Origin: Candidatus Krumholzibacteriota bacterium
GTDB lineage: Bacteria; Krumholzibacteriota; Krumholzibacteriia; JAJRXK01
Length of the DNA stretch: 64,000 nucleotides
Reading direction: 5' to 3'
NCBI GenBank assembly: GCA_029262065.1
Contig: JAJDAC010000033.1
Coordinates: forward strand, 1 to 64,000
The notes below the pieces were generated by a model. It was not told where the DNA came from, searched no databases, and saw only the letters and a program-made list of their open reading frames with translations. Each line of letters begins with the position of its first letter. The first letter of the stretch is position 1. A program made the translations under genes and the position numbers. Of the stretch, positions 1 to 64,000 are shown piece after piece.

Positions 1-50
1 ATATCCCCAAATTCGGTTTTTGATCGACCCGCGCCGTAGGAGGAAACTGA

Positions 51-86
51 GGGGCGCTCCGGCCACGTGGACCGGAGCGCCGCCCC
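51..86. terminator. GC-rich hairpin, possible bidirectional terminator
   Basis: The arm GGCGCTCCGG (53-62) pairs perfectly with CCGGAGCGCC (72-81) around a 9-base loop. It lies between the left edge, where a plus-strand frame could end at a TGA (21-23) or TAG (37-39), and the minus-strand surface-protein remnant ending at 129. No clear T tract follows on either strand, so termination is an inference from position and stem strength. Confidence 0.45.
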
Positions 87-128
87 CTCTCCCACCACCT
101 CAACCAAACAAGCGCCCAAGCGCCAGGA

Positions 129-260
129 TCACTTGAGCAGCACCATTCGACGAGCCTCCTCCAGGGCCCCCGCCCGCAAGCGAGCTACGTAGACACCCGG
201 GTCTCCTTGATTTCCCTCTTTCCACAACACCAATTCCAACTCCGGGCAGATGGTGAAGTT
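129..260 (-). pseudogene. Degenerate tail of a FlgD-type C-terminal sorting domain protein
   Basis: The minus strand reads 43 codons down to a TGA at 131-129. The translation contains ELELVLW near its start and ends GVYVARLRAG...ARRMVLLK. This is how the FlgD-type C-terminal domains elsewhere in the window end; the cytochrome-like protein ending at 52478 finishes RRMVLLK. The frame is closed upstream by TAG (263-261), and the Trp-to-GVY spacing is about four residues shorter than in the intact copies. No upstream body of such a protein is visible on this strand. I read it as the broken 3' end of a deleted secreted-protein gene. A frameshifted gene or sequencing error is possible, but nothing homologous is evident upstream. 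Confidence 0.5.
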
Positions 261-435
261 CTAGTCTGTGCGAGCATGGCGCGAACTAGCCACGTGAGCC
301 CATCAAGGCGTGCCTCACCGCTTGAATCGGCATGGATAACCGCCTATTCTCAGGCAATTCCCTATCACAGGGGAGACTCGCGGCCTCAACATCCCAAGCG
401 CAAAACCAGCGCGGAGTGCGACAACGAATCTTGCT
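261..435. other. Leader region before the sigma factor gene
   Basis: This stretch between the surface-protein remnant and the ATG at 436 holds no convincing gene. Short open frames on both strands look like chance products of GC-rich sequence. It presumably carries the promoter of the sigma factor-kinase pair, but I see no clear -35/-10 pair and no good Shine-Dalgarno before 436. Confidence 0.4.
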
Positions 436-963
436 ATGAGCGCGACCCCATCCGATCAGTTGTTCGAGGAGCTCTATTCCGAGCTGCGCCAGATGGCCTC
501 TTATAGGATGGCCGGCGAGCGCGCGGACCATACGCTGCAGCCGACGGCGCTGGTCCACGAAGTGTTCATGAAAGTGCATGCGAGGTTGAACGACCCGGCG
601 CTCGACCGCAGCGATGTCCTGGCCATCGCATCGCGGGCGATGCGACAAGTGCTGGTCGACCTCGGACGCAAGCGCAATTCCGCCAAGCGCAAGGGTATGC
701 ATGTTCAAGGCACGCTCAGCGCACTGGCCGCCTCACAACCCCTGGACCCAGAAGACCTGATCGCCCTGACCGACGCACTGCATCGGTTGAGCGAGCGGGA
801 ACCCAGTGGAAGTCGTCAGGCTCAGTTGGTGGAATGCGTGTGGCTGGGCGGAATGGACTTCACCGAGGTAGCCCAACGGCTGGGCGTCAGTCGCCGCCAG
901 GCGCACCGCGACTGGGCGTACGCCCGAACCTGGCTGGCGCGAGAGCTCGCGGATGCGGTCTGA
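436..963 (+). CDS. ECF-type RNA polymerase sigma factor (Sig-70 X6 / SigZ-like group)
   Basis: The 175-residue protein should direct RNA polymerase to a specific promoter set. Region 2 is recognisable at the N-terminus (LFEELYSELRQMASYRM, then TLQPTALVHEVFMKV), followed by the ASRAMRQVLVDLGRKR segment typical of the ECF subgroup common in Planctomycetes, Acidobacteria and Verrucomicrobia. Region 4 ends in a helix-turn-helix, FTEVAQRLGVSRRQAHRDWAYARTWL. No anti-sigma gene is adjacent. Instead the last 11 bases overlap the start of a Ser/Thr kinase gene, which suggests translational coupling and control of the sigma factor, or a partner, by phosphorylation. That coupling is an inference; family membership is clear from the sequence. 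Confidence 0.9.
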   Translation: MSATPSDQLFEELYSELRQMASYRMAGERADHTLQPTALVHEVFMKVHARLNDPALDRSDVLAIASRAMRQVLVDLGRKRNSAKRKGMHVQGTLSALAASQPLDPEDLIALTDALHRLSEREPSGSRQAQLVECVWLGGMDFTEVAQRLGVSRRQAHRDWAYARTWLARELADAV

Positions 964-2962
964 ACGGAAACCGCAACGAAGCCCCGAACACGTGTTCTCC
1001 CTGGCCATGGAGAAGCACGGCCAGGAACGTCTGTCGTTCCTCCGAACCGAATGCAGCCACTCTCCTGAATTGCTGGCCGAGATCATCGAGATGTGTAAGC
1101 TGGCCGATCGGCAGCCCGCCCTACTTGAGCCCCCCGACACCATTCCGAAACAGCTTGGCAAGTACGAGGTAACCGAAGAACTCGGGCGCGGGGCCATGGG
1201 GATAGTCTATCGCGCCATCGATACGCACCTGGGACGGGAAGTCGCACTTAAGGTTCTACCCGATCGCCTGGTGCGCGATGGTAAGGCGCAAGCCCGCTTC
1301 GATCGCGAGGCCAGGATCCTGGCTTCGCTGAATGCGCCCGGCATTGCGACCCTCTTCTCGTTGGAAGAGTCCAATGGCGTCAGGTACCTGGTCATGGAGT
1401 ACGTCGCCGGCGTGACCCTACGGGAAGTACTCGAAACCCGTCGGCCCACCGCCGAAGAGTCCATCGATTGGGTTCGACAGATTGCATCTTCGCTTACGCT
1501 GGCCCATTCGCAAGGGGTCATCCACCGTGACCTGAAACCCGAGAACGTGATTCTGCAAACCAATGGACAGATCAAGGTCGTGGATTTCGGCATCGCCCGA
1601 GCATTGGAAGAACCGCCCGACACGGAACGCATCATGGGAACGTCGGCGAGAAGCACATCGCTCGTGGGAACCCCATCGTACATGAGCCCCGAACAGTTCA
1701 CCGGAGAGCAACTCGATCCCCGTAGCGATATTTTCTCCATCGGTTGCATCTTGTTCGAATCGCTGGCCGGGCAACGCCTGTTTCCAGACGGGACCTTCGG
1801 GAGCAAGGCCGACCCAACCCTGTTGGAGCAGGTTTCCAATCAGCGACTACGCACCCTGGTGAGTGATTGTGTCTCGTTGAACCCCTCCCGTCGCCCGGAG
1901 TCGGCAATCGCACTGCTTGATCGGCTTGATCACAACACGAGGCTTCGGCTTCCGATTGCTATTCTATCGCTGCTCCTGGTTGTCTTGGCCAGCCTGGCAG
2001 TCTGGGCCACGACAGCAAGGGACGGGCGAACTCCCATCGCATTCGAACCATCCGACCCCAACACCATCACCGCACGCGATGAGGGTGGCAACACCGTATG
2101 GATCCGGCGGTTCGATGAAGTCGTAGGAAGCATCAGCCGATTGGGCCAAGCCAAGGCTGGATTCGTGGTGGTACCGCGCGAAGACGAGCCATCTTTGATC
2201 ACTGCTCGACTGGGACGCGACCAACTCACTGCAATAAGTCAGCGCGATGGCGCCACGTTGTGGGAACTGGGCGTTGAATGGGACGAGCCCGTCAATGGAA
2301 ACGGGGGAGCCTACTACCTATGGGACACCGTTGCCGAGCGATTGGACGGGTCGAGAGTCATCGCTACATGCTTGCGTGACGGGCCATGGTATTCCACGTG
2401 CGTCCAGTTTCTTGAACTGGATGGGCGTCGCGCCGGTGCGTACTACCACCCCGGTGTTCTCAGCAGTCTGGGTCAGCCCGTGACCTACGAAGATGGCGAG
2501 CGTCCGCTGATCGTGTTTGGAAACAACAGCAGCGCTCGATTCCAGCGAGACCTCGTACCCTTCGAAACAAACATGCACGCCGGCGTTGTCGCGGCGATTT
2601 CTCCCAATACAAGCGGGCAAGCCTACCCCTACTCACAGGGGATGTCCCAAGAACGAGACTGGCCTGGAATGCCGCGCGCCGTGGAACAGTACTACTTGGT
2701 CATTCCCCCACTTGACCCCAGTACCGCGGCCCGCGTGCAGTCGGTCACTGTCGCGCAATCAGATGGCGGCACCAATTTCGAATTGAACCTCGAGGACGGT
2801 CGCTTTCTCTTGATCGACTCTCGCCTCAGGCCCATTCGGGCCTACTCGACCTTGGGTAAGCCGGCCGACAAACTGATTCAGTCGGGCGAGGCAATCATGG
2901 GCCCGGTTCTGTATCTCGATCGGGGTGTGCCCGAATTCATCGAGCTGGAGTACGTGAACTAG
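953..2962 (+). CDS. Transmembrane serine/threonine protein kinase (PknB-like)
   Basis: This 669-residue membrane kinase has a Hanks-type domain at about residues 70-325. The glycine loop is LGRGAMGIVYRA, the ATP-binding lysine is K100 (VALK), the catalytic loop is HRDLKPEN (D193), and DFG is at 211-213 with a following SPEQ segment. A single membrane helix follows at about 332-356. The remaining roughly 310 residues, probably extracytoplasmic, have no domain I recognise; they look beta-rich and may form a propeller-like sensor. About 60 residues before the kinase domain resemble the short helical leader usual in kinases paired with ECF sigma genes. The ATG at 953 overlaps the sigma factor gene by 11 bases. 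The gene converges with the next kinase, leaving seven bases between stops. Confidence 0.9.
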   Translation: MRSERKPQRSPEHVFSLAMEKHGQERLSFLRTECSHSPELLAEIIEMCKLADRQPALLEPPDTIPKQLGKYEVTEELGRGAMGIVYRAIDTHLGREVALKVLPDRLVRDGKAQARFDREARILASLNAPGIATLFSLEESNGVRYLVMEYVAGVTLREVLETRRPTAEESIDWVRQIASSLTLAHSQGVIHRDLKPENVILQTNGQIKVVDFGIARALEEPPDTERIMGTSARSTSLVGTPSYMSPEQFTGEQLDPRSDIFSIGCILFESLAGQRLFPDGTFGSKADPTLLEQVSNQRLRTLVSDCVSLNPSRRPESAIALLDRLDHNTRLRLPIAILSLLLVVLASLAVWATTARDGRTPIAFEPSDPNTITARDEGGNTVWIRRFDEVVGSISRLGQAKAGFVVVPREDEPSLITARLGRDQLTAISQRDGATLWELGVEWDEPVNGNGGAYYLWDTVAERLDGSRVIATCLRDGPWYSTCVQFLELDGRRAGAYYHPGVLSSLGQPVTYEDGERPLIVFGNNSSARFQRDLVPFETNMHAGVVAAISPNTSGQAYPYSQGMSQERDWPGMPRAVEQYYLVIPPLDPSTAARVQSVTVAQSDGGTNFELNLEDGRFLLIDSRLRPIRAYSTLGKPADKLIQSGEAIMGPVLYLDRGVPEFIELEYVN

Positions 2963-2969
2963 ACTTTGG

Positions 2970-5699
2970 CTAGAAATCGTCGCCCAGGACCGATCGACCG
3001 GCCAGGGCTGCGTACAAACCGAACAGTGTCAGTCCCACGAGGAACCCCACCGTGAGTACGCTGGGCGCTTCGAGCAAACCGTAGCTGCCGAACGTGATGG
3101 GGAAATAATCGACGATGTTATCGAACATCCAGTAGACAATGAGTGACAGCAGGCCGAACCGCACCAGCAACGTCATCCACAACGTGGCCAGGAGCCCGCC
3201 CACCAGTGCGCCGTGCCAGAATACGTCGGAGCTGCCGCCGGCCGCGATGATCACGATCAAGGTGAAGACGCCGATCGCCGCCCAGGCTCGGCGCGTGATC
3301 ATGCGAAGCACCACCAGGAACACTGCGAAGAAAATGGGGTTCAGCAGAGAATTCAGAATGAGGTTCACGAAGTCGGTGAACAGCGACACCGGTCCCATCA
3401 GCGATGTCCACCGCATGCTTTGCGGAATCGACGGTGGCACCCCCGAGTTCTCCATGAATGCTCTCTGCACGAAGCTCAGACCCACCGAAAAGGCAAACCC
3501 CACACCAGCCGCCAGAATGGAACGCCCGACCATGCGGTCGCGCACGCGGCCACGCAGTAGCCGATTCCAGGCAATGACCATGGTGGGCCAAACCTTGCGC
3601 ACGTAGGGTTCCAGCGCCAGGTAGAAACATCCCGTGATACCCGCGAACACCATCGAGAAGCCAAGCGCGGCAAAAAATCGCTCGATGATGTCGTTCGGAC
3701 CACCCAGCTGCCCGCCCACCAACCACCCCACCATGGGAAGCGCGAAGACAAACAGCGCCAGGCGAAGAGTTCCACTCAGGTCGCCGCGACCGGTGCGCAT
3801 GTTGCGTTGGGCCATGAACACGGCCATACCCAGAACGCTCAGAAAGATCACGTTCACGATCCGGCCCGCCACGTCCGTCGATGAGTTCGACGACACCGTG
3901 CGTTCGGGGCGGCTCCACGGACCACGCACCACGAAGAACACCGGCTTGCCCTGTAGAGCGCCGGCTTCGATCTGGAACGGCGTATTCCACGGATCTTCGA
4001 ACGTGCCCTTCCATGACCACTGCCGGTCGGAGTTGCTACGCGAGAACCAGGCGGGCGACGTGGGCGAGACCCGTGCGGTATCTATGCCGGCCGCGTTGAA
4101 CAACGGTGTCCAGTCGAAGTCGTCGGTAGTCGCCGTCGAGTCGGGAAACTCAACGGGCACAGTCCGGAACTCCAGCAACTGGCCACGCGGATCCATGAGA
4201 ATGGTTACCATTCCCGCCAGGCGAAACTCGGGATCGCGCAGACTTGCGTTGCTGTTGGCAGACAGCGGAACCAGCGGACTGGGACTCTGGCGGTACCAGT
4301 ACCTTACCGCGGCCGGCCGCCGCAGGATCAGCGAATCCCATCGCGCCTGGCTCGAGTCGCTGTCGGCAATGTAGTTCAGGATGTCGCCGTGACGAACGAA
4401 ACCATGCGCGCGGTCCGCGGGGTTCGTATCCAGGTTGAGCGTGGCCACCAATTCGCGCGCACGATCCTCGAGCGCGTCGGCTGTCTTCTCGAACGGTACG
4501 TGGGAATGCAAGCGATAACGGGTTTGGAAAGACGAGTACGCAAACACAGCCACCAGCATCACCGCGAGACAGGCGAACCCCAATAGCGGGTGGATTCCAC
4601 CGCCACCGCCGGCGGCGGCCACCAGTTCCGGCGAAGGGGTCTCTCCCGCGGCCAACGCCGCGGCCAACGGATCTCCGCCCGGCAACGCAGTAGCCACGCC
4701 AATGGCCGAGGGCGGACGCATCGACGGATCTTTTTCCAGGCAGCGGGCAATGACGCGCTCGACCGCGGGGTCCAGGTCGGACACCAGGGTGGAAAGGCTG
4801 GTAGGGGTGGCCTCACGATGCATCTGCGTGAGTTCAGCCAACGTGTCGGCCTCGAACGCGCGCTTGCCGCTGAACACCTCGTAGAGCACCAGGCCCAGCG
4901 AGTAGATGTCGCTGCGCGCCGTTACCTCGCGACCATCGAGCTGTTCGGGCGCCATGTATCCGGGCGTGCCTGAACGAATGTCACCCTCGGCAAGCTCGGC
5001 CGCCAGCCCGGCCAGACCAAAGTCGGTCAATCGCACCCGACCACGTCCGTCGACCATCACGTTGGCCGGCTTGAGGTCACGGTGCAGGACGTCACGATCG
5101 TGCAACGCAGCCAGGCCCGCGCAGAGTTGGCGCGCGATCTCCACGGCCTTTTCGTGCGGAAGTCGGCCGATCCGGCGCAGCAGGGAACTCAGGTCATCGC
5201 CGTCGACAAACTCCATGGACAGGAAGACCAGACCGTCGACCTCGCCCACGTCGTACACGCGACAGACATTGGGGTGCGCCACCTCGCGCGCTACCCGCAC
5301 CTCGTTCAGAAAACGCTGACGGCGGCTCTCGGTTTCGCTGAATCGCTTGGGCAGGAACTTGAGCGCCACTGGCTGACCCAGCGTAAGATCATCGGCGCGG
5401 TACACTTCGCCCATTCCGCCGCGACCCAGAAGACCGACGATGCGGTATCGATTGAGAACCAGGGTTCCCGGTGCAAACATCGTGTCATCCATGGGACCCG
5501 ACGACCCCGACAATACGCTCGACGACCGCGAGGATGATGAGGGAGAGGAAGAACCGTGGGAAGACGCCGACGACGGTAGCTTGCCGGGCACCGCTACCGT
5601 GGCATCCAAGTCGCCCGCGGCCAACGACGCTCCGCACTTGGCGCAGAAAAGCCCATCGACGTCTGAGACCGGGGCCTGGCATGAAGGGCAATTCACCAT
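2970..5699 (-). CDS. Zinc-ribbon serine/threonine kinase with polytopic membrane C-terminus
   Basis: The 909-residue protein opens with a zinc ribbon (C4, C7, C19, C22), then a Ser/Gly-rich linker and a Hanks kinase domain at about 84-340. It contains LLGRGGMGEVYRA, the VALKF lysine, HRDLKPANV, DFG and the APEQ segment. A first membrane helix (about 370-392) leads to a non-cytoplasmic region of about 230 residues, then roughly eight more helices to the end. The C-terminal membrane part resembles the multi-helix modules fused to kinases in Acidobacteria and Gemmatimonadota, and may be distantly related to CPBP-type membrane proteins; I could not see a convincing protease motif. It likely signals from the envelope to unknown cytoplasmic targets. 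The ATG at 5699 puts the zinc ribbon at the N-terminus. Confidence 0.85.
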   Translation of the reverse strand: MVNCPSCQAPVSDVDGLFCAKCGASLAAGDLDATVAVPGKLPSSASSHGSSSPSSSSRSSSVLSGSSGPMDDTMFAPGTLVLNRYRIVGLLGRGGMGEVYRADDLTLGQPVALKFLPKRFSETESRRQRFLNEVRVAREVAHPNVCRVYDVGEVDGLVFLSMEFVDGDDLSSLLRRIGRLPHEKAVEIARQLCAGLAALHDRDVLHRDLKPANVMVDGRGRVRLTDFGLAGLAAELAEGDIRSGTPGYMAPEQLDGREVTARSDIYSLGLVLYEVFSGKRAFEADTLAELTQMHREATPTSLSTLVSDLDPAVERVIARCLEKDPSMRPPSAIGVATALPGGDPLAAALAAGETPSPELVAAAGGGGGIHPLLGFACLAVMLVAVFAYSSFQTRYRLHSHVPFEKTADALEDRARELVATLNLDTNPADRAHGFVRHGDILNYIADSDSSQARWDSLILRRPAAVRYWYRQSPSPLVPLSANSNASLRDPEFRLAGMVTILMDPRGQLLEFRTVPVEFPDSTATTDDFDWTPLFNAAGIDTARVSPTSPAWFSRSNSDRQWSWKGTFEDPWNTPFQIEAGALQGKPVFFVVRGPWSRPERTVSSNSSTDVAGRIVNVIFLSVLGMAVFMAQRNMRTGRGDLSGTLRLALFVFALPMVGWLVGGQLGGPNDIIERFFAALGFSMVFAGITGCFYLALEPYVRKVWPTMVIAWNRLLRGRVRDRMVGRSILAAGVGFAFSVGLSFVQRAFMENSGVPPSIPQSMRWTSLMGPVSLFTDFVNLILNSLLNPIFFAVFLVVLRMITRRAWAAIGVFTLIVIIAAGGSSDVFWHGALVGGLLATLWMTLLVRFGLLSLIVYWMFDNIVDYFPITFGSYGLLEAPSVLTVGFLVGLTLFGLYAALAGRSVLGDDF

Positions 5700-5739
5700 A
5701 GGCGGAAGTATCCCACTGCTCGGCCGTTGGCGCGAGAAC

Positions 5740-7782
5740 TCATGCCGACGCGCCGGAAGCCAGGTCGATCAGGAACACATAATCCAACGCTACCTCGCGA
5801 TACCGCTCGTACCGACCCGACGCGCCGCCGTGGCCTGCCCCCATGTTGGTCTTCATCAGTAGGCGGTTGTCACTGGTCGACAGGTCACGCAGTCGGGCCA
5901 CCCACTTCGCCGGCTCCCAATACTGTACCTGTGAATCATGCAAACCGGTGGTGACCAGCAGGTGCGGGTAGGCCTGCGCGGTGACGTTGTCGTACGGCGA
6001 GTACGACAGAATGTATTCGTAGAAATCCTTCTGTCTGGGATCGCCCCACTCGTCGTATTCGCCGGTCGTCAGCGGAATGGACTCGTCAAGCATGGTGGTA
6101 ACCACGTCGACGAAGGGAACGTGCGCGATCGCGCCGTGGAACAGATCGGGACGCATGTTGAGCACTGCTCCCATCAGCAGGCCGCCGGCGCTACCGCCAC
6201 CGCAATACATTCGCGAGCTGCTGGTGTACTTCTGCGCGACCAGATACTCGGCGCAGTCGATGAAGTCGTTGAACGTGTTCTTCTTCTTCAGTTTCTTGCC
6301 GGTGTCGTACCAGGCACGCCCCATTTCCTGACCGCCGCGAATATGGGCGATGGCAAACGCGAAGCCCCGGTCGAGCAAACTGAGACGCGACGAATTGAAC
6401 CCGGCATCCAGGCTCAACCCGTACGAACCGTAGGCGTAGAGGTACAGGGGACTCGATCCGTCGCGCTTGAAACCTTTCTTGTACACAATGGATACGGGCA
6501 CGATCGCGCCATCCCGGGCGGGTACCTGCAGTCGCTCGGTTACGTAGTCACCCGAGTCGAAGCCGCCCAACACCTCATCCTGTTTCACCAGATGCTTCTG
6601 CCGACTCACGGTGTCGTAGTCGAAAATCGACTTGGGCGTGGTCATGGAGGTGTACCCATAACGCAGGATACCCGTCTCGAATTCGTAGTTGGCATCGACC
6701 CAGGCGTCGTAGGCCGGCTCACCGAAATCGATGACGTGCTCCTCGCCCTCGAACGGCATGATCCGCAACCGGATGAGCCCTTCACACCGTTCGGTGACCA
6801 CGAGGCGGGTCGCGAACACATCGAAACCAGCCAGCAGAACATCTTCTCGGTGTGGCAGGATCTCTTCCCATTGGTCGCGAGCGAAATTGTCGACCGGCGT
6901 GCGGAACAGCCGGAAATTGCGCGCGCCATCGTTGCTGGCGACGTAGAAATATTCTCCCCCGTGATCCACGGAGTACTCGTGTTCGCCACCGCGTGGCAGA
7001 AAAAGCTGGAATTTCCCTTCGGGATCGTCCGCGCTGAGCACGCGAATCTCGCTTCGCACCGAATGGTACGACGATATCATCAGGTATTTTCCAGATCGCG
7101 TGCGGTGCACGTACACGTTGAACGTATCGTCGGTTTCTTCGTAGATCAGCTCATCCTGGCTCACGTCGGAACCCAACCGATGACGCCAGATCTGATGCGA
7201 GCGCAGGGTCTCGTCGTCCATGCGTGCGTAGAAGAAAGTGTGGTTGTCACTGGCCCAGGCCATGCTGCCACTGCAAAGGGTGAGAACCTCGTCGTAGGTT
7301 TCACCCGTTTCCAGATTGCGAAACCGCGTCTCGTACTTGCGACGCCCCACGGAGTCCGTGGCGAAGGCGGCCAACTTCTGATCGGGAGTGATACACGGCG
7401 CGCCCAGATGGAAATACTCATGGCCCTTCGCCATGACGTTGGCGTCGAACATGATCTGCTCGGGAGCATCGACGGCACCTTCACGGCGGCAGTAGATCGG
7501 GTACTGCTGCCCCTCTTCGAAGCGGGCGTAGTAGTAGAACCCCGACTTGGGCGCGGGGGGTGTGGAATCGTCCTGCTTGATGCGTCCCTTGATCTCCTGG
7601 AACACCGTTTCCCACAGTGGTTCCGCGTGCGCAAGCGTGGCCTTGGTGAAGGCGTTTTCGGCCTCCAGGTAGGCGACGACTTCGGGGTCTTCCCTCTGGT
7701 TCAGCCAAAAGTACTCGTCGAAGCGCTGGTGTCCGTGTTCCTCATGCACATGGGGAACCTTCTTAGCTCGTGGTGCCTGCAC
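5740..7782 (-). CDS. ptrB: Oligopeptidase B, S9A serine peptidase
   Basis: The enzyme cleaves short peptides after Arg or Lys and is normally cytoplasmic. The 680-residue length is typical. The N-terminal motif DEYFWLNQREDPEVVAYLEAEN is characteristic of prolyl oligopeptidase relatives, and the beta-propeller spans about 75-400. The alpha/beta-hydrolase domain carries the nucleophile in GGGSAGGL (S531), the aspartate in GLHDSQV (D616) and the histidine in GAGHGG (H651). There is no signal peptide. The start is a GTG at 7782 with AAAGGA just upstream. Prolyl oligopeptidase is the alternative, but the spacing and length favour oligopeptidase B. The gene stands alone between a kinase and a membrane protein. 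Confidence 0.92.
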   Translation of the reverse strand: MQAPRAKKVPHVHEEHGHQRFDEYFWLNQREDPEVVAYLEAENAFTKATLAHAEPLWETVFQEIKGRIKQDDSTPPAPKSGFYYYARFEEGQQYPIYCRREGAVDAPEQIMFDANVMAKGHEYFHLGAPCITPDQKLAAFATDSVGRRKYETRFRNLETGETYDEVLTLCSGSMAWASDNHTFFYARMDDETLRSHQIWRHRLGSDVSQDELIYEETDDTFNVYVHRTRSGKYLMISSYHSVRSEIRVLSADDPEGKFQLFLPRGGEHEYSVDHGGEYFYVASNDGARNFRLFRTPVDNFARDQWEEILPHREDVLLAGFDVFATRLVVTERCEGLIRLRIMPFEGEEHVIDFGEPAYDAWVDANYEFETGILRYGYTSMTTPKSIFDYDTVSRQKHLVKQDEVLGGFDSGDYVTERLQVPARDGAIVPVSIVYKKGFKRDGSSPLYLYAYGSYGLSLDAGFNSSRLSLLDRGFAFAIAHIRGGQEMGRAWYDTGKKLKKKNTFNDFIDCAEYLVAQKYTSSSRMYCGGGSAGGLLMGAVLNMRPDLFHGAIAHVPFVDVVTTMLDESIPLTTGEYDEWGDPRQKDFYEYILSYSPYDNVTAQAYPHLLVTTGLHDSQVQYWEPAKWVARLRDLSTSDNRLLMKTNMGAGHGGASGRYERYREVALDYVFLIDLASGASA

Positions 7783-7839
7783 CGTCGTCCTTTCGGGGAG
7801 GAAAATGTCCGCGCAGGATAGGGCAACCCGCGCCGAGCG

Positions 7840-9453
7840 TCACGGTTCGGTTGAGCCAGGCGATCCGGGCGTGGGAGCCAGCTGAAGCACCTCCCCATTC
7901 CACAGCCAGAGCGGCGCTCGAATGTCAGATAGGCGCAGCGATCCATCGGCGAGCGCTTCCACCGATACCAGGGCGTCCGGCTGGCTCAATCCCCGCTTCA
8001 CCCGCCATGCTTCGCGTCCCGCACTGCCCCAACGCACCGGCGGAGCCAGACTCACCGGGCCTTGGGCGCGCAGACGGAGCGTCCCAAGAAGTTCCAGCTC
8101 AGCCGTGAGAGAGTACTGTGCGCCCAACTCCCTTACGTCGACGAAGGCAGCTGGCTCCAGGTCGACCAGTCCAGGGCCGTTGAGCCGAAGCGTAGTGCCA
8201 CTGCGTAGGCCGTGGTCATTGAAGACCGCGGCCGAGCGGGTTCGAAACCGGGGGGTTGGTCGCAAGGATATTGAACGCGGCACGCCGGCCACCAGGAACG
8301 GCTCACCGTTGGACTCCTTCGCCACCGTTGATACGGCGTCGAGCCACTGTTCCATCAGACGACTCGACTCGGACCATTCGGGGTAGCGACCTCCGATGGG
8401 CGCGGACAGCAGCAGCAGCACCGCGACCACGGCCACCGGGACCCTGGCCCAACGGCCACTCTGATGCCACATGGCCGCCAGCCCCAGAACCACGGCCGCG
8501 ACCGGCGGATACAGATACCACGGTGCAACGCCGCGAGCCACGAGCGCCAGGGCCAGCGTGCTTGCCGTGAAGGTGACCGCCCAGACCAAAGCCGCCGTCG
8601 GCTTCCGCACCAAACACCAAACCGCCGCCGCCACGATCGCCGCCACCAGAATCAGGTCGCCGCGAGCCGTGAGAAGCTCAGCCGGATCGAACAAGGTCAC
8701 GAGCGAATTGGGTAACGCGCGCCACGACAATTCCAGACTCCCGTAGCCACCCACACCACCCAGAACCACCGACCGCGCCACCGCCGCGGGCACCATGCAC
8801 GCCAATCCCACCGCCAGCCGAAACCACCAACGTCCGCTTCCAACCAGCGACGCCAGGACCAACGGCACGACGAAACCGGTCTCCTTGGCCAACGGCGCCA
8901 GCCCAGCCGCCGCGACCACCAACAGCCACCAACGCCGCGACGCTTGCGCGCGCAGCCATCCCCAACTGCAAAGCAGCAACGCCAACACCGCGAGCATGTC
9001 GCCCCGCCGTTCTGGAGCGGGCACCACCTCGATCAACAATGGGTGCAAGGCGTAGGCAATGGCCGCCGCCAACGCCAACCAAAGTGGCAGCGCGAACGCA
9101 CGGCCAAGAGCCGCCACCAGCAGAACCAGCAACACGTGAAGCATCAGGTCGGTGCGATGAAAACCATCGGGGGTCGCTCCCTGCAATGAATTGTCGAGCG
9201 CGAAACTGAAGGCCGTGAGCGGGCGGTAGAACGCAACGTCGGGCTCAATACCCTTGCGCGCCTCGCGACCGAACACGTTCCACAGGTCGGCCCCCTGCCG
9301 TGTCTGCTCGACCATGACCGGGGCGTCCATACCGCAGTAGGACAACGATGGCACGTGCCGATACGGCCACCAGGCCACGAAGACCAGCGTCGCGATAGCC
9401 AGGGCCACACGGGCGCCCGGCCGCAGGGTGAGTCGTGCGGAAGAGGTGGACAT
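7840..9453 (-). CDS. Polytopic membrane protein, GT-C / TMTC-like glycosyltransferase candidate
   Basis: This 537-residue protein has about ten hydrophobic helices up to residue 350 and a soluble C-terminal part of about 180 residues. An N-terminal stretch (FYRPLTAFSFALDN, then HRTDLMLHVLLVLL and YALHPLLIEVV) resembles the first luminal loop and helices of the TMTC/DUF1736 group of GT-C glycosyltransferases, which transfer sugars from polyprenyl carriers. Unlike TMTC proteins it lacks C-terminal TPR repeats. Substrate and direction of transfer cannot be told. It is transcribed divergently from the TorF-like porin across a 238-base gap. No clear ribosome binding site precedes the ATG at 9453. 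Confidence 0.6.
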   Translation of the reverse strand: MSTSSARLTLRPGARVALAIATLVFVAWWPYRHVPSLSYCGMDAPVMVEQTRQGADLWNVFGREARKGIEPDVAFYRPLTAFSFALDNSLQGATPDGFHRTDLMLHVLLVLLVAALGRAFALPLWLALAAAIAYALHPLLIEVVPAPERRGDMLAVLALLLCSWGWLRAQASRRWWLLVVAAAGLAPLAKETGFVVPLVLASLVGSGRWWFRLAVGLACMVPAAVARSVVLGGVGGYGSLELSWRALPNSLVTLFDPAELLTARGDLILVAAIVAAAVWCLVRKPTAALVWAVTFTASTLALALVARGVAPWYLYPPVAAVVLGLAAMWHQSGRWARVPVAVVAVLLLLSAPIGGRYPEWSESSRLMEQWLDAVSTVAKESNGEPFLVAGVPRSISLRPTPRFRTRSAAVFNDHGLRSGTTLRLNGPGLVDLEPAAFVDVRELGAQYSLTAELELLGTLRLRAQGPVSLAPPVRWGSAGREAWRVKRGLSQPDALVSVEALADGSLRLSDIRAPLWLWNGEVLQLAPTPGSPGSTEP

Positions 9454-9653
9454 GATGCAATGCGCCAGAGTTGTCCGCGAAGCGCGAAACCGTCAATTGA
9501 GAAAGGCGGAAGATCTTTCCTACCCAGAACGGGAAACTCCCGGTTTTCCCCGTCAAACGGAAGCAAACCGCAATTTCATGGGCTTTGCCCCCGCTTCTTG
9601 CAAATCGCGCGGGTCGATGGCGCCAGCATTGAGCGCAACCACACTCTGAGACT

Positions 9654-9672
9654 CTGACCGGCATCCGGTCAG
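9654..9672 (+). promoter_or_regulatory. Perfect hairpin in the leader of the TorF-like porin gene
   Basis: CTGACCGG (9654-9661), loop CAT, then CCGGTCAG (9665-9672) form a perfect 8-bp stem, which ends eight bases before the GGAGG ribosome binding site (9681-9685) of the gene at 9692. As RNA it could affect translation or stability; as DNA it could be an operator. I did not recognise a known riboswitch in the rest of the 238-base divergent gap, which is otherwise featureless. Confidence 0.4.
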
Positions 9673-9691
9673 GTTTCCCTGGAGGATCCCC

Positions 9692-10426
9692 ATGAACAAT
9701 GCAGTGACCCGTTGCTTGGGCACCGCTTTCGTCGTCGCCCTGTGCGTCGCCACCGCGATTCCCGCAACGGCCCAGATCCCCGCCAGCATCGGCGTGGACG
9801 TGACCTCGAAGTATGTCTACCGCGGCTTTGCCATGGTCGACGAAATCACCGTACAGCCCAACGCGCAGATCGACCTGGGGGCCACTGGCCTCAGCCTCGA
9901 ACTGTGGGGCTCGTTTGCTTCGACCGAACGCACCGCGTTCGAGCAGAACGACGAGTTCGACGCGACCGTCCGATTCGACAAGTCGTTGGGCCAGATCTGG
10001 GAACCCTTGAAGTTTGCCGCGGGTTTCACCGCGCACACGTTTCCCAGCCGCGACCAGGTGGCCACCCACACCGAGGAATTCTTCCTAGGCGCGAGCGCCA
10101 GCCTGCCGCTGATCGACGGCGGACTCACCGTCTATCATGATGTGAACGTAATCAAGGGCACCTATGTGCAGGCGTACATCTCACCGCCGGCCGCCCTGCT
10201 GCAGGGACTGGCGGTGCCGGGTCTGGACGTGAAGTTCTCGGCGGCCATGAGCGACTACGTCGATTCGTTTGGTTTCCACGACTTCCGGGCCGAGCTGGCG
10301 TACGGCATTCCGCTCCTGGGAATCCTGGAGGCGGGACCCATGGCCGGATTCAGCTACGCAGCCGACGCCATCGATCCCGACAACACGAACTTCTGGGGTG
10401 GCATCCACCTGAAGCTCAAGCGCTAG
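9692..10426 (+). CDS. TorF-family putative porin
   Basis: This 244-residue outer-membrane protein has a signal peptide ending about residue 28 (ATAIPATAQ). The first mature segment, GVDVTSKYVYRGFAM, is the hallmark of the TorF/TIGR02001 family. Alternating beta-strands follow throughout, and the chain ends in a strand with basic residues (GGIHLKLKR). The family's transport substrate is not settled. Members often sit near nitrogen-regulation or transport genes, but here the neighbours are unrelated. GGAGG lies 7 bases before the ATG. A perfect hairpin precedes it and a strong terminator follows, so it is probably a single-gene transcript. Confidence 0.8.
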   Translation: MNNAVTRCLGTAFVVALCVATAIPATAQIPASIGVDVTSKYVYRGFAMVDEITVQPNAQIDLGATGLSLELWGSFASTERTAFEQNDEFDATVRFDKSLGQIWEPLKFAAGFTAHTFPSRDQVATHTEEFFLGASASLPLIDGGLTVYHDVNVIKGTYVQAYISPPAALLQGLAVPGLDVKFSAAMSDYVDSFGFHDFRAELAYGIPLLGILEAGPMAGFSYAADAIDPDNTNFWGGIHLKLKR

Positions 10427-10450
10427 CCAAGCCGATTCGGCCGCAATTGA

Positions 10451-10487
10451 AACAGGTCCCGAACAAGATTCGGGGCCTGTTTTTTTG
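10451..10487 (+). terminator. Rho-independent terminator of the TorF-like gene
   Basis: AACAGGTCCCGAA (10451-10463) pairs with TTCGGGGCCTGTT (from 10469) and runs into seven or more T residues. It begins 25 bases after the porin stop codon. Confidence 0.9.
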
Positions 10488-10606
10488 TGCTCGGGCGCAA
10501 AGGATTGAGCCCAGAGTGGACAATGGAATACGATGGGTTCATCCCCTCCGCGGCGATCTCCGACGCCATACCATTGATGCACTGATTGTTCGAAAGGTCA
10601 CAGACC

Positions 10607-11065
10607 ATGGCTCAACCCATTCCCAAGGGGCTTCACACCCTGACGCCCCACCTGAACGTGCAGAACGGCCAGGAAGCCATCGAGTTCTACGGCAAGGCGT
10701 TCGGCGCCGAACTGAAGCACAAGATGGACGGACCCGGTGGCATGCTCATGCACGCCGAGATCATGATCGGCGACTCGCACCTGTTTCTGGCGCAGGCCAA
10801 CCCCGAATGGGGCAACAAGTCGCCCCAGGACCTCGGCGGTACGCCGGTCATTCTGAGTCTGTACGTGGAAGACGCCGACGCGGCCGCCAAGCGCGCCATC
10901 GACGCTGGCTGCACCGAGATCATGCCCGTGGCCGATCAGTTCTGGGGCGATCGTTACGGACAGGTGCAGGACCCGTACGGACACGTATGGGCCGTGTGCA
11001 CCCACGTCGAGGATGTATCGGATGAAGAGATCCAGAAACGCGCCACGAAAGCGTTCGGCGACTGA
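10607..11065 (+). CDS. VOC-superfamily (glyoxalase/PhnB-like) protein
   Basis: This 152-residue cytoplasmic protein is of the PhnB-like vicinal-oxygen-chelate type. It begins with a strand and TPHLNVQNGQEAIEFYGKAFGAE, carries ILSLYVEDADAAAKRAIDAG in the second half, and ends with the DRYGQVQDPYGHVWAV motif typical of this subfamily. Such proteins are often annotated as glyoxalase or bleomycin resistance protein, but their reactions are mostly unproven. I chose the ATG at 10607 because AAGG lies nine bases upstream; a TTG at 10586 would add seven residues. Terminators lie before and after, so it is monocistronic. Confidence 0.88.
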   Translation: MAQPIPKGLHTLTPHLNVQNGQEAIEFYGKAFGAELKHKMDGPGGMLMHAEIMIGDSHLFLAQANPEWGNKSPQDLGGTPVILSLYVEDADAAAKRAIDAGCTEIMPVADQFWGDRYGQVQDPYGHVWAVCTHVEDVSDEEIQKRATKAFGD

Positions 11066-11082
11066 GTCCCCGGCAAACGACG

Positions 11083-11110
11083 AAGGGGAGCCCTCTGGGC
11101 TCCCCTTTTT
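11083..11110. terminator. Bidirectional terminator between convergent genes
   Basis: GGGGAGCCC (11085-11093) and GGGCTCCCC (11097-11105) form a perfect 9-bp stem with a 3-base loop followed by TTTTT. It lies between the VOC-protein stop and the end of the convergent DUF937 gene. Confidence 0.9.
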
Positions 11111-11129
11111 CGCTTAGGTCGATGGATTC

Positions 11130-11729
11130 CTAGCGCGAGCCGAAGAGCTTCCCGAGCAGTCCACCGCCACCTTTGACGATGTCGCTCAGGTCGACATCTC
11201 CGTCGCCATCGCTGTCGAGCAGGCTTTCGACCAGGCCCATGCCCTTGCCGCCGACCTGCTTCTCGACATTGCTTCGCTCCTGGCCCAGAAGTCCGGCCAG
11301 GCCATTGGCATCCAAGCCCGTCTGACGCTTCTGCTTGCCCAACTGAGCCATGACGAGCGGCGCCAGCATCGCCAGCAACTTGCCCGACGACTGTTTGTCC
11401 ATGCCCGACGCACGGCTGAGGCTTTGCTCGGCCGCGCCGCGCCGCTGACCCAGCAGGTGTCCGAGGATGCCGTCACCGGGGCCCTTGTCGGCCTGTCCCA
11501 GGAAGGAACCAACGTCGTCCAGAACACTTCCATCGTGATCTTCGAGAGCGCGATTCAGGTCTTCGGCACCATTGCCACGCGAGCTGTTCTTGGCCAGCGC
11601 GCCCATGAGCAGAGGCAAGGCCGCCGAGACCGCGGCACCTGTCTTCTTCTCGTCGGAACCGAGCAGCTGACTCATCTGCGCAAGGTTTCCACCGGAGAGC
11701 TGCTTGGTAAGGTCGTTCAACAGTGACAT
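11130..11729 (-). CDS. DUF937 (YidB-like) domain protein
   Basis: This 199-residue protein has no signal peptide or membrane helix. It matches the DUF937/YidB pattern: an N-terminal LLNDLTKQLSG followed by glycine-spaced helices such as SAALPLLMGALAKN and LLAMLAPLVMAQLGKQ, ending in a glycine-rich tail (GGGGLLGKLFGSR). A DSDGDGDVDLSDI segment near residue 175 looks like a dockerin- or EF-hand-type calcium loop. The biochemical role of the family is unknown. AAAGG precedes the ATG at 11729 by about nine bases. Confidence 0.85.
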   Translation of the reverse strand: MSLLNDLTKQLSGGNLAQMSQLLGSDEKKTGAAVSAALPLLMGALAKNSSRGNGAEDLNRALEDHDGSVLDDVGSFLGQADKGPGDGILGHLLGQRRGAAEQSLSRASGMDKQSSGKLLAMLAPLVMAQLGKQKRQTGLDANGLAGLLGQERSNVEKQVGGKGMGLVESLLDSDGDGDVDLSDIVKGGGGLLGKLFGSR

Positions 11730-11839
11730 CGCAGATGCCTTTCGTATGGCGGGGTAATCGACTCGCGGGCGCTATTGTACTGCAACGACGCAGCGAAGTC
11801 CGGGCGTTCAACAGTCAGGACCCGCCGGAGCAGGAGAAG

Positions 11840-13126
11840 TCACGGGTAGCGGAAACTCTCCATGCCGACATCGGCCGGTATGGGACGCTCGGGACCCGGA
11901 GTCGGAGGTTTGCCCACGGAATCGATGTAGCCGTCACAGTTGTCGTCGAGCCCGTTGGGAGGATCGTCGGAGCCGGGATTGATGGCGCTGGCCGGCACCA
12001 TGCAGATGGGCGAGGCCACGTTGGAAAGCTCGGGCACGCTGCCGTTCCACAACAAACGCGTGAAGGCAATCTCGAAATCATCCACGTACGGAAACAGCGT
12101 CGCGGTCCCGTTGGACAGATCCAGGATCTCGTTGGCGAAGTCCTGGTTGACCGACCCCTGAACCGTGAAGGCACCAAACGGATCGGTACCCGTTGCGTAC
12201 TTCAGGCCCGTATTGGCCGTGAAGAACAGATAGTACAAGCCGTTGTAAAGCGTCACCGTCGGCGACTCGGCTACCAACCCCTCGGTTCCCGGTACCGGAT
12301 CCAGAAGCGTCCAGTTGCGGCCATTGCCCGAGGTGGCCCGGGCGATCACACCCTGCCCATCGGTAAGGCGCGTGGTGAGAAACATGATCCAGGCGCCGTT
12401 GTACTCCATGACGAAAGGGTCACGACAATCGCCGGTGTACGGATCGCCAGAATCCCATGAGGTCCACGGCGCGTCGCAATCCAGGACACAGCCGCGACCG
12501 GTCACACCGTCGCAATAGAGATTCACATCGGACCAGGCCGAGAGATCCCACGAGCGGGTCAAACCGATGCGTTGGCGGTTGAACGCCCGATCGTCGGTGT
12601 AGGTAACACCGGTGTAGTACATGTAGAAACGACCGTTGGAACGACGCACCAGGTGCGGCGCCCACACGTTGCGGTCGTTGAAGTCGCCCGCGACGCCAAG
12701 CGGCGTCATGTTGGGCAGCGTTTCCCAGGTCACGTAGTCGGTCGTGCGAACGTGACCGAAATCGGTCTCGTTGTCGTCGAATCCCCACGGCCCGAAACCG
12801 CGGATGTGGAACATGTGCGTGTACCCGTTGTACTCGGCCACCGTGAAGTCCTTTGCGTTGGCGCCGTCAACCGGCTTGTACCGCAAAGGCGTTTGCTCGG
12901 AACAGTTGGGCGCGTTGGTCGCCCAGGTGAAACCGTCATCCAGGCAGTCGTCGGGGGTGGTAAAACCATCGCCGTCCACGTCGGCCATCAACAGGTGTTC
13001 GTCTGGTCCGAACAGCGATCGTGATTTCGACCTGGTTTTGTCGTCGGTCAGGCAACCGGCGAAGACCAACAGGACCGCCGCGGCGCACGCCGGCAAATGC
13101 AGAGAATTCACGCGAGGTTTGGCCAT
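11840..13126 (-). CDS. GH43-like five-bladed propeller lipoprotein
   Basis: The 428-residue protein starts at an internal ATG that gives a clean lipoprotein signal, with the lipidated cysteine at C25 (LLVFAGC). The mature part opens with a DVDGDGFTTPDDC metal-binding-type loop and ends with GLDDNCDGYID, so MopE-like calcium or copper loops flank the core. The core has repeats such as VWAPHLVRRSNGRFYMYYTG, DPFVMEYNGAWIMFLTTR and ESPTVTLYNGLYYLFFTA, the pattern of GH43/GH32-type five-bladed propellers acting on polysaccharide. I could not assign all three catalytic acids. A longer frame reaches 13267 but would bury the signal peptide. No good ribosome binding site is visible. The gene is divergent from the beta-helix protein. 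Confidence 0.7.
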   Translation of the reverse strand: MAKPRVNSLHLPACAAAVLLVFAGCLTDDKTRSKSRSLFGPDEHLLMADVDGDGFTTPDDCLDDGFTWATNAPNCSEQTPLRYKPVDGANAKDFTVAEYNGYTHMFHIRGFGPWGFDDNETDFGHVRTTDYVTWETLPNMTPLGVAGDFNDRNVWAPHLVRRSNGRFYMYYTGVTYTDDRAFNRQRIGLTRSWDLSAWSDVNLYCDGVTGRGCVLDCDAPWTSWDSGDPYTGDCRDPFVMEYNGAWIMFLTTRLTDGQGVIARATSGNGRNWTLLDPVPGTEGLVAESPTVTLYNGLYYLFFTANTGLKYATGTDPFGAFTVQGSVNQDFANEILDLSNGTATLFPYVDDFEIAFTRLLWNGSVPELSNVASPICMVPASAINPGSDDPPNGLDDNCDGYIDSVGKPPTPGPERPIPADVGMESFRYP

Positions 13127-13307
13127 TGGGTGCTTAGCTGAGGAGGTGTCGTGCCGGACCAAGCGACCCGTCTGGAAACCAGTTCTGGGGGCGCGAGCGA
13201 GACAGTGAGTATAGCAGAAGCGGCCGACCGTGCTAACATGCCCACGTAGCGCTCGCAGATATGCCATCCATTTGTCGCCCGACGGAGCCCTTCATGGAGG
13301 AAATGGG

Positions 13308-15302
13308 GTGAACAGAGCGCGAATCTGGTCGTCCTTCGGTCTGTCCCTGGCCATCGTCGGGACCGTTTGGTCCCCCGTACGGGCGGGCCCGCGCGTGCCC
13401 ACGATCCTCCGCGTCGTCCAGGGTGCCCAGGATGGCGACGGATCCAGCTGGGCCACCCCCCTTGGCAACCTACATGAAGCGATAGCCGCAACCGCCAGCC
13501 TTGAAGGGCCCGTGCAACTCTGGATAGCCCAAGGCACCTACGCTCCCGGAGGCGCCGGCGGCTCGGCCCTGGCCCTGGGGGGTAACCTGCAGATGCTCGG
13601 CGGCTTCGTCGGCAGCGAAAGCACCGCCGGTGAACGAAGTGACGATCCCGACCTTACCGTCATCACCGCCGACCGCGAGGGGAACGACGACGGCTCCTCG
13701 GGCGCCCGCCTCGACAATCTGTCCGGCGTACTGACGGCCGCCCATCCCGACGGGCCCATCCTCATCGACACCATCACCGTGACCGGTGCCACCGGCGGCA
13801 GCGCGTTCACCGCGACCAACGCCGTGGTCGAGTTGCGCAACTGCCAGTTCATCGACAACCATGGCGGCAGCGCCGTTGGCATCAGCGGCTTTGGACAGCT
13901 CACCGTTACCGACGGTTTCTTTCTGAACAACCAAGCTCCCCAGGGTGCGGCGGTAGCCGGGCAGGAGACGGCGGGCCAACTGAGACTATCGACGTTTGAC
14001 TGTTCTTTCATTGGCAACGAATCGGCCGGCGGAGAAGGCGGCGCGCTGTGGTTCGAGGGCACGGACCTCCGTATGGAACGCTGTAGTTTCCAGGACAACA
14101 CGGCGCAGTTTGGCGGTGCCGTACACGCGCGAGACACGCCAACGGTTCGGATCATTGACTGTGAGTTCAGGAGCAACGTCGCTCGTGAATCCGCGGGCGC
14201 GGTGTGGTTGGAGCAATCCGTGGCGGGTGGCCTGGCTCCTGTCGAAATCACGCGCTGCGGGTTCTGGAACAATCAGGCCCAATCGGGTACGGGCGCCGCG
14301 TTGAAGTCCACGCAGTGGAACACATATATTGAACGCTGTGAGTTCCTGGGCAATCGTGCATTCGGTCGCCACCCCATCAACGGCGCCTGGGTGGGCGAAG
14401 CCACCCTCCACCTCGATGGCGCCAGTGGCCATCGCGTGACCGACTCCCTGTTTACGCGCAACTTCGCCGCCGGCGTGCCCGGACTTCTCATGGAGGATGG
14501 CCAGGCCACCGTGTTGCAGTGCACCTTCGCCAACAACCACGCCGCCTATGTGAGTGTGGTGGGTGGCGGCGCGGTGGCTCGTGATTCGACCATCCGCGTG
14601 TGGAATTCCATTTTCTGGGGTAACCGATTCGGCGTGGGCAACGACGACTCGCAACCGGGTCAGGGCGGTGAGTTGGCCCAGTTGATCGTCGACGACGCCA
14701 TCCTCGATCTGCAGGACTCCATCGTGGAAGGCTTGACCGGATTCCTGGGCGGCAACGGCAACCTGGGTCTCGACCCCCGGTTCGTCGATGCAACCAGCGA
14801 CAACTACCAGCTCCAACCAAACTCGCCCGCGGTCGACGCAGCCCGTAACGACCGATTGCTTCCCAATCAGTTCCTGGACCTGGGGGGCAATCCGCGGGTT
14901 CGCGACGGCAACGGAGATGAAGAGGCCACCGTGGACATGGGAGCATTCGAACTCCAACTCAATTCCACTCCCATCAGCGATCCGCCCATTGAACCGCCCG
15001 CGCCTTCGCCGACGCCGGGATTGAGCCTACGGGCACCCTATCCCAACCCATCCAACGGTATTGTTTTCATGGAATTCCAGCTGCCTTCGCAGACTGAGGT
15101 CGAGGTCATGATCTTCGACCTCCGGGGGCGCCGCGTGAAGACGCTGCACGCGGGATCCAGTCCAGCCGGAAGCGGCCGACTGGAATGGAACGGAGCCGAC
15201 GAGTCTGGCCACCCAGTAGCCGCCGCGCCGTATCTGGTGCGCATGACCACCACCAACCCTCACCGCATCGCGTGGCGACGTATCGTGCGCACGCACCCGT
15301 AG
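13308..15302 (+). CDS. Secreted right-handed beta-helix protein with FlgD-type C-terminal domain
   Basis: The 664-residue protein has a signal peptide (about 1-28) followed by the start of a pectate-lyase-like solenoid: VVQGAQDGDGSSWATPLGNLHEAI matches the opening of many choice-of-anchor beta-helix proteins. Repeated rungs of the type C-x-F-x-x-N-x-A and SxFxxNxA run from about residue 160 to 440. The C-terminal 85 residues form a FlgD-type domain (YPNPSNG, FDLRGRRVKTL, LEWNGADESGHPVA). This copy is atypical: SGVY is replaced by AAPYLV, and it ends in HP. Role is probably adhesion or polysaccharide binding at the cell surface. The GTG start at 13308 has GGAGG seven bases upstream. Confidence 0.82.
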   Translation: MNRARIWSSFGLSLAIVGTVWSPVRAGPRVPTILRVVQGAQDGDGSSWATPLGNLHEAIAATASLEGPVQLWIAQGTYAPGGAGGSALALGGNLQMLGGFVGSESTAGERSDDPDLTVITADREGNDDGSSGARLDNLSGVLTAAHPDGPILIDTITVTGATGGSAFTATNAVVELRNCQFIDNHGGSAVGISGFGQLTVTDGFFLNNQAPQGAAVAGQETAGQLRLSTFDCSFIGNESAGGEGGALWFEGTDLRMERCSFQDNTAQFGGAVHARDTPTVRIIDCEFRSNVARESAGAVWLEQSVAGGLAPVEITRCGFWNNQAQSGTGAALKSTQWNTYIERCEFLGNRAFGRHPINGAWVGEATLHLDGASGHRVTDSLFTRNFAAGVPGLLMEDGQATVLQCTFANNHAAYVSVVGGGAVARDSTIRVWNSIFWGNRFGVGNDDSQPGQGGELAQLIVDDAILDLQDSIVEGLTGFLGGNGNLGLDPRFVDATSDNYQLQPNSPAVDAARNDRLLPNQFLDLGGNPRVRDGNGDEEATVDMGAFELQLNSTPISDPPIEPPAPSPTPGLSLRAPYPNPSNGIVFMEFQLPSQTEVEVMIFDLRGRRVKTLHAGSSPAGSGRLEWNGADESGHPVAAAPYLVRMTTTNPHRIAWRRIVRTHP

Positions 15303-15315
15303 ACAGGAGATTCCT

Positions 15316-15813
15316 TTGTCCGAAGAACCACAAGGCCAACTGCTGGTCGATTGGAGCGCCGCCCTCTGGGCCGGACTCCTGGCCAGCGCGGCTTTCTATT
15401 TGCTGAACATCACGTGGGTGGCCACCGCCACCGTAGGTAGCAGCTGGAGCGTGGTCCGCATGTTCGGCTCCATCGCCCTGGGCCAGGGTGTCCTGGCTCC
15501 CCCCGCTACTTCCCACGCCGCGGCGCTTGCCGTGGGCCTGGTTTGCAACGCGGCTATCTCCGTGGGGTTCACCATGCTGGTCGCACTGGTCCTGCACCGG
15601 TGGGGGATCTTCGTGGGACTCATCGGCGGCGCGGTGTTCGGTGCGGTACTGTATGGACTCAATGTCTTTGGGCTCACGAAATTCTGGCCCTGGCTGTTCG
15701 CTTTGCACGGTCCGGCCTTCTTCGTAAGTCATTTGATTTTCGGGGCGATCGCCGGATTCCTTTACGAGGTGTTTGAAGTGGAGGAATACGAGATGCAGGA
15801 GGCGCGCGCATGA
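15316..15813 (+). CDS. Hypothetical four-helix membrane protein
   Basis: This 165-residue protein shows about four hydrophobic helices: the segments starting WAGLLASAAFYLLNI, AAALAVGLVCNAAISVGF, GIFVGLIGGAVFGAVLYG and FVSHLIFGAIAGFLYEVF. A short acidic tail follows (EVEEYEMQEARA). I do not recognise a family. It starts at a TTG (15316) with AGGAG about eight bases upstream, 13 bases after the beta-helix gene, and its last four bases overlap the ATG of the M48 protease gene. The overlap suggests co-translation with that protease. Confidence 0.75.
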   Translation: MSEEPQGQLLVDWSAALWAGLLASAAFYLLNITWVATATVGSSWSVVRMFGSIALGQGVLAPPATSHAAALAVGLVCNAAISVGFTMLVALVLHRWGIFVGLIGGAVFGAVLYGLNVFGLTKFWPWLFALHGPAFFVSHLIFGAIAGFLYEVFEVEEYEMQEARA

Positions 15814-16649
15814 GGTTCGGACGCCGACCCGTCTACGGCCGGCCCCGCGCGCGACGCGGCGGCGGCCTGCGACTCATCATTGCCCTGGTGCTGGCTGGCT
15901 TCTCGCTGATCTCGTACTTCGGTTCGCGCGAGCTGAATCCAGTCACCGGAGAACAGCAATACCTCAGCCTGACCGCGCGACAGGAGATCGCGCTGGGGCT
16001 CCAGGCCGCCCCGTCGATGATTGATCAGCACGGCGGCCTGCACCCTGACGCACGCAGTCAGGCCCTGGTGGACCAGGTTGGCCAGAAGCTTGTAGACAGC
16101 AGCGCCGCGAGAGATACGGGCTGGCAGTTCGACTTCCACCTTCTGGCCGATCCCAACACCGTTAATGCTTTCGCCCTACCGGGCGGCCAATGCTTCATCA
16201 CGCAGGCGCTGTTCAGCCAGCTTGAAACGGTGGGTCAACTGGCCGGTGTACTGGGGCACGAAATCGGTCACGTGGTGGCACGCCACGGCGCCCAACGCAT
16301 GGCCAAGAACAAGCTCACGCAGGGACTCACGGGCGCGGTGGCCGTGGCCTCCGAGAGCGCAAGCCAGGCCCAGATTGCGGTAATGGTCGCCAACATGGTG
16401 AACATGAAATACGGCCGGGAAGACGAACTGGAGTCGGATCAGCTGGGCGTGCGGTTCATGAGCAAGGCCGGCTACGATCCGCGATCGATGGTGGGCGTCA
16501 TGGAGATCCTGAAGGCGGCGGCCGGCGGCGGAAGCCGCCAGCCCGAATTCTTCAGCACGCATCCCGACCCCGACAACCGTATGGATCGTATTCGCGACGC
16601 CATCGCGGAGCAGTTTCCGTCGGGGGTACCGGACGGACTCGAGCCGTAG
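15810..16649 (+). CDS. M48-family membrane-anchored metalloprotease
   Basis: The 279-residue protein has one N-terminal helix (about 21-40) and an M48 catalytic domain. Zinc ligands are in HEIGH (H150, H154; catalytic E151) with the third ligand probably E206 in the E-x-x-x-D pattern (ELESD). Family landmarks FALPGGQCFITQALF and FFSTHPDPDNRMDRI are present. Members such as LoiP and BepA degrade or quality-control outer-membrane proteins in the periplasm. The basic N-terminus and helix suggest anchoring with the catalytic domain outside the cytoplasm. It overlaps the preceding membrane-protein gene by four bases, so the two may act together. Confidence 0.88.
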   Translation: MRFGRRPVYGRPRARRGGGLRLIIALVLAGFSLISYFGSRELNPVTGEQQYLSLTARQEIALGLQAAPSMIDQHGGLHPDARSQALVDQVGQKLVDSSAARDTGWQFDFHLLADPNTVNAFALPGGQCFITQALFSQLETVGQLAGVLGHEIGHVVARHGAQRMAKNKLTQGLTGAVAVASESASQAQIAVMVANMVNMKYGREDELESDQLGVRFMSKAGYDPRSMVGVMEILKAAAGGGSRQPEFFSTHPDPDNRMDRIRDAIAEQFPSGVPDGLEP

Positions 16650-16685
16650 GCCGGAGTCCGTCCCGGTAGCGGGATGCTCGAGGTT

Positions 16686-17600
16686 CTAGAACCGGGCCTT
16701 CAGCGTACCGAAGCTCTCGGCGGTCGTGGACACGGGGTTGTTGTTGAGAGACGCATCGGCCGCGAAGGACCTGAGCTGTTCGGGCGTGCAGGTGGGGCAA
16801 TCGTGCGACACGATTTCGGTCAGTTCAGCCGCGGCGACCGGCCCCAGGTCGGGTACGAAGGCGACCCATCCGGATATCTCGCCGACGCCGGTACCAATGA
16901 GGTTGCCGTCCTCATCACCGAACGTGATCTCACCCAGTTCGATCAGATAGTCGACAACGACCGCGCCGTTGAAGGTGCCCACTTGCGTGTTCACGGATTC
17001 GTCGATCCCCCGAATCTCTCCATTCAGGAACACATCGTCAGCCAGGTCGGGTACCAGCTGCAGGCGAAAGGTCGAGCCCGTCGCAACGGGCCCGCTGACC
17101 ATCCACCACGACCAATCGGCAAGTGGAGCGCGCCAGCCCCCGATGACGTCGGCCGTCTCGCGGTATCCCACCTCCGACGTCGACCCTTCCATTGGCGTCA
17201 GCAGGACCATGGGCCAATACGGCAAGCCGTTCTTGCGAGCGCGCTCGGTGAATTGGGGTCGGAGCTGCGGCCGAAACCGCCACAGGTGACGCTCCAGAGC
17301 CGAGAGACCGTGCGGAGCGTCCGACTTGGTCGGCGATACCGAGGCCTGGCCCAACAGGTTCTGTACCTCGACGCCAGGTGGAAAGATCTCGGAACCGGTG
17401 AAGAACAAGGAGCCGGTGCCGGACACAGGTCCGTCGAGCCCCTCCCAGGTCATGTCGTACGACCAGGAGTTGCCGGTACTGTTGGGCCAGAGCGAGTCAA
17501 GCGTGGGTTGGGCCACGGCGACGTTGGATCCGGTCAAAAACAAGGCAAGGAAACCAAGACCCAGGAGCGAGCCCGATCGAGGACGATAGCGAGCGATCAT
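16686..17600 (-). CDS. Hypothetical secreted protein
   Basis: The 304-residue protein has a clear signal peptide (LLGLGFLALFLTGSNVAVAQ). It begins the mature part with LDSLWPNSTGNSWSYDMTWEG, a motif seen near the N-terminus of various secreted beta-rich proteins of this type of genome. The rest alternates short strands with Trp and aromatic residues. Two cysteines in HDCPTCTPEQL near residue 265 could form a disulfide or bind metal. It lacks the FlgD-type C-terminal domain. It converges with the M48 gene 36 bases away. I do not recognise a function. Confidence 0.7.
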   Translation of the reverse strand: MIARYRPRSGSLLGLGFLALFLTGSNVAVAQPTLDSLWPNSTGNSWSYDMTWEGLDGPVSGTGSLFFTGSEIFPPGVEVQNLLGQASVSPTKSDAPHGLSALERHLWRFRPQLRPQFTERARKNGLPYWPMVLLTPMEGSTSEVGYRETADVIGGWRAPLADWSWWMVSGPVATGSTFRLQLVPDLADDVFLNGEIRGIDESVNTQVGTFNGAVVVDYLIELGEITFGDEDGNLIGTGVGEISGWVAFVPDLGPVAAAELTEIVSHDCPTCTPEQLRSFAADASLNNNPVSTTAESFGTLKARF

Positions 17601-17724
17601 TGAAGAGACCTCGGATGCAAGAGAATAGGAGAACCCGGTTCCGCGCGCGGCGGAGCGGACCGTGCTGAAGAAAGGTGCTCCAAGTATAGATTTCCGTGCA
17701 GGTCCGCGGGCCGGTTTTTTGTGA

Positions 17725-19905
17725 TCAGGCCTGCTTCATGCTCATGGCCACGCGCTGGCGCGCTTTGTCCACCTCGAGCACCTTGACCTGCACGGTCTGA
17801 CCCACGTGCACCACGTCCGACGGATTCTCCACGTACCGATCAGCCAACTGACTGATGTGGACCAATCCGTCCTGGTGGACGCCCACGTCCACGAACGCCC
17901 CGAAGTGGGTCACGTTCGTGACCACGCCGCTGAGCACCATGCCCTCACGCAGGTCGTCGAGCGAGTTCACATCGTCGCGGTAGGCAACCGCTTCGAAGTT
18001 GCTACGCGGATCCAGTCCTGGGCGTTCCAATTCTTCGAGAATGTCTCCCAGCGTGTATTGCCCCACCGAATCATCGACGTACGTCGCCATGTCGATGCGT
18101 GCCAGTAGCTGCCGGTCGCCAATCAACTGCCCCACCTGCTGACCCAGATCGCGGGCCATGCGCTCCACCAGCGCGTACCGCTCGGGATGCACCGCCGAGT
18201 CGTCGAGCGGGTTGCCACCCTTCACGCGCAGAAACCCGGCCGCCTGTTCGAATGTCTTGGCCCCCAACCCGGACACCTTCATCAATTGGTCGCGACCACC
18301 AAACGCGCCGGCCTCGTCGCGATGTTTCACCACCGCATTGGCCAGGCGGGTATTGAGCCCAGACACGTACTGCAACAGGGACGCCGAAGCCGTGTTGAGA
18401 TCCACGCCCACCTTGTTCACGCAGCTCATCACCACGTCGTCGAGCGCTTGCTTCAGGGCCTTCTGGTCCACGTCGTGTTGGTACTGCCCCACCCCAATGC
18501 TCTTGGGGTCGATCTTCACCAGCTCGGCCAACGGATCCTGCAACCGGCGACCAATGGACACTGCCCCGCGCACGGTGACATCCTGGTCGGGCATTTCCTC
18601 GCGAGCCACGGCCGAAGCCGAGTACACGGAGGCGCCCGACTCGTTGACCATGACCGCGGTCGCCGACCGGATGTCGCGTTTCTTCAGGTAGTCCCGCACC
18701 ACGGCGAAGGTCTCCCGTCCCCCAGTGCCGTTGCCAACAGCCACGGCCGCCAATGTGGGATGCGCTTTGAACCAGGCATCGAGCGCACGCTCGGTGCCGG
18801 CCACGTCCTGACGCGGCACCGTGGGGTAGACGACACCGTGGTCGAGCAAACGACCGGTTTCACTCAGAACCACGACCTTGCATCCAGTGCGAAAACCGGG
18901 ATCGATAGCCATGACCGGCCGTGAACCAAACGGCGATGCGAGAAGCAGGTCGCGCAGGTTCTCGGCGAAGACCTCAATCGCTTCTCGGTCCGCACGTTCC
19001 TTCAACTCGGCGCGCACGTCGGTGGCAATCTGCGCCGAAAGCAACCGGTCGTAGGCGTCTTCGGTGGCCATCTTCACCTGGTCCGACCAGATGGACCGCT
19101 CGCCCACCACGCGTCGCACCAGCAATGCCTTCGCGGTATCGGTATCGGGCAGGATCTTGTGCGAAAGGAAGCCCTCCTTCTCGCCGCGCAGAATGGCCAG
19201 CATTCGATGGCCGCGAATGTGGTTCACCGGCTCCTGGAAATCGTAGTAGTCGGTGAACTTGCTGGTCTCCTTGGCCTTGCCCCGGGCCGCCTTGGAATAC
19301 ACCAGCCCCTGTTTCCACGTGAGTCCTCGGATTGCCGCCCGCCATTCGGCCGTTTCCACCACGCGCTCGGCCACGATGTCGCGAGCACCCTGCAGGGCGT
19401 CGGCCGCCGTTGGCACTTCTTTCTCCGGGTCGACGAACTCGCTCGCAATGTCTTCCACAGACCCCCTGGCGTCGGCTTGCGCCCACATGCGTTCGGCCAG
19501 CGGGTCGAGGCCCTTTTCCCGCGCGATGGTCGCGCGCGTCCGTCGTTTGGGCTTGTAGGGTAGGTACAGATCCTCCAGGGCCGCGCGCGAATCGCAGGCC
19601 AGAATCGTCGCGCGCAACTCGGGCGTGAGTTTGCCCTGTTCATCGATGATGGACAGGATGGACTGCTTACGCATGAAGAATTCGCGGTGGAACAGCAATC
19701 GCTCCTGCGTTCTCTGCACGGCTTCATCATCGGCACCCTTGGTTACCTCCTTGCGGTATCGCGCGATGAAGGGGACCGTGCTGCCCTCGTCGAGCAGGGC
19801 AATGACCGCCCGCGTCGATTCCGGTGTCAAACCAACTTCGGGTGCAATGACTGTCGCGTAGTCGGGTTCGGCAATGGTTGCCAGTTCGCTCGCGGGTTCG
19901 CTCAC
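17725..19905 (-). CDS. tex: Tex-type RNA-binding transcription accessory protein
   Basis: Tex proteins bind nucleic acid and affect transcription and stress tolerance. The 726-residue chain has the typical order: Tex N-terminal helices (TVPFIARYRKEVTKG), the YqgF/RNase H-like domain with AIDPGFRTGCKVVVL, helix-hairpin-helix segments (CVNKVGVDLNTAS, LMKVSGLGAKTFEQAAGFLR) and a C-terminal S1 domain (SGVVTNVTHFGAFVDVGVHQDGL). I chose the GTG at 19905 because GAGG lies five bases upstream. A TTG at 19935 would add ten residues and overlap the M20 gene by 23 bases. It is the second gene of a two-gene minus-strand unit with the M20 peptidase. Confidence 0.93.
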   Translation of the reverse strand: MSEPASELATIAEPDYATVIAPEVGLTPESTRAVIALLDEGSTVPFIARYRKEVTKGADDEAVQRTQERLLFHREFFMRKQSILSIIDEQGKLTPELRATILACDSRAALEDLYLPYKPKRRTRATIAREKGLDPLAERMWAQADARGSVEDIASEFVDPEKEVPTAADALQGARDIVAERVVETAEWRAAIRGLTWKQGLVYSKAARGKAKETSKFTDYYDFQEPVNHIRGHRMLAILRGEKEGFLSHKILPDTDTAKALLVRRVVGERSIWSDQVKMATEDAYDRLLSAQIATDVRAELKERADREAIEVFAENLRDLLLASPFGSRPVMAIDPGFRTGCKVVVLSETGRLLDHGVVYPTVPRQDVAGTERALDAWFKAHPTLAAVAVGNGTGGRETFAVVRDYLKKRDIRSATAVMVNESGASVYSASAVAREEMPDQDVTVRGAVSIGRRLQDPLAELVKIDPKSIGVGQYQHDVDQKALKQALDDVVMSCVNKVGVDLNTASASLLQYVSGLNTRLANAVVKHRDEAGAFGGRDQLMKVSGLGAKTFEQAAGFLRVKGGNPLDDSAVHPERYALVERMARDLGQQVGQLIGDRQLLARIDMATYVDDSVGQYTLGDILEELERPGLDPRSNFEAVAYRDDVNSLDDLREGMVLSGVVTNVTHFGAFVDVGVHQDGLVHISQLADRYVENPSDVVHVGQTVQVKVLEVDKARQRVAMSMKQA

Positions 19906-19912
19906 TGCGACC

Positions 19913-21250
19913 TCACTTTCCGTGACTCTGGGCAAGACGCAGCAGCAGCAAAGCTACTCGCTGGGCCTGGGTTGTAAATGTGCGTAGATCGGCGGTCTCG
20001 CGATCGGTGTGACCGCCGCTTCCCATGAGACCAAGACCGTCGAGGGCGCCCTCGACAAGGCCGGCGGTAAACGACACGTCGGCCGCCCCCGCCCGCCGTG
20101 GATCCACTGCGGTAACCGGCCCATGACCAAGGTCGCGGCTGGCCCGGTCGAGGACCTTCAAGAGTTCGTAGTTGCCGGGCGCCGGCGCCAACGGCGGATA
20201 CTTGTCGAAGAACGTGAGCTGGGCGTGGGTGTGCGGCAAGCTCTGCTGCACCACGGCCTGCATGACACCTTTCGCGCGCTCCAATTGTTCGAGGCTCAGG
20301 GCCCGCAGATCTCCCATGACGGTCGCGGTTTCGGCGATCACGTTGTTCTTGCCGAAGGCTTCGCCTCGGGCCGACTCGCTGCTGGCCTGCGCGCTGGTTC
20401 CGCCCACCACCAAGCCGGGATTGAAGGTCAGATTCTGTTCGTAGGCCAGCCCGTGCCGGAAGCCCTGGAGAATGCGGGCCATCTCGAACACCGCGCCCGC
20501 CCCCACGTCGGGCTGGAAGATCTGCGAACTGTGCGCGGTGCGCCCCGACACCTCGAGCGTCCAGGAGGTCGAACCACGGCGGGCCACGACCGCCGTCGTG
20601 GGATCGCCATCGCCATCTTCGAAACCAAGCGCGATATCAGCCTGCTTGGCGGCCTCTATCAGAACGTGCCGGGCCAGCTCGACCGGCGCGCCTACTTTTT
20701 CTTCATCGCCGATGAGTACAACGGTTACCGTGAGGCCCTCGAACGCGCCCGCCTCGAGCAGAGCGGCCAGGGCGCTCAGGATGACGATGTTCCCGCCCTT
20801 CATGTCGGTGGTGCCCGGGCCCTTGGCGTGAAACTCGTCTATCTGTTCGTAGCGCTGAAACGGATGATCGGGCTCGAACACGGTATCGAGATGTCCAATC
20901 AGCAACACGTGCAACGGACCCTGACCGTGCCGAGCCACCAGATGGCCGGCACGATCGAAGTCCGTGCCATCGATCCATTCGGTTTGGAAGCCCAATTGGT
21001 CGAACTGGTCGCGAAAGACACGACCGACTTCGCGCACGCCGTCCAGATTCAACGTGCCACTGTTGATGTTCACGGTTCGCTCGAGCAGCGCTACATCGTG
21101 TTCGTACCGCGAGGCCGCGACACGAACGATGGTCTGCTCCTGCGCCGACAGCTGAGATTTCGTGGGCTGAGCCGATGCAGTGGACTGGGCCAAAGCAACG
21201 GGCGGCAGGACGACCGACACGAGAGCGAGTAGCGCAGCCAGCGTGCGCAT
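19913..21250 (-). CDS. Secreted M20-family zinc peptidase (glutamate carboxypeptidase-like)
   Basis: The 445-residue protein starts at the ATG at 21250, giving a good signal peptide (MRTLAALLALVSVVLPPVALA). A longer frame to 21613 puts over 120 unrelated residues in front and is unlikely. Metal-binding and catalytic landmarks of M20 are present: LIGHLDTVF, the bridging aspartate in TDMKGGN, the catalytic glutamate in DEEKVG, and a late histidine in SGGHTDRE. A dimerisation domain lies at about 230-340. The closest named family is carboxypeptidase G2/glutamate carboxypeptidase, acting on N-acyl amino acids in the periplasm. It ends seven bases before the Tex start. Confidence 0.87.
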   Translation of the reverse strand: MRTLAALLALVSVVLPPVALAQSTASAQPTKSQLSAQEQTIVRVAASRYEHDVALLERTVNINSGTLNLDGVREVGRVFRDQFDQLGFQTEWIDGTDFDRAGHLVARHGQGPLHVLLIGHLDTVFEPDHPFQRYEQIDEFHAKGPGTTDMKGGNIVILSALAALLEAGAFEGLTVTVVLIGDEEKVGAPVELARHVLIEAAKQADIALGFEDGDGDPTTAVVARRGSTSWTLEVSGRTAHSSQIFQPDVGAGAVFEMARILQGFRHGLAYEQNLTFNPGLVVGGTSAQASSESARGEAFGKNNVIAETATVMGDLRALSLEQLERAKGVMQAVVQQSLPHTHAQLTFFDKYPPLAPAPGNYELLKVLDRASRDLGHGPVTAVDPRRAGAADVSFTAGLVEGALDGLGLMGSGGHTDRETADLRTFTTQAQRVALLLLRLAQSHGK

Positions 21251-21654
21251 GGACAAGTATGTCACGACAGTACTTCCGCGGTTGGAGGCAGACTGCCGAT
21301 TGTCGAGGAGGCAAGCGCCGGGGTCAACCGGCAGGGTGGGCACAAGCGGCCCCGGTCTCAACCATGCGAACCGGGACCGCGGTGCATTCCGAAGCGGGCT
21401 CCCACCTGGCGACGATGGTTGGACGAGGGCCCAACCACGGCCGCTGCCTCGGAACATTTCGTCGGGCGCCGCCATCAAGCGGTGTGACGTACATAGGTGC
21501 ATGACGCCTCCAGATCCGTGCGTCGCTTGAGTCACTTTTTCCGCGTTTTCCAGTTCGTCGCTCATTCGATTACGTTTGTTGTTGGAATAGCACCGCAGGC
21601 ATGATAGGGTCAATTCACACCCTGACGACTCGCCCGTCCAAGGAGGCTCCCCGA

Positions 21655-24600
21655 ATGCGTCGCAGCTTCGCGATTGCCCTGCTGTCGCTACTGTCCTTCT
21701 CCCTGTTCGCCACCGACCCCTCTCAGGCCATTACTCCGCAGGACGCCGAGAACCTGGTCATTCAACAGGTCATCACCCCCGACCCACTCGAGCCCCAGCT
21801 GGTGGCTTTCTTCTACCAGATGGGCCTGCCCTCGCCGGCCCTGACCGTGGGTCAAACGGTGGAGTCGGTCGACGGGTTGGTCTCGTTCACGGCCACCGAG
21901 CCCACGTACTTCATATGGATCGACCGTGAGGCCACGTTCGAGTGGTACCACCAGTCGCGCTTCGTGTTCGTGACCGAGGCCGCGGGAATCGTTACGACTT
22001 TCGACTCGGAGACGTGGCCCATCATCGACGGTTCCGAGTACGAGGGGTTCACCGATTCAACCGGCGACAATTTCTACGGCGCCTATCCAGCCCTCATGCC
22101 TCCGCCGCCCGCTACCGCGCCACCCGTCAGTTTGACCAAGGCGGTCGACCCCAACGCGTGCGCCCTGATTGCCATTGGAAAAAACCGAGATGGCGTCAAC
22201 GAGAAGCAGTCGCGCCAGGTCGATACCAACCGCATCGTAAAATACCTGCAGAACAACCCGCGCGGGCCTGAGTTGGCTGGTGCCAACATCAAGACCGAGC
22301 GCGGACCCCAAGGCAGCCTCTACTGCGGCGCAAGCATCCAGGACGTGTGCACGCAGATTACCAACATCCTGCAGAACCCCAATTGCAAGAAGTTCTACTT
22401 CTTCTACGCGGGGCACGGATCGAAAGGCAGCAACGCATCCATGGTGTTTCGAGGCGCCAATGGGGGTCGCGAGCCCATGACCTACGCCGAGTTGGGCAGA
22501 AAGATCCTCAACGCGGTGCCCTTGAACCAAGCACCTCCCGAGTTATGCATCGTCATTGAGGCGTGCTACAGCGGCAGCGTGGTCAAACAACTCAAGGACG
22601 TGCGCGTGGTCCGCAACGGCAAACCCGTGGGTCTGAAGGTCTCCGTGATCTCCAGCTCATCGTCGGACCAGGTGACGGAACGTTTCGGCGACGGGAGCGG
22701 CACGCCGTTTTACCTGGGTCTGGAGATCTGCTCGGCCGATCTACAAGCCAACCTCAATGGCGACAGCAAGATCAGCCTGTCCGAGGCCATCGCCTGGGCC
22801 CGTGCCGTAATCCCTCAGAACGCCACCCGGTTCCCGCGTATCGAGGGAATCGGCGTGGAAACGAACGTGGTGTTCAGAGGGTCAAAAACCATCAGCAAGG
22901 AGGTAAAGATCAAGGACCGCGGCAAGGGGAAGCCACGCGTATGCGAAGTGCTTGTAGGCTTCCGCGTACTCATCGATGGTGAATGGGAAAACGTCAACAA
23001 ACGGTTCCTCTACCTCAGGAACGCCAGCTGCACCAAAACCAATGTCCCCAGGGTTCCCTTCCGGATTACATGCGAGAAGTTTGTCAACGGCGAACGAACC
23101 ACGGTCATCGTGAAGGACAAGATCAGCATCAAGCTACCGCCGAAGGCGCGGGTCCCCCTGATTGGTCTGCCTGCCGACTGTATCGCCAACACCTGGAAAA
23201 TCGAGGTCTTGGGTAAGAATGGCGAACCCGTCGGCAAAGGATCACCCGAAGTCGTAGAGACAAGATACCGGTGGATCAACGTACCCAGGGATGAAGATTT
23301 CCTGATCTACGAAGACTTTGCGATCGTACCCGGCGAGAGCCACACCAACGACCTGGGAGTCACACCGCCGTTCGCGCTGACGGCCGACCCGGTGTCGTTC
23401 ACCGACATCGGAACCCTGGACACGCTGAACGTGGCAATCCGAGGCATTATCCCTCCACCCACGCCCGGCGGCACCCCCTTCACCTGGTCCCACTTCGTGC
23501 CCACCAGCGGCGACTCGACCGAAATCAGCTACGACTTCCGAACGCAGGGCGAAGTACCCGGCAACATCGGAGCCGGCGCCGGAATCTTGTACGAGGCTCT
23601 TTTTGTCGGTGGGGACATCGATGTGGTCGGTGGCTTCGCGGCCCTGGATCACTCGTCGGTCATGTTCATGACCGACGGAGCCAGCGCCTCTACGGCCCCG
23701 GGCGCAATCTTCGACATCATCGAAGGCGGTATCGAAGCCGACGACGGCGCCTCGTGGACCACCGACTTCCGCGGCGACATGATGTGGAACAACGCGAGCC
23801 TATCGTCTCCGGCCAATGGCCTTCGGCTCGATAGCGCCAGAGGTGGCCTCAGCGGCGTATGTGTGATGGACAGCGAGGGCCCGGGCCTGTTCCTGACCGG
23901 CGACCTCTCGATGATCGGCATGGACAACATCACGCTGATCGGCAGCGCGGGCGCGGGGGTCGAAGCGGACGGCGCCGGCTTGACCGGCATCACCGGCCTG
24001 CTCGTGGTCGACAGCGGGACCGACGACATCGTACTGAGCAACGGCACCCAGCTGGTACTGCTCGATTCCTACTATGACGACACCAAGGTGTCGATCGATG
24101 CGACCTCGGCCCTCGGCCGACTGTGGTCCACGTCGGTGCAGGTGCTCGACGCGTCGGCAACGGAATTGCCGGTGGCGGGCGCGACCGTGGATTTCTACCG
24201 GCTCGAGGGCGGGCCCCGCGTGTTCGTCGACTCCAAGGTCACCGACGTGGACGGGGTCACCGACACGCTCGAGCTGGAGGCGACGTTTACCGACATCTCT
24301 GGGTCGACCGACCTGTCCAACTACGAGATCGACGTCACGGTGGGCGTGGGTCCAGGCGCGGCGACCATCACCATCCCCTACCGGGCCGAGGACAACAACG
24401 TGGTCACGCTCTACTGGGATGCGGCCACGGGCACCGAGCCACCACGCCAGCCCATCAGTGCGCTGCGGCTGGCACCCAATCCGTTCAACCCCAAGACCAC
24501 CGTGTCGTTCGAGTTGGCGACCGGGGGAAACACCACGGTCACGATTTCCAATGCACGAGGCGAACGCGTGAAGGTGCTCCACGCCGGTGTGCTTGGTCAC

Positions 24601-24729
24601 GGCGAGCATCGGTTCGATTGGAATGGGCGCGACGATTCTGGTCAGGATGTGGCCAGCGGCGTGTACTACTTCCGGCTGGAGACCGCGTCGGGCCCGACCC
24701 AGATGAAGAAGGGCGTCCTGGTTCGCTAG
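21655..24729 (+). CDS. Secreted clan CD (C13/legumain-like) cysteine protease with FlgD-type C-terminal domain
   Basis: The 1024-residue protein has a signal peptide ending near SQA (about residue 25). A caspase-haemoglobinase-fold domain follows from about 180, with the dyad visible as YAGHGS (H254) and EACYSGS (C304), both in the expected hydrophobic-strand context. This looks closest to C13 legumain-like proteases (HG...EACYSGS). The middle part (about 420-900) appears beta-rich, with choice-of-anchor-like repeats. The last 90 residues are a complete FlgD-type domain (APNPFNPKTTVSFELA, then WNGRDDSGQDVASGVYYF, ending VLVR). I chose ATG 21655 over 21601 because AAGGAGG lies eight bases upstream. 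Role is probably surface proteolysis or processing; substrate unknown. Confidence 0.8.
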   Translation: MRRSFAIALLSLLSFSLFATDPSQAITPQDAENLVIQQVITPDPLEPQLVAFFYQMGLPSPALTVGQTVESVDGLVSFTATEPTYFIWIDREATFEWYHQSRFVFVTEAAGIVTTFDSETWPIIDGSEYEGFTDSTGDNFYGAYPALMPPPPATAPPVSLTKAVDPNACALIAIGKNRDGVNEKQSRQVDTNRIVKYLQNNPRGPELAGANIKTERGPQGSLYCGASIQDVCTQITNILQNPNCKKFYFFYAGHGSKGSNASMVFRGANGGREPMTYAELGRKILNAVPLNQAPPELCIVIEACYSGSVVKQLKDVRVVRNGKPVGLKVSVISSSSSDQVTERFGDGSGTPFYLGLEICSADLQANLNGDSKISLSEAIAWARAVIPQNATRFPRIEGIGVETNVVFRGSKTISKEVKIKDRGKGKPRVCEVLVGFRVLIDGEWENVNKRFLYLRNASCTKTNVPRVPFRITCEKFVNGERTTVIVKDKISIKLPPKARVPLIGLPADCIANTWKIEVLGKNGEPVGKGSPEVVETRYRWINVPRDEDFLIYEDFAIVPGESHTNDLGVTPPFALTADPVSFTDIGTLDTLNVAIRGIIPPPTPGGTPFTWSHFVPTSGDSTEISYDFRTQGEVPGNIGAGAGILYEALFVGGDIDVVGGFAALDHSSVMFMTDGASASTAPGAIFDIIEGGIEADDGASWTTDFRGDMMWNNASLSSPANGLRLDSARGGLSGVCVMDSEGPGLFLTGDLSMIGMDNITLIGSAGAGVEADGAGLTGITGLLVVDSGTDDIVLSNGTQLVLLDSYYDDTKVSIDATSALGRLWSTSVQVLDASATELPVAGATVDFYRLEGGPRVFVDSKVTDVDGVTDTLELEATFTDISGSTDLSNYEIDVTVGVGPGAATITIPYRAEDNNVVTLYWDAATGTEPPRQPISALRLAPNPFNPKTTVSFELATGGNTTVTISNARGERVKVLHAGVLGHGEHRFDWNGRDDSGQDVASGVYYFRLETASGPTQMKKGVLVR

Positions 24730-24814
24730 GCCCATGACAATTGGCACGGTGGCGTGGCACAATGGTGCCTACGCCACCGCCCGCCAATGGTCAGATAGCA
24801 GAGGGAAGCCCACC

Positions 24815-26068
24815 ATGTTCGATTGGAAGTTCCGCGCGGCACTCGCCGCGGCCGGATTCGTAGTTGCCGCCGCCGTAGCCGCACCCGACGCGGGCGCCGA
24901 GTGGTCGGGAACCCAGGAGCAGCGCGAGGGCGTGCTGCACATCCTGAACTCCGACACTCCCCAACTACCGCCGCTGAAGATTACCCTGGACGAGCAATGG
25001 CGTATTGGCACCGACGACGACGACGAGTTCTTCGGAGTGATCTCCCGCGTCACGACCGACAGCGATGGCAACGTCTACGCTCTGGATTCCCAGCTCACCG
25101 AAGTCCGCGTGTACGACGCCGACGGCAACTACCTGCGCACGGTGGGCCGCGAGGGCGAGGGACCGGGCGAGTTTCGCAACCCCAACGACATGTACCTGGG
25201 CCTGGGCGACAAGATCGGCGTGCTCCAGGTGTTCCCCGGCAAGGTCGTGCAGCTGAGCAAGGACGGCGACCCGCTCGACAACTTCCGGCTGCCGGAGGTC
25301 GAGGGCGGTGGCTTCCAATTGGTGTTCAACGCCATGGCCACGCGTGACCGGTTGGTCATGGCCGGCGCTCAGATGGCCCGCGAAGGTCAGGAGCAGATGC
25401 AGGTGACCTACCTGAAGGCCTTCGCCGACGACGGCACCGAGCTGGTGCATTTCTACGACGAAGCGCGCGAGAATCGGTTCGGCAACATGAAGTACGAGGA
25501 GTCGACCTTCTCGAACTTCCAACGACGCTGGACCCTGGGCGGCGACGGACGCGTGTACGCAGCCCTGACCTTTGGCGAGTATGTCATCCATGTATGGAAC
25601 GCCGACGGCACACCCGACCGGGTCATTCGCCGCGACTCCTACGTGCCCGCCTCGCGCAATCGCGAAACCAAGAAACGCTTCCAACGATTGTACGACGGTG
25701 TGACCAGCTGGAATCCCAACTCGGAGTTTTCCGTCAGCGACCACCACGTGGCCGTGGGTTCGCTATCGGTACGCGGCGATGGCACGTTATGGGTTCTGAG
25801 CGGACACGGCACGTACGAAACCCCTGAGGGTGTGGCCGCGGCCTTCGATATCTACGACAGCGAAGGCCGCTTCGTGCGGCAGGCTCATCTGATCGGCGAC
25901 TTCGATCCTACCGAAGACGCGACCTTCTTTCGCGATGGCCGCCTGTACGTGGTAACCAGCTCGTTCAGCTCGGTGCTCAGCTCCATGGGCGGCGGCGATG
26001 ACGACGAGGCCATGGAAGAACCCGAACCGGTCACGTTGGTGTGCTACAAGCTCGTGTCGGAGTTGTAG
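24815..26068 (+). CDS. Secreted six-bladed beta-propeller (NHL-like) protein
   Basis: The 417-residue protein has a signal peptide (about 1-26, ending in ...APDAGA) and NHL/6-bladed-propeller blades. The clearest is YALDSQLTEVRVYDADGNYL followed by TVGREGEGPGEFRNP. Other blades lie around HVWNADGTPDRVIRR and FDIYDSEGRFVRQ. Such proteins are usually scaffolds or binding proteins, and no catalytic residues are apparent. The ATG at 24815 has GAGGGAAG upstream; an upstream ATG at 24734 would hide the signal peptide. The 3' end overlaps the convergent gene at 26044 by 25 bases. Confidence 0.78.
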   Translation: MFDWKFRAALAAAGFVVAAAVAAPDAGAEWSGTQEQREGVLHILNSDTPQLPPLKITLDEQWRIGTDDDDEFFGVISRVTTDSDGNVYALDSQLTEVRVYDADGNYLRTVGREGEGPGEFRNPNDMYLGLGDKIGVLQVFPGKVVQLSKDGDPLDNFRLPEVEGGGFQLVFNAMATRDRLVMAGAQMAREGQEQMQVTYLKAFADDGTELVHFYDEARENRFGNMKYEESTFSNFQRRWTLGGDGRVYAALTFGEYVIHVWNADGTPDRVIRRDSYVPASRNRETKKRFQRLYDGVTSWNPNSEFSVSDHHVAVGSLSVRGDGTLWVLSGHGTYETPEGVAAAFDIYDSEGRFVRQAHLIGDFDPTEDATFFRDGRLYVVTSSFSSVLSSMGGGDDDEAMEEPEPVTLVCYKLVSEL

Positions 26069-26619
26069 TCGAAGCGAATCTGCTTACGGACCCCGGTCAG
26101 CGTGATGTATTGATAAGTCACCAGGCCAGGGCCGGCTTCGGCCGACAACTCCATACGGCCGTCCTGGATGCTCCCCAACCATTCGGCCACCACCGACAGA
26201 AAATCCAGAGCCTCGACGCGCTGGAATGTTCCCTGGCAAGGTGCGGTCAGCGGCACCATGCCATCGGACTGCGTGGAAAGATCGAACTGGGGGGCAGTGG
26301 TCCACGTCACGGTGAAGCGACGCGCATCGGGCGAACTACCGTTCACGAAGGAAACGCGCCGCCAGGTGCCACAGCGTCGGGTGGACAAGCGAATGTCCAT
26401 CTCGAACTGGGCTTCGGCCACGGTTGTGGCCATGGTCACGGCCGTCAACGGTGGCACCGCTTGCTGTTTGCTGATGGCTGCGGCCGCCATTCTCAGCTCG
26501 GCCAGCTTCGCGTCCATGTCAATGGACGACTGGGCCACGGCGCGGCCCGAAAAAATCAAACAAACGGCGAAACAAACAGACCACGAAAACTTCGAGGACG
26601 AAGTACGTAGATCAACCAA
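26044..26619 (-). CDS. Hypothetical secreted protein
   Basis: The 191-residue protein has a signal peptide (WSVCFAVCLIFSGRAVAQ). A helical segment (SIDMDAKLAELRMAAAAISKQQ) is followed by a beta-rich part with two cysteines (RRCGTWRRVSF and APCQGTFQRV) that may pair. I do not recognise a family. It starts at a TTG (26619) with AGGAGG five bases upstream and converges on the propeller gene with a 25-base overlap. About 225 bases upstream, to the recQ start, hold only short chance frames and presumably its promoter. Confidence 0.6.
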   Translation of the reverse strand: MVDLRTSSSKFSWSVCFAVCLIFSGRAVAQSSIDMDAKLAELRMAAAAISKQQAVPPLTAVTMATTVAEAQFEMDIRLSTRRCGTWRRVSFVNGSSPDARRFTVTWTTAPQFDLSTQSDGMVPLTAPCQGTFQRVEALDFLSVVAEWLGSIQDGRMELSAEAGPGLVTYQYITLTGVRKQIRFDYNSDTSL

Positions 26620-26845
26620 AGGCCCCTCCTGTACGGAGTAGGCCGAGTATTCCCGCGACGTAGATTTTTCGGTGGGAAGGACAGCACGTCACGAAGTGCT
26701 CGGCATGGGATGTCGTGTCAAGTGAGCGCGATGTCGAGCTTCAAGAATACGAATCGAGATAGCCCTCCGCACGAGGGAAACCCCCCATGCCATTCAGGCG
26801 AGACCCGCTGGCCATTTGGCTGTACCCTGCGCCATCCAGACCCAC

Positions 26846-28699
26846 ATGCCGCCCCACGGGAAGACGACCGTGCCCCAGGAACAACTCCAGACCCACATCG
26901 ATCGCGCCCGCAAATGCCTGCGCGAGGTGTATGGCTACGCCGAGTTCCGCCCCCACCAGGACGAAGTCATCGTCCACGTCATGCAAGGAAATAGCGCCGT
27001 GCTGGTCATGCCCACCGGCGCGGGCAAGTCGGTGTGCTACCAGATCCCCGGACTGTTGCGAGACGGAATCGGCGTGGTCGTTTCGCCCCTCATCGCGCTC
27101 ATGCAGGACCAGGTGGACGCGATGCGCCAGCTGGGGGTACGCGCCTACTATCAGAACTCCATGCAGTCGGCGGCCGAACAAAACCAGGTGAGGGAGCTGA
27201 TACAGAAAGGTGAAGTAGACCTTCTATATGTGGCGCCCGAAAGAGCCGTGAAGCCGGGGTTCATGCAGTCGCTGGAAGGCTGTGACATTTCGCTTCTGGC
27301 CATCGACGAAGCCCACTGTATTTCGCAATGGGGTCACGAATTCCGTCCCGACTACCGCGGGCTCGCCATGCTGCGCCAGGCCTGGCCCCACGTGCCATGT
27401 CTGGCGGTGACCGCCACCGCCGACGAACCCACGCGACACGACGTGGCCGCCCAGCTGGGTATCTCGCGTGACGACGTGTTCGTTACTGGTTTCGATCGGC
27501 CCAACATCCAATACACCGTGCTGCCCAAGGCCGACGCGCGCAAACAACTCATGGGGTTCCTGGCCAGCCGGCGCGGCGAGGCCGGCATTGTGTATTGCGG
27601 CACACGTAAGCGCGTGGATTCCATTTCCCAGTGGTTGAGCGACCAGGGCTTCGAGGCGCTCCCCTACCATGCCGGCCTCAACAGCGAAACGCGGGCTCGG
27701 AACCAGAAACGTTTCCTACGCGAGGACGACGTGGTGATGGTCGCCACCGTGGCGTTCGGTATGGGCATCGACAAACCCAACGTGAGATTCGTGGCCCACC
27801 TGGACCTGCCCAAGAGCCTGGAGGCGTACTACCAGGAATCCGGACGCGCGGGTCGCGACGGCGAGCCCGCGGTAGCGTGGCTCAGCTACGGTCTGGGCGA
27901 CGCGGTTCAGATTCGACAGATGATCGGCGAACCCAGCGACGAGCAGACCCACCGCTGGACCGAGCTACGCAAGTTGGACCAACTCATTGGTTACTGCGAG
28001 TCCACCGGCTGCCGCCGCAACATGTTGTTGGGCTACTTCGGTGAATCGCGTGACGTGGGTTGCGGCAACTGCGACACCTGCCTGCACCCGGTCGAAACCT
28101 GGGACGCAACGGTACCGGCCCAGATGTTCCTGTCGTGCGTCCGGCGCACGGGCGAGCGTTTCGGCGTGGGACACATCATCGACGTGCTCACCGGCCGCGA
28201 GACCGAGAAGACCCAGCGCTACGGCCATAACCAGCTTCCCACGTGGAAGGTAGGCGAAGAATACGGTTCGTCGGACTGGCGCTCGATTTCGCGCCAACTG
28301 GTGGCCATGCAACTGGTGGGCGTGGAAATCGCCAAGTACGGTTCGCTGCGTTTGAACGAGGCCAGTTGGGAAGTGTTGAAGGGCTCGCGCACGGTGGAAC
28401 TGAAGAAGGAAACGCGCAAGCCCACCTCGAAACGCAGCCGCGCCAAGGCGGCCGCGGGTATCGAGAACCCCAGCGATCCCCAGACGGCGCTGTTCGAGCG
28501 CCTGCGCGACCTACGTGCATCGCTGGCGGCCGAACAGAACGTGCCACCGTACGTGGTGTTCCACGATCGAAGCCTGTGGGACATGGTGGCCCAGCGACCG
28601 GCCAACCTGGAAGACTTCGCCCAGGTGTCGGGCGTGGGCGCCAAGAAGCTCGAGCGCTACGGCGAGGCGTTTCTGCAGATGCTGCAGGATCCCGAATAG
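26846..28699 (+). CDS. recQ: RecQ-family ATP-dependent DNA helicase
   Basis: RecQ unwinds DNA 3' to 5' in recombination and repair. The 617-residue chain has the full bacterial layout: FRPHQDEVI (motif 0), PTGAGKSVCYQIP (Walker A), AIDEAHCISQWGHEFRPDYRGL (Walker B and the aromatic-rich loop), YQESGRAGRDG (motif VI), the zinc-binding RQC cysteines (C-x6-CRRN..., CGNCDTC), a winged-helix region and an HRDC domain at the C-terminus (LWDMVAQRPANLEDFAQVSGVG). The start is uncertain: ATG 26846 has no ribosome binding site, while the GTG at 26870 has GGGAAG eight bases upstream and would trim eight residues. It appears monocistronic. Confidence 0.95.
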   Translation: MPPHGKTTVPQEQLQTHIDRARKCLREVYGYAEFRPHQDEVIVHVMQGNSAVLVMPTGAGKSVCYQIPGLLRDGIGVVVSPLIALMQDQVDAMRQLGVRAYYQNSMQSAAEQNQVRELIQKGEVDLLYVAPERAVKPGFMQSLEGCDISLLAIDEAHCISQWGHEFRPDYRGLAMLRQAWPHVPCLAVTATADEPTRHDVAAQLGISRDDVFVTGFDRPNIQYTVLPKADARKQLMGFLASRRGEAGIVYCGTRKRVDSISQWLSDQGFEALPYHAGLNSETRARNQKRFLREDDVVMVATVAFGMGIDKPNVRFVAHLDLPKSLEAYYQESGRAGRDGEPAVAWLSYGLGDAVQIRQMIGEPSDEQTHRWTELRKLDQLIGYCESTGCRRNMLLGYFGESRDVGCGNCDTCLHPVETWDATVPAQMFLSCVRRTGERFGVGHIIDVLTGRETEKTQRYGHNQLPTWKVGEEYGSSDWRSISRQLVAMQLVGVEIAKYGSLRLNEASWEVLKGSRTVELKKETRKPTSKRSRAKAAAGIENPSDPQTALFERLRDLRASLAAEQNVPPYVVFHDRSLWDMVAQRPANLEDFAQVSGVGAKKLERYGEAFLQMLQDPE

Positions 28700-28712
28700 G
28701 GACCCGGGTCCC
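28699..28712. other. Perfect 14-base palindrome at the recQ stop codon
   Basis: GGGACCCGGGTCCC starts on the last base of the recQ TAG. It has no loop and no T tract, so it is not a typical terminator. It may be a protein binding site or chance. Confidence 0.25.
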
Positions 28713-28828
28713 AAGACCCCCCAAACATTTTTCTCGAATATCGACTGCGCCTTGGCGTGGGCGTTCGCGCATCTACAGGTGAAGGGCCACCAGGCCCTCA
28801 TGACTGACACTGAACACTGGAGAACGCA

Positions 28829-29422
28829 ATGAACATCCGTAAGACCATTGAAATCAATCTTTTGACCGTCCTGCTGGCAAGCCTGGCCCTGACCGCCGGT
28901 TGCGGCAGCGACGACGCCATGGGGCCCGCAGCTCCCGCCGCGCCCGTCCCCATGGATCGGGTAACCGTTTCGTTCGACCAGATACAGGTGCGCCAGGCCT
29001 GCGACGGCGGCGCCACCGGCGAGTTCGGCTACAAATTCTACGTCGTGGTCAGCCAGAATGGCTCCGAGGTAGCTACCTACCTCCCCAACGAGATCGTGCG
29101 ATTCTCGGCCGCCAACAACAGCACCTACCGTCCCGCGCGGTCGGTATCGTTCATGGTTCCGCGCGACGACAACACCAGGATCACCGTGCGTGCATCGCTG
29201 CGGGAATACGACGGCGCGGTTGAAGAGTTCACCCAGGGATACTTCGTGCCCCACGCCAACGAGACCAATGGCATCCCCTGGTCGCCGACCGACAACTTCA
29301 ACTACGACAACTACTCTCCGGCCAATATGAGCGGGGTAATGAATCTGGAAGCGGGCTACAGCGCGTCCTGCGACGTGCGCATGATCTACTCGCTGACCGT
29401 GGAGCCCCAGGAAGACCAATAG
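28829..29422 (+). CDS. Hypothetical lipoprotein
   Basis: The 197-residue protein carries a lipoprotein signal with C25 as the lipidated residue (SLALTAGC), then a Pro/Ala-rich linker. The mature domain looks like a single beta-sandwich, with strands such as RVTVSFDQIQVRQACD, YKFYVVVSQNGSEVA and RITVRASLREYD. Two further cysteines (QACDG, ASCDV) may bridge. I do not recognise a family. It is followed by a good terminator and so is probably transcribed alone. Confidence 0.75.
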   Translation: MNIRKTIEINLLTVLLASLALTAGCGSDDAMGPAAPAAPVPMDRVTVSFDQIQVRQACDGGATGEFGYKFYVVVSQNGSEVATYLPNEIVRFSAANNSTYRPARSVSFMVPRDDNTRITVRASLREYDGAVEEFTQGYFVPHANETNGIPWSPTDNFNYDNYSPANMSGVMNLEAGYSASCDVRMIYSLTVEPQEDQ

Positions 29423-29451
29423 AGACAGCCGCCGAGCGTTCCGTCGGCTCT

Positions 29452-29488
29452 GGGAGGCCCGGCCAGGATGGCTGGGCCTCCTTTCTTT
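29452..29488 (+). terminator. Rho-independent terminator after the lipoprotein gene
   Basis: GGGAGGCCCGGCCA (29452-29465) pairs with TGGCTGGGCCTCC (29469-29481) with one G-T pair, followed by TTTCTTT. A weaker hairpin (AGCCG/CGGCT, 29426-29449) precedes it. Confidence 0.85.
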
Positions 29489-29556
29489 GCGACTGTGACA
29501 GTGCTAACTTTGAAGCAGCGATGTTCCACGTATAAGCCGGTCCCACGAGGTCGTAG

Positions 29557-30429
29557 TTGCTTCGATTCAAGACGATTCGATTCATGACAATAGGTTGGGT
29601 CATTGCGGCCGGCTTCTGGGCGACCGAGGCGAACGCCTTCATGCTCGACGTTCACGGCGAACTCACCAAGGCGTGCCTACGCGCCATGGGCTGGCGCAGC
29701 TCTCGCGCCATCGAACGCGTCATCGAGGCCAACATCGCCACCGACATCGCGCGCGTGCCCGGCCCCTGGCAGTACGCCCTGTGGCCCACCATGCCCAAGA
29801 TCGCCGACTTCGTGCCGTTGGTGCGCGAAATGGCCGAGCACACACCGCGGGAAGATCGCGGCACCCTGGCCTTCCACTTCAACTCGCTGTACTCGTTCGA
29901 TGCCGTGGCCAGCGACTGGGCCGACATGGACACGTGGTTGGAGGATCGACTCGACGAGCTACGCGACCACCCACCGGGCGCCAGGCGCGAACGACGTACG
30001 ATCGCGGTCATGGGCCTCGTGGCCCACGCCGTGCAGGATTTCTACGTGCACTCGAACTGGGTGTGGCTGCTCAGCGATTCGATCGCCGACAACACGAATG
30101 GCCACGCATACCCGCTGTGGGAAGACCTGATGGAACCCGACAGCGCATGGCTGAACGCGCACCCCAAGTTCGATCGCGAGGCCGTATTGGACCGCATGCG
30201 CGTATCAAACCAGGCGCGAAGCACCCACGACCGCGAGGGCGGGCTGCAGACGGGGCGCATTCTGGGCGATCCCGCTTCGGAGCCCAAGCCGTGGAGACAC
30301 CGGCACCCCAAGGACGAGTGGAGTGAAGCCCGGGAAGTCCTGGCCATTCGCTCCACGGCACTGTGGATCGAGCGTATCGAGACCACCCTTGGGTATTCTC
30401 CCTGGCGGCACCTCCCCACCGGCCGCTGA
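29557..30429 (+). CDS. Secreted Het-C / zinc-phospholipase-C-like protein
   Basis: The 290-residue protein has an N-terminal signal peptide (TIGWVIAAGFWATEANA). After it come histidine-containing helices: VHGELTKACLRAMG early, and GLVAHAVQDFYVHSNWVWL in the middle. The last resembles the helix of Het-C and bacterial zinc-dependent phospholipase C proteins (H-x3-QD-x2-HSNW), where His and Asp bind metal. Several other acidic and histidine residues could complete a metal cluster. A phospholipase or S1/P1-nuclease-like reaction is possible but unproven. I used the TTG at 29557 because GAGG lies six bases upstream; ATG 29584 has no ribosome binding site. Confidence 0.6.
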   Translation: MLRFKTIRFMTIGWVIAAGFWATEANAFMLDVHGELTKACLRAMGWRSSRAIERVIEANIATDIARVPGPWQYALWPTMPKIADFVPLVREMAEHTPREDRGTLAFHFNSLYSFDAVASDWADMDTWLEDRLDELRDHPPGARRERRTIAVMGLVAHAVQDFYVHSNWVWLLSDSIADNTNGHAYPLWEDLMEPDSAWLNAHPKFDREAVLDRMRVSNQARSTHDREGGLQTGRILGDPASEPKPWRHRHPKDEWSEAREVLAIRSTALWIERIETTLGYSPWRHLPTGR

Positions 30430-30537
30430 GCAACGCCGCGACCCATTCCTAACGGCCTCGGGGAGTGCTATGATTGACGACTTCCACGCAGGAATTGTAC
30501 GACTGTCGGTACTGTATTTTTGGAGCCAATCACCACC

Positions 30538-30912
30538 ATGCCGAACCTGGAACTCTTCCGCGGGATGACCGGCGATGACATCCTGGAGATCCTGAACCGA
30601 AAGTGGATTCGGCCCAACCGGCACGGTGAGATCTACTTCGGCGAGCGGCAGTTCGAGCGGGTCATTGCCTTCGGGGCCGACCGCCGACGGAAGAAGGCAT
30701 TCGCCGTGCGGGTGATGGTCACGGTACCGAAGGAAGCCAAGGTGGCTCGCTGCGCAACGCAGGGAGTGCCCGACACGGTGGTGATCACCACGCCCAAGCC
30801 GCTACGGGCCCAGGTGCTCGAAATGCACGTGCGCACCCTGCGCGATGGATTCGGCGAGTTCGAACAGGTCCAGGGCGAGTGGGAGATCCGGCGGTTTCTG
30901 GAGCTGATCTGA
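30538..30912 (+). CDS. Small hypothetical cytoplasmic protein
   Basis: The 124-residue protein has no signal peptide. It opens LELFRGMTGDDILEIL, then RPNRHGEIYFGER and VIAFGADRRRKKAF, followed by short strands. The RGMT opening and GEIYF segment recall small ADP-ribosyltransferase-fold proteins, but I see no full catalytic triad and offer this only as a weak hint. GGAG lies 12 bases before the ATG; a TTG at 30520 is a less likely start. The tRNA-Lys gene lies just downstream on the other strand. Confidence 0.6.
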   Translation: MPNLELFRGMTGDDILEILNRKWIRPNRHGEIYFGERQFERVIAFGADRRRKKAFAVRVMVTVPKEAKVARCATQGVPDTVVITTPKPLRAQVLEMHVRTLRDGFGEFEQVQGEWEIRRFLELI

Positions 30913-30929
30913 GGCGGGCGGAAGGGAGT

Positions 30930-31005
30930 TGGTGGGTCCCCTGGGACTCGAACCCAGCACCTACGGATTAAAAGTCCGTTGCTCTACCTGATGAGCTAGA
31001 GACCC
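30930..31005 (-). tRNA. tRNA-Lys (anticodon UUU)
   Basis: The minus strand gives a complete 76-base cloverleaf with encoded CCA. The acceptor GGGTCTC pairs with GGGACCC (one T-G pair). The D arm is GCTC...GAGC, the anticodon stem ACGGA/TCCGT encloses the loop CTTTTAA, and the T arm is CTGGG-TTCGAGT-CCCAG. It stands alone with no neighbouring tRNA. Confidence 0.97.
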
Positions 31006-31310
31006 ACGAAGTCGTAACGCCAATCACGACAACAAAATATCGAAGACATTCGCGCGCGACCACGCCGTGGTCGCGCGGGCGCGAAGCGGCCCTCGGATAG
31101 CGCAGCGCTACCACCAGCCGCACAATGTACATTAGCACCCCTCTATTCGTCTACGTAGGCGTTGGCCACCCGCGCCACGTTTTCGTGCCCCGACTTCCGC
31201 CGACCACCAGCGTGTTTGGCTGTCCCACTTCCTGCCAATAATGCGCTTTGGTAGGTGGCACAACTGCGTGAAAACTACCGTGCCTACCAGCCTCAGCAAA
31301 AGGAACCCCT
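31006..31310. other. Intergenic region with a 25-base interrupted palindrome
   Basis: Between the tRNA 5' end and the PPC-repeat gene I see no convincing gene. A 62-codon minus-strand frame at 31132-31320 looks like chance. The main structure is CGCGCGACCACG (31053-31064) and its exact reverse complement CGTGGTCGCGCG (31066-31077) around a single C. It has no adjoining T tract. Promoters for the minus-strand tRNA and the plus-strand gene should lie here. Confidence 0.5.
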
Positions 31311-33047
31311 GTGCGCCCACTTCATCTCGCCGCCGTGGCCATCTGCATCCTCCTCGCCAACCCTTCGAACGCTACGGCGGGCAATCCCATTGAGTACGCC
31401 GAGCAGTCGCCCAAGCGTCTCGTTTGCCCAGGCACAGCCGAGTTCGGCGTGTATTTCAGCTGCAGCATCGGGGTCGGTGGCGAGGTCGACATCTTCCCGT
31501 TCGACGCGAACGAGGGAGACAAGATCTTTGCACGCATGGCTGACAACAGCGGATTCCAGCAAATTGCTCCGCGCGTGGACATCTTCGCTCAAGGCGGGGT
31601 CGCCCCAGTATGTACAGCTTCATCGAGTGGAATTGCTCAGATCAACGGCTGCGAAATCAGTTCGGACGGAACCTACGAGGTCAGAGCCTCGGATGGTCCG
31701 CCGTTCGTGGACACGGGTGGCTATGGCCTCTACGTCCAGCGACTCAACCAGCCCCAGAATGCAGTAGAAATGTCCCTGGGACAGTCCATCTCTTCGACGA
31801 TCGCCGGGACCGGAGACGTAGATTCCTACACATTCTTTGCGCAAACGGGAGACGTGCTTTGGGTTTCGATGTACGACACACCGGGATCTGCTCCTCTCAA
31901 CCCAGCCATACAACTGTACGACCCCAACGGCGAACTGGTCTCCTCGGTAGCTTCGTCATCGGCGGCAATCATCGACGGCGCAGTAGCCGCCATGGGAGGA
32001 AAATACCTGGTCCTCGCAATGGACAATGGGACCCTCAACTCGGGTACCTACAACCTTTCCGTTCACCAGCTGAACGGAGGTACAACAGCGATCCCCGCCG
32101 CCATGGGCCAGACTCTGGTGACTTCTTTCTCGCTCGAGGGCGAGGTCGACGCATTCTCCTTTGCCGGACAAGCCAATGACGTGGTGATCGTACGGGTCGT
32201 AGACCTGGCCGGTTTTGCAGAACTGACTCCGAACCTGCGTTTGTATTCACCGCAAGGAGTCCAACTAGGAAGTGTTACTTCGAACAACACAGCGGAGATC
32301 GTATCCCTGGTCCTCTCCGAAGAAGGAAAGTACACAGCGCTCGTACGCGAGACCGGTATCCCAGATAACGGATCCTATTCCTTCTTCTGGCAGCAGCTCA
32401 ACGGACCGTCGAATGTGATCCCACACACGCCTGGAGTGCCGGTGGCAGAAACCATCAGCCCGGGCGGAGAAGTCGACACATACAGGTTCGTGGGTGAGGT
32501 GGGCCAGAACGTCTTCATTGAGATGATCGACATGTCGGGCTTCTTGCAGCTTACACCGCTGGTCAGGGTATTCAGCCCCGACGGCGTGCTGGTGGCTCAA
32601 GCTACCGACGCCGATATCGCGAGCCTCAATCTCACGTTGGGCGCGCCGGGATCCTACAGTGTTCTCGCCACGGATAACCTGCCATTTCCTGACGATACGG
32701 GTGCCTACACCATGCAGATCGATGCAGACATTACGACCGGTGTTCCCGAAACTCCCGTAGCGCGTCTTTCAGCCGAACTGCTGCCAAACTCACCGAACCC
32801 GTTCAACCCTCGCACCGCCCTCAGGTTTCGGACGACTGTCGCCGGACTAGCTACCGTGGAAATCTACGACTCGATGGGCCGCAGTGTCCGTGACTGGACC
32901 GTGAACGCAACGACGGCCGGAAACTATGAAGTGGAGTGGAACGGGCGCGACCGTCAGGGCCGTGTAGTTGCTTCTGGTGTCTACCGTTCCCGCCTGGTAT
33001 TCCGGGGAGAAGACCACGGTACGCAGTCGCTGGTACTGGTGCGCTAA
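31311..33047 (+). CDS. Secreted PPC-repeat protein with FlgD-type C-terminal domain
   Basis: The 578-residue protein has a signal peptide (about 1-24). It then carries four bacterial pre-peptidase C-terminal (PPC)-like beta-sandwich repeats. Each repeat has a GEVD-x-(F/Y)-x-F core, a G-D/N-x-(V/I)-x-(V/A)-R/E segment with an aromatic 'F-x-x-(L/I)-T/A-P', and a final G-x-Y strand: for example GEVDIFPFDANEGD, GDVDSYTFFAQTGD, GEVDAFSFAGQAND, GEVDTYRFVGEVGQ. No protease domain is attached. Residues from about 490 form a FlgD-type domain (PNPFNPRTALRF, WNGRDRQGRVVASGVY, ending VLVR). Probably a surface binding or structural protein. The GTG start has AAAGGA upstream. Confidence 0.85.
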   Translation: MRPLHLAAVAICILLANPSNATAGNPIEYAEQSPKRLVCPGTAEFGVYFSCSIGVGGEVDIFPFDANEGDKIFARMADNSGFQQIAPRVDIFAQGGVAPVCTASSSGIAQINGCEISSDGTYEVRASDGPPFVDTGGYGLYVQRLNQPQNAVEMSLGQSISSTIAGTGDVDSYTFFAQTGDVLWVSMYDTPGSAPLNPAIQLYDPNGELVSSVASSSAAIIDGAVAAMGGKYLVLAMDNGTLNSGTYNLSVHQLNGGTTAIPAAMGQTLVTSFSLEGEVDAFSFAGQANDVVIVRVVDLAGFAELTPNLRLYSPQGVQLGSVTSNNTAEIVSLVLSEEGKYTALVRETGIPDNGSYSFFWQQLNGPSNVIPHTPGVPVAETISPGGEVDTYRFVGEVGQNVFIEMIDMSGFLQLTPLVRVFSPDGVLVAQATDADIASLNLTLGAPGSYSVLATDNLPFPDDTGAYTMQIDADITTGVPETPVARLSAELLPNSPNPFNPRTALRFRTTVAGLATVEIYDSMGRSVRDWTVNATTAGNYEVEWNGRDRQGRVVASGVYRSRLVFRGEDHGTQSLVLVR

Positions 33048-33094
33048 ACCAGCTGAAGCCCCCTACTTGCCCCAGATAACCGATTCCCCGGGAG

Positions 33095-33646
33095 CTAGAT
33101 ACCGCGGTCGCTTCGCCGCTGCATCTCCCACCGATCGATGGGCGCAAGCGGGCCGACCGGGCAATGGTGTTCCACCGACGGTCTGCCCTGGATCATGCTG
33201 AGAAGGTGAGGGACGGCGCGCATCTCGCAGCCGGGCGTCGCGAGCACCGCCGCCAGCACGAACGATAGCGTCAAGTGCGCGAACTCGTACGTGAGCCAGG
33301 CCCAAACGATCCAGTTCAGCGGTGACGACCAGACGGTTCCGTTCATCGTGTAGCTGATCGAACCGCCAACTGCCGCCGCCAAAAGCACTCCGACCTGTGG
33401 CCACCGCCCCCAGTTGCGGGAGAACCCGATGTTCAGAACGTAGGGAAACAGAAAGAACCCAGCGAAAACGGTGAAGGCCCACTCCGACTGGGTCCAGGGC
33501 TCGCCATTGCGAAAGTACCGACCATCCACAATCAAAGCCCAGGTACCTGAGAAGAACACCGCGGCGAGTAATAGACGGGCAACCCGGCCGACAGGACCGG
33601 GACGTTCGATTGTGCCCTCGGGGGCCAGCTGGAGTTCCGCGCTCAT
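33095..33646 (-). CDS. Membrane protein at the end of a mercury-type operon
   Basis: The 183-residue protein has about four hydrophobic helices (RLLLAAVFFSGTWALIV, WAFTVFAGFFLFPYVLNIG, VGVLLAAAVGGSISY, LTLSFVLAAVLATPG) and a hydrophilic tail containing HHCPVGPLAP. The helices and the C-terminal Cys/His residues would fit a role in metal transport or sequestration, but I do not recognise a named family. It starts 11 bases after the stop of the TlpA-like gene, so it is probably the last gene of the transcript beginning at merR. It converges with the PPC-repeat gene. Confidence 0.65.
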   Translation of the reverse strand: MSAELQLAPEGTIERPGPVGRVARLLLAAVFFSGTWALIVDGRYFRNGEPWTQSEWAFTVFAGFFLFPYVLNIGFSRNWGRWPQVGVLLAAAVGGSISYTMNGTVWSSPLNWIVWAWLTYEFAHLTLSFVLAAVLATPGCEMRAVPHLLSMIQGRPSVEHHCPVGPLAPIDRWEMQRRSDRGI

Positions 33647-33656
33647 GGCTGCGCCA

Positions 33657-34394
33657 TCAACGCCCGGCTGACTGGCCCGTCGACACTGACTGTGCGAAGT
33701 GACTCGTCATACTTGCGACCACATGGTCCTTGCTCTGGTAACCAACAAGTCGTTGCTTCACGCTGCCCTCCGCGTCCACAAGCCAATAGGTGGGCACCAG
33801 GCGGCTATCGAATGTTTCGCCGAGCCCGTCGTCTGGCGAAGCCAGGACCGCATAATTGGGCTCGTACGCCTTCATGAACGAAGCCACACTCTCCGCGTCA
33901 CCCGAGTTCACGAACACCCCCACCACCTGTACACCTTGCTCCGCGTACTCCGTTTCAAGTTCCTTCAGAATTGGCAGCGTCTGAAAAGAATGTGAGCAGT
34001 GGCCAGCCAAGGTCACGAGGACCGTAGGCTTACCGACCAGGTCAGCGGAAGACACTTCACTACCGTCCATCGCGTATGCAGTGAACTCCGGAAGCGAGAG
34101 GTCCGCGTACGTTTCACCATCGCGGGCCTTTTCCTTGACGTACAAATCGAGCATGTCGCCGGTAGCACCCGAAAGGTCACCGTACAGGGAGCAGGCGCCA
34201 TACTCGGCGCAACGGCTCAGGGATGCCGTAGATGGAGTTACACAGGCGCTGGTGGATGTGACTGCGCAGGCACTGGGTTCTGCGGCCACATCCTTTTCTG
34301 AGGAGTTCTTCTCGGCCGTTGCGATGCCCGTGCACAGTACGACCAGGGCCAACACGGCCGAGAGCTTCGCAATGCGAAATGTGAATTGTTCCAT
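33657..34394 (-). CDS. Secreted TlpA/thioredoxin-like protein with atypical active site and Cys-rich N-terminus
   Basis: The 245-residue protein has a signal peptide (SAVLALVVLCTGIATA). A low-complexity segment with four cysteines follows (C43, C51, C62, C68), then a thioredoxin-fold domain from about 98. The TlpA framework is present (VGKPTVLVTLAGHC, FQTLPILKELETEYAEQGVQVVGV, RLVPTYWLVDAEG), but the usual C-x-x-C is replaced by HCSHS, leaving only C133. The N-terminal cysteines may supply the resolving thiol or bind a soft metal. The ATG at 34394 has AAGGAG nine bases upstream. It lies between the MerT-like selenoprotein candidate and a membrane protein, 67 bases after the former. Confidence 0.78.
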   Translation of the reverse strand: MEQFTFRIAKLSAVLALVVLCTGIATAEKNSSEKDVAAEPSACAVTSTSACVTPSTASLSRCAEYGACSLYGDLSGATGDMLDLYVKEKARDGETYADLSLPEFTAYAMDGSEVSSADLVGKPTVLVTLAGHCSHSFQTLPILKELETEYAEQGVQVVGVFVNSGDAESVASFMKAYEPNYAVLASPDDGLGETFDSRLVPTYWLVDAEGSVKQRLVGYQSKDHVVASMTSHFAQSVSTGQSAGR

Positions 34395-34461
34395 GACTTC
34401 CAACTCCTTGGGTTCCCTGAAATACTCTTGCGCCAAAGCGGTTGTCGCGATGGCACTCGGT

Positions 34462-35931
34462 TCACCGTGTTTCTTCGTCGAGGTGCGTTCGTATCTGTTT
34501 GGCGAGTTCCGTAGCGTCCAGCCGGTTCTCTGCGGGAAGCCTGCCGCTGAGCTGGTGCATGAAGTAATTTGGCCGCGGCGGCCCGGCATCGTCCCAGGTA
34601 ACGCCGGGCGCATACACCAGGTACACGTCCCAGGCCGGTTCAGTCTTTAGATCGATCGACGGCTGGAACAGTTCTCCCACCGAACGCGTGTCGACCCAGT
34701 AGTTGGAAACTCGTTCGTCGGGAAAAAGAATCGTCGCCTTGCGGGACGACCGCTCGTCGTCGGTCTTCAAGATGGGCTCCCACACCGCATACACCGACAG
34801 GGTCGTGTCGTCGATCTGCTCCAGGGTCTTGGACTGCACCTCACGGGCGCCGTACTGACACCCGGGTCAGGTGGGAGACAGCAGCATCAGCAGACGGGTC
34901 TTGTCGACATCGGCGTTGAAGCGCGCGCGTAACTCCGCCGCATCGTCTGATAGTCTTTCGACGAGGGAGGCATTTTCGGCGGCCGTTTCCAGTTCCAGGA
35001 ATCCCTCCGAGAACACGGCCTCACCGGTCTTGCGAAATATGAAGACCTCATTTTCCTCACCGACACTGCCCAGACCTTCCAGCGTCAGTCCGTCCGGAGA
35101 CAGTGCACCCTCGAACTTGGTTCCCATGGCCGTCAGGAAAAGCTGGATGTTGGGTTCCAGGCCAGACACTTCCACGGGATAGTCCTCGACCCCATACCTG
35201 GGAAGATCGAACTCCCCCACCCAGCGGGAATCGACTACACCGAGATCCATGATGATCTCGATCATCTCCCCGTCTTCGTCTTCGATTTCCGCGACCCAAT
35301 GACCGGAAAGCTTGTTGCCATCCTGACTCGCCGGCGACTCGGCCACCGACTTCAGCTCGTATCCCGCCTTACCCACCGCCGCGGCGAGCGCCATTTGGGT
35401 GGGGACGGCGCCGGCGCCGAGTTCCACAACCCCCTGCCGGTTCTCGTAGCTGACAGTGGCCGAAGTGACTTCAGCAAGTTCCAACAAGGCCATCTCGACC
35501 GCGGCCTCGCATCCCGCGCACGTCATGCCCTCGATATCCAAAACCAGTGTCTTGGATCGCGCGGAATCGGACGGCGCGGCTTGCGCGCCAACGACACGCC
35601 CTACGTAGCTTGGAAAGAGCGTGAGCGCCGCGACCAATGCCGTCGATGTCCAAAGCATCCCCAGGTTCAAGCGCCGGAGTCGTGAGTTGGAGGGTAGACA
35701 CTCACCGTCGGGCCCGCACTCAAACCTCGATGGGCGGTAGTTCAGGTAGAAACCAATGCCGAGCAACGCGACCGACACAACCAGGAATAGCGGACGGAAC
35801 CGCTCGAAGAACGCCGAAGCTCCGGCCACTGAAAATCCCGCGGCAATCATGAGGAGCGGCAACCAGCAGCACGCGGAAGACGCAGCCGCGGATACAACGG
35901 AACCCATGGTCGCCCAGCCCGCGCGTTTCAT
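34462..35931 (-). CDS. MerT-HMA (MerTP-like) fusion with C-terminal U-x-x-C domain; probable selenoprotein (in-frame TGA at 34869-34867)
   Basis: Reading TGA as selenocysteine gives 489 residues. Residues 1-110 are MerT-like: three helices, paired C21/C22 in the first helix and C72/C78 in the loop. C21/C22 and the six-residue C72-C78 spacing mirror the Hg-relay cysteines of MerT. An HMA/MerP-like domain follows (GMTCAGC, C138/C141), then a beta-rich region (about 205-325) and a thioredoxin-like domain. There LLMLLSPT is followed by TGA (residue 355), then Pro-Gly-Cys358 and GARE. The frame continues 131 codons beyond the PGC and adjacent residues without interruption, with ordinary coding character (WDVYLVYAPGVTWDD). 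The segment resembles redox motifs PTC-x-x-C, with U at the first Cys. TGA is a normal stop elsewhere here. The ATG at 35931 overlaps the upstream gene by four bases. An alternative is two separate genes or a mutated Cys codon. Confidence 0.8.
34836..34866 (-). promoter_or_regulatory. Candidate bacterial SECIS hairpin after the in-frame TGA
   Basis: Counting from the base after TGA, positions 17-21 (GCGCC) can pair with 27-31 (GGTGC), leaving the loop CGTGA. The loop starts about 21 bases from the TGA and has G as its second base, within the usual bacterial SECIS window. A competing stem pairs bases 3-10 with 16-23 (loop AGTAC), which is too close to the TGA for a standard SECIS. Folding was done by eye. 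Confidence 0.4.
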
Positions 35932-36233
35932 GGCGTACCGCTCGCGGTCAGTGCGGCCAGAACCAACTCCCGCGACGGAACCCCGGAGTTGCCGTAGCGG
36001 CGACAACTCATGGCGTAGTTCTCATCTTCACGACGTGCGAGTTCGATGTCTTCGCCGTCCACCCGTATCGTCGGCGAACCCAGAAATGCCAGGCGACCAA
36101 CGTCGTTCACGTGCTTGATTTCGACCTCGGTCAGAATCGCTTCGACGCCCGTTTCTGCAACTACTTCGCGCACGAGTTCGAGCGCGGGTGCATGGTTGGG
36201 GCAACCATTGAAATACAGAATGTCGATTCTCAT
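35928..36233 (-). CDS. Small thioredoxin-fold protein of mercury/metal resistance operons
   Basis: The 101-residue cytoplasmic protein begins with MRIDILYFNGCPNH, a beta-strand leading to a single active-site cysteine (C11) and histidine (H14). It continues with GSPTIRVDGEDIE, the cis-Pro segment of a thioredoxin fold, and C77 in YAMSCRRYG. Proteins of this kind are regular members of mer-type operons, where they may handle thiol-bound metal or electrons. It starts 39 bases after the MerR-type dyad and has AAGGAGG six bases before the ATG. Its last four bases overlap the start of the MerT-like gene, so the two are probably co-translated. Exact reaction unknown. Confidence 0.85.
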   Translation of the reverse strand: MRIDILYFNGCPNHAPALELVREVVAETGVEAILTEVEIKHVNDVGRLAFLGSPTIRVDGEDIELARREDENYAMSCRRYGNSGVPSRELVLAALTASGTP

Positions 36234-36271
36234 TGGGGCCCTCCTTGTCACTAAGAACAACCTGGACGTTG

Positions 36272-36290
36272 GACCCTGGTTCAGGGTCAA
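36272..36290 (-). promoter_or_regulatory. MerR-type operator/promoter inside the 3' end of merR
   Basis: The minus strand contains TTGACC (36290-36285), a good -35 element that runs into the perfect dyad GACCCTG-AAC-CAGGGTC (36288-36272). Dyads of this kind sit between widely spaced -35 and -10 elements at MerR-controlled promoters. The expected -10 position (about 19 bases on) reads CAGGTT, a weak match. The structural-gene start at 36233 follows. The -35 overlaps the last merR codon. Confidence 0.65.
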
Positions 36291-36724
36291 GACTCGATTT
36301 TCGGCGACGGAAGATCTCGCCTGAACTCTTCGATGGCCGGGCACTGGCCTTGTTGGTGGGGGCTACAGCAGGCCTCGTGGAGTCTTTGCAGGGTCCGTTG
36401 AACCGCGCGCAGGTCGGCAAGCTGCTGCCCGACGTGCTCAAGCCTGGAATCGATGACAGAGAGGACTTGTTCGCAGGGCGCAACCGCCCCATCGGCAAAC
36501 CGCAGGACGGTGGCGATATCTTCCAGCGAGAGCCCGCTCGATTGCGCGGCGCGGATGAAGCGCAGGCGAGATACTGAATTCGGCCCATACACACGGTAGT
36601 TGGCCGAACTCCGACCTTCGGGGCGAAGTAGCCCCCGGCGCTCGTAGTACCTTACGGTCGAGCCCGCGACGCCAACTTGCTTGGCGAGTTCACCTATGGT
36701 CAATGGCTTGTTCATTGTACTCAT
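36287..36724 (-). CDS. merR: MerR-family regulator of the mercury-responsive type
   Basis: The 145-residue protein has the MerR N-terminal winged helix (TIGELAKQVGVAGSTVRYYERRGLL), the NYRVY wing, a dimerisation helix and a metal-binding end. The three candidate Hg ligands are C84, C119 and C128. Their spacing (35 and 9) equals that of the classical Tn21/Tn501 MerR cysteines 82, 117 and 126, and the CCSPHQQGQC loop is similar. This separates it from CadR, CueR and ZntR types. It likely represses and activates its own gene and the downstream operon by distorting a long-spaced promoter. ATG 36724 is the best start; 36715 is possible. Dyads lie upstream and at its 3' end. A gene order with merR first and co-directional differs from the usual divergent arrangement. 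Confidence 0.93.
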   Translation of the reverse strand: MSTMNKPLTIGELAKQVGVAGSTVRYYERRGLLRPEGRSSANYRVYGPNSVSRLRFIRAAQSSGLSLEDIATVLRFADGAVAPCEQVLSVIDSRLEHVGQQLADLRAVQRTLQRLHEACCSPHQQGQCPAIEEFRRDLPSPKIES

Positions 36725-36738
36725 ATGATACCTACGCA

Positions 36739-36754
36739 TTGAACCTGGGTTCAA
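36739..36754 (-). promoter_or_regulatory. Perfect dyad upstream of merR, probable autoregulatory operator
   Basis: TTGAACC-CA-GGTTCAA on the minus strand is a perfect inverted repeat starting with a -35-like TTGAAC. TATCAT, 18 bases further on, is a possible -10, which would make the merR transcript nearly leaderless. It shares AACC/GGTT half-site character with the dyad at 36272-36288. It could also serve the divergent lipoprotein gene at 36879. Confidence 0.5.
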
Positions 36755-36878
36755 GGTTGCGCCGAATTCATCGGCCGAGACTCAAGGGTCTCGTCGGGTG
36801 CCGTGATGGACCCGATAGCGCGTACCCCCTAGTGTAGACTTTCAGGAAACGCACTCCCCGTGGCCAAGGAGTCCTCCG

Positions 36879-38918
36879 ATGACGTCACTGGCGAAGATCA
36901 CGATCGCGCTCTCGTCGATTCTGCTCGCCACGCCGGGCTGTGAGTCCAGCAGCGAAAACACGCCCGCACCTCGACCCCTCATGATCTCCGCCACCGTGGG
37001 TGCGTCCGGAGCCACGCTCACGTCGTCCGACGGTCGACTGCAAATGGCCATCCCGCCGGGGGCCCTGACCTCGGATACCGACATCACGATCGAAGAAGTG
37101 GCGGCGGCCGACGCCGATCCCGCGTTTGGCGACGGTGACTTCTTCCACGTGTTCGACGTGACCCCGGCCGGGCAGGACTTCGCACAGCCCGTTACGTTCA
37201 ACATCGAGATTCCCAGATCGGCCTACGCGAAATACCTCCCCGCCCGATCCAAAGAAGAGCAGACGTTCATAGAAATAGAGGGACGCTTGGTCCCCATCCG
37301 CGCCATCAACATCTTCGATGAAGACTTCGTCATGCCAGACGTGCAGCAAACCGTCGACGGCGAGGGAATGAACATCTCGTTCGAGCAGACCCGCCTATTC
37401 AAGTTCAGTCTCGACGATCTTGGCGTCGGCTTGGATGCGGCCAACGCCATCATGTTTGTCTTGGGCGAAGACGAGGTCGAGGTCGAAAAACCCTGGGGGC
37501 TCAATCTCGCGGCCAACCTGGACGGCTCAATGCCCTCGCCTTGGTTCGTAGGAATGCAATCGGGTGACAACGTGGAGTCGCTAACCGAGTTCCCCGAAGA
37601 CGGCGCCGTTCTCACCGCCGAAGTGGATCCCGACACTGGCCGCGACGTGTACAACTTCTCCTTCGATCTCCAGTTCGCAACGACAGACCCTGAAGTGGTC
37701 TCGTTCGACATGGAAACCACGCTCGACGTGGACGACCCCGCCGCCTTCGGCGTGCCCGACGGTGTAACATCCCCGCGATGGAACCTGGTGTTCAAGTCTG
37801 GCTCCCTGACTTTGCAAGCCACCGCGTGTGAAGTGAACTGCGGATCAGCCTCGGACCTGTCCGTGCCATTGGCCATGCAAGGAGTGCGCAGCGTGCGAGT
37901 AGGCCATTCGAGCCAAACCGACGCACCTCCCCCCGAACCCGGCAAGCGTGACGCCAACGATCCCTGGCTGTACGTGGCCGGGGCCGGCGGCCTGGAGTAC
38001 TTCGAGCTGGCGCGCGATGCCGCGGGCCAGATCACCGGCCACCGGGCAATCGATTTCAACAACACGGTGAACAACATCGAGGGCGTGGTGCCCATGAGTT
38101 TCGACGTGCAATCGGAGTTCGACCCCTACGCAGTTCTGTACTACAGCGACGCCGGCGCTTCGCGCTCGCAATGGAACGGCACAGCCTATGGCGCCAGCTT
38201 CATCTTCATCAACGGACCGCCCGTGAAGGACGCGGTTCAATACGGAGGAACCACGGGAACCTCCGGTGCGGTCACCTGCAACAACTCGTCGAGCGCGGTC
38301 ATCTTCCTGGAGATCGACCCGGTCTCGGGCATCTTCTCCACGGCCGGAGGCGCATTGTTCGGCAGTGAGTTCGACGGCCGAACCGGCAACGCCGTAAGTG
38401 CGTTTGCCAACGGACCCACCAGTGGAGCCATCGTGGTTACCGACGGATCCCCTGGGCAGATCTGGACGCACAGCCGATCGGACAAGGACGATGGAAACCC
38501 AAGGGGAGTCGTTCAGAACGATCCCCGCCAGGTCCGCGCCCAGAGCGGTAGGTACGCCGTGAGCAACCACGGATCCAACTCCATCAGCACCGGCACATGG
38601 GATGGTGGCACTTCACTTTCCCCACCCTCGTCATCGCCCGTTGGCACCGGCCCGATCGGCGTGGAGATGCTGGCACTGGCCGATGGAAACGTTGCCGTGC
38701 TCACAGCCAGCGAAGTGGACGGGGCCGCGACGGTCACGATCCTCGGACCGTCGGGCAATGTAGTCGGTACCCCCGATACCATTCTGGACCCCGCCGGATG
38801 CGGTACCACATCCTATGCCGCGTGGATCGGTGGACCGGTGGTGTACATCGCGTTCCCGTGCGCGCGGTCGGGAACCATCGAGCTGGTGGCGACAAGCTAC
38901 ATTGCCGAGCTGCGATAA
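36879..38918 (+). CDS. Large hypothetical lipoprotein with ZU5-like domain
   Basis: The 679-residue protein has an N-terminal lipoprotein-type signal with cysteine C21 (LLATPGC); proline two residues before the Cys is unusual, so lipidation is likely but not certain. The next region reads SATVGASGATLTSSDGRLQMAIPPGALTSDTDITIEE, the pattern of ZU5-like beta-sandwich domains. The C-terminal two-thirds (about 230-679) is beta-rich, and the end resembles propeller-like repeats (GNAVSAFANGPTSGAIVVTDGSPGQIW, GPIGVEMLALADGNVAVL). Two cysteines (CEVNC) near residue 320 may pair. No enzymatic motif is seen. It is divergent from merR across about 150 bases and does not obviously belong to the mercury operon. 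Confidence 0.72.
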   Translation: MTSLAKITIALSSILLATPGCESSSENTPAPRPLMISATVGASGATLTSSDGRLQMAIPPGALTSDTDITIEEVAAADADPAFGDGDFFHVFDVTPAGQDFAQPVTFNIEIPRSAYAKYLPARSKEEQTFIEIEGRLVPIRAINIFDEDFVMPDVQQTVDGEGMNISFEQTRLFKFSLDDLGVGLDAANAIMFVLGEDEVEVEKPWGLNLAANLDGSMPSPWFVGMQSGDNVESLTEFPEDGAVLTAEVDPDTGRDVYNFSFDLQFATTDPEVVSFDMETTLDVDDPAAFGVPDGVTSPRWNLVFKSGSLTLQATACEVNCGSASDLSVPLAMQGVRSVRVGHSSQTDAPPPEPGKRDANDPWLYVAGAGGLEYFELARDAAGQITGHRAIDFNNTVNNIEGVVPMSFDVQSEFDPYAVLYYSDAGASRSQWNGTAYGASFIFINGPPVKDAVQYGGTTGTSGAVTCNNSSSAVIFLEIDPVSGIFSTAGGALFGSEFDGRTGNAVSAFANGPTSGAIVVTDGSPGQIWTHSRSDKDDGNPRGVVQNDPRQVRAQSGRYAVSNHGSNSISTGTWDGGTSLSPPSSSPVGTGPIGVEMLALADGNVAVLTASEVDGAATVTILGPSGNVVGTPDTILDPAGCGTTSYAAWIGGPVVYIAFPCARSGTIELVATSYIAELR

Positions 38919-39091
38919 GCACCGCCACCTGAAGATAACAAACATATTTGCAACAGGTTACCCGGGTGAACATTCCCTTGGAATTCTCTGTTTTCTCGAT
39001 TGAAACGATTTAATAGTTTATTTTTCATTGTTTTTCCATTGTATTTCTCCTATATTTTCCAACATCAAATGAGCCCACCAAGGAGACGAAA
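38919..39091 (+). promoter_or_regulatory. AT-rich leader of the retropepsin-like gene
   Basis: In an otherwise GC-rich window the segment about 38931-39068 is strongly AT-rich, with runs such as TTTAATAGTTTATTTTTC and TATTTCTCCTATATTTTCC. It ends in AAGGAG (39078-39083), a good ribosome binding site for the ATG at 39092. It probably carries promoter and upstream activating sequence; it could also be an insertion-derived or silenced segment. No gene is visible in it. Confidence 0.5.
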
Positions 39092-40543
39092 ATGGAAGCA
39101 TTGCTGGCCCGAATGAAAGACGCCGTCCAAGCCCAAGCCTGGCTCGACCACGACGGACAATGGCTGCTTACCGGGCACGAAGAAGGAAGCGGCGTGGAAG
39201 GGCCCCTGTCTCTCCACATGACTCACGACGGGCCGTTCCGTCGGACGTTCGACAGCCCACTTGGTACCACCGAGGCCTTCGACGGCGATCGCGGCTGGCA
39301 AACCGATGTCACCGGCATGCCCAGCCCGCTCGAGTTGTCGAATCTGGCGCAGGCCAAGTTGGACGTGTGGGTCTCCACGGGGTTGTGGTTGGCCAACCCG
39401 AGTCTTCTGGAGGTCGTATCAACTTCGGATTCGCCGCACCAGAACGAAGTAACGGTCGAGTTGCGCGTTCCCGGATCACCGCTGGTTGCAAGCCTGATCG
39501 TGGATCGTGAAACGGCGCTGCCCCTACGACTGGAAATACCGGGTGTAGTGCAATCGGTGCGCGAGTTTGTCGATTTTCAGGACATGGGCGGGGTACGACT
39601 GCCGTCGCAGGTCCTGAGAACCGTCTCGGGGCTTGTCGACAGTCGCCGCCATTTTCAACAACTCACCACCAACGCGACCGTAGCGAAAAATCCTCAACCC
39701 GCGGTTCCCGATGACTGTCACTTCGAGGCGCCATCGGGCGACGTTCCGCTGCACTTTGCCCCCACCGGCCATCTTCTTGTTCGACCCAGCATCAACGGCA
39801 TCCAGACCGACGCATTCATCTTCGACACGGGCGCCGGGCAGTCGGGCGTGGCGGCAAACCCGCCGGCCCAACTGGGATTGGAGCCCGTGGGCAAGGGCAT
39901 CATATCGTCCATCTTCGGCGTCGTGGAGACTCCGGTTCTGCGCGGTGCGCCGCTGCAACTGGGACCTCTGGTGCTGCATGACCCCACGTTGGCCACGATC
40001 GATATGGATCCGCTGACCGAAGTGTTCGGAGAGCCCGTGGGCGGCATCATTGGTTTCGACGTCCTACGTCGGTCGATCGTGGAACTCGACCTGGCGCAGG
40101 GAACCATGCGGCTGCATGACCCCCAGCGATACGAACTTCCGGACGCAAAATGGCTCCCGCTACGGTTTCAGGACAACCACCCCATCGTGCCCGCTACGTT
40201 CGAAGGCCACACGGGCTTGTTTCGTATCGACGTGGGCGCGTCAGGTGGCCCCCATGGCAACGTCGCCTTTCACGCCCCTACCGTAAAGCAACTCAAACTG
40301 GCCGAAGGCCGTGAAACACAACAAGCGCAACTGGGCAACCAGACCGTGGCCATTGGTGCCATCGAGTCTTTCGAAATGGGCGGCGTGAGCTTCGGCCCAC
40401 AGGACGTCGTGTTCGCACTCGATGACGAGGGGATATTTGCCGATCCTTCGACCATGGGCAACATTGGCGTGGGTATCCTGGGAAGGTTCACGATGGTGTT
40501 CGACTACTCGCGCGAACGAATCGCCCTGATGCCGAAGACCTGA
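39092..40543 (+). CDS. Retropepsin-like aspartyl protease-family protein
   Basis: The 483-residue protein has no signal peptide. Residues 1-205 form a beta-rich domain with outer-membrane-lipoprotein-like character (GLRGWQ-type strands, DVSTG...LP-RLE) and precede two retropepsin-like lobes. The first has HLLVRPSINGIQTDAFIFDTGAG (D245-T-G), with GFDVLRRSIVELDLAQGTM as the matching flap/hydrophobic-core strand. The second has TGLFRIDVGASGG at D380, where the usual T is V. Such single-chain two-lobe proteins are common in Bacteroidota and Acidobacteria and of unproven specificity. The AT-rich leader and clear ribosome binding site set the start. Confidence 0.75.
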   Translation: MEALLARMKDAVQAQAWLDHDGQWLLTGHEEGSGVEGPLSLHMTHDGPFRRTFDSPLGTTEAFDGDRGWQTDVTGMPSPLELSNLAQAKLDVWVSTGLWLANPSLLEVVSTSDSPHQNEVTVELRVPGSPLVASLIVDRETALPLRLEIPGVVQSVREFVDFQDMGGVRLPSQVLRTVSGLVDSRRHFQQLTTNATVAKNPQPAVPDDCHFEAPSGDVPLHFAPTGHLLVRPSINGIQTDAFIFDTGAGQSGVAANPPAQLGLEPVGKGIISSIFGVVETPVLRGAPLQLGPLVLHDPTLATIDMDPLTEVFGEPVGGIIGFDVLRRSIVELDLAQGTMRLHDPQRYELPDAKWLPLRFQDNHPIVPATFEGHTGLFRIDVGASGGPHGNVAFHAPTVKQLKLAEGRETQQAQLGNQTVAIGAIESFEMGGVSFGPQDVVFALDDEGIFADPSTMGNIGVGILGRFTMVFDYSRERIALMPKT

Positions 40544-40589
40544 TCCCAGCCGCGTGGGACGATCAAACGCCGTGTGATAGGATGCCGCC

Positions 40590-41177
40590 ATGGCCAAGCG
40601 ATCCAGCAAGACCAAAAAGAAGGTCGAAGACAAGACGACGCTCTTCACCGACGAAGCCACATTGCGCGCGTTGTCGTCGCCGCTGCGTATGGAGATTCTA
40701 CAGGCCTTCTCACCGGAGGGTCGACTCACGGTGGCCGAACTGGCCGAGCGACTGAGTCGACCCCGTGGTTCCCTCTACTACCACGTACGCAAGCTGACCA
40801 AGATCGGTGTGCTCGTGGAAGTGGAACAACGACCCGTGGGCCGCAAGTACGAGTCCGTGTACGAAATCGTATCCGACCGCATCGCCATTGGTTCTGATCC
40901 CTCCTCGGGTCAGGGAAACAAGGCGCTGGCCAAACTGGTTGCTTCGATGCTGCGCCAAACGGGGCGAGAATTCGAAGTGGCTCTGCAACAGAACCTCTTC
41001 GAAGGGCGCGAGGGAGCACAGATGGGCCGGCGACAGCGTGCATGGCTGACCGACCGCGACCTGGAGAAAATCGAGGACCTGCTCGATCGCGTCGAAGAAA
41101 TCTGCATGAAGGCCAGCGAACGCAAGGAGGGCCGACTCTACTCGGTCACGAGCCTGGTCGTTCCGCTGCCGAAGTAG
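40590..41177 (+). CDS. ArsR-like winged helix-turn-helix transcriptional regulator
   Basis: The 195-residue protein starts with a Lys-rich segment and then an ArsR/HTH_20-type DNA-binding domain: DEATLRALSSPLRMEILQAF, LTVAELAERLSRPRGSLYYHVRKLTKIGVLVE, and a YESVYEIV wing strand. The C-terminal half (about 105-195) is a helical dimerisation or ligand domain with no cysteine cluster, so metal sensing by the classical ArsR mode is unlikely. The target genes are not evident. The start ATG at 40590 is 46 bases after the retropepsin-like gene; the two may be co-transcribed. Confidence 0.85.
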   Translation: MAKRSSKTKKKVEDKTTLFTDEATLRALSSPLRMEILQAFSPEGRLTVAELAERLSRPRGSLYYHVRKLTKIGVLVEVEQRPVGRKYESVYEIVSDRIAIGSDPSSGQGNKALAKLVASMLRQTGREFEVALQQNLFEGREGAQMGRRQRAWLTDRDLEKIEDLLDRVEEICMKASERKEGRLYSVTSLVVPLPK

Positions 41178-41329
41178 CCGCGCTCGATCAAAGAGGGTCC
41201 TGGATGCCCTGATGAGAAAGAGCCCGGCCGTCTGCGAACTCGCGCGTGAACCTCGACCGCGTTCGGTAACGATCGGCCGGCACTACTTCTTGCATACCTG
41301 ATCGGTGGGGATGGGACCTTCACTGAACC

Positions 41330-41875
41330 ATGGGTACAACGATGACTACTCAAAGCGAATCTTCCACACAATTCGTACTGGTAGAACCTCCTCGAGAGCG
41401 TCCACGACCGGCACCACAGGCCAAGAAACCACGCCACGGTATTGTCCAAGCCGAACTCCTGGTGACGATCCGAATGGAAATCAAGGAGGGTCGATTCGCC
41501 GCTGCGCGACTGATGCTTCAGCAAGCGCGTTCCTTGGGCGATTCCCCGGTCTGTAACGCACTTCTGGGCCGCTGCAAGGCCGAGCTGAACCCCACATGCA
41601 TTGAAGCAGTCACGCTCTGTCAGGGAGCGGTCCAGAGGGAGCGCACGCCAGAAACGCTGTTCCAACTGGGGCGGGTTCACCTGATTCGGGGCAACCGAGG
41701 CGAAGCCGTAGAGGCCTTCGAGGCAGGTTTGGCAATCAACCCGAACTACAAGCCCATCCTGGAGGAGTACGACCACATTGGGCGGCGTCATCCTTCGGTG
41801 CTTCCATTCCTTTCCCGCGACAACGCGATCAACAGGGGCCTCGGACAACTGCTGGCCAAGGCTGGCATGCGATAG
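41330..41875 (+). CDS. Hypothetical TPR-containing cytoplasmic protein
   Basis: The 181-residue protein starts with a Pro/Arg-rich disordered segment (about 1-35). It is followed by helical pairs of TPR type: RMEIKEGRFAAARLMLQQARSLG, ETLFQLGRVHLIRGNRGEAVEAFEAGLAINPNYKPIL. Such repeats mediate protein contact. No catalytic feature is seen. The ATG at 41330 lacks a strong ribosome binding site; the ATG at 41342 is equally possible. It lies between a regulator and an ArsC-like gene, with no obvious functional link. Confidence 0.7.
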   Translation: MGTTMTTQSESSTQFVLVEPPRERPRPAPQAKKPRHGIVQAELLVTIRMEIKEGRFAAARLMLQQARSLGDSPVCNALLGRCKAELNPTCIEAVTLCQGAVQRERTPETLFQLGRVHLIRGNRGEAVEAFEAGLAINPNYKPILEEYDHIGRRHPSVLPFLSRDNAINRGLGQLLAKAGMR

Positions 41876-41928
41876 GTCCGCGTTGACCTTTGGGAAAAGT
41901 GCGCACCTTGCTGAGCATCAAGGCCCAC

Positions 41929-41950
41929 ACCACGCCGCCTGCGGCGTGGT
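41929..41950. other. Perfect inverted repeat after the TPR gene
   Basis: ACCACGCCGC (41929-41938), CT, GCGGCGTGGT (41941-41950) form a perfect 10-bp stem. No T tract follows on the plus strand. It may be a weak terminator of the TPR gene or an operator for the gene at 42026. Confidence 0.4.
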
Positions 41951-42025
41951 CCTGGTGGCCACCGCCCGGCACGAATGCTGCAAATAGGGAGTGCTCCTCC
42001 ACGCTCCGGAAAGTGAAGAAACGTC

Positions 42026-42493
42026 TTGGCCTCCAAAGCCCGTATCCTTGTCATCTGCACCAAAAGTGGACTACGCAGCCAACTCGCACGCGACGCATTC
42101 AGGCGATTGGCTCCCGAATTCGAGGTAGTAGCGGCCAGCTTCCAAAGTGACCCGGTACCGCCCGCCGCGCTTCAGGTCGCGCTGGAGCGGAACATCCAGC
42201 TGGATTCAGAACCCTGCCCCACCATCTTCGAGGGCCCCACTCGTGTGGGAACCTACGACCACGTCATCTCACTCTGCGATACATCGGGCGCCGAGAATTG
42301 CATGATCCTACGGGAGTGTGTGCACTCGATCTTCTCGGCCACTGCCCACGTCGAGGCCTGGGATGTTCCTTTTCCGGGCGTGGCCAAGATGGTGCACATG
42401 ACCGAGTCAGAGCGTATGGGCACCATCATCGATTGCATCGAAGGCAACGTTCGCGGGTTTCTGGCCCGAGCCAGGGAATCAGCGCCGGTCTAG
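42026..42493 (+). CDS. LMW phosphatase / arsenate reductase-like protein
   Basis: The 155-residue protein has the low-molecular-weight protein tyrosine phosphatase fold. VICTKSGLRSQLARDAF gives the C-x5-R phosphate loop (C...R) with the S/Q/A continuation typical of thioredoxin-linked ArsC proteins. CDTSGAENCMIL near residue 85 matches the second ArsC Cys site. The loop residues (T-K-S-G-L) differ from the usual TGNSCRS, so activity may differ. It begins at a TTG (42026) and a purine-rich stretch (GGAAAGTGAAGAAA) precedes it. The ArsR-like gene 850 bases upstream may be unrelated. Confidence 0.68.
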   Translation: MASKARILVICTKSGLRSQLARDAFRRLAPEFEVVAASFQSDPVPPAALQVALERNIQLDSEPCPTIFEGPTRVGTYDHVISLCDTSGAENCMILRECVHSIFSATAHVEAWDVPFPGVAKMVHMTESERMGTIIDCIEGNVRGFLARARESAPV

Positions 42494-42699
42494 CGCTTGC
42501 CGCGGCTGACTGAACGGTCCTGTGCACCGCCGTACCCTCAGGTACGGGCAATACCGCTCGCGCGGATTGCACCGACTACGCAACACATTCAGATCCAACC
42601 ACTTCCACCATCGGACGCGAAACGGGCACGAAGTTCGCTTTTGCCAACCGTCAGAGCGACGCACTTGACCCAAACGACCCGGAACACGGAGACAAGCCC

Positions 42700-43413
42700 A
42701 TGAAGCCCCGACGAAACTGGTCCAACTCGATCGCCATGGTCACGCTGTTGGCCGCCACTACCGCCTCGGTTGGCTGCGCCACGGCCTACGCCGGCGACCG
42801 CCACCGCAACGCAGCCGAACGCGCGCAGGACCGCCACGAAATCCGCACCGACAAGAAGAATCAGGCCGACGATCTGCACGACCTGGCGCGACTCAACAAC
42901 CTGGCCGACCAGTACGCCGTGGCCACGAAGAGCAGCGACACCAGCGCCATCAAGAAGATCGACAACCAGGTGCACGCCATGCTCGTGGCCGAAGTTGGCG
43001 AGGCCAAATCCGAGGTCGCCAAGGCCCAGGCCGAAGTAAACCGCAGCCGTCGCGAGAAGCGCTCGGACAAGCGCGAAATCCGTGAAAATCGTCGCGAGAA
43101 TGCCGGACCGTTGGAACGGGCCGACGACCGACACGACCTACGGGATGACCGCCGCGACATGCGCGACGACCAACGCGATCGCGACCGCGAGGTAGCCCAG
43201 CGCGAGAAGTTGGAAAATATCCGAAACCGCTGGATCGCCCTGAAGGGCAAGACCGACCCAGCATCGGTAGCGGCCAAGACATCGATGCTCAACCAGCTCC
43301 AGGGGATGGCCAAGGCCGAACTGAAGCAGAACGCCCAGGAGTTGCAGGAAGACAAACAGGAATTGCGTGAGGACCGCCGGGAGACACGGGAAGATCGACG
43401 CCAGCGCGGCTAG
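42700..43413 (+). CDS. Charged coiled-coil lipoprotein
   Basis: The 237-residue protein has a lipoprotein-type signal (LLAATTASVGC, C26). The remainder is almost entirely charged helix rich in Asp, Arg, Glu and Lys, with repetitive RDD/DRR elements (DRHDLRDDRRDMRDDQRDRDREV and ELREDRRETREDRRQR). Two ordinary helical segments lie between. Such charge-patterned proteins often form coiled coils or bind polyanions, DNA or metal; I cannot assign a function. A strong terminator follows 32 bases after the stop codon. Confidence 0.7.
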   Translation: MKPRRNWSNSIAMVTLLAATTASVGCATAYAGDRHRNAAERAQDRHEIRTDKKNQADDLHDLARLNNLADQYAVATKSSDTSAIKKIDNQVHAMLVAEVGEAKSEVAKAQAEVNRSRREKRSDKREIRENRRENAGPLERADDRHDLRDDRRDMRDDQRDRDREVAQREKLENIRNRWIALKGKTDPASVAAKTSMLNQLQGMAKAELKQNAQELQEDKQELREDRRETREDRRQRG

Positions 43414-43444
43414 CCGCCGCCCGCCCTTCCGGTTCCTTTCGCGA

Positions 43445-43481
43445 ACGCCCTGTCTCCCCATGGAGGCAGGGCGTGTTTTTT
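43445..43481 (+). terminator. Rho-independent terminator after the charged lipoprotein gene
   Basis: ACGCCCTG (43445-43452) with CTCC pairs with GGAG...CAGGGCGT (ending 43474) around CCAT, then TGTTTTTT. Confidence 0.9.
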
Positions 43482-43537
43482 GGGGTCTGGACCTGCGCGT
43501 CGGCGGGGCGAGCTGCGCATCTATACATGAAGGATAT

Positions 43538-43585
43538 GACGGCGACGCTGACGCCGAGTTTGACGCCGAATCTGACGCCGATCTG
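43538..43585. repeat. Four tandem 12-base units upstream of the TIM-barrel-like gene
   Basis: Four near-identical 12-mers of the form GACGCCGA-NTT/NCT run head to tail (43538, 43550, 43562, 43574) just before the gene at 43613. They lie 3' of the terminator. In the frame from an ATG at 43527 they encode LTP repeats, giving a 29-codon peptide whose TGA (43614-43616) overlaps the downstream ATG. Confidence 0.65.
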
Positions 43586-43612
43586 GCCATCCCCGAGTGC
43601 AGGAACCTACCC

Positions 43613-45814
43613 ATGAAGCTCGTTTCCACGACCACCATCGCCGTTCTGGGCCTATCGCTGGCCCTGGCTTTCAACCTGACGATGGGAACAACCCCCGCCC
43701 AGGCCGAAGACCTCCTACCCAAGCAGCTGCTCGTGTACTACGGCTGGCCCACGTCGATCACGAGCTGGTTCACCGTGGAGCGCGCTGTAATACACATGCG
43801 CGGGTACGAGTACATCATCCTGGGCGATGGCCTTTCCGCGGCCAGCCACCCCGACCACGCCAATACCGTAGCCATTCTGGCCCACCCCGACATGGCGTCG
43901 AGCACCGTGTTCGGCTACGTGAGCCTGGGCGTGACCACCCAGAACCTGCCCATGGTCGAGATCATGCAGCGGGTCGACGACTGGAAGACCATGGGAGCCG
44001 AAGGCATCATGTTCGACGAGTTCGGGTACGACTTCGGCACCAGTCGGGCGCGTCAGAGTGAAGCCGTGGACTATGCGCATGCGCAGGGGTTGGCGGTGGC
44101 GGCCAACGCCTTCGAGCCCGACGACGCGTTCGGCACCATCGGCGGCCCCATGAATCCCACTGGAGCCGTCACGCGTCTGGGCCTGGGCGACTTCTATCTG
44201 TACGTGAGCCATCAGGTCCAGGAAAGCCAGTTTGTCGACGACGCCCTGTGGTTCGACAAGGCCAAGCGTCTGCGCAACCACCAGACGAAACGCCGGTTCG
44301 AGATTCTGTCAGTAACCACCAGCGGCATCGACGATCCCGATGCCTACGACGAGACCCAGTTCTTCTACTCCTGGTACTCGGCGCTGTTATTCGGCCATGA
44401 AGCCACCGGCTGGGGTGAATGGAGCTTTTCGGCCTCGGGCAACTCCAACGGACAGGCGCCGTACCGAGCTCGTCCGGTGCTGCACCACGAGGGAACCCAG
44501 TTCGAGTCGATGGTCATGGGCGCCAGTCCGCAGTATCTGCGCGAAACCGATCGCGGCGTGATTCAGTTGGATACGACCACGCATCAGGGAAACTTCGAAC
44601 GGACCAGCACCGGCCCGCAGGACGTGGGCGAACTACTCATCTACTACGGATGGCCCTCGGTCATCAACGGGTCCAGCAGCAACGCGGCGGCCGCGGGTCA
44701 CTACGCGCAGTACGACTACGTGGTGCTTGGCGACGGCCTCTGGGCCGCCAGCCATCCCGACCATGCCAACACCTTGAGCATTCTGTCCGATCCGCAGCTC
44801 GCGAACACCAAGGTGTTCGGCTATCTGGATCTGGGAGTGAGCACCCAGAACCTGACCATGTTCTCGATCGAGAGTCGGGTGCTGCAATGGCAGTCCATGG
44901 GAGTGCACGGCATCTTCTTCGACGACTTCGGCTATGACTTCGCTACATCACGCGATCGTCAAAACGAGGCGGTAGATTTCGTACACGCCCAGGGAATGCC
45001 CGTGATCGCCAACGCGTTTCAGCCGCAGGATGCCTTTGGTACCGAATTCAACGGCAACTACAATCTCTTCCGCAAGCCCACCACCCTGAACCATGACGAC
45101 TACTACCTGTTTGAAAGCCACCAGATCCTGAACGGGGTTCCGGTGAGCCAGTCTCAATGGTTGGACAAGGCCCTGGATCTTCGCGAGCTACGCGATGTTC
45201 ACGGATTCAAGATCCTGTCGATTACCACAAAGTTGGCCGAAACCTACGACGAAACACTGTTCCACTACTCGTGGATGTCGGCGGTGTTGTTTGGTCATCA
45301 CGCTACCGGATGGGGTGAGGAAGAGTTCTCGGCCACCGGCGCTTCCAACGGTCTGGCCCCGTACCGGGCGCGACCGACGCTCAACCCTGGCAACACGTAC
45401 CGCGGACCCGTTGTCGCCAACGCAAACCTCGTTACACGGCAAACCGATGTTGGATTGCTGCAGGTGGATACCAACGACCAGGCCATCGACATGTTGGTAA
45501 GCGTGGCCGCACCGTCCATACCGTCGACCACGACCGCCGGCGTGGAAATGCGTGCGCCGTATCCCAACCCCTTCAACCCACGGGTCACGATATCGTTCGT
45601 GCTGGAAGACGCGCAGCGTGTCAGCCTGACGATCTACAACGTAGCCGGCCGTCGCGTGGCCACCCTGGCCGATGGGTGGCTCGAGCCGGGCGAACACCAG
45701 CGCGCGTGGTCGGGTTCCGATGACCGGAGCACGCCGGTAACCAGCGGCGTGTACATAGCCGTGCTCGAAACGGCTTCGGGTCGGTCGAGGCAGAAACTCA
45801 CGCTGGTGAGGTAG
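43613..45814 (+). CDS. Secreted tandem-duplicated TIM-barrel-like protein with FlgD-type C-terminal domain
   Basis: The 733-residue protein has a signal peptide (LGLSLALAFNLTMGTTPAQA). Two repeats of about 310 residues follow. Each starts LL(V/I)YYGWP, has GYEYIILGDGLSAASHPDHANT-like or YDYVVLGDGLWAASHPDH-like strands, and shares FDEFGYDFGTSR / FDDFGYDFATSR, where a conserved Asp/Glu pair could be catalytic. The pattern is of a glycoside-hydrolase-like TIM barrel (spherulin/GH114-like families), but I cannot assign a specific one. Residues from about 645 form a FlgD-type domain (APYPNPFNPRVTISF, SGVYIAVLE, ending TLVR). ATG 43613 has AGGA upstream. Confidence 0.8.
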   Translation: MKLVSTTTIAVLGLSLALAFNLTMGTTPAQAEDLLPKQLLVYYGWPTSITSWFTVERAVIHMRGYEYIILGDGLSAASHPDHANTVAILAHPDMASSTVFGYVSLGVTTQNLPMVEIMQRVDDWKTMGAEGIMFDEFGYDFGTSRARQSEAVDYAHAQGLAVAANAFEPDDAFGTIGGPMNPTGAVTRLGLGDFYLYVSHQVQESQFVDDALWFDKAKRLRNHQTKRRFEILSVTTSGIDDPDAYDETQFFYSWYSALLFGHEATGWGEWSFSASGNSNGQAPYRARPVLHHEGTQFESMVMGASPQYLRETDRGVIQLDTTTHQGNFERTSTGPQDVGELLIYYGWPSVINGSSSNAAAAGHYAQYDYVVLGDGLWAASHPDHANTLSILSDPQLANTKVFGYLDLGVSTQNLTMFSIESRVLQWQSMGVHGIFFDDFGYDFATSRDRQNEAVDFVHAQGMPVIANAFQPQDAFGTEFNGNYNLFRKPTTLNHDDYYLFESHQILNGVPVSQSQWLDKALDLRELRDVHGFKILSITTKLAETYDETLFHYSWMSAVLFGHHATGWGEEEFSATGASNGLAPYRARPTLNPGNTYRGPVVANANLVTRQTDVGLLQVDTNDQAIDMLVSVAAPSIPSTTTAGVEMRAPYPNPFNPRVTISFVLEDAQRVSLTIYNVAGRRVATLADGWLEPGEHQRAWSGSDDRSTPVTSGVYIAVLETASGRSRQKLTLVR

Positions 45815-45837
45815 CGCGGCTCACGCTTTGCAAGCTT

Positions 45838-45865
45838 GCCCCTCCGAGGATTTCCCCGGAGGGGC
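45838..45865 (+). terminator. Hairpin between the TIM-barrel-like gene and the cupredoxin gene
   Basis: GCCCCTCCG (45838-45846) and CGGAGGGGC (45857-45865) form a perfect 9-bp stem with a 10-base loop. The T-poor downstream sequence makes it an imperfect terminator, and it abuts the start of the next gene, so it may also be a leader structure. Confidence 0.55.
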
Positions 45866-45867
45866 TA

Positions 45868-46599
45868 TTGCGTAAGTTACATGCTAACAATGGACTTCGG
45901 CTCCCGAGTTGGGCGCGCCGCCAGCCGTGCGGCACGTTCTGCATGGCCTTGGTCATTCTGACCGCCCCGATCGCCGAACCCGCCGACGCGGGGCGCATCG
46001 TCGGGCGAGTCACGGTAGCCCCCCGCACCGCCTCGGCTCCCACCCTGAGCCCTTACGCCGGCCGCTTGGGTTCCCATCTGGGGCAAGACGCGAACGGATC
46101 CACGCGTGGTCTCGACGCATCGTCCGCTTCGGAAGTAGCCATTTATCTGAACGCGCCGGGCACGCCGCCTTCTGGATCGAAGAGTGACCTGCCCCAGATG
46201 CGGCAAAAGAATCTGCGCTTCGAACCTCGCGTGCTGGCCATCGCCGTGGGCACCGACGTCGCGTTCCCGAACCTCGACCCCGTCTTCCACAACGTGTTCT
46301 CGTACTCGCCGGCCCGCCGGTTCGATCTGGGACGGTACGCGAAGGGTAAATCCAAGACGGTAACGTTCCATGAACCCGGCCTGGTGAAAGTGTTCTGCGA
46401 CGTACATGCCGACATGGCCGCCTACATTCTGGTGGTCGACGCCGATTGGGTAACACAACCGAACGGCGGCGGTGAGTTCGTCTTGGACGATGTACCAGCC
46501 GGAACCCACGCGCTGTCGTTCTGGCACCCCGACCACGGTGAGCGCCAGGTCCTCGTGGAAGTAGGCGACGGCACCACCCGCGTCGAGCTGTCGTTCTAG
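45868..46599 (+). CDS. Secreted cupredoxin (methylamine-utilisation type)
   Basis: The 243-residue protein has a probable signal peptide (MALVILTAPIAEPADA). The mature part holds a plastocyanin-like domain of about 100 residues with copper ligands H141 (DPVFHNVFS), C177, H180 and M183 in FCDVHADM, the standard H-C-H-M type 1 copper set. The last 60 residues form a second beta-sandwich (FVLDDVPAGTHALSFWH). Such proteins carry electrons or bind copper in the periplasm. The start is a TTG at 45868, and no clear ribosome binding site is seen, so it is uncertain. The gene leads a sensor kinase and an outer-membrane protein, spaced 2 bases and overlapping 4 bases, as one operon. Confidence 0.8.
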   Translation: MRKLHANNGLRLPSWARRQPCGTFCMALVILTAPIAEPADAGRIVGRVTVAPRTASAPTLSPYAGRLGSHLGQDANGSTRGLDASSASEVAIYLNAPGTPPSGSKSDLPQMRQKNLRFEPRVLAIAVGTDVAFPNLDPVFHNVFSYSPARRFDLGRYAKGKSKTVTFHEPGLVKVFCDVHADMAAYILVVDADWVTQPNGGGEFVLDDVPAGTHALSFWHPDHGERQVLVEVGDGTTRVELSF

Positions 46600-46601
46600 C
46601 C

Positions 46602-48449
46602 ATGCGCGCGGCACCGCTCAGACTACGCACGCGCATCATGCTGCTGACCACGGGCCCACTGTTGGTTCTGTCGTGCACCCTCCTGTTCCTGACGCACCAG
46701 ACCACGAAACGCTCGGTAGAGTCCACCGTTCGCCAGGGATTGCGTGATGCGGAGCTGGTATTCGATGAAATGCTCGCTTCTCAACGCCGCACGCTACGTT
46801 CCCAGGCCGAAGTGACGGCACGCGATCCCAGATTCTTCGCAACGTTTTCAGTACCCCACGCGGACCGCGGCGAGCAGTTCGCACAAACACTCCAGGGCGT
46901 GGCCGAAGACTTCCTGGAGGTGACCGACGCTACGTTTCTTGAGGTGTACAGCCAACACGGGGAACGCATCGCGCGGGCCGATCGCCGCGACGATCAGGAC
47001 GACGCCTGGACGGATCTTTCCAATGGCCGGGCTTCCCTTGGTAGGGCTCGGCGGGGCATGCGATCAGAGGACCAATTCGTGGCTCATCACCAAGCCGTGG
47101 TCGTGACCGATGTTCCCGTGTGGGTGGCCGGACACATCGAGGCCGTCCTGCGGGTGGGTCAGACCATCGACGCAGCGTTTCTGAGACAGGTGTCCCAGCT
47201 CACCAGCACATCCCTGATCCTCACCGACGCTACTCGAATTCTCTGCGCCAATCGGGAGGTGCCGCCCGCACTGGCGGCCATCGTCGGCGGCGACCAGGAC
47301 GCACTGAAAACCGAGCACGCCGACTACCGGATCACTCGCCATGCGCTGGGCCAAGGCAACGCAACTGAAGCGGGAGCCGCCAGGGTGGTTATTGTTCGTG
47401 ATGTGCGGCAGGATCTGGCCCCGTTGAAACGGGCCGAAAAGACAATGGCAGGGCTTGGCGTAGCCACCATCCTGGCCACCCTGGCCGCCGCGTGGGCGTT
47501 ATCCGTCGGAGTAACCGGTCCGCTACAGCGTGTGGTGCACGCGTCGCGTGAACTGCGGCGGGGCAACTACGAAGTGCCGGTTCCAATCGCCGGCAACGAC
47601 GAAGTCGGCGAGCTTGGCCGCAGCTTCCACGAGATGCGCACCGCGCTGCACGAGCACGTGAAGCACCTGGAAGACATCGATCGCATCAAGTCCGATTTCC
47701 TGGCTTTGGCGGGACACGAACTCAAGACACCACTTACTACCATCATCAGCTTTCACGACGCCATCCACAGCGGAATGTTGGGAGAGCTCCCCGACGAGGT
47801 CGTCGAAACGAATCAGATTGTGAAAGAACAACTCTGGCGCCTGAACGGACTGGTTCAGGACATCCTGGACCTGACACAGCTCGAGCAACAGAAGCAAGCA
47901 GCACTAGCCGTCGCGCCGGTGAACCTGTCGGATCTGGTGCAATCGATTCACGCTCGCCAGGACCGAAGCTGCCGCCGGGTCGAATGCAACTTCTTCCGCG
48001 CGCCCGAGGGCCTGGTCGTGAACGGCGACGCCCGCTTGCTCGAGCGGGCCGTGAGCTCGCTCCTGGATAACGCGGTGAAGTTCACCCCTGACGAGGGGCA
48101 TGTACGCGTGGAGATAAGCCGAACCCAGGAAGAAGCCGTACTACGCGTGCGCGACGAGGGCGTGGGAATCGAACACGACGAGAAACGCTGGATCTTCGCC
48201 AAGTTCTACGAGCGCGGAGATATTGATCACCACACCTCGGGAGACCTGGAATTCGGGTCGCGCGGCGCGGGGTTGGGGCTGGCCCTGGTGCAGGCCATCG
48301 CGCGCGCCCACTTCGGGCGCGTCGATGTGAACAGTCAGCTGGGCCAGGGCAGCACGTTCACACTCACGCTACCGTTGGCCGCGACACTCTCTCCCAATTC
48401 TGAAGCGCCTGATCCTGTAGCCACACCCGAAGCGACGGTCACCGCATGA
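46602..48449 (+). CDS. Membrane sensor histidine kinase (orphan)
   Basis: The 615-residue protein has a first helix (about 14-32), an extracytoplasmic Cache-like sensor region (about 35-285), a second helix (VATILATLAAAWAL), a HAMP domain and then HisKA with H372 (GHELKTPLTTIISFHDAI). The HATPase_c domain includes the N box (LLDNAVKFTPDEG) and G1/G2 boxes (RDEGVGI, GAGLGLAL). It phosphorylates a response regulator not present in this window. It follows the cupredoxin gene with two bases between and overlaps the outer-membrane gene by four. The neighbours suggest it senses a periplasmic substance such as copper or redox state; this is an inference. Confidence 0.92.
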   Translation: MRAAPLRLRTRIMLLTTGPLLVLSCTLLFLTHQTTKRSVESTVRQGLRDAELVFDEMLASQRRTLRSQAEVTARDPRFFATFSVPHADRGEQFAQTLQGVAEDFLEVTDATFLEVYSQHGERIARADRRDDQDDAWTDLSNGRASLGRARRGMRSEDQFVAHHQAVVVTDVPVWVAGHIEAVLRVGQTIDAAFLRQVSQLTSTSLILTDATRILCANREVPPALAAIVGGDQDALKTEHADYRITRHALGQGNATEAGAARVVIVRDVRQDLAPLKRAEKTMAGLGVATILATLAAAWALSVGVTGPLQRVVHASRELRRGNYEVPVPIAGNDEVGELGRSFHEMRTALHEHVKHLEDIDRIKSDFLALAGHELKTPLTTIISFHDAIHSGMLGELPDEVVETNQIVKEQLWRLNGLVQDILDLTQLEQQKQAALAVAPVNLSDLVQSIHARQDRSCRRVECNFFRAPEGLVVNGDARLLERAVSSLLDNAVKFTPDEGHVRVEISRTQEEAVLRVRDEGVGIEHDEKRWIFAKFYERGDIDHHTSGDLEFGSRGAGLGLALVQAIARAHFGRVDVNSQLGQGSTFTLTLPLAATLSPNSEAPDPVATPEATVTA

Positions 48450-49651
48450 ACACTGCAAGGAGACCATGGATGACCTTTGCCGGGGCGGTTCTCGTATGGG
48501 CCACTGTGTGCGCAACCAGCCCTACCCAGGTCATGGCCGAACTGGAGCTTCGTGGGCTGACCGACGCCGTCCTGAGCAATGATGATGATATACGCTACCT
48601 GAACTCACTGCGCTCGGGTGACACCGTGTCGGATCCGTTTCGAACGCGGCTGTTCGCCGAGGGCGGGCCGGAAAACACGCGGGCCTTCGTACAGATCATC
48701 TTGAACGATGCAAGCCAGGCCCGGGTACGGATCTTCGGCGCCTACCTCATGCACCAGCCCATCAGCACGCGCGAGTTCTACGTTCAGTTGGGAAAGATTC
48801 CCACTCCGCAGGGCACGTGGGGACCTCGGACCTACGCCAACAAGAACCCCCTGGTAGGAACCCCGCTGGCCTACCACTGGCAGACATCGCTTCCCGTGTC
48901 GCAAATGCCCGAGAGCCTCCAGGACCTTGCCGACCATCGCGGCCAGGGGCAACGCGGACTCGAGTACGACTCCGGCGATGGAATTCGCGGTGAGCGTGGG
49001 GCCGGATCGCTTCTGCTGTATGATAACTGTTGGAACGATGGCCTGTCGGTCCTGGGCATTCAAAATGGCATTGAGTATCAGTTCGCGGCCACATTGGGCG
49101 CCCCGGGGAATCCGGTGAACGGCGTGGACAAGAACGACGAGCTCGCCCTGCATGCTCGCCTTGGCTACGCTCCGATTCCAGAGATCTCGGTGCGACTATC
49201 GTGGGGACACGGTGCGTACCTCAACCGGTCCGTCGAGCCGTATCTGCCCTTGGGCTCCAGCGTGAACGACTACAAGCAACAGATCTGGGTACTCAGCACC
49301 GAGCTTTCCCGCGGACACTTCATCCTTCACGCCGAAGCGTTTCGAAACACCTTCGAGACTCCGCTCGCCAGCTCGGCCCTGACGTCGTGGAGCACGTACG
49401 CCGAATTGTCCTGGCGCTTCGCCACCCGCTGGAATGGCGCGGCGCGTTTCGACACGCTTCGCTTCGGATCCATCGACACCTCGACCGGCCGCGCCAGCTG
49501 GGATGAAGACATCAATCGATGGGAAGCCGGGATCCGCTTTGAACCCAGCCGGGGGCTACAGCTGAAGGCCGTGGTGCAATGGACCGATGTCGGACAGGGG
49601 TTCGTGCCCAACACCCTGCTGCCCGTGTTGCAGACCGTAGTGGGTTTCTGA
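48446..49651 (+). CDS. Outer-membrane beta-barrel (porin-like) protein
   Basis: The 401-residue protein has a signal peptide (about 1-31, ending in TQVMA). It contains alternating strands ending in aromatic residues (YVQLGKIPTPQG, VRIFGAYLMHQP, SVRLSWGHG, LQLKAVVQWTD) and ends with a C-terminal phenylalanine, the standard signal for outer-membrane assembly. The YVQLGKIPTPQGTWGPRTYA segment recalls phosphate-selective or DUF1302-like porins. Substrate unknown. It overlaps the histidine kinase gene by four bases, placing it in one operon with the cupredoxin and kinase. Confidence 0.78.
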   Translation: MNTARRPWMTFAGAVLVWATVCATSPTQVMAELELRGLTDAVLSNDDDIRYLNSLRSGDTVSDPFRTRLFAEGGPENTRAFVQIILNDASQARVRIFGAYLMHQPISTREFYVQLGKIPTPQGTWGPRTYANKNPLVGTPLAYHWQTSLPVSQMPESLQDLADHRGQGQRGLEYDSGDGIRGERGAGSLLLYDNCWNDGLSVLGIQNGIEYQFAATLGAPGNPVNGVDKNDELALHARLGYAPIPEISVRLSWGHGAYLNRSVEPYLPLGSSVNDYKQQIWVLSTELSRGHFILHAEAFRNTFETPLASSALTSWSTYAELSWRFATRWNGAARFDTLRFGSIDTSTGRASWDEDINRWEAGIRFEPSRGLQLKAVVQWTDVGQGFVPNTLLPVLQTVVGF

Positions 49652-49736
49652 ACTCGTTGTTGAAACAACAGTAGTCGAGCGGTAATGTCGCGCAAAATGG
49701 ATCGTTCGTTTGCCCTGACCCAACGGATGGAACCCC

Positions 49737-52478
49737 ATGTACAGACTGCTCTCCGCGCTCGCCGTCTGCTCAGTATTCATGCTCATCGGCTCCCCCACCC
49801 TGGCCGATGACGTAACCCAACTCATCCTCGTAAACGCCGACAGCGATCAGGATATCGGTCCCCTGATCGACGGTACGACGCTCGACCTCGACATCTACCC
49901 CACGTCGAATCTGAATGTTCGGGCCACAACCTCGCCCGACCCCGCCGGCAGTGTCGTGTTTGACCTGAATGGCGTGGCCGCATTCCAGATCGAAACCACG
50001 CCGCCCTACGCCATGGCTGGCGACAGCAACGGCAACTTCCACGGATGGACACCGGCGCCAGGCCCCTTGACCATCACGGCCACGGCCTATACGGGCGCCG
50101 GGGGTACGGGAACACCGGGCACGCCCTACACCGTGAACCTGACCGTCGTGGGTACGGGCGGCGGTTTCGGAAACTCGTTCGGCTTGAGCATCGTCTCGGG
50201 CACCAGTCTCAACAATCCAACCGCGCTACAGTTCGGCCCCGATGACCGTCTCTACGTGGGTCAGCAGAACGGCAAACTGGTCGCCATGACCATCGTACGC
50301 AACGCCGCCAACGACTACTCGGTCACCGCGGCCGAGGCTATCTACCTCATCCAGAACATTCCCAATCACAACGACGACGGCAGTCTCGCCCCCGGCGTCA
50401 ATACGCGTCAGGTAACCGGCATGGTGGTCACGGGCACCGCCCAGTCGCCGGTGCTGTACGTAGCCTCGTCCGACTCGCGTATCGTGGTGAGCAATACGAA
50501 TCCGCCGTCGCAGAGCCTGGATACCAACTCCGGCATGGTCTCTCGCCTGACCTGGAATTCCACGAGTGGACAGTGGGAGAAACTGGATATCGTGCGCGGA
50601 CTGCCGCGTAGCGAGGAAAACCACGCCTCCAACGGCATGGCGCTCGACGAGTCGACCAACACCCTCTATCTGATGCAGGGTGGCCATACCAACATGGGCG
50701 CTCCGGGCACCAAGTTCTCTGGCCTGCCCGAGTATGCGCTCTCGGGCGCGTGCTTGAGCATCGATCTGGACGCGATTGGCGAGACCACCTACGACCTGCC
50801 CACTCTGGCCGGCACGGCCGAGCCATTCGGAGGAAACGATGGCGCGAACCAAGCCATGCTGGTGACTGGTGGCCCGGTGCAGGTGTACATGGCTGGCTTC
50901 CGCAACCCCTACGACATGGTGCGCACCCAGGCCGGCCTCATGTATTCCTGCGACAATGGTCCCAACAGTAGCTGGGGCGGACGCATCATCAACGGCTGCA
51001 ACCAGGACTTCAACGAAGGCGGAAGCGCCACGCTCGACGACAACCTGCACCTGATCACGCAGGGTGGATACGCTGGACATCCGAACCCGGCCCGCGCGAA
51101 CCCGCAGGGCATCTTCGGCAACGAGGCCAACTCGCCCGTCCCGTTCAGTATGGCCAATCCCATCGAGTGCGAGCTGCGCCACAATCAAGACGCGGTGGGC
51201 GACGGCGCCCTTGCCCTTTTCGATGACTCCACGAACGGAATCTGCGAGTACACGGCTACCAACTTCAACGGCGGCATGCAGGGAAATCTGATCCTCGCCA
51301 GCTGGGATGACAGCATCTACCGCGTGGAACTGAACGGAACCGGTGACGCAGTGGTTGCCGTGGAAGAAATGTTCAACCCCCCCGGCAACGACCCACTCGA
51401 CGTTACCGCGGTGGGCGATGGCCACCCGTTCGGTGGCTCCATCTGGATTGCCAACTACACGTCCAATTCGCTCATCGTGGCCGAAGCCAATGCCCCGGCG
51501 CTGCCCCCCGCCGACCCCATTCGCGGCGCTACGCTCTACGACAACTGGTGGCTGGCCAAGGGAGTCGCGGCCCCCGTGAACACGCACCCGCTGTATCCGC
51601 CCGCCGGTTCGATGTCGGGCACCGAGACCAACCGTTGCGTGGAGTGTCACGGGTGGGACTACCTTGGCGCCGCGGGCGAATACGCCACCGGCCCCCACTT
51701 CACCGGCGTGGGCGGTGTTCTCAATACCAGTCGTACCGATTCCGAGCTGTTCGAACTCATCGACGGCGCGGTGTCGCCCGACGGACACGGTTTCGGCGCC
51801 ATGGGTCTGTCGGCTGCCGATGTGAATGACCTGGTCGCCTTCCTCACGCAGCTGGCCAGCGATCCGTCCAGCCTGGTGGACCCGAGCGGCGACTTCGTGG
51901 GCGATCCGGTGGTGGGAGAAACGAATTTCCTGAGCGCGACCAGCCCTACGTGCATTGGATGCCACGGTGGCAACGGTCAGGCCATCAACGTGGGCACCCT
52001 GGAAGACCCTCGCTGGATCGGCGATACGGCCAACGACGAACCCTTCAAGCTGCTGCACAAAGTCCAGTTCGGGAACCCCGGCACTCCCATGCCCAGTTTT
52101 CTCCTGCAGGGCGGCAGTACCCAGGGCGCGGCCGACATCGGGGCCTACGTGCAGGGCTTTCCGCGCGGCATTCTCGTAAGCACCCCGCCGCTGCCCGCCG
52201 CCGGAACCAGACTGTTCCAGAACGTACCAAACCCCTTCAACCCTTCCACGCTCATCCGGTTCGAGCTGGCCACGGCGGGATTCACCACGGTAACGGTGCA
52301 TGACGTGGCGGGACGCCTGGTAAAATTGTTGGCCCAGGCCGAACTGCCGGCGGGTCCCCACGCGCTGGTGTGGCGCGGCGATGATGCAAGGAACCGGCGC
52401 GTGGCTTCGGGCACGTACTACTACAAACTGGAATCAGCGGACGGCGCGCACAGCCGCCGCATGGTACTTTTGAAGTAA
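49737..52478 (+). CDS. Secreted propeller/di-heme cytochrome c protein with FlgD-type C-terminal domain
   Basis: The 913-residue protein has a signal peptide (about 1-23). An Ig-like domain follows (LILVNADSDQDIGPL to about 135), then a beta-propeller resembling glucose-sorbosone or PQQ-type dehydrogenases (FGPDDRLYVGQQNGKLVAM, GMALDESTNTLYLMQGG). Two CxxCH heme c sites follow: C634-V-E-C637-H638 and C739-I-G-C742-H743, with ligands likely among the later Met residues (GFGAMGLS, GTPMPSF). The C-terminal FlgD-type domain ends RRMVLLK. Role: probably extracellular oxidation with electron transfer. Heme c attachment demands a cytochrome maturation system not seen here. Tandem hairpin repeats follow the stop. 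Confidence 0.85.
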   Translation: MYRLLSALAVCSVFMLIGSPTLADDVTQLILVNADSDQDIGPLIDGTTLDLDIYPTSNLNVRATTSPDPAGSVVFDLNGVAAFQIETTPPYAMAGDSNGNFHGWTPAPGPLTITATAYTGAGGTGTPGTPYTVNLTVVGTGGGFGNSFGLSIVSGTSLNNPTALQFGPDDRLYVGQQNGKLVAMTIVRNAANDYSVTAAEAIYLIQNIPNHNDDGSLAPGVNTRQVTGMVVTGTAQSPVLYVASSDSRIVVSNTNPPSQSLDTNSGMVSRLTWNSTSGQWEKLDIVRGLPRSEENHASNGMALDESTNTLYLMQGGHTNMGAPGTKFSGLPEYALSGACLSIDLDAIGETTYDLPTLAGTAEPFGGNDGANQAMLVTGGPVQVYMAGFRNPYDMVRTQAGLMYSCDNGPNSSWGGRIINGCNQDFNEGGSATLDDNLHLITQGGYAGHPNPARANPQGIFGNEANSPVPFSMANPIECELRHNQDAVGDGALALFDDSTNGICEYTATNFNGGMQGNLILASWDDSIYRVELNGTGDAVVAVEEMFNPPGNDPLDVTAVGDGHPFGGSIWIANYTSNSLIVAEANAPALPPADPIRGATLYDNWWLAKGVAAPVNTHPLYPPAGSMSGTETNRCVECHGWDYLGAAGEYATGPHFTGVGGVLNTSRTDSELFELIDGAVSPDGHGFGAMGLSAADVNDLVAFLTQLASDPSSLVDPSGDFVGDPVVGETNFLSATSPTCIGCHGGNGQAINVGTLEDPRWIGDTANDEPFKLLHKVQFGNPGTPMPSFLLQGGSTQGAADIGAYVQGFPRGILVSTPPLPAAGTRLFQNVPNPFNPSTLIRFELATAGFTTVTVHDVAGRLVKLLAQAELPAGPHALVWRGDDARNRRVASGTYYYKLESADGAHSRRMVLLK

Positions 52479-52480
52479 GC

Positions 52481-52575
52481 CACGCCAGCTCGCGAGAACA
52501 GGAACCTCGGTGTTCCGGCGCTGGCTTCTTCCACGCCAGCTCACGAGGAAGGAACCTCGAAGTTCCGGCGCTGGC
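52481..52575 (+). repeat. Two tandem ~45-base hairpin repeats after the cytochrome gene
   Basis: Copies at 52481-52525 and 52532-52575, separated by TTCTTC, are about 85-90% identical. Each starts with CACGCCAGCTC, contains GGAACCTC...GTTCC (an internal hairpin) and ends with GGCGCTGGC, pairing with the GCCAGC of its start. They could be REP-like repeats or paired terminator/processing elements. No coding frame is evident. The remaining 170 bases to the slyD ATG include a GCCCAC/GTGGAC-like stem and no gene. Confidence 0.75.
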
Positions 52576-52748
52576 CCAGACCGCCCCCTCCCTGACGGGG
52601 CGCCCACATCCCCTGGGTGGACCAAGAAAACGCGGGTATGCGTCAAATGGTGTGCTAGACTGCCGCCACCGTGCGTTCCTACCTCTCCGGCCATTGCAGC
52701 CGCTTAGGAAAAGGGCGCATTCTCAGGACCCTCGACCGGAGATGAAGG

Positions 52749-53183
52749 ATGATCGCGAAGGGTGACCTTGTGTCCATCGAATACACGTTGAAACTGGGAG
52801 ACGGCACGCCCGTCGACTCGAACGAGGGCAAGGAGCCTCTCGTCTACGAACAGGGTGGACAGCAGATTCTGCCCGCACTGGAGAATGCAATTACCAACAT
52901 GGCCGTGGACGACTCGGCCAACGTGGTACTCACGCCCGAAGACGGTTACGGAGTGGTCAACCCCGAGGCGTTTCAGCAGGTGGAACTTACCGCGATCCCC
53001 GAGGATGCGCGGGAAGAAGGCGCCATGCTCACCGCACAGGATCCCGAAGGCGGCACGCAGACCGTCCGCATCCACGAGGTGCGCGAAGACGCAATCGTCG
53101 TCGACTTCAACCATCCCCTCGCGGGTCAGGAGCTCCACTTCCAGGTGAAGCTCCTGGGCGTGCAAGCCAAGCCCGCCGAGTGA
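52749..53183 (+). CDS. slyD: FKBP-type peptidyl-prolyl isomerase (SlyD-like)
   Basis: The 144-residue cytoplasmic protein has the SlyD layout: VSIEYTLKLGDGTPVDSNEGKEPLVYEQGGQQILPALENAI, an insert-in-flap chaperone region (DGYGVVNPEAFQQVELTAIP), and the returning FKBP strand VDFNHPLAGQELHFQVKLLGV. It assists prolyl isomerisation and folding. It lacks the His-rich tail of some SlyD proteins, so nickel storage is unlikely. GGAG lies about nine bases upstream of the ATG. The helicase gene starts seven bases after its stop. Confidence 0.9.
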   Translation: MIAKGDLVSIEYTLKLGDGTPVDSNEGKEPLVYEQGGQQILPALENAITNMAVDDSANVVLTPEDGYGVVNPEAFQQVELTAIPEDAREEGAMLTAQDPEGGTQTVRIHEVREDAIVVDFNHPLAGQELHFQVKLLGVQAKPAE

Positions 53184-53190
53184 TTCCGGG

Positions 53191-56100
53191 GTGATTCCCG
53201 CGCCAGAGCCGTCTGAGCGGCAACCCGAGCCGGGCACCAAGGCCCGGCTCGCGGCCACCCACGTGTGGCAGCGGATGGAGTGCCCGCACCTGGCCTACAT
53301 CACGCTCCAGGGCGAACGCCGCGAAACGCTCGATGACACCACCGGAGCCCTGCTTCGGCGCAAAGGGTACGAGCACGAACAGCGGGTTCTGGCCGAGCTG
53401 CGCGCCACGCACAAACGTGTGGTGGAAGTCGATTCCAACGCATTTCTGTTCGATCGACGCGAGCGAACCCTGCAAGCCCTGCGCGCCGGCCCCCCGGTCA
53501 TCTATCAGGCCGCGCTTCGCCATGAACAATGGCACGGATTCGCCGACTTCCTGCTTCGGGTCGAGCAACCGTCGACCCTGGGCGATTGGTCGTACGAGGT
53601 GGCCGACACGAAGCTCGGCACTACACCAAAACCCGCGCACGTGCTGCAACTATGCGTGTACTCGCGGCTGCTCGAGCAGGTTCAGGATCGCACGCCGGAA
53701 TTCATGCACCTGATTCTCGGGGACGGGCGTTGGGCCAGCTACCGCTACGATGACTTCTCGCGCTACGCGCGCGCCCAGGAAAAATCCCTGGAAGATTTCG
53801 ACGCCACCCAAACCGAAGCCCCCTACCCCGTCCCGTGCTCCCACTGCTCAATCTGCACCCAGCTACCGCACTGCGAGGCGCGCTGGGAGACGGACGATCA
53901 CCTGTCGAGGGTGGCGACCATGCGTACCGCCTGGGCCAAGCAGATTTCCGAGCAAGGCCTGCGTACGGTGGCCGACCTGGCCAACGCGCCCCAGCCACCG
54001 AAGCTACGCAACATGGCAACCGCTACCGCGCAACGCCTGCATCGTCAGGCCCAGATGCAGTACGCGGCTCGCACCAGCGGAAAGCCCAGCTTCGAGCTGC
54101 TGCCGCCCGGCGACGAACGCGGCCTGGCGCGCCTGCCGCAGCCCGACGCCGGCGATCTGTTCTTCGACATGGAAGGCGACCCCTTCTACCCCGATGGCTT
54201 GGAATATCTGTTTGGGTTCGTCCGGGTCCAGGATGGTGAGCCCGTCTTCACGTCATTCTGGGCGCACGATCGCGACCAGGAACGCACCGCATTCGCGGCG
54301 GCCATGGACTTCATGGCCAACCATCTGAAGCAACACCCGCAGGCCCACATCTATCACTACAACCACTACGAGGAGACCGCATGCAAGCGACTGGCCTCTC
54401 GACACGCCACCCACGAAGCGGCCTTCGACACGCTTCTGCGCGAGCAGCGGTTCGTGGATCTCTACCGCGTGGTACGCGAATCGTTACAGACATCGCAACC
54501 CAACCTGTCGCTCAAGAGCCTTGAGGTATTCTACGGCCGCGAACGCTTTGAACCGGTGAGCAGTGCCATGGATAGCGTGGTGGCCTACGAGCAGTACCTG
54601 GAAACCGGTGATGAGTCGCGGCTCGAAGACATCGAGCGCTACAACGAGGTGGACTGCCGCTCCACCTGGGAGCTGCGTAAATGGTTGGTGAGCTTGCGGG
54701 CTCCGGACATTCCCTGGCGGTTGCTGCCCGCCACCACGCAAGAGCGACAGGAAAAATGGCAGGAGCAGGAGTCTGCGCGGCAAGCCTACGAAGAGGCATT
54801 GCTGGAAGAATGTGATCCTGAGGAGCGACCCTGGCGTTCCTTGCTGGCCGATCTCCTGGGCTTCCACCGACGCGAGGAAAAACCCGAGTGGTGGGCCCAG
54901 TTCGACCGCCAGGAAAAATCGCACGAGGATCTCGTGGACGATGCCGAGTGCCTGGGCAACCTGACTCTCGACGCCGACGCACCGGTGGGATCCATCGATC
55001 GTTCGCGCCTGTACACCTACACCTTCCCACCACAGGACACGAAGCTCAAGGTGGGTTCGGACGCCTTGCTGCGCTCATTCGAGTCGGCCGGCACCATCCA
55101 CCAACTCGATTCGGATCTGGGCCGCGTGGTGATCAAACGTGGCGCGAACCGTGATGCATTGCCTGGCCGACTGTCGTTGCTGCCTCGTGGCCCCATCGGC
55201 AACCGCGTACTGGCCGAGGCCATCTACCGCGTGGCCGCATCCGTCATTGCGGGAGACGGCAAATTCGCCGCGGTAGAAGCGCTACTGCGTCGTACGTCCC
55301 CCCTGTCCAACCAACAGCTACAGCCTCAGGCCACTGACGATCGCAACCCGTACATCCTGGACCTGGCCACACAAATGGATGGTGGCGTGCTGTTCCTACA
55401 GGGTCCACCGGGCGCCGGCAAGACGTACACCGCGTCGCACGTCATCGTGGGTCTCATGGCGCAGGGCTATCGCGTGGGTGTTTCGTCGAACTCACACAAG
55501 GCCATCCACAATCTGCTGACCGCGGTTGAGAGCGTGGCGGCCGAGCAGGACCTGACGTTCAGCGGAGTCAAGAAAGCCACCGCCGGCAAAGAAGGAAGCC
55601 ACTTCGAGGGACGTTGCATTCGCAGCGTGACGGACAACGGAAAGGTCGGCCGACAAGCTCAGCTGCTGGCCGGCACGGCGTGGTTGTTCGCGCGTGCGCA
55701 GCACGAGCAGGCGCTGGACTACCTGTTCGTGGACGAAGCCGGTCAGGTTTCATTGGCCAACCTGGTGGCCATGGGCACCGCCGCTCAGAACCTGGTGCTG
55801 GTGGGCGACCAGATGCAACTGTCCCAACCCATCCGGGGCGCCCATCCGGGCAACTCCGGATTGTCGGCCCTGGACCATCTACTGCAGGGGCGCGCGGTGA
55901 TCGAGCCCAGCCGCGGTGTGTTCCTGGACACGACATGGCGCATGCACCCGTCGGTGTGCCGTTTCATTTCGGAAGCCGTATACGAGGGGAAACTCAGATC
56001 CCACGCCGACAACGATCGCCAGCAGATCATCCTGAACGGCTCGGCCCACCCGCAACTGCTCTCGCACGGAATCCGCTTTCTACCGGTGGAGCACGTGGGG

Positions 56101-56547
56101 TGCTCGCAGCGCAGCGACGAAGAGGCCGAAGTTCTGGCCGAGCTCTACGACAGCCTCTTGGAGCAGTCGTTCAGCGATCGAAACGGTCAGATCTCGATAC
56201 TCACGCCCTACGACATACTGGTGGTGACACCCTACAACGTGCAGGCAAACGCCCTGGCGCAACAATTGCCCGCCGGTGCGCGCGTGGGGACGGTCGACAA
56301 GTTTCAGGGCCAGGAGGCGCCGGTGGTCCTGGTCTCGATGTGCACGTCGGGATCCGAAGACCTCCCTCGCAACGTGGAGTTCCTGTACAGCACGAATCGT
56401 CTGAACGTGGCCATCTCACGCGCGCGATCGCTGGCCGTGGTCCTGGCGAGCCCAGGCCTGCTGAAACTGCCGTGCCGCACGGTCGAACAGATGCGAATGG
56501 TGAATACCATGCACTGGTTGGCGGAAGCTGGATCTACACCCGCATGA
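53191..56547 (+). CDS. TM0106-type RecB-like nuclease / SF1 helicase fusion
   Basis: The 1118-residue protein belongs to the TM0106 family. An N-terminal RecB-like nuclease domain contains WSYEVADTKLGTTPKP (Asp...D-T-K pattern). A C-SH-C-SI-C-x5-C cluster (C216, C219, C222, C228), likely Fe-S or zinc, follows. Next is an RNase-H-like segment (FFDMEGDPFY, YHYNHYEETACKRL, YNEVDCRSTWELR). The C-terminal half is a UPF1/Dna2-like SF1 helicase with Walker A GPPGAGKT (K744), DEAGQVS (D848-E849) and VGTVDKFQGQEAPVV. It likely processes DNA or RNA ends. GTG 53191 lies seven bases after slyD and overlaps the end of addA convergently by 14 bases. Confidence 0.85.
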   Translation: MIPAPEPSERQPEPGTKARLAATHVWQRMECPHLAYITLQGERRETLDDTTGALLRRKGYEHEQRVLAELRATHKRVVEVDSNAFLFDRRERTLQALRAGPPVIYQAALRHEQWHGFADFLLRVEQPSTLGDWSYEVADTKLGTTPKPAHVLQLCVYSRLLEQVQDRTPEFMHLILGDGRWASYRYDDFSRYARAQEKSLEDFDATQTEAPYPVPCSHCSICTQLPHCEARWETDDHLSRVATMRTAWAKQISEQGLRTVADLANAPQPPKLRNMATATAQRLHRQAQMQYAARTSGKPSFELLPPGDERGLARLPQPDAGDLFFDMEGDPFYPDGLEYLFGFVRVQDGEPVFTSFWAHDRDQERTAFAAAMDFMANHLKQHPQAHIYHYNHYEETACKRLASRHATHEAAFDTLLREQRFVDLYRVVRESLQTSQPNLSLKSLEVFYGRERFEPVSSAMDSVVAYEQYLETGDESRLEDIERYNEVDCRSTWELRKWLVSLRAPDIPWRLLPATTQERQEKWQEQESARQAYEEALLEECDPEERPWRSLLADLLGFHRREEKPEWWAQFDRQEKSHEDLVDDAECLGNLTLDADAPVGSIDRSRLYTYTFPPQDTKLKVGSDALLRSFESAGTIHQLDSDLGRVVIKRGANRDALPGRLSLLPRGPIGNRVLAEAIYRVAASVIAGDGKFAAVEALLRRTSPLSNQQLQPQATDDRNPYILDLATQMDGGVLFLQGPPGAGKTYTASHVIVGLMAQGYRVGVSSNSHKAIHNLLTAVESVAAEQDLTFSGVKKATAGKEGSHFEGRCIRSVTDNGKVGRQAQLLAGTAWLFARAQHEQALDYLFVDEAGQVSLANLVAMGTAAQNLVLVGDQMQLSQPIRGAHPGNSGLSALDHLLQGRAVIEPSRGVFLDTTWRMHPSVCRFISEAVYEGKLRSHADNDRQQIILNGSAHPQLLSHGIRFLPVEHVGCSQRSDEEAEVLAELYDSLLEQSFSDRNGQISILTPYDILVVTPYNVQANALAQQLPAGARVGTVDKFQGQEAPVVLVSMCTSGSEDLPRNVEFLYSTNRLNVAISRARSLAVVLASPGLLKLPCRTVEQMRMVNTMHWLAEAGSTPA

Positions 56548-59500
56548 GCACGCCACGGGCCGGTTCGCCCGTGGCCGAAGCAACCGCGCGCGCGTACAGA
56601 CGAACCTGCTCACGGTAGGCGTCCAGCGGTGGTAGCTCGCGATCGGTCTTGAAGTCCAGGACCGTCCAGCCATCTTCGCCACGGAACGCCAGGTCGGCCA
56701 CGCCTTCCAGCAGCACCTCGCCATCCTGCAGCAATGTAAGCGGCGTTTCGCGTCGACACGCCCCGCGCGTCAGTGCCTGGTAAGCTTGCTTGAGAATGTC
56801 ATGGTCGAGCGCGGCCCGCACCGCCACCCGGGCGGCGTCCACTTCATCGGCCGACGCGCCCAGCACCCGCTGCTGCAGCTCGAGCACCGCATCGAGCGCC
56901 TCGTCGTTGGCATCAAGAGGAACCACCGCCAGCACCGCGTGCACGAAAATTCCAAAGCGAGGGCCGCCGGGACGCCCTTTGGCAATGGGCAGCTCCACCA
57001 CCTCGACCTGTTCCGCGCCCTGTTCGTGATCGGGATCCTGGCTCGCCTCGGTTATCGTGCGCACGTCAAGAGACATCTTCGAACCCGCGAACCGCGCCTC
57101 CAGCCTTTCCTGCGACCATCGAACATGACGCTCGACGTCGGCGGCGACGACCGCGTCGTCTACATCCTTGCTCAGCACATCCTGTTTGCGGATACCAAAC
57201 TCGGGCGGCGCTCCAAGATTCAGGGTATGAGGGTCCCACCACACGACACGATGATCACCCACGGTGTATTGACCGGGCGTGACCCACTCCGCATCAAACG
57301 CGGCCGACTGCGGGCGTGCCACCACGGAATCCTGACCAAACTCGGGACAGTGTTCCGCCGGATCCGGATGCGCCCACTGGTCGTGTGTCGGATACACGCT
57401 TTCGTTCAGCATCCCCAACCAGCCCAGCGGATTCATCCGATCGTCGAGCGAGCCTTCTCCCCAGCGCCGGTCGCCCACGGTGGGGACCACCAACAATTCA
57501 CGCGCCCGCGTCGCCGCCACGTAGGCAATGCGCACGCCCTCGGCCGCGTCGCGCGCCACCTCTTCTTCGCGCGCCTGCAACAGTTCCAACGGCGACCAAC
57601 CTCCAATGCGGATCGCACACAGATCCCGCGCGGCGTCGATGGTTCGCGAGGCGTCGGCGCGAGCCAGCTTGGCAGTGGGGTCCACCAGAATCACGATGGG
57701 GAATTCCAGGCCCTTCGCACGATGCACGGTCATCAGACGCACACCCTCGCTGCCGTCCTCGAGAATCGGAGCCTGACCCGTGGCGCTGCGCTGGGCTTCT
57801 TCTTCCAGTCGCTGTACGAATCCGCGAAAGGAGATGCCGCCCTCGCCTTCGAAGGCGCGTGCCTGGTCGGCCAGGTGAAGTACGTTGGCCAGCGCCTGCT
57901 CACCCGAAGGCCGCAACGCAATCGCCGCGTGCGCGCGCGTACTCTCGAGCAACGCGTCCACGGTGTCGGCGATCGGCCGTTCGTTGCGCAGCCGATGCAG
58001 ATCCTGAAGAATGGCCAATGCCTCGACGATGGGCTCCAACCGGGCATCGACCGATTCGGGACGCCGAAACGGATGCAGGTGGCGCACACGCATGCGGTAC
58101 TCCAACAGTTCTTCATCGCCGATGGCGAACAGCGACCCTCTGAGCGTCGAGAACACGGCCAGCTCGTCGTCGGGCCATTCAATGGCCCGCAGCGCCGTAC
58201 GAACCGATTCCACTTCTTCGCGCGTATGGAATGATCGGCCTCCCACCAACAGATGTCGGATGCCGCGTGCCTCCAGGGCATCCACGTAGGGCCGGGTGAC
58301 ATCCTGAAACCACGCCTCGAACCGCCGAAACAGCAGACAGATGTGGCGCGGCTGGATGGCCACGCGTTCGTCGGGGCGCTCGCGGCCGCTGACCGTCCAT
58401 TGGCTGTCGTTGACCAGCCATTCCACGTATGCGCCCACCGCGTCGGGCAACGATTCGGTCATGGCGGCTTGCGACACGTTTCGCATGCCGTAGGGGCGCG
58501 GAATGGGCAGGGCCACCACCGACGGCTGATCGATGTCCGGACGATACGGCGTCAGGGGAACGTAACCCGCCTGGTTGGCGTCTTCATCGCTGACCATTAC
58601 ACGCGAGAAGGCCGCATTGATGGCCCGTTGCAAGTTGGGAAGGGCGCGAAAGCTGGTGGTCAAAGCAAGTAGCTGGGCACCCTGGGCCACCAATTGCTTC
58701 TTCACACCCAGGTAGGTGCCCACGTCGGCGCGCCGGAATCGATAGATGGCCTGCTTGGGGTCTCCCACCAGGAACAACTTTCCTGGCCGCGGAGTGACCT
58801 GGCGCCAGTCGCTTCCCTCGGGCGACTGCGCGGCCAGAAGCAGCAGGATTTCGGCCTGCAATGGGTCGGTATCCTGAAACTCGTCGACGAAGATGTGGCT
58901 GAAGCGGTCCTGGAATTCGGCGCGCACATGCGTCTGGTCGCGCACCAGGTCGCGGGTGCGCAACAGCAGGTCCACGAAGTCCAGACGGCCCCGCCGGTGC
59001 TTCTGTTCTTCGTACTGCTCCACGGCACCGAACAGTTCTACCTGTAGCAGTGCCGCCAGATCGGCGTCGGAATTTCGCGAGAAGTGCTCGAGAGCCAGTA
59101 TGAACCTGGCGTGTGCATCATGGATATCAGCGCGCTCCAAGCCTTCGCCGAACCATTTCCCGCGGCCCTTGCCCGGGCTGCGCGCATCTTGATAACGCCA
59201 CTCCTGCGCCAGGCTCACGAACTGAGCCTCCAATCCGTCGTGGTCCCGATCGCGCACGGCCTCCTGTCGTTCGACCAGATCGCTCAGGTCCTGCAGGGCC
59301 GCGGTATCGCGGTAGAAGTAGTCCCGCTCGGGAGCGGAGCATCGGGCTCGCTGGGCCACGAACCGGTGCAACTGATCGATCAGACCATCGATCTGGTTCT
59401 CGCGCGGAAAATCGGGGCGGGTCCAGGGCGCGCGAAAATCACGCCACGAGGCCAGGGTACGCGCGGCCGACTGCAGGCGCCCAATGGGCCCATCGGCGTC

Positions 59501-59998
59501 GCGGCCCGACGCCCGACGCAACGAGCGCCGGATTCCCTCGGTTGGTGCCTCGAGTTGATCCTGCAACCAGCGACGAAACGTCTCGGCGAACAGCCGATCG
59601 GACTCGGGCTCGGTAAGCACCTCGAATTCGGGATCCACCCGGGCCTCAATCGAACGCTCGCGTAGCAGGTCGGCGCAGAAGCCGTGGATCGTGCCCACGC
59701 GTGCCTCTTCCAGCAAACCCAACGCCGTCTCCACGCGTTGCCGGGTGTCGTCGTCGGCGTCACGTCGCTTCTGTTCCAGCTCGGCACGTAGCCGCAGCTT
59801 CAGCTCGCCCGCGGCCTTCTCGGTAAAGGTTACGGCCACCAGACTGCCCACATCGGCCCGCCCCTGGGCGATTACCTCGACCATCCGGCCGACCAGGGCG
59901 GTGGTCTTGCCGGTGCCGGCCGCGGCTTCGACCACCAACGTGGCGTCGAGATCCTGCGCAATGGTGTCGCGCGCGGCCTGGTCGGCGATCTTCTTCAC
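56534..59998 (-). CDS. addA: AddA-like UvrD-family helicase-nuclease
   Basis: AddA is the helicase-nuclease subunit of the double-strand-break-processing complex. The 1154-residue chain starts VKKIADQAARD at GTG 59998 (GAGGAAAG upstream) and carries Walker A AAAGTGKTT, AVTFTEKAAGELKLRLR, DEFQDTDPLQAEIL, YRFRRADVGTY and, late, MTVHRAKGLEFPIVILVDP. A C-terminal PD-(D/E)xK nuclease domain ends VLLEGVADLAFR...WTVLDFKTDRE. The gene overlaps addB by four bases (GTGA) and converges on the TM0106-type gene. The complex would act in recombinational repair, with RecQ nearby in the same window as a separate helicase. Confidence 0.92.
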   Translation of the reverse strand: MKKIADQAARDTIAQDLDATLVVEAAAGTGKTTALVGRMVEVIAQGRADVGSLVAVTFTEKAAGELKLRLRAELEQKRRDADDDTRQRVETALGLLEEARVGTIHGFCADLLRERSIEARVDPEFEVLTEPESDRLFAETFRRWLQDQLEAPTEGIRRSLRRASGRDADGPIGRLQSAARTLASWRDFRAPWTRPDFPRENQIDGLIDQLHRFVAQRARCSAPERDYFYRDTAALQDLSDLVERQEAVRDRDHDGLEAQFVSLAQEWRYQDARSPGKGRGKWFGEGLERADIHDAHARFILALEHFSRNSDADLAALLQVELFGAVEQYEEQKHRRGRLDFVDLLLRTRDLVRDQTHVRAEFQDRFSHIFVDEFQDTDPLQAEILLLLAAQSPEGSDWRQVTPRPGKLFLVGDPKQAIYRFRRADVGTYLGVKKQLVAQGAQLLALTTSFRALPNLQRAINAAFSRVMVSDEDANQAGYVPLTPYRPDIDQPSVVALPIPRPYGMRNVSQAAMTESLPDAVGAYVEWLVNDSQWTVSGRERPDERVAIQPRHICLLFRRFEAWFQDVTRPYVDALEARGIRHLLVGGRSFHTREEVESVRTALRAIEWPDDELAVFSTLRGSLFAIGDEELLEYRMRVRHLHPFRRPESVDARLEPIVEALAILQDLHRLRNERPIADTVDALLESTRAHAAIALRPSGEQALANVLHLADQARAFEGEGGISFRGFVQRLEEEAQRSATGQAPILEDGSEGVRLMTVHRAKGLEFPIVILVDPTAKLARADASRTIDAARDLCAIRIGGWSPLELLQAREEEVARDAAEGVRIAYVAATRARELLVVPTVGDRRWGEGSLDDRMNPLGWLGMLNESVYPTHDQWAHPDPAEHCPEFGQDSVVARPQSAAFDAEWVTPGQYTVGDHRVVWWDPHTLNLGAPPEFGIRKQDVLSKDVDDAVVAADVERHVRWSQERLEARFAGSKMSLDVRTITEASQDPDHEQGAEQVEVVELPIAKGRPGGPRFGIFVHAVLAVVPLDANDEALDAVLELQQRVLGASADEVDAARVAVRAALDHDILKQAYQALTRGACRRETPLTLLQDGEVLLEGVADLAFRGEDGWTVLDFKTDRELPPLDAYREQVRLYARAVASATGEPARGVLMRV

Positions 59999-62900
59999 GG
60001 GTCTTTCCTCAGTTCCAGCAGTCCATCGATGAGCGCGGGGTCCTTGCGCAGAATACGCTGCTCTTCGTTGGGACCGCACACCGCGCGAAAATCACAGTAG
60101 CGGCACGCGTCCTTGCGCGGCGCGGGAGGTAGAACGCCGCCCACGATCGATTGGTCCACCTGGGCCAGAACCTTGTTGGCGTACAGTTTCGACCAGGCGT
60201 TGATGTCGATGGGCAACTCGGTAAAGCCGCCGCGCGACGTGCAGAACCACAGGCGGCCCAGCGTTACGGGTTTGCCCAGGGCTTCTTCCAACGCCAGTCC
60301 GTAGAGTACCGGCTGTAGTACTTCGCCACCGGCCACCACCGTGCCACGCTTCCAACGGTTTTTCCCGGTCTTGTGGTCGGTCACCCGCAGCGATTCGCCG
60401 TCGCGGGATTCTTCGACCATGTCGATGGCGCCCCGGAGCTTCCAGCCACCCGCCAGTTCCACTGGTTCGACCCGACTATGCGGATCGTGTTCGGCATTGG
60501 GGGCAAGGCCGAATGCGTATTCGAACCGCAGCGGCGTCCACTGATGTGATTCGTCGCTCAGCATGCGCAACCACACGCGTAGGTCAGCGCGCAGGGTTTC
60601 GACCTCGTCATCCCACACGCGTGTAATGGCCGGGGCCAGCAGCTCGCTGTACTCCTTCGCCACGGTCGCCAGCACGAAGTCAAGGCGATCGACCGCTTCG
60701 CCCAGTTGACTGGGATCGATCGGCAGTTTGCCTCGGGTCTGGCTGTCGCGCAGAAACCGCGCCTGCACCTCGTGCACCAGACTGCCGCGCGTCAGGGGGT
60801 CCATTCGCACCACGGCGACCGGCTCCTCGCGCGGGCGCAGGCGATGGATGGCCGACAGGAAGAATCGATACGGGCAGGCCGCGTAGTGTTGCAACGACGT
60901 GGGCGAGAACGACCGTTGTTTCAGGCTTTGCTCGGCCAGAATGGGGCCCGTGATATCATCGATACCGACCATGCCGTCGGCCTCGGACCACTTGCGCCGC
61001 CAGCGTAGCCATCGCGTGCGCAACGACCGGGCCATGGCCGGATTCAACTCCAACAGATAGCGCGCGCGCCCGTGATAATCGACGCTGCCCGCGCGCAACA
61101 TGGGGCCCAGCGTGGCCAGATCGTGCTCGGGCGCATCGATGGCGTCGTTGGCATCGGCCGGCGCCGGCCACGCCAGCCGCGCATCGGCGGCGGCCGCCTT
61201 GTCGCGGGCAAATTCGTCGGCATCGGGAATGCGTCCCGCCAACGCCCGCTCGATATCGAGACCATAAAAGGATGGCACGCGGGGGCGACCCTCGCGCAAC
61301 TCCACGCGGGGATAGGACAAGACCAGGCGTTCGGTGGCCGCGCCCACCGACAAGCGCAATAGCACACGTTCCTGCTGCGCCCGATCGTCGCGCACCATGA
61401 GCTGCTCGTGCACGCGCCGTCGGGTGCTGTCGTGCAACAGAGGGTCTTCCCGCAACCGGCGCGGGAACACCCGCTCGGCCAGGCCCGGCACGAACACCCA
61501 GCGAAACGATCGGCCCCTCGCCTGATCCGGCGAACCCACGAAGACGTGACCAAAACGGTGCAGCGGCGGTTCCTCCTGCAGGTCGGACAACCGCGGCGCC
61601 AACACCGACCGGACTTCGTCGATCGTAACCGGGCCCACCTTGGCCATGGGCTGCATCTCGGCCAACACGCTCAGAACCCGTTCGGGCCGACGCAACGTCA
61701 TGGGCGCCAGACGAGCCAGGTGCTCCAGCCACACCCCCCAGGGCGCCGACGCGGGAAATGCATCGAGAATGTCGATAACCGGCAACGCGAACGCTTCCAG
61801 ATGCGCCAGATTCTGTAGGTCGCGTTCGAGCGCGGCGACCTGGAGCGCTTCGGGGTCGCGCCTCGTCAGTTCCTGCAGCCGCAGCTTGGTTTCGCTTTTC
61901 AGACCCGACAGTCGACGGCGCCAGCGACTGGCCTGGCCAATGACCGCGGCCTCCACCAGGAACTCTTCCCACTTCCACGGCGCGCGCAGACTGCCGGCCA
62001 GATGGGGCTGGGCGTCATCATCGGGTTGATCATTGGGCTCTGGCTCAGGCGGGACATCGAAGGCCAGCGAGAGTTGACCCACCGCATCCGAGACGATGAG
62101 CGTTTCCTCGCGCGGCGGCGCCCATTGCGGACGATCGACGGGAGGTGCTCCCTCGTCGAGGAATGGCACCTGCGCAAACGCCAGGTACTCGGCGAAACGT
62201 CGCGCCGAAAGTTGCTCGCAGGCGCAGGCCAACAGAGCCAGGAAGGCTCGGCCCGCGGGGTCGGGGCGGCGCACGCCGCGCGCGAACCACGCCGGCACGT
62301 CGGCGCGTCGCAGCGCCGTGGACAGGAGCCCCGAGTACGACTCGGGTGCACGCAGCAGTACCGCCATCTCGTCGAAGCGAACCCCTTGCCGGGACGCCCG
62401 AACGATTTCGCGCGCGATCTCCACGCACTCGCGTCCCTCGCCGGGTGCGGAAAAGAAATGGACCGTGTCATCGGGTGACGCCGCGGGGGCAGCGGTGTCC
62501 TCGAACAGGTACCGGCGCAAGCGCGACAGGCCCTGCTCTCCTTGATCTTCGAGTTCGTCGGGACTGTCGACCAACCCCTTCAGCGATGCGAGGGTGGCCA
62601 CATCGCCGCGAGGCACGGTCAAGATGGCCTTGGGCGCGGCTCGCACCAGCGTTTCCACGAACTCGCGTTCGGCCCGATGCACCACCGGTACATCCAACAA
62701 CACCAATGGGAGCTGGGTCAGCCCCTCGATATCGTTGCCCACCGACTGCGTGGCCAGCGCCAGCAGGTCGGCGCGGTCGGCCACCCCCACCCGGGCACAG
62801 GCTTCCTCGTACGCCTCCAACAAATGCCCCAGGTCGGGATCGGCCTCGGCCACCGCACTGGCCGGGACGCCGGCCAAGCGCAGGTCAGCCAGGGTGGCGG

Positions 62901-63261
62901 CCAGGGCCCGCGGGAAACCAGGACAGGCGGTCACCGGAGCAAGTCTGGGGGTAGCGCCCTTTTCGGCGGCATCGAACGCGATATTCGCGGCGATGGCTTC
63001 GCGACCCAGACTGGTCGACGGAGCCAGCCTCTCCGCCGCCAGCGCGCCCGTGGCCAAACGCCCCACCAGCTGCCCAAAGCTGAACCGATGCAGCCCAAAC
63101 GTGGCGGGGCGCTGTCGCGTGAGACGCCGCACCAGATCGTCGACCGCGTCGCGATACGCTCCCACCAGCAACACTTCGGTGCCCGGCTCCAGCGCGCCCA
63201 GGAACTCCTCGACGCGCTCGAGCCGCATGGCGGCGCTGGTGGATATGCAGAGTTGAATCAT
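59995..63261 (-). CDS. addB: AddB-like PD-(D/E)xK exonuclease subunit
   Basis: The 1088-residue protein is the partner of AddA. The N-terminal helicase-like part lacks a standard Walker A; it has RVFPRRLREDPLLHDSTRRR in the middle. The nuclease domain near the end shows LQHYAACPYRFFL, RGAIDMVEE, RVTDHKTGKN and CRYCDFRAVCG, the four-cysteine pattern that holds the AddB iron-sulfur cluster. Length fits the family. It is the first gene of a two-gene minus-strand operon with addA and is divergent from the secreted-protein gene at 63382. Confidence 0.88.
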   Translation of the reverse strand: MIQLCISTSAAMRLERVEEFLGALEPGTEVLLVGAYRDAVDDLVRRLTRQRPATFGLHRFSFGQLVGRLATGALAAERLAPSTSLGREAIAANIAFDAAEKGATPRLAPVTACPGFPRALAATLADLRLAGVPASAVAEADPDLGHLLEAYEEACARVGVADRADLLALATQSVGNDIEGLTQLPLVLLDVPVVHRAEREFVETLVRAAPKAILTVPRGDVATLASLKGLVDSPDELEDQGEQGLSRLRRYLFEDTAAPAASPDDTVHFFSAPGEGRECVEIAREIVRASRQGVRFDEMAVLLRAPESYSGLLSTALRRADVPAWFARGVRRPDPAGRAFLALLACACEQLSARRFAEYLAFAQVPFLDEGAPPVDRPQWAPPREETLIVSDAVGQLSLAFDVPPEPEPNDQPDDDAQPHLAGSLRAPWKWEEFLVEAAVIGQASRWRRRLSGLKSETKLRLQELTRRDPEALQVAALERDLQNLAHLEAFALPVIDILDAFPASAPWGVWLEHLARLAPMTLRRPERVLSVLAEMQPMAKVGPVTIDEVRSVLAPRLSDLQEEPPLHRFGHVFVGSPDQARGRSFRWVFVPGLAERVFPRRLREDPLLHDSTRRRVHEQLMVRDDRAQQERVLLRLSVGAATERLVLSYPRVELREGRPRVPSFYGLDIERALAGRIPDADEFARDKAAAADARLAWPAPADANDAIDAPEHDLATLGPMLRAGSVDYHGRARYLLELNPAMARSLRTRWLRWRRKWSEADGMVGIDDITGPILAEQSLKQRSFSPTSLQHYAACPYRFFLSAIHRLRPREEPVAVVRMDPLTRGSLVHEVQARFLRDSQTRGKLPIDPSQLGEAVDRLDFVLATVAKEYSELLAPAITRVWDDEVETLRADLRVWLRMLSDESHQWTPLRFEYAFGLAPNAEHDPHSRVEPVELAGGWKLRGAIDMVEESRDGESLRVTDHKTGKNRWKRGTVVAGGEVLQPVLYGLALEEALGKPVTLGRLWFCTSRGGFTELPIDINAWSKLYANKVLAQVDQSIVGGVLPPAPRKDACRYCDFRAVCGPNEEQRILRKDPALIDGLLELRKDP

Positions 63262-63381
63262 CGCGTGGGCATTCTAGGGCGGAAGAGCAGCGGAAGCAAA
63301 GGCTGCCCTGTGCGGTCGACCGATCGGCGTCGTTGATAGGGGAAAGAACGACGATCCACCCGACAATTGGAGGCACCCACT

Positions 63382-64000
63382 ATGACTTGCCGCTCCCTAT
63401 TCCTGGTTCTGTTCGCCCTGGTCGGACTCGTGGCCCCGGCCTCGGCCAACTTCATATACCTGAACGCGGAGTTCGACGGCAAGACGGTTGGGCAGCCGTT
63501 GGGCCGCGGCGGAGCTGAAATCGGCGAGCCGACCACGGGGCTCCACGACACGCCGACCGACGAGATCGTGAACGTGGCTCCCGGCAACAACGCCGTCCGG
63601 GTGGAGGATTCCGACAATTTCGCCGGCTCGGCCGACTTCCTCTACTTCACGTTCGCCGATTCACGTCAGCTGGACAGTGGCCGGCTGACTCTCACTTTCG
63701 AGATCACACCGGAGATCCAGGACGTCTACGAACTCCAGATCCTGGGTACGGGTGTGGACAACTACTTTGGCCTGGAGTTCGACCAGGCCGGATTCCTCTA
63801 CTGGCGCGACGACGACGATCCCGCCGTGAATTTCGACACCTACACGGTGGGCACCACCTACGCCGTCGAGCTGATCTACGACCTGGACGACTACACCTAC
63901 ACGTTCAATCTGAACGGCGTGAACATCCTGACCGATGAATCCTCGGGCTTCGCTACCGGCGCCATCGAGGGCATGGCCATCGGCAACGGTTTCGACGGCA
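63382..64000 (+). CDS. Secreted protein, cut by the window edge
   Basis: About 206 residues are visible and the frame is open at the right end. A signal peptide (MTCRSLFLVLFALVGLVAPASA) precedes YLNAEFDGKTVGQPLGRGGAEIGEP, a pattern seen at the start of jelly-roll/lectin-like domains. Further strands (DFLYFTFADSRQLDSGRLTLTFEI, YTYTFNLNGVNIL) agree with a concanavalin-like beta-sandwich. TTGGAGG lies eight bases before the ATG. A FlgD-type tail, if present, would lie beyond the window. Confidence 0.75.
   Translation, partial: MTCRSLFLVLFALVGLVAPASANFIYLNAEFDGKTVGQPLGRGGAEIGEPTTGLHDTPTDEIVNVAPGNNAVRVEDSDNFAGSADFLYFTFADSRQLDSGRLTLTFEITPEIQDVYELQILGTGVDNYFGLEFDQAGFLYWRDDDDPAVNFDTYTVGTTYAVELIYDLDDYTYTFNLNGVNILTDESSGFATGAIEGMAIGNGFDG

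Follow-up and report, generated by a model that had tools for sequence, protein, structure and literature searches.

A predicted selenoprotein with MerT, HMA and likely thioredoxin-like parts in a Candidatus Krumholzibacteriota bacterium

The fusion gene and its neighbours

The window, that is, the whole stretch of 64,000 nucleotides analysed here, encodes on its reverse strand a MerT-HMA fusion protein whose frame is interrupted by a TGA (Table 1). From 35931 to 34462 we read 354 codons, the internal TGA (34869-34867), Pro-Gly-Cys and, at the end, a terminal TGA (34464-34462), with 134 sense codons between the internal TGA and the terminal stop (135 including the stop). This re-reading agrees with the earlier note, which had described a 354-codon MerT/HMA fusion resuming with P-G-C for 135 codons. 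Its picture of a single interrupted fusion holds for the frame and was too narrow in extent, as the product is a four-part protein encoded within a cluster of five genes that lie on one strand with small gaps.

The MerT and HMA parts contain Cys alone and no Sec. They are followed by a region without a family match in a Pfam scan, which also precedes the Sec domain in a stand-alone Sec homologue (L096, in genome G004), and then by the domain that carries the U-P-G-C motif. Standard annotation would end the protein at residue 354 and hide the half with the predicted active site.

The start of the fusion gene shares four bases (ATGA) with the stop of the upstream gene, which encodes a DF-family protein. 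The redoxin-family protein encoded downstream reads GHCSHS in the usual CxxC region and has no CxxC, so it is probably not a standard disulfide reductase; a profile comparison detected no relation between it and the Sec domain. The uncharacterised protein of the cluster has no match in Pfam or NCBIfam, and it recurs near the Sec gene in three Gemmatimonadota clusters (G131, G100 and G200; E 1e-32 to 1e-40).

Table 1. Features of the locus, in positions of the window
Feature	Positions	Strand	Details
MerT-HMA-unnamed-thioredoxin(Sec) fusion gene (predicted)	34462..35931	-	489 residues with TGA read as Sec
MerT domain	35614..35916	-	residues 6-106; Cys pair SACCWLP and loop ECGPDGEC; Pfam PF02411 34.2 bits, cut-off 32.9
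HMA (MerP/CopZ-like) domain	35356..35544	-	residues 130-192; GMTCAGC (Cys, without Sec); PF00403 47.1 bits, cut-off 24.8
Unnamed region between HMA and Sec domain	34957..35319	-	residues 205-325
Likely thioredoxin-like domain with U-P-G-C	34465..34956	-	last ~163 residues
In-frame TGA, predicted selenocysteine codon	34867..34869	-	residue 355
Candidate SECIS hairpin	34836..34850	-	GCGCC-CGUGA-GGUGC; loop 21 nt after UGA
Overlapping hairpin, alternative SECIS candidate	34844..34864	-	CGGGUGUC-AGUAC-GGCGCCCG; loop 10 nt after UGA
DF-family (seleno)protein, Cys form (NGCPNH)	35928..36233	-	overlaps fusion-gene start; NCBIfam NF049942 105 bits, cut-off 70
MerR-family metal regulator	36290..36733	-	
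Redoxin/AhpC-TSA family protein	33657..34397	-	downstream of fusion gene
Uncharacterised protein with hydrophobic stretches	33095..33646	-	

Decoding of the internal TGA

The internal TGA is almost certainly read as selenocysteine, judging from the decoding machinery, the Sec/Cys pairing among homologues, selection on the downstream frame, constraint on synonymous codons and the associated hairpins. The window's genome contains a tRNA-Sec with a UCA anticodon, and SelA, SelB and SelD all score over their cut-offs. Thus the search for these four components that the earlier note had suggested finds them all, and the objection of missing machinery fails. SelD of this genome (G000:C48:88900-89832, L118) is itself a predicted selenoprotein, read through a TGA (AAGUAAK).

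The internal UGA might instead be read as Trp, Cys or Gly, through a change of code or a suppressor, in line with the Cys that five homologues have at this position. However, UGA terminates the fusion gene itself and its upstream neighbour (35928-36233), as had been said of TGA elsewhere in the window, and the genome has the canonical tRNA-Sec together with SelA/B/D; on this machinery and stop usage, recoding of UGA to another residue was rejected as a candidate. With the hairpin described below occurring in TGA copies and not in Cys copies, we regard such a reading as very improbable.

To collect homologues of the last domain, we ran its profile against 395 Gemmatimonadota genomes and 80 from the window's phylum; the motif is readable in 18 copies, the window's counted. 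A single alignment column, spanning two phyla, has TGA in 13 of these and a Cys codon (TGC or TGT) in 5. The second Cys of the motif is kept in all 18, and one genome (G004) carries both a TGA copy and a Cys copy. No motif-bearing homologue terminates at the position of residue 355. The window's Sec domain is 38% identical to a Gemmatimonadota copy (L009) and, over a longer stretch, 52% identical to L096. Because the same TGA occurs in 13 genomes, sequencing error was rejected, and chance as the source of the TGA was rejected because 13 copies (the window's included) share the column. The earlier proposal of a probable selenoprotein with a U-x-x-C site stands: none of the three findings named as speaking against it (no selenocysteine machinery, a Cys codon in the raw reads, homologues that end at this stop) holds. 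SelA is found in 15 of the 15 Gemmatimonadota genomes compared, so its presence says nothing about whether a carrier has TGA or Cys; the sole compared genome without SelB over the cut-off (G240) bears a Cys copy.

To judge from sequence comparison with L096, the frame after the TGA is under purifying selection: dN is 0.40 and dS 2.7 after the TGA, and dN is 0.34 and dS 1.88 before it, the dS values being saturated and read only as much larger than dN. Among six Gemmatimonadota TGA genes, codons +3 to +8 after the TGA are identical in 90 of 90 same-residue comparisons; outside the TGA region, 557 of 1292 such comparisons are identical (0.43). In a genome of the window's own family (G001), the MerT-HMA fusion has no Sec tail, as would be expected if the TGA were a true stop, or the gene a decayed one, with a 354-residue product and the remainder a remnant. 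Against this reading, the in-frame tail has a dN/dS of about 0.15, as low as the upstream part, the identical TGA is found in 13 genomes of two phyla, the synonymous codons are frozen and the hairpin is confined to TGA copies. We consider it extremely improbable and in practice refuted by the homologue comparison. Sequencing error or a pseudogene, as a candidate explanation, was ruled out by the 13 TGA copies together with the purifying selection.

A hairpin of -5.7 to -12.7 kcal/mol, with a G at the first or second loop position, occurs in every one of the 13 TGA copies. Nothing comparable is seen in the five Cys copies, where the best hairpin energies range from 0 to -3.6 kcal/mol. Changes in the stem compensate between lineages (for instance UUCGG/CCGAA, UCCGAG/CUCGGA and UCGCGG/CCGCGA). 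The single p-values (0.008 to 0.115) are not to be multiplied, since the hairpin scan was purpose-written and the copies are related; the synonymous-codon test of the hairpin gave 0.015 for the window's copy and 0.115 for L096. It performed better than a simple shuffle of the 42 nt that follow the TGA, which did not set the window's copy apart from chance (z -0.37). Rfam returned chance matches only on the TGA region.

The hairpin candidate that had been noticed within 34836-34866 is present, in the form of two overlapping hairpins. The one at 34844-34864 is the more stable (-12.7 kcal/mol). In bacteria the SECIS loop generally lies 16-37 nt from the UGA, so this hairpin, with its loop 10 nt away, fits less well. 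The hairpin at 34836-34850 has the same stem and a near-identical loop in L096; because of this shared stem and loop, and because it fits the SECIS spacing, it is tentatively favoured here as the putative SECIS of the window.

The Sec domain family and its gene partners

In the Pfam and NCBIfam releases scanned, no model recognises the window's Sec domain; the NCBIfam models include many that are cited by a 2026 review (PMC13188914). The domain looks like a member of an unlisted selenoprotein domain family that spans two phyla and is absent from those releases. Ten alignment columns are invariant, among them the Sec/Cys position, the second Cys, three Trp and one His, and invariant F, R, P, W and H residues surround the motif. 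An AF2 model of low confidence (pLDDT 61, pTM 0.63) has a thioredoxin-like topology; its U-x-x-C follows a strand and comes just before the first of the long central helices, the position that the motif has in thioredoxins. Its best PDB neighbours are mostly thioredoxins and peroxiredoxins (E 0.06 or worse, none significant), and comparison of the profile with PDB chains gave weak disulfide-oxidoreductase matches (E 0.033 to a protein disulfide oxidoreductase). Because these structural and profile matches are weak or non-significant, we grade the thioredoxin-like nature of the domain as likely. A search of plasmids for the Sec domain gave no match.

Stand-alone copies start with stretches that, read by eye, resemble signal peptides or the beginnings of lipoproteins, and the C-terminus of MerT is thought to face the periplasm. 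On both grounds, the fused Sec domain should lie outside the cytoplasmic membrane.

Among the Gemmatimonadota, 13 loci have readable flanks, and at 12 of them the Sec domain either has a MerT-like gene immediately upstream or is fused to one; the MerT-like call in G131, G240, G319 and the fused G468 was made partly by eye from a CC motif and length. The fusion in G468 is in frame. MerR was detected in six of these loci and a DF-family-like protein in five. We treat the linkage as a repeated association because the loci are in separate genomes; some may share descent. MerB (alkylmercury lyase) is present in 5 of the 17 genomes compared and belongs to the same cluster as the Sec domain in two of them (G131 and G319), and the MerB search gave no match in control genomes. 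No MerT-like neighbour of the Sec domain was found in G004, G005 or G384; the first two, from the window's class, have stand-alone copies. Since the parts are separate neighbours in most Gemmatimonadota and the MerT-HMA gene of G001 has no tail, the window's fusion appears to unite parts that are ordinarily found as neighbours.

The gene directly upstream of the Sec-domain gene in G384 (G384:C11:3286-4638, in L148) encodes a MerA-like FAD/NAD oxidoreductase (389 bits, below the MerA cut-off) and has one in-frame TGA; its product is possibly another selenoprotein. Two MerB-family matches (G352:C72:825-1190 and G131:C2:93142-93522) also contain one in-frame TGA each, and these could be Sec-containing organomercurial lyases or broken genes.

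Metal, possible role of Sec and relation to known systems

Through its gene neighbours, the Sec-domain family is connected with metal transport of the MerT type and also, in two relatives, with organomercurial lyase. In the window's genome we found no MerA over the cut-off (best 358 bits against 454) and no match to MerB, and the window's MerR scores 104-110 bits with ZntR models, 107 with MerR and 97 with CadR/PbrR, all below the cut-offs. These results would suit transport of zinc, cadmium, lead or copper, with the Sec domain serving a general thiophilic-metal system, as would the CusA/CzcA efflux pump that adjoins the fused copy in G468. Mercury is indicated instead by the MerT domain, which passes its Pfam cut-off, by MerB in two homologous clusters and by the MerR of G433, whose top score is the one for mercury (142.6, cut-off 150.85). 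A metal other than mercury is thus possible, if the less probable choice, and as a variant of our best explanation it is compatible with the recoding step. The earlier description of the protein as mercury-handling gains from the two MerB-containing clusters and loses in this genome, where neither MerA nor MerB exceeds its cut-off and MerR fits zinc equally well.

As a whole, we consider it probable that the gene encodes a selenoprotein whose Sec-x-x-Cys thiol oxidoreductase tail serves the cysteines of MerT and HMA. SelB and tRNA-Sec would decode the internal UGA at the hairpin just downstream, and translation would stop at the final UGA, which has no hairpin. The C-terminal domain would be an oxidoreductase of the thioredoxin-like kind, acting outside the cytoplasmic membrane through a Sec-x-x-Cys active site; most Gemmatimonadota carriers would make it as a separate, apparently exported protein beside a MerT-like transporter, and in the window it forms one protein with MerT and HMA. 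Most likely, the domain would keep the metal-binding Cys pairs of HMA/MerT reduced or resolve their mixed disulfides, and the reduced pairs would capture a thiophilic metal, probably Hg(II), and pass it inwards. Dependence on Sec would make the tail selenium-dependent, and failed decoding would yield the 354-residue MerT-HMA form. For the redox-partner role taken by itself, a Sec-based thiol oxidoreductase outside the membrane as suggested by motif and neighbours, we put the chances at about even.

Alternatively, Sec could be a metal ligand, with U-x-x-C binding a soft metal, Hg(II) or some other, on the outer side of the membrane for delivery to HMA/MerT. Sec binds Hg(II) very tightly, and the Sec domain is linked to MerT and MerB. 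According to the 2026 review, some selenoproteins linked to transport may use Sec as a metal ligand (PMC13188914). However, very tight binding would hamper release, a U-x-x-C placed between a strand and the following helix of a thioredoxin-like domain is typical of redox proteins, and the invariant residues around the motif (F, R, P, W and H) suggest a catalytic fold. We regard the ligand role as unlikely, though it is the main alternative to the redox role. Equally doubtful, in our view, is its extension to an undescribed Sec-x-x-Cys family of at least two phyla, normally made with MerT, whose Sec would itself capture Hg(II) or an organomercurial on the outer side of the membrane for transfer to HMA/MerT; if true, mercury import would here begin with a selenium-based step. 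The locus also raises the question of selenium supply as a determinant of metal (mercury) tolerance in carrier bacteria.

Known UxxC selenoproteins of thioredoxin-like setting (DsbG-like PF13462, Rcas_1661 NF041057 and others) resemble the Sec domain in motif and setting. PF13462 (E 0.0026) and NF041057 (E 0.074) each match one Sec-domain member weakly, but the window's copy matches neither, and the family as a whole has no significant match to the UxxC selenoprotein families. The upstream gene is, over the cut-off, a member of the DF family NF049942 (deep-Sep hypothetical protein DF, PMC13188914); unlike the fusion product, it is a separate small protein, here in the Cys form.

MerTP-like selenoproteins, which the earlier note suspected might already be described, are on record as MerT selenoproteins with a different Sec site: a putative mercuric transport protein (PF02411, C/SxxU, ABB16073.1) has been published (PMC9312934, PMC13188914). 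Mercury is not mentioned in the main text of Zhang 2006. Like the predicted protein of the window, the listed MerT selenoprotein and NF045683 (MerT_CopZ_Se, in NCBIfam a MerT/CopZ fusion-like protein) are Sec-containing, MerT-like transport proteins, but the window's fusion protein scores 58 bits against the NF045683 cut-off of 375. The MerTP fusion of NF033556 likewise joins MerT to a MerP/HMA domain; the window's protein reaches 90.2 bits against 180 and has, in addition, the unnamed region and the Sec domain. The window's HMA domain matches NF041115, a UxxU metal-binding (seleno)protein, at 44.9 bits, below the cut-off of 95, and its motif is CAGC, without Sec. Whereas the listed MerT selenoprotein has C/SxxU, the motif predicted in the window is UxxC, and it lies in an extra C-terminal domain.
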